Shown here: positions 1-8,221 of the stretch, in pieces | How the letters are laid out: each line of letters opens with the position of its first letter | Numbering within the stretch: the first letter of the stretch is position 1 | Assembly: GCA_016928495.1 (NCBI GenBank) | Contig: JAFGKQ010000325.1 | Span: forward strand, 1 to 8,221 | DNA length: 8,221 nucleotides | Source: Candidatus Fermentibacterales bacterium | Lineage (GTDB): Bacteria; Fermentibacterota; Fermentibacteria; Fermentibacterales; JAFGKQ01 | Direction: 5' to 3' | Translations under genes and position numbers: made by a program | Notes under the pieces: generated by a model | What the model was told of the DNA's origin: nothing | What the model saw: the letters and a program-made list of their open reading frames with translations, nothing else | Database searches by the model: none

Positions 1-2
1 AG

Positions 3-773
3 TTCGATGGGATGGGCGAGTATCTCGGCCCCTACCTGCAGGAGCGGGTCAACGGAGTCACGACGGAGATGTATCCCGTCGGCCCCAACTCCATCGCAGG
101 GACAGGTTACGAGGTCACCCTCACCAATGGGCGACTCACCAGCCTTCGCTACTACGTGGGCCGGTTCGACTCGAGCGCCGTGCCTTCTATTGAATACCAT
201 GAGTTGTTCAGCGACTTGTCGACAGCAGACGTGTACAGGGAGATGGATCTTCTGGACTTCTGCGCCGAGCAGGGGGGCACAGTCTTCGTGGTGACCGACG
301 TGACGGACTACAGGATCACGGTCTTCTCCGCGGACGGCTCGGTTGAGCGTGCGATCGAGCCGGGTGTAGCACGGCTGCCAAAAACCGATGAGGAGATCAG
401 ATCGGAGATAGAGGAATTCGACGACTCTCATACAGGTGACCGGGCCTACACAGGGGGCTACGAGCCTTCTCCTTACCATCCGCTGATCGAGCTTGCGGGA
501 GTCGACGGTGATGGAAGACTCTGGGTGAGGAGACTGGATGCCGCAGAAGGCTATCTCTTCGATGTCTGGGACTCCATGGGAAGCCTGGCTTGTCAGGTCA
601 TGCTCGAGGACGTCGCTGGCGACCTGGAGCTCACCTTCCACGTCGACCGCTACGGCGTACTCGGAGCGAACCTCGACTCGGACTGGCATCCGAGGGTGTA
701 CATGCTCGTTCTGGATGATAGTGAACGGAGCGAACTCCAGAGGAACCCGGGAACAGCAGAGAACCACACCTAA
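3..773 (+). CDS. 6-bladed beta-propeller protein, 5'-truncated by window edge
   Basis: The reading frame is open from the first complete codon (F-D-G before the first Met at position 12), so the true start lies outside the window and residues are numbered here from the Met. Only the C-terminal two thirds of a propeller is visible. It aligns with the two downstream genes: a linker with T-D-E-E-I then Y-E-P-S-P-Y, a blade strand G-D-G-R-L-W-V-R-R, then F-D-V-W-D-S-M-G, and a closing P-R-V-Y-M-L strand equivalent to Q-K-L-Y-L-L in the paralogues. It is much more diverged than those two are from each other and carries about 18 extra residues after the last strand. By analogy it is probably a secreted or lipid-anchored propeller of unknown ligand, but its signal peptide is not visible. 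The next gene begins 23 bp downstream, which suggests one transcript. The family call is good; the function is unknown. Confidence 0.75.
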   Translation, partial: FDGMGEYLGPYLQERVNGVTTEMYPVGPNSIAGTGYEVTLTNGRLTSLRYYVGRFDSSAVPSIEYHELFSDLSTADVYREMDLLDFCAEQGGTVFVVTDVTDYRITVFSADGSVERAIEPGVARLPKTDEEIRSEIEEFDDSHTGDRAYTGGYEPSPYHPLIELAGVDGDGRLWVRRLDAAEGYLFDVWDSMGSLACQVMLEDVAGDLELTFHVDRYGVLGANLDSDWHPRVYMLVLDDSERSELQRNPGTAENHT

Positions 774-782
774 CCGGATAGT

Positions 783-789
783 AGGAGGT
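783..789 (+). promoter_or_regulatory. Strong Shine-Dalgarno site of the small Cys peptide gene
   Basis: AGGAGGT lies 7 nt upstream of the ATG at 797, a near-perfect anti-16S match at ideal spacing. It is the best ribosome binding site in the window and is the main argument that the 62-codon frame behind it is translated rather than spurious. Confidence 0.75.
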
Positions 790-796
790 CTGTCGA

Positions 797-985
797 ATGA
801 CATGGGAAGATCCGAGGCTTGTGGGGCTTGGGAATGACGGCACCAGAGGATTCAAACTCCCCTTGTGCTTCCCCGGCGTCGATGTCCTCTTCTGGTGCGA
901 GGCTGGAGCCATCCACTACGACGAGTGCTGGCCAGGCGGTGGCAAGCATGTGGAGATATGCGTTGACGGGAGCCTGGCTGACTGA
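797..985 (+). CDS. Small CxxG-repeat peptide, putative RiPP-type precursor
   Basis: A 62-residue protein with a strong Shine-Dalgarno site, 23 bp after the preceding propeller gene and 60 bp before the next, all on one strand. Residues 1-23 contain no Cys and include P-R-L-V-G-L near the N terminus. The remainder holds four regularly spaced units: C24-F-P-G, C34-E-A-G, C44-W-P-G and C55-V-D-G, with Cys spacings of 10, 10 and 11. A Cys-free leader followed by evenly spaced Cys with Gly at +3 is the layout of ribosomally made, post-translationally modified peptides, for example radical-SAM thioether products. It is also compatible with a small metal-binding or disulfide peptide. There is no hydrophobic signal peptide. 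No radical SAM enzyme, PqqD-like protein, protease or exporter is in the window, so the RiPP assignment is inference. I do not recognise a named family. Confidence 0.6.
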   Translation: MTWEDPRLVGLGNDGTRGFKLPLCFPGVDVLFWCEAGAIHYDECWPGGGKHVEICVDGSLAD

Positions 986-1045
986 GGCAACGAGGATGAC
1001 TGTAGCGTTGACAGCGAACGCGCAACCCGGGTTCTCTGGTCTCTG

Positions 1046-2194
1046 ATGGGAAACCCACATTCAGCCTTGTCCGGCCACCGGGACTTGGCCCCATCTCTGG
1101 CTTCGGCGCTGCTTGTGTCCCTGATCAGCCTCGGATGCGGTCATGGCAGTCCGGCTGATGATGGCACTGACTTACCTATCGATACTCTCGAGGTCTTGAT
1201 GGAGATAGGAGAGGAACTGGGGGACTCCACCGATAGCTTCGGCTACATTGCTGATGCCCTGATCGACAGCAACGGACAAATACTGGTCTGCGATGAGATG
1301 GAAGGCTGCCTGAAGGTCTTCGATCTGAATGGTGACTTCATTCGGCTGTCCTTGCACCGCGGATCGGGACCCGGGGAGTTCCGTACTGCCAGGAGCATGT
1401 TCTCGATGCCCGATGGCCGTGTATGCGTCCTGACCGGGGACAGACTGGGATACCTGGCGTTTGACGACTCGCTCGACTTGGTGGAGGAATGCAGCCCATG
1501 GTTCCAGAACTCGCCCTACTACGCAACGGCTCTTTCCGATAGCGAACTCGTCATGTGCAGGCATCATGGAAATGCGGCAACCGGCAACATGCTCCAGACA
1601 GTGGCCGTCTACCGTTGGGGCGAACCAGAATGGAAGACACTGCTCTGGAAAGACTCCATGCGGGTTGAGGGAGACGGTGACGAGGCCCTGTCAGCGATGC
1701 TCCGATTCTCACTGGTAGATCAGCTCAGCACATGTGGAGTCGGTGATGGCATCGTGTACTTCGCCCCCAACGACCCACACCTCTACGAGGTGTTCGCGTG
1801 GGACTCCAGCGGCGAGGAGGTTCTTCACATCACAAGGACCATGGCCCCAGTGGTCAGGACAGAGCAGGAGATTGCGGACGAAGTCTTCTATCTGAATGCC
1901 TACATGGCAAGCCGTTCCACAGGGCACAGGCCGTTGGGCTTCGATTACGAACCTGAGCCGTACAGGGACATGATTGCTGAAGTGGAGATCGGTCCCGACA
2001 GCAACCTATGGGTGAGACTCGGCACCCGCGAGGGTCTATTCTTCGACATTTACGACAGAAATGGAGACCCTCTCGGACATGCCTTCTACGATGATCCGGG
2101 GTGGAGCTGGGAAACGAGGGGTACTCCATGCGGAATCCTCGCTTGGGAGCTGGATCCTCCGGAGGGCTACCAGAAGCTGTACCTGCTGAGATAG
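1046..2194 (+). CDS. 6-bladed beta-propeller lipoprotein (tandem paralogue A)
   Basis: A 382-residue protein. A basic/polar N terminus precedes a hydrophobic stretch (about residues 14-30) ending in S-L-G-C31, a plausible but slightly non-canonical lipobox (Ser at -3), so it is probably an outer-membrane or periplasmic lipoprotein. A short linker leads into the blades: D-T-L, E-I-G-E, G-D-S-T, S-F-G, then the hallmark R-G-S-G-P-G-E-F (105-112) and M-P-D-G-R-V. Later blades include Y-R-W-G-E-P-E-W, G-P-D-S-N-L-W-V-R and a closing K-L-Y-L-L strand. The family adopts an NHL/TolB-like propeller fold; ligands are generally unknown. The ATG at 1046 is the only in-frame ATG between the upstream TGA and the signal sequence, but it has no convincing Shine-Dalgarno site. 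Translation may therefore be coupled to the upstream small gene, which is in the same frame. It closely resembles the next gene, indicating tandem duplication. Confidence 0.85.
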   Translation: MGNPHSALSGHRDLAPSLASALLVSLISLGCGHGSPADDGTDLPIDTLEVLMEIGEELGDSTDSFGYIADALIDSNGQILVCDEMEGCLKVFDLNGDFIRLSLHRGSGPGEFRTARSMFSMPDGRVCVLTGDRLGYLAFDDSLDLVEECSPWFQNSPYYATALSDSELVMCRHHGNAATGNMLQTVAVYRWGEPEWKTLLWKDSMRVEGDGDEALSAMLRFSLVDQLSTCGVGDGIVYFAPNDPHLYEVFAWDSSGEEVLHITRTMAPVVRTEQEIADEVFYLNAYMASRSTGHRPLGFDYEPEPYRDMIAEVEIGPDSNLWVRLGTREGLFFDIYDRNGDPLGHAFYDDPGWSWETRGTPCGILAWELDPPEGYQKLYLLR

Positions 2195-2357
2195 GGAAGA
2201 GAACGCAGGGTTTCGGTGGCCGGCAAGACCGGGTGTCCGCAATCACTCCGGGATGTTTGGCGCCGTTTCCGGTGGAACCATCGGGAAGGGTGCGACTGAT
2301 GCAGCTTGCCGGACCGGTTCGCCAGGCAGTCGGCTTGTTGATCGGATGAGGGTAGCC

Positions 2358-3509
2358 GTGAGCCGTCCTTCGAGTGCTTCGATGCATCGTCGTGTGATGA
2401 TACTAGTCCTCCTGACCGCGTTCCAGTTGATCGGGGTGACGCTAGCTGGCTGCAGAAGTACTCCCGTGGTCTACGACAGAATCATGCCACCTGTCGACAC
2501 TCTTCGGGCGGTTCTGGAGATCGGGGAGCAGTTCGGCGACTCGACCTGCTCGTTCGGCATCCTGATGGACGCCCGGATCGATGACCGGGGCCGGATCCTC
2601 GTTCTGGACGAGCTGGGGGCGTGCCTCAAGGTCTTCGATATAGAGGGCAACTACATCCAGCAGGTATCCGGACGCGGATCCGGTCCGGGGGAGTCGAGGA
2701 ACGTCAAGGGTCTGTTCGTTATGCCGGATGGCAGGGTGGGGATAATGGCATCCGACAAGAAGGGCTACGTGGTTTTCGATGATTCGCTCAGATTCGTCGA
2801 GGAGATCGGGCTCTGGATGCAGGACTCTCCCTATCATGCCACTGCGCTGTCCGACAGCTTGCTCGTGATGTGCAGGTACGACGGCAGCAGCGAGTCGCAG
2901 TGCATTCTGCAGACCGTATCCATCTACCGCTGGGGCGAACCTGAATGGCAGACCCTGCTGTGGAAGGACTCGATGGAGGTTGGCGGGAGCTACCCCGGGG
3001 ACCCTTCAGCCGTTCTGCGTTTCGCCCTTCTTGACCGGCTCAGCACCGGCGGGGTTGGAGATGGGATCGTCTACTTCGCTCCCGGGAGCCGCTACGAGTA
3101 CCGGGTCTTCGGCTGGGACTCGACCGGGAGGCAGGTCCTGAGCATCACCAGGGAGCTGGCACCCGTCGAGAAGTGCCTGGAGCAGATCGACTACGAGATC
3201 TTCTACACGGGAAGCTCGCTGCAGAGACGATCCACCGGGCACAGGCCGCTTCCGTTCGAGTACCAGCCGGAGCCTTACAGGGGCATGGTCCTCGATGTCG
3301 GGATAGGTCCCGACAGCAACCTCTGGGTCAGGAGGGGAACCTGCAACGAGCCGTTTTTCGACATCTACGACCTCGAGGGCAATCTACTGCGACATGCGAT
3401 CTACCCGGACAGCGCCTGGGACTGGCAGACCGAAGTCACACTGCACGGCGTCCTGGCCTGGGAGCTGGATCCCCTCGAGGGCTACCAGAAGCTCTACCTT
3501 CTGGAGTGA
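2358..3509 (+). CDS. 6-bladed beta-propeller lipoprotein (tandem paralogue B)
   Basis: Start chosen at the GTG at 2358, because GAGG at 2348-2351 sits 6 nt upstream and the resulting 383 residues match the neighbouring paralogue (382) and the minus-strand one (377). Alternatives are ATG at 2346, ATG at 2382 and a poorly supported ATG at 2253. The N terminus has basic residues, a hydrophobic core and a canonical lipobox L-A-G-C32. The blades follow paralogue A nearly throughout: D-T-L, E-I-G-E, G-D-S-T, S-F-G, R-G-S-G-P-G-E, M-P-D-G-R-V, F-D-D-S-L, A-T-A-L-S-D-S, L-V-M-C-R, Y-R-W-G-E-P-E-W, T-L-L-W-K-D-S-M, I-G-P-D-S-N-L-W-V-R and Y-Q-K-L-Y-L-L. About 60% of the first 130 aligned residues are identical by eye. 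It is probably an envelope-anchored propeller with a ligand-binding or scaffold role; the ligand is unknown. By eye its codons are more GC-rich at third positions than those of paralogue A. Confidence 0.88.
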   Translation: MSRPSSASMHRRVMILVLLTAFQLIGVTLAGCRSTPVVYDRIMPPVDTLRAVLEIGEQFGDSTCSFGILMDARIDDRGRILVLDELGACLKVFDIEGNYIQQVSGRGSGPGESRNVKGLFVMPDGRVGIMASDKKGYVVFDDSLRFVEEIGLWMQDSPYHATALSDSLLVMCRYDGSSESQCILQTVSIYRWGEPEWQTLLWKDSMEVGGSYPGDPSAVLRFALLDRLSTGGVGDGIVYFAPGSRYEYRVFGWDSTGRQVLSITRELAPVEKCLEQIDYEIFYTGSSLQRRSTGHRPLPFEYQPEPYRGMVLDVGIGPDSNLWVRRGTCNEPFFDIYDLEGNLLRHAIYPDSAWDWQTEVTLHGVLAWELDPLEGYQKLYLLE

Positions 3510-3550
3510 AAGGTGTTGCTCCGGTCTCAGGTGTGCGCCAGTATGTGCGG

Positions 3551-3576
3551 CGCTTTAACGTCTTGACGTTATAGCG
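3551..3576. promoter_or_regulatory. Palindromic operator candidate of the toxin-antitoxin operon
   Basis: A 26-nt inverted repeat: CGCT, one mismatched T/T pair, TAACGTC, a TT centre, GACGTTA, the other mismatched base, then AGCG. Eleven of twelve arm positions pair. CGTTA also recurs as a direct repeat at 3567-3571 and 3575-3579, an 8-bp period, so there are at least three half-sites. It is markedly more AT-rich than the surroundings and ends 31 bp before the antitoxin ATG. Ribbon-helix-helix antitoxins usually bind such short repeated half-sites over their own promoter, so this is probably the autoregulatory operator. A TTGACG hexamer at its centre resembles a -35 box, but no good -10 follows at 16-18 bp. 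Confidence 0.55.
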
Positions 3577-3594
3577 TTATTGTCGATCTCGGAA

Positions 3595-3599
3595 GGGAG
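3595..3599 (+). promoter_or_regulatory. Shine-Dalgarno site of the antitoxin gene
   Basis: GGGAG lies 8 nt upstream of the ATG at 3608 and supports that start. Confidence 0.5.
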
Positions 3600-3607
3600 A
3601 AACCACG

Positions 3608-3841
3608 ATGACTGAGTTGACCAAGCGGGCCACGGTCTATCTCGATCCTGAGCTGCACAAAGCACTGCGCCTGAGATCTCTGGAGACTTCACGGTCCGTG
3701 TCCGAGCTCATCAACGAGGCGATCCGGAAGGAACTGGCCGAGGATGCAGAGGATCTGGCGTCCTTCAGGGTCCGCCAGAACGAGCCGGCCGTTCCCTTCG
3801 AGGAGTTCGTGAACAAGCTGAAGGCTGATGGCAAGCTATAG
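3608..3841 (+). CDS. Ribbon-helix-helix (CopG-like) antitoxin of a type II TA system
   Basis: A 77-residue protein. Residues 6-12 (K-R-A-T-V-Y-L) form the DNA-contacting beta strand, 14-26 helix 1 and 30-44 helix 2 (S-V-S-E-L-I-N-E-A-I-R), the standard ribbon-helix-helix layout that dimerises to bind operator DNA. The acidic then amphipathic tail (45-77, ending E-E-F-V-N-K-L-K) is the part that in this family wraps and neutralises the toxin. Its 3' end overlaps the toxin gene by 14 bp in another frame, which couples their translation. The 26-nt palindrome just upstream is the probable target of its autorepression, possibly with toxin as co-repressor. The family call is secure; the exact subfamily is not. 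Confidence 0.9.
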   Translation: MTELTKRATVYLDPELHKALRLRSLETSRSVSELINEAIRKELAEDAEDLASFRVRQNEPAVPFEEFVNKLKADGKL

Positions 3842-4085
3842 GATCCTGATCCGTGAGTCGGTGTACAAGGACATCGATCGGATCCCGAAGAAAGATGTCG
3901 GCCGGATAGTCAGAGCCATAGAGAGTCTGGCCGATGATCCCCGCCCGGTCCAGTCACGGAAGCTCTCCGGAGAGGAGAAGTACAGGCTGCGCTGCGGATC
4001 CTGCCGCGTCCTGTATGAGATCCGGCCTGAAGAGCTGGTCGTCTGTGTGGTCCGGGCAAGGCACAGAAGAGACGCCTACAGATAG
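3828..4085 (+). CDS. RelE/ParE-superfamily toxin
   Basis: An 85-residue protein of normal length for the superfamily. It begins Y-R-I-L-I-R (first strand), followed by two helices (V-Y-K-D-I-D-R-I-P-K-K-D and I-V-R-A-I-E-S-L). Next come D-P-R-P and the sheet K-L-S-G-E-E-K-Y-R-L-R-C-G-S-C-R-V-L-Y-E-I, where conserved Arg residues (R53, R55, R60) and Y63 fall. The C terminus V-R-A-R-H-R-R-D-A-Y-R has the His/Arg/Tyr pattern (H79, R80, Y84) expected of RelE-type ribosome-dependent mRNA interferases, whereas ParE-type members poison gyrase. Sequence alone does not settle which, though the C-terminal H-R-x-D-x-Y favours the RelE-like side. A C-G-S-C pair replaces the usual G-x-Y before R60, which is slightly unusual. 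It overlaps the antitoxin gene; translation is probably coupled, as only a weak AAGG precedes the ATG. Confidence 0.9.
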   Translation: MASYRILIRESVYKDIDRIPKKDVGRIVRAIESLADDPRPVQSRKLSGEEKYRLRCGSCRVLYEIRPEELVVCVVRARHRRDAYR

Positions 4086-4103
4086 GAGCTACCTGATCAG
4101 CCA

Positions 4104-4118
4104 GTGCCTGGGAGGCAC
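4104..4118. other. Small hairpin in the convergent gap
   Basis: GTGCCT, loop GGG, AGGCAC: a perfect 6-bp stem between the toxin stop (4085) and the stop of the minus-strand gene (4172). There is no T-run on either side, so intrinsic termination is not well supported. Nothing else is visible in this 86-bp gap. Confidence 0.3.
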
Positions 4119-4171
4119 GAAAGCAGGTTCCGAGCCGGCCGTTCAGCTTACCGGAATCCCGGACCTGAGCC

Positions 4172-5713
4172 TCAGTCTCCCGCAGGGGCCTTCGGGGAGG
4201 GCAGCGACTCCGGCAGCTCCGGCTCCCGGTCCATGGCGACCGCATCCAGCGCCGCCGCCAGGGTCATCATGTCCTCGAGGAGGGGCTCCAGGTCCTCCGG
4301 CAGGATGAACCTTCCCCCGGTGTCCATGATGTCCATGTGACCCGGCGCGATGTGCACTCCTGCCGTTGACCAGTCGATCTTCATCCTGCCCAGTCTGCTG
4401 CCCCACCTTGCAAGGAACCAGTAGATGGGGGAGAGGATCCTGTCTGCCTCCTGCCTCGAGCTCTCGATCCTCTCCGCGAAGTCCGGCCTGGCGTAGCGTA
4501 TGGGGAACAGCTCGTCGAAGCATTCATCCCCCGAGCTGAAGCGCTGGAGGTCGTCCCCGGGATAGCCCGGGGGCTCCGTCTTGATGTAGAGGACGGAGTC
4601 GCTGACCTCGACCTCTATGGCATAGTCCTCGTCCGGGTTGACCTCTACGTCCCTGCCCCTGTACTTGGTGTCGATGTAGCCCGTCACGCTGGCGTACTCC
4701 GCAGACTCGTGCTTCCAGTTGTGCTTCGCGGCAAGCTCGGCAAGAGCCTTCTTGCACTGCTTGCGCTTCCCTATCTTGCCCGAGATGGTGGATCGGACAG
4801 CGAACCAGATGGGGACCAGCACGACCACCGGCACGATCAGCAAGGGGCCGAGCTCGGACCAGGCGCTGCCGACTCCCTTCGCCCCGCCCGACAGGGCCCC
4901 GATAAGGCTGAGCGCACCGGCAACGGCCAGCACGATGATGAACACCGGCACGAAGCGCCCGATGGACTTCTTCACCTTTCTCGGGGCGTTCCGGAGCTTC
5001 CAGCCCTGCAGGAACTCCTTCTCTTCCTGCTCGTCCCTGCGCCGCCTCTCCGCCCTCAGCTCGTGGATGTTCCTGCCCTCCAGCCCGACGAACCACTCCT
5101 CCGCCACCCTGACCGGGTGCAGCCTGGCCCAGACCTCGTCCGGCACGTAGACCTCGCAGGAGCAGTACTGGCAGGACATGATCCTCTCGCTCTTCGAGGA
5201 GACCTCCAGTGCTCCCCCGCACTTGGGGCAGGACATCACGATGAGCTGGGACGAGCCCTCGTCCATCCTCAGGGGCTCTTGCCCTGCCTCTCCGGGTGGC
5301 GGGCCGGGAGTGACGCACACAACGGCAGAGGGAACCTCCTTCTTCAGCCATTCGGGAGCGGGGAAGGCATGGTAGGTGGCGCCGCAGTTCTCGCACCGGA
5401 TCACTTCCGTCTGGGTGCCCGAGGGGACACGCAGGAGCTTCTTGCAGCTCGAGCATCTCAACGGGATCCTCCAGTAGCCGTACTTGTAGGTGCCGCTGCC
5501 GCTCATCAGGGTGCCGCCCTGGCCCTGGCCCTGCTGCAGGCCCTCGTACTCCTCCTCGAAGTCGTTCAGGAACCCCGCGAGGATGTCCGGGGGAACCGGG
5601 GTCTCGTTGAAGCAGGCGGAGCAGGTCACCCTGCGGTAGGGGCCGTTGATCGGGATGGACTGGCCGCAGCTGCCGCAGGCTATCCTGACCTCCAGGCAGG
5701 CGAATCTCTCCAT
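4172..5713 (-). CDS. Membrane protein with three N-terminal zinc ribbons
   Basis: A 513-residue protein. Three C-x2-C pairs of pairs give three zinc ribbons: C13/C16 with C31/C34, C87/C90 with C107/C110, and C162/C165 with C181/C184. The first two are separated by a linker with a Gln/Gly-rich run (about 60-67). A highly charged segment (about 212-250, E-R-R-R-R-D-E-Q-E-E-K) precedes two hydrophobic segments, about 254-275 and 288-306, that are probable transmembrane helices. The C-terminal domain (about 318-513), with D-E-D-Y-A-I-E-V-E-V and W-F-L-A-R-W-G-S-R, is not one I can name. A short hairpin topology with both domains on the cytoplasmic side is likely. GGGGGAAG precedes the ATG at 5713 on the minus strand and supports the start. 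Other long frames across this locus are high-GC shadows. Its role is unknown; it may be a sensor or adaptor that uses zinc ribbons for binding. Confidence 0.85.
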   Translation of the reverse strand: MERFACLEVRIACGSCGQSIPINGPYRRVTCSACFNETPVPPDILAGFLNDFEEEYEGLQQGQGQGGTLMSGSGTYKYGYWRIPLRCSSCKKLLRVPSGTQTEVIRCENCGATYHAFPAPEWLKKEVPSAVVCVTPGPPPGEAGQEPLRMDEGSSQLIVMSCPKCGGALEVSSKSERIMSCQYCSCEVYVPDEVWARLHPVRVAEEWFVGLEGRNIHELRAERRRRDEQEEKEFLQGWKLRNAPRKVKKSIGRFVPVFIIVLAVAGALSLIGALSGGAKGVGSAWSELGPLLIVPVVVLVPIWFAVRSTISGKIGKRKQCKKALAELAAKHNWKHESAEYASVTGYIDTKYRGRDVEVNPDEDYAIEVEVSDSVLYIKTEPPGYPGDDLQRFSSGDECFDELFPIRYARPDFAERIESSRQEADRILSPIYWFLARWGSRLGRMKIDWSTAGVHIAPGHMDIMDTGGRFILPEDLEPLLEDMMTLAAALDAVAMDREPELPESLPSPKAPAGD

Positions 5714-5804
5714 TGCTTCCCCCGTTCGGCTCCCGCAAGTCAGCGATCCCGGGAGTGGACGAGACGAACACTACCGAACGGGCCGCCCGGAGGCCAGTCA
5801 CGTA

Positions 5805-5822
5805 GATCGGTTGACCCCGATC
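5805..5822. repeat. 18-bp inverted repeat, operator candidate
   Basis: GATCGG, six-base centre TTGACC, CCGATC: perfect 6-bp arms. The centre coincides with the -35-like hexamer of the promoter candidate, the position expected for a repressor site. A chance palindrome is possible in GC-rich sequence. Confidence 0.3.
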
Positions 5823-5839
5823 AGGCGGGTGTCGATAGT
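5811..5839 (+). promoter_or_regulatory. Sigma-70-like promoter candidate
   Basis: TTGACC (5811-5816), a 17-bp spacer, then GATAGT (5834-5839). The -35 matches consensus at five of six positions and the -10 at four of six. It points toward the gene at 5966, with a leader of roughly 120 nt. This is only a sequence match. Confidence 0.3.
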
Positions 5840-5965
5840 CTGGATTCAGCCTCGAGAGCACCCTGTCAAAGCCCCCGGGAAGAGAATGCAGGGACAGCCT
5901 TCGGAGCCTGATGGAATGAGAGCCCTGCCCGCGGACGGGCCTGAGGGGAGTCTGGCAGAGCCACG

Positions 5966-6472
5966 ATGAAGAGAACGAGAGTCGTCGTGAACGACCTGAT
6001 GCAGAAGGGCTACGTCTACTACCTCACCGAGCCGATGGGGAGGAGCTTCCATCCCGACTTCACTCCGGATCTGACCCCGAAGCAGATGCTCGAGATGGGG
6101 GTCTTCGGCGGCAAGTACATGACCGATTGCAGAGACGAGTTCCCCGAGGACTGGTTCACCCACGCGAAGCTCTGCCACGAGAGGCACGATCCGGGGCTGA
6201 ACTTCTTCGGGGTCAACGCATCCAGGCCCCTGTCGTACTGGAGGGAGAAGGGCTGGATCCACCCCGACGATCCCAGGGGCTGGTTCCAGTGGTACTGCAG
6301 GTACTACATGGGCAGGAGATGCCCGGATGACGAGCGCCAGATCCGGAGATGGAAGGCGATGAAGAGGCACATAGTGCAGATAGGCAGGCACTGCTCTCAG
6401 GGCGACTGGTCCTGCCGCCCCAGGCAGAGGCAGGCTCTTCTCCACTGGGCCTACGACAGCCGGAAGGTGTAG
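5966..6472 (+). CDS. Conserved protein of unknown function, W/C/R-rich
   Basis: A 168-residue soluble protein without signal peptide or membrane segment. The texture is that of a strongly constrained family: F-G-G-K-Y-M-T-D-C-R-D-E-F-P (47-60), W63-F, A-K-L, N-F-F-G-V-N-A (79-85), L-S-Y-W-R-E-K-G-W-I (89-98), D-P-R-G-W-F-Q-W-Y-C-R-Y-Y-M-G-R-R (102-118), D-D-E-R-Q-I-R-R-W (121-129) and R-P-R-Q-R-Q-A-L-L-H-W-A-Y-D (151-164). From memory, closely similar uncharacterised proteins with this G-G-K-Y-M-T-D and D-P-R-G-W-F-Q-W-Y-C-R-Y-Y core are widespread, but I know of no assigned activity. Many Arg and aromatic residues would suit nucleic-acid or nucleotide binding, which is speculation. The start has only a weak GCAGAG purine stretch upstream; an in-frame stop lies 53 nt upstream at about 5913, so little extension is possible. 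The next gene follows after 67 bp on the same strand. Confidence 0.8.
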   Translation: MKRTRVVVNDLMQKGYVYYLTEPMGRSFHPDFTPDLTPKQMLEMGVFGGKYMTDCRDEFPEDWFTHAKLCHERHDPGLNFFGVNASRPLSYWREKGWIHPDDPRGWFQWYCRYYMGRRCPDDERQIRRWKAMKRHIVQIGRHCSQGDWSCRPRQRQALLHWAYDSRKV

Positions 6473-6528
6473 TCCCGATGGAATGCCGGGGTTCATGCTC
6501 GTCCCCGAAGAACCGGCACAGCGGTGAT

Positions 6529-6533
6529 GGGAG
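6529..6533 (+). promoter_or_regulatory. Shine-Dalgarno site deciding the start at 6540
   Basis: GGGAG lies 6 nt upstream of the ATG at 6540. It favours that start over the in-frame ATG at 6558. Confidence 0.5.
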
Positions 6534-6539
6534 CCACCC

Positions 6540-7007
6540 ATGAGTGACGGCAGGGAAATGACGCCGGAGGACCTTCGCGATACCATCCTCGGGGTTCTCG
6601 ATCGCAACAGGCTGGCGGTGCTGGCCACCCAGCGAGACGGGCAGCCACACGCCAGCCTGATGGCCTTCACGCCTCTGAAAGGCCTGGAGTTGCTCGCCTT
6701 CGCCACCTATCGCGACACGCTCAAGTACCAGAGCCTCATGATGGATGGAAGGGTCGCGGTCCTGATAGACGACCGGTCGGGCGAGCAGCACCCGGACCGG
6801 CGGCTCGTCGTGACGGCGCCGGGAGAGGTGGCAGAGACCGGCGAGCAGGACCGGAGGGACCATCTGGCCGCGCACCTGGCCCGCCATCCCGATCTCAGGG
6901 GGTTCCTCGAATCGCCGGAGTGCGAGCTGGTGTGTGTTGCCGTGCGGGCCTATCAGGTGGTGCGTGGCATCGAGGATGTGCGGTGGCTCACGATCGCGGG
7001 AGACTAG
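6540..7007 (+). CDS. Pyridoxamine 5'-phosphate oxidase-like FMN split-barrel protein
   Basis: A 155-residue single-domain protein. A short N-terminal helix (about 8-22) leads into the split barrel: L-A-V-L-A-T-Q-R-D-G-Q-P-H-A-S-L-M-A-F (about 25-43) is the characteristic first beta hairpin. F-A-T-Y-R-D-T-L-K-Y-Q-S-L (about 54-66) is the FMN-phosphate contact region, matching the A-T-x-R-x-T-x-K-x-x-x-L pattern of the family, and G-R-V-A-V-L-I-D completes the core. A C-terminal strand ends in D-V-R-W-L-T-I. Members bind FMN, or sometimes F420 or heme, and catalyse varied redox steps. The protein is shorter than true PdxH, so vitamin B6 synthesis should not be assumed. It may share a transcript with the gene 67 bp upstream, and it converges with the propeller gene downstream. 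Confidence 0.85.
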   Translation: MSDGREMTPEDLRDTILGVLDRNRLAVLATQRDGQPHASLMAFTPLKGLELLAFATYRDTLKYQSLMMDGRVAVLIDDRSGEQHPDRRLVVTAPGEVAETGEQDRRDHLAAHLARHPDLRGFLESPECELVCVAVRAYQVVRGIEDVRWLTIAGD

Positions 7008-7044
7008 CCCGGCCTCACGCGGGTTGCCGTAGCGTGCCTCGGGC
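7007..7044. terminator. Bipartite hairpin between convergent genes
   Basis: Two stacked stems: GCCCG (7007-7011) with CGGGC (7040-7044), and CACGC (7016-7020) with GCGTG (7032-7036), separated by a 4x3 internal loop and closed by an 11-nt loop. It fills the 42-bp gap between two stop codons, where a bidirectional terminator would be expected. There is no T-run on either side, so this is a structural candidate only. A competing small stem, CCTCG/CGAGG, occurs at 7037-7048. Confidence 0.3.
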
Positions 7045-7049
7045 GAGGG

Positions 7050-8183
7050 CTATCTCTCCCACTCCAGAAGGTAGATCTTGGGGTAGTCTACCGGCGCGAA
7101 GTCGTAGGCCAGCATCCCTCCAACGAAGCAGAAGCGCAGCTCCCTCACGCCCTCCAGCTCCGGGATCGTCACCACTCTGAGAAGCGTTCCGGAAGCATCG
7201 TAGACCTCGAAGGCCGGCACGCCGGTGTAGCCCTGTCCCACCCAGACGTTGCCGGCATCGTCGGCATTGATCGTCGAGATCGCCAGGTGATAGGGCTCGA
7301 CGTCCTCCACCTCCTCGCGACGGACGGTGGTCGTCCCGTCATCGCTCCGGCTCATGCCCATGTTCAGGGCCCCCTCGGCCAGCTCCTCCGGGGTCTTGGC
7401 CACGCGCTCCCACTCCTTCTCCACGATCACCGAGGACGTCCCGTCGGGCCCCAACACCTCCACGCAGCAGGTGCTGTCCGAGCGAACGGCGAAGAAGACG
7501 TTGCCGGAAGCATCGGTGTCCCATACGCAATCCACGTTCTGCACGTTCACGCTCTGCTCCCCGTCGACCACGCGGAGCTCGATCATCAGGGGATAGCTCC
7601 TGTAGACGTGCTCCGGCTCCATCCCCTCGCCGGTGTACCTGCCCAGGTCGCTGGTCCCGTAGTAGCCGTCCTCGTCCACCTGCAGGTCCAGGGACCCCGC
7701 CACGAAGGTGTTGCCCGGCCCCGTCGCCGGGTCCACGGGGGCTACGGGCGTGAACCCCTCTAGCCTGTATTCGTAGGCGTAGCTGGAATCGAAGAAGCTG
7801 AGCTGGTGGCCGCCGTAGTCCGTCACCACCATCCCGCCGTCGCGCAGGAACGCGAACCCCGAGGGGAAGTTGAACTCGCCTGGACCGGAGCCCAGCCCCC
7901 CGATGGTCCGCAGAAGCTCCCCGTCACGCGAGAACACGCCAAGCGTGGCCTTCAGGCCGTCCACGGCACAGATGTTGCCGTCAGGACCGAACCTTGCCTT
8001 CAACACGGTCCCGAACTCCTGGGTGGAGTCACCGGTCAGCACCCCGATGGTGTCGATCACGGCCAGCGACAGGGTGTCCACAGTGGTGCCTTCAACTTCT
8101 GCAACTGCCCGGGGCTGCTCGCCGCAGCCGGCGGCAAGCAGGGCTCCGATCGCTACTCCGATCGGGGACAGAGCATGTCTCAT
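7050..8183 (-). CDS. 6-bladed beta-propeller lipoprotein (diverged paralogue)
   Basis: A 377-residue protein. The N terminus M-R-H then a hydrophobic core ends in the canonical lipobox L-A-A-G-C20, giving a lipid-anchored envelope protein. The propeller begins D-T-I-G-V-L-T-G-D-S-T-Q-E-F-G, then F-G-P-D-G-N-I-C-A-V-D and the hallmark G-G-L-G-S-G-P-G-E-F (95-104). Blade repeats continue with L-R-D-G-G-M-V-V-T-D, D-A-S-G-N-V-F-F, D-A-G-N-V-W-V-G and the closing Y-P-K-I-Y-L-L strand shared with the left-hand paralogues. It has two adjacent Cys in S-T-C-C-V-E-V, absent from the others. GGGA lies 7-8 nt upstream of the ATG at 8183. It is clearly a family member but distant from the tandem pair, on the opposite strand and outside their operon. 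Its ligand is unknown. Confidence 0.88.
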   Translation of the reverse strand: MRHALSPIGVAIGALLAAGCGEQPRAVAEVEGTTVDTLSLAVIDTIGVLTGDSTQEFGTVLKARFGPDGNICAVDGLKATLGVFSRDGELLRTIGGLGSGPGEFNFPSGFAFLRDGGMVVTDYGGHQLSFFDSSYAYEYRLEGFTPVAPVDPATGPGNTFVAGSLDLQVDEDGYYGTSDLGRYTGEGMEPEHVYRSYPLMIELRVVDGEQSVNVQNVDCVWDTDASGNVFFAVRSDSTCCVEVLGPDGTSSVIVEKEWERVAKTPEELAEGALNMGMSRSDDGTTTVRREEVEDVEPYHLAISTINADDAGNVWVGQGYTGVPAFEVYDASGTLLRVVTIPELEGVRELRFCFVGGMLAYDFAPVDYPKIYLLEWER

Positions 8184-8221
8184 GGTTCCATCCCGTTCTA
8201 CTGGCTGCAGGGCTGATGCCG
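8184..8221. other. Upstream region of the minus-strand propeller gene, cut by window edge
   Basis: These 38 bases hold the ribosome binding region of the minus-strand gene. No promoter can be judged because the window ends here. Confidence 0.4.

Follow-up and report, generated by a model that had tools for sequence, protein, structure and literature searches.

A CxxG-repeat peptide gene between propeller genes

The window, an 8221-base contig (C104) analysed at its full length, belongs to a genome assembly of 337 contigs that is 81% complete. Between two propeller genes, P1 and P2, where the sequence-only reading had placed it, lies a small open reading frame, A2, which starts 23 bases past P1, with its ATG at 797 and the end of its stop codon at 985 (Table 1). 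The 62-residue product is MTWEDPRLVGLGNDGTRGFKLPLCFPGVDVLFWCEAGAIHYDECWPGGGKHVEICVDGSLAD, with Cys residues at positions 24, 34, 44 and 55 (spacing of 10, 10 and 11), each followed by Gly at +3. The length, the Cys and Gly positions, the spacing and the Cys-free leader with its P-R-L are all as previously described. Searches of Pfam and NCBIfam gave zero matches for the peptide. Elsewhere in the window, a toxin-antitoxin pair at 3608-4085 matches ParE_toxin (ParE toxin) and RHH_1 (ribbon-helix-helix antitoxin) above the Pfam cut-offs.

Table 1. Positions of the features of the A2 locus in the window and on contig C153.
Feature	Contig	Position	Strand	Basis
Junction with C153, whose end (reverse strand) overlaps exactly by 14 bases	window	1..14	.	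Overlap and reading frame
Propeller 1 (P1), C-terminal 256 aa; 403 aa across the junction	window	3..773	+	Alignment with P2, P3, P4 and a G017 propeller continues across the junction
Shine-Dalgarno, full AGGAGGT, 7 bases 5' of ATG	window	783..789	+	Sequence
Putative RiPP precursor peptide 2 (A2), 62 aa, four CxxG units	window	797..985	+	ORF call, homologues, profiles
Leader, residues 1-23, Cys-free, W3-E-D-P6-R7-L8, candidate ScmD recognition motif	window	797..865	+	[WY]xxP near the N-terminus in 22/22 aligned precursors; W/Y/LxxP literature (PMC12710340)
Core, residues 24-62, units CFPG, CEAG, CWPG, CVDG	window	866..982	+	Sequence; Gly at +3 in homologues
P2, a DUF5128-like propeller lipoprotein of NHL-type fold, immediately following A2	window	1046..2194	+	Family search, model; G017/G013 orthologues after CxxG precursor, 47% identity
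Propeller lipoprotein P3, 55% identical to P2	window	2346..3509	+	PF17170 8e-8, above cut-off; 48-51% identical to G013/G017 partners
Fourth propeller lipoprotein (P4)	window	7050-8183	minus	
ScmF, radical SAM/SPASM	L011 (C153)	929-2050		TIGR04251 549 bits, cut-off 400
ScmE, radical SAM/SPASM	L011 (C153)	2053-3153		TIGR04250 578 bits, cut-off 400
ScmD, PqqD-like	L011 (C153)	3158-3448		TIGR04248 102.9 bits, cut-off 100; also PqqD PF05402

Scm enzyme genes on a probable adjoining contig

The sequence-only reading had called A2 an orphan with no obvious modifying enzyme nearby. That description is misleading: the peptide looks orphan because the contig breaks 0.8 kb upstream, and the enzymes are encoded on contig C153, which probably adjoins the window, as judged from overlap, reading frame and homology rather than from reads. 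The 14-mer at the junction has two occurrences in the whole genome, at the end of C153 and at the start of the window, and the P1 frame is continuous across the join, with both sides aligning to other propellers. C153 carries the genes for ScmD, ScmE and ScmF and a first precursor peptide, A1, on the same strand as A2, giving the operon order ScmD-ScmE-ScmF-A1-P1-A2-P2-P3. CxxxCxxC is present in both ScmE and ScmF. A1, encoded directly downstream of the radical SAM/SPASM gene for ScmF, is MTWEDPRLFGIGAGGFDGAMDCKHGYSPKLSCDGGIEDWVQCWPGGHIQTELCLPGPWQS and is 43% identical to A2. The locus thus has the general make-up of a RiPP system: a short precursor divided into leader and core, with genes for modifying enzymes and for a recognition element next to it. 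Reading by eye, we also noted two genes upstream of ScmD, one glycosyltransferase-like and on its strand, the other encoded in the opposite direction and specifying a secreted, trypsin-like serine protease; either might belong to the pathway, for example as the leader peptidase.

The proposal that the flanking contig be searched for radical SAM/SPASM and PqqD-like genes was borne out by ScmE, ScmF and ScmD. The accompanying search for peptidase and transporter genes had a different outcome: no leader peptidase could be assigned, and we saw no transporter on the joined contigs (C153 and the window), which counts against our preferred explanation.

Homologues of A2 accompany ScmF-like genes

The closest relatives of the cassette are in genomes G017 and G013, whose ScmF proteins are 59-60% identical to that of C153. 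The order ScmD-ScmE-ScmF-CxxG peptide-propeller is common to these two genomes and the cassette described here (genome G000). The four-unit peptides of G017 and G013 begin MEWSNPRLVDL... and VEWCNPVIVDL..., respectively, and are immediately followed by orthologues of P2 and P3 (47-51% identity); the G017 peptide, encoded directly after ScmF, is 41% identical to A2. In other relatives, too, an ScmF-like gene is closely followed on the same strand by a short ORF of CxxG repeats, with 3 to 7 CxxG units behind YxxP leaders in the less close cassettes. In the cassette with the strongest ScmE (G228, 626 bits), ScmD-ScmE-ScmF are accompanied by a peptide that has a YEKP leader and two CxxG units, by ScmC (304 bits) and by an S26 peptidase. 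In G086, two closely similar five-unit CxxG precursors (L045 45-269 and 4302-4532) flank the ScmD-ScmE-ScmF genes of one cassette.

A position-specific search of related genomes, as suggested by the sequence-only reading, found homologues with conserved Cys and Gly. We built a blind profile from peptides of other genomes only, with no G000 sequence, and in a local search with this profile the A2 frame ranked first of 295 own frames (E = 7.6e-4). A similar profile, likewise free of G000 sequences and run over 60 whole genomes at E up to 0.01, gave 17 matches. For 16 of these, an ScmF-like gene is encoded on the same strand no more than about 1.2 kb away, and the 17th is A2; the matches near ScmF include some in G033, G035, G039 and G002, genomes outside the profile. 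In the search of the genome that found A1, a third match, C75:210 (E 0.08), was rejected as an unrelated frame on C75. A contig scan with the bare peptide yielded two chance matches, one in a Caldiserica MAG and one within a longer frame from Alteromonadaceae; the translated frames are not CxxG-repeat peptides. Two long frames near ScmE/F-like genes also match the CxxG profile, one in L127 at 2990 (248 codons, 55.5 bits) and one on the minus strand of L051 at 8929 (197 codons, 53.2 bits); these are possibly larger or tandem precursors.

A short ORF with weak profile E-values (1.7e-4 to 7.6e-4) might be a chance or decayed frame between propeller genes, with no relation to RiPPs. However, in 300 dinucleotide-shuffled windows, ORFs of 40-110 aa reached a maximum of three CxxG units and never four; in the real window, all ORFs in this size range apart from A2 have at most one; and shuffling the residues of A2 itself produced four CxxG units in only 83 of 200,000 trials. 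The codon-substitution comparison proposed earlier, made between A2 and its paralogue on C153, gave dN 0.68 and dS 3.9 (NG86), a ratio of ~0.18 that is indicative only because dS is saturated; differences by codon position number 26, 27 and 39, favouring the third position. Together with the paralogue itself, the orthologue, the blind profile and the conservation of the frame in three genomes, these results make a chance ORF extremely improbable.

Four Cys in 62 residues could also be those of an unmodified small metal-binding protein that holds zinc or an iron-sulfur cluster. We regard this as very unlikely, since homologues have anywhere from 2 to 7 units, their Cys residues are single, mostly 9-14 residues apart and followed by Gly at +3, with no paired CxxC, the linkage to ScmE/F is invariable, and the leader bears a recognition-element motif. 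We conclude that A2 is almost certainly a precursor of the ScmD-ScmE-ScmF cassette.

Relation to the SynChlorMet system

SynChlorMet (TIGR04248-TIGR04252) is a RiPP system predicted from sequence and known through NCBIfam; a search among open-licence papers found no paper on it. The A2 locus resembles this system in that ScmD, ScmE and ScmF, all encoded on C153, score above the curated cut-offs, the gene order is the same, and a small Cys/Gly precursor directly follows ScmF. By contrast, the A2 locus lacks an ScmA match, ScmC and the S26 peptidase, it has two precursors, each followed by a propeller, and the A2 leader begins WEDP rather than YEKP.

The ScmA model (TIGR04252, cut-off 35 bits) gave no match to A2 at E up to 10, which counts against our preferred explanation. 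With the same model, the peptides of the best relatives reached 22.5 bits (G013) and 29.2 bits (G327), both below the cut-off, and a search over 385 genomes gave nothing above it, with most weak matches being chance-like. The peptide of the G228 cassette, the one with the strongest ScmE, likewise had no match, and the failure of both this peptide and A2 shows that the model is narrow. For ScmC (TIGR04249, cut-off 125), the best match in the genome, with an assembly that is 81% complete, scored 21 bits and lies on C308, with none on C153 or in the window; no S26 peptidase of the kind found in other Scm cassettes lies beside A2. C308 (L058) carries a second cassette with twin radical SAM genes, an ScmF-like one at 1121-2167 and an ScmE-like one at 2260-3198 (both minus strand), together with ScmC-like (21 bits) and S26-like frames; we found no CxxG precursor there.

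The presence of ScmD, ScmE and ScmF on C153 and the homologues with conserved Cys and Gly support the earlier view of A2 as a RiPP precursor. "Undescribed", the word attached to that view, fits in one respect and not in another: A2 fails the ScmA model, but the SynChlorMet cassette is already a named prediction with a precursor model of its own.

A proposed route of leader recognition and core modification

Our preferred explanation, which we consider highly probable overall, makes A2 the second of two precursors in a RiPP operon of the SynChlorMet (Scm) type, and we propose that this operon works as follows. ScmD would act as a free-standing PqqD-type recognition element, binding the W-x-x-P-x-L leader and presenting the core to ScmE and ScmF. 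In each CxxG unit, these two enzymes would then most likely form a thioether bond between the Cys sulfur and the alpha carbon of the Gly at +3, and the product would be a string of four un-nested four-residue rings. The leader would then be cut off by a protease, and the product would work together with the neighbouring lipoprotein propellers, either at the cytoplasmic membrane or outside it.

Recognition elements of the PqqD, FusE, McjB and StsC types bind W/Y/LxxP (PMC12710340), and W3-x-x-P6 is hence the most likely binding site of ScmD. The locus shares with such lasso and PqqD-type systems a free-standing PqqD-like protein (PF05402) and a W/YxxP leader (PMC12710340); unlike lasso systems, it has no lasso cyclase or peptidase, and ScmD binding is a prediction from sequence.

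The proposed ring chemistry is an analogy with streptosactin, in which a SPASM radical SAM enzyme links Cys31 to the alpha carbon of Gly34 by an un-nested S-C-alpha bond (PMC8172795), and with the weak match of one precursor of the homologue set to the StsA sactipeptide model. A2 has the Cys-Gly +3 pattern of StsA-type sactipeptides, and SPASM radical SAM enzymes are common to both systems; streptosactin is made with one radical SAM enzyme, whereas the A2 locus has two. ScmE and ScmF match StsB below threshold, far under the cut-off. On these grounds, we judge four un-nested Cys-to-Gly thioether rings the probable, if far from certain, product of A2.

The bond type is not fixed by sequence alone, since C-C bonds, beta- or gamma-thioethers and other linkages are also formed by enzymes of the radical SAM/SPASM class. 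The same cassette might form beta- or gamma-thioethers to residues between Cys and Gly, as in ranthipeptides, or make another Cys- or Gly-centred change, with Gly serving only for a tight turn. Consistent with this, ScmE and ScmF match, below threshold, the ranthipeptide maturase PapB as well as families that form C-C bonds, some cores read CxPTG or CxPNG, with Gly at +4, loosening a strict +3 acceptor rule, and the presence of two different radical SAM enzymes suggests two steps. However, the residues between Cys and Gly vary while Gly is kept, and more conservation would be expected of these residues if their side chains were the acceptors. Such other bonds are a serious possibility, though one we place short of an even chance.

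Lipoprotein propellers as possible partners of the peptide

The N-termini of P2 and P3 are lipobox-like by eye (SLGC and LAGC), and both proteins match DUF5128 six-bladed propellers, P3 with a score above the cut-off. They resemble NHL propellers by sequence and in a model of moderate confidence (pLDDT 66) that gave no function beyond the fold. A propeller stands beside the precursor in three cassettes (G000, G017 and G013), and all three are without ScmC and S26 genes; in most other Scm cassettes, ScmC-like genes, S26 genes or both are present and a propeller of this kind is missing. It is this replacement of the kinase-like ScmC and the S26 peptidase by propellers that makes the locus a variant of the cassette. 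The propeller may be a receptor, carrier or partner of the peptide, and we put the chance that it is a dedicated partner of the modified peptide at about even.

The modified core could instead be a cofactor or prosthetic peptide of the neighbouring propeller, as PQQ is for quinoprotein propellers, rather than a free natural product. One propeller follows each precursor, this pairing holds in all three propeller-type cassettes, the enzymes are PqqD/PqqE-like, and the joined contigs yielded no transporter. By contrast, P2 is nearest to NHL propellers and not to the eight-bladed quinoprotein type, albeit with a moderate model, and most Scm cassettes have no propeller; we consider a cofactor role improbable. 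A broader proposal is that the locus represents an Scm sub-type in which a CxxG ring-string peptide, modified by radical SAM enzymes, is obligately paired at the cell envelope with an NHL-type propeller lipoprotein, with duplication of such pairs within the operon, the peptide being a ligand or prosthetic group of the propeller and not a secreted antibiotic. We offer this tentatively and think it on the whole doubtful.

The best relative of P4 in G017 (L043 3549-4676) directly follows a radical SAM gene with an N-terminal PqqD-like stretch (L043 2217-3518), suggesting that propellers may also be partnered with radical SAM genes of another type.

A substrate rule for Scm precursors

Among 22 aligned precursors, Gly stands at +3 for 101 of 111 Cys residues, compared with 3-25% at other offsets. 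The overall percentage for +3 is somewhat favoured by selection because about a dozen of the peptides were chosen by their position after ScmF and the presence of at least three Cys, and the rest by CxxG content. Eight of the ten exceptions have Gly at +4, in CxPTG-like or similar units. The spread in unit number and spacing given above for homologues is that of this set. Peptides with YxKPEL leaders and 2-3 CxxG units were also seen at L055 10580 and 10868, L057 2952 and L059 7368 (minus strand), near more distant ScmF-like genes (240-265 bits), and the rule hence seems to reach beyond Scm proper.

The main outcome is a testable substrate rule: a [WY]xxP leader and 2 to 7 C-x-x-G units, encoded directly after ScmF. 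This rule allows precursors to be detected well beyond the narrow ScmA model and opens the twin radical SAM chemistry to co-expression tests. Of second interest is the presence of propellers in place of the kinase-like ScmC and the S26 peptidase.
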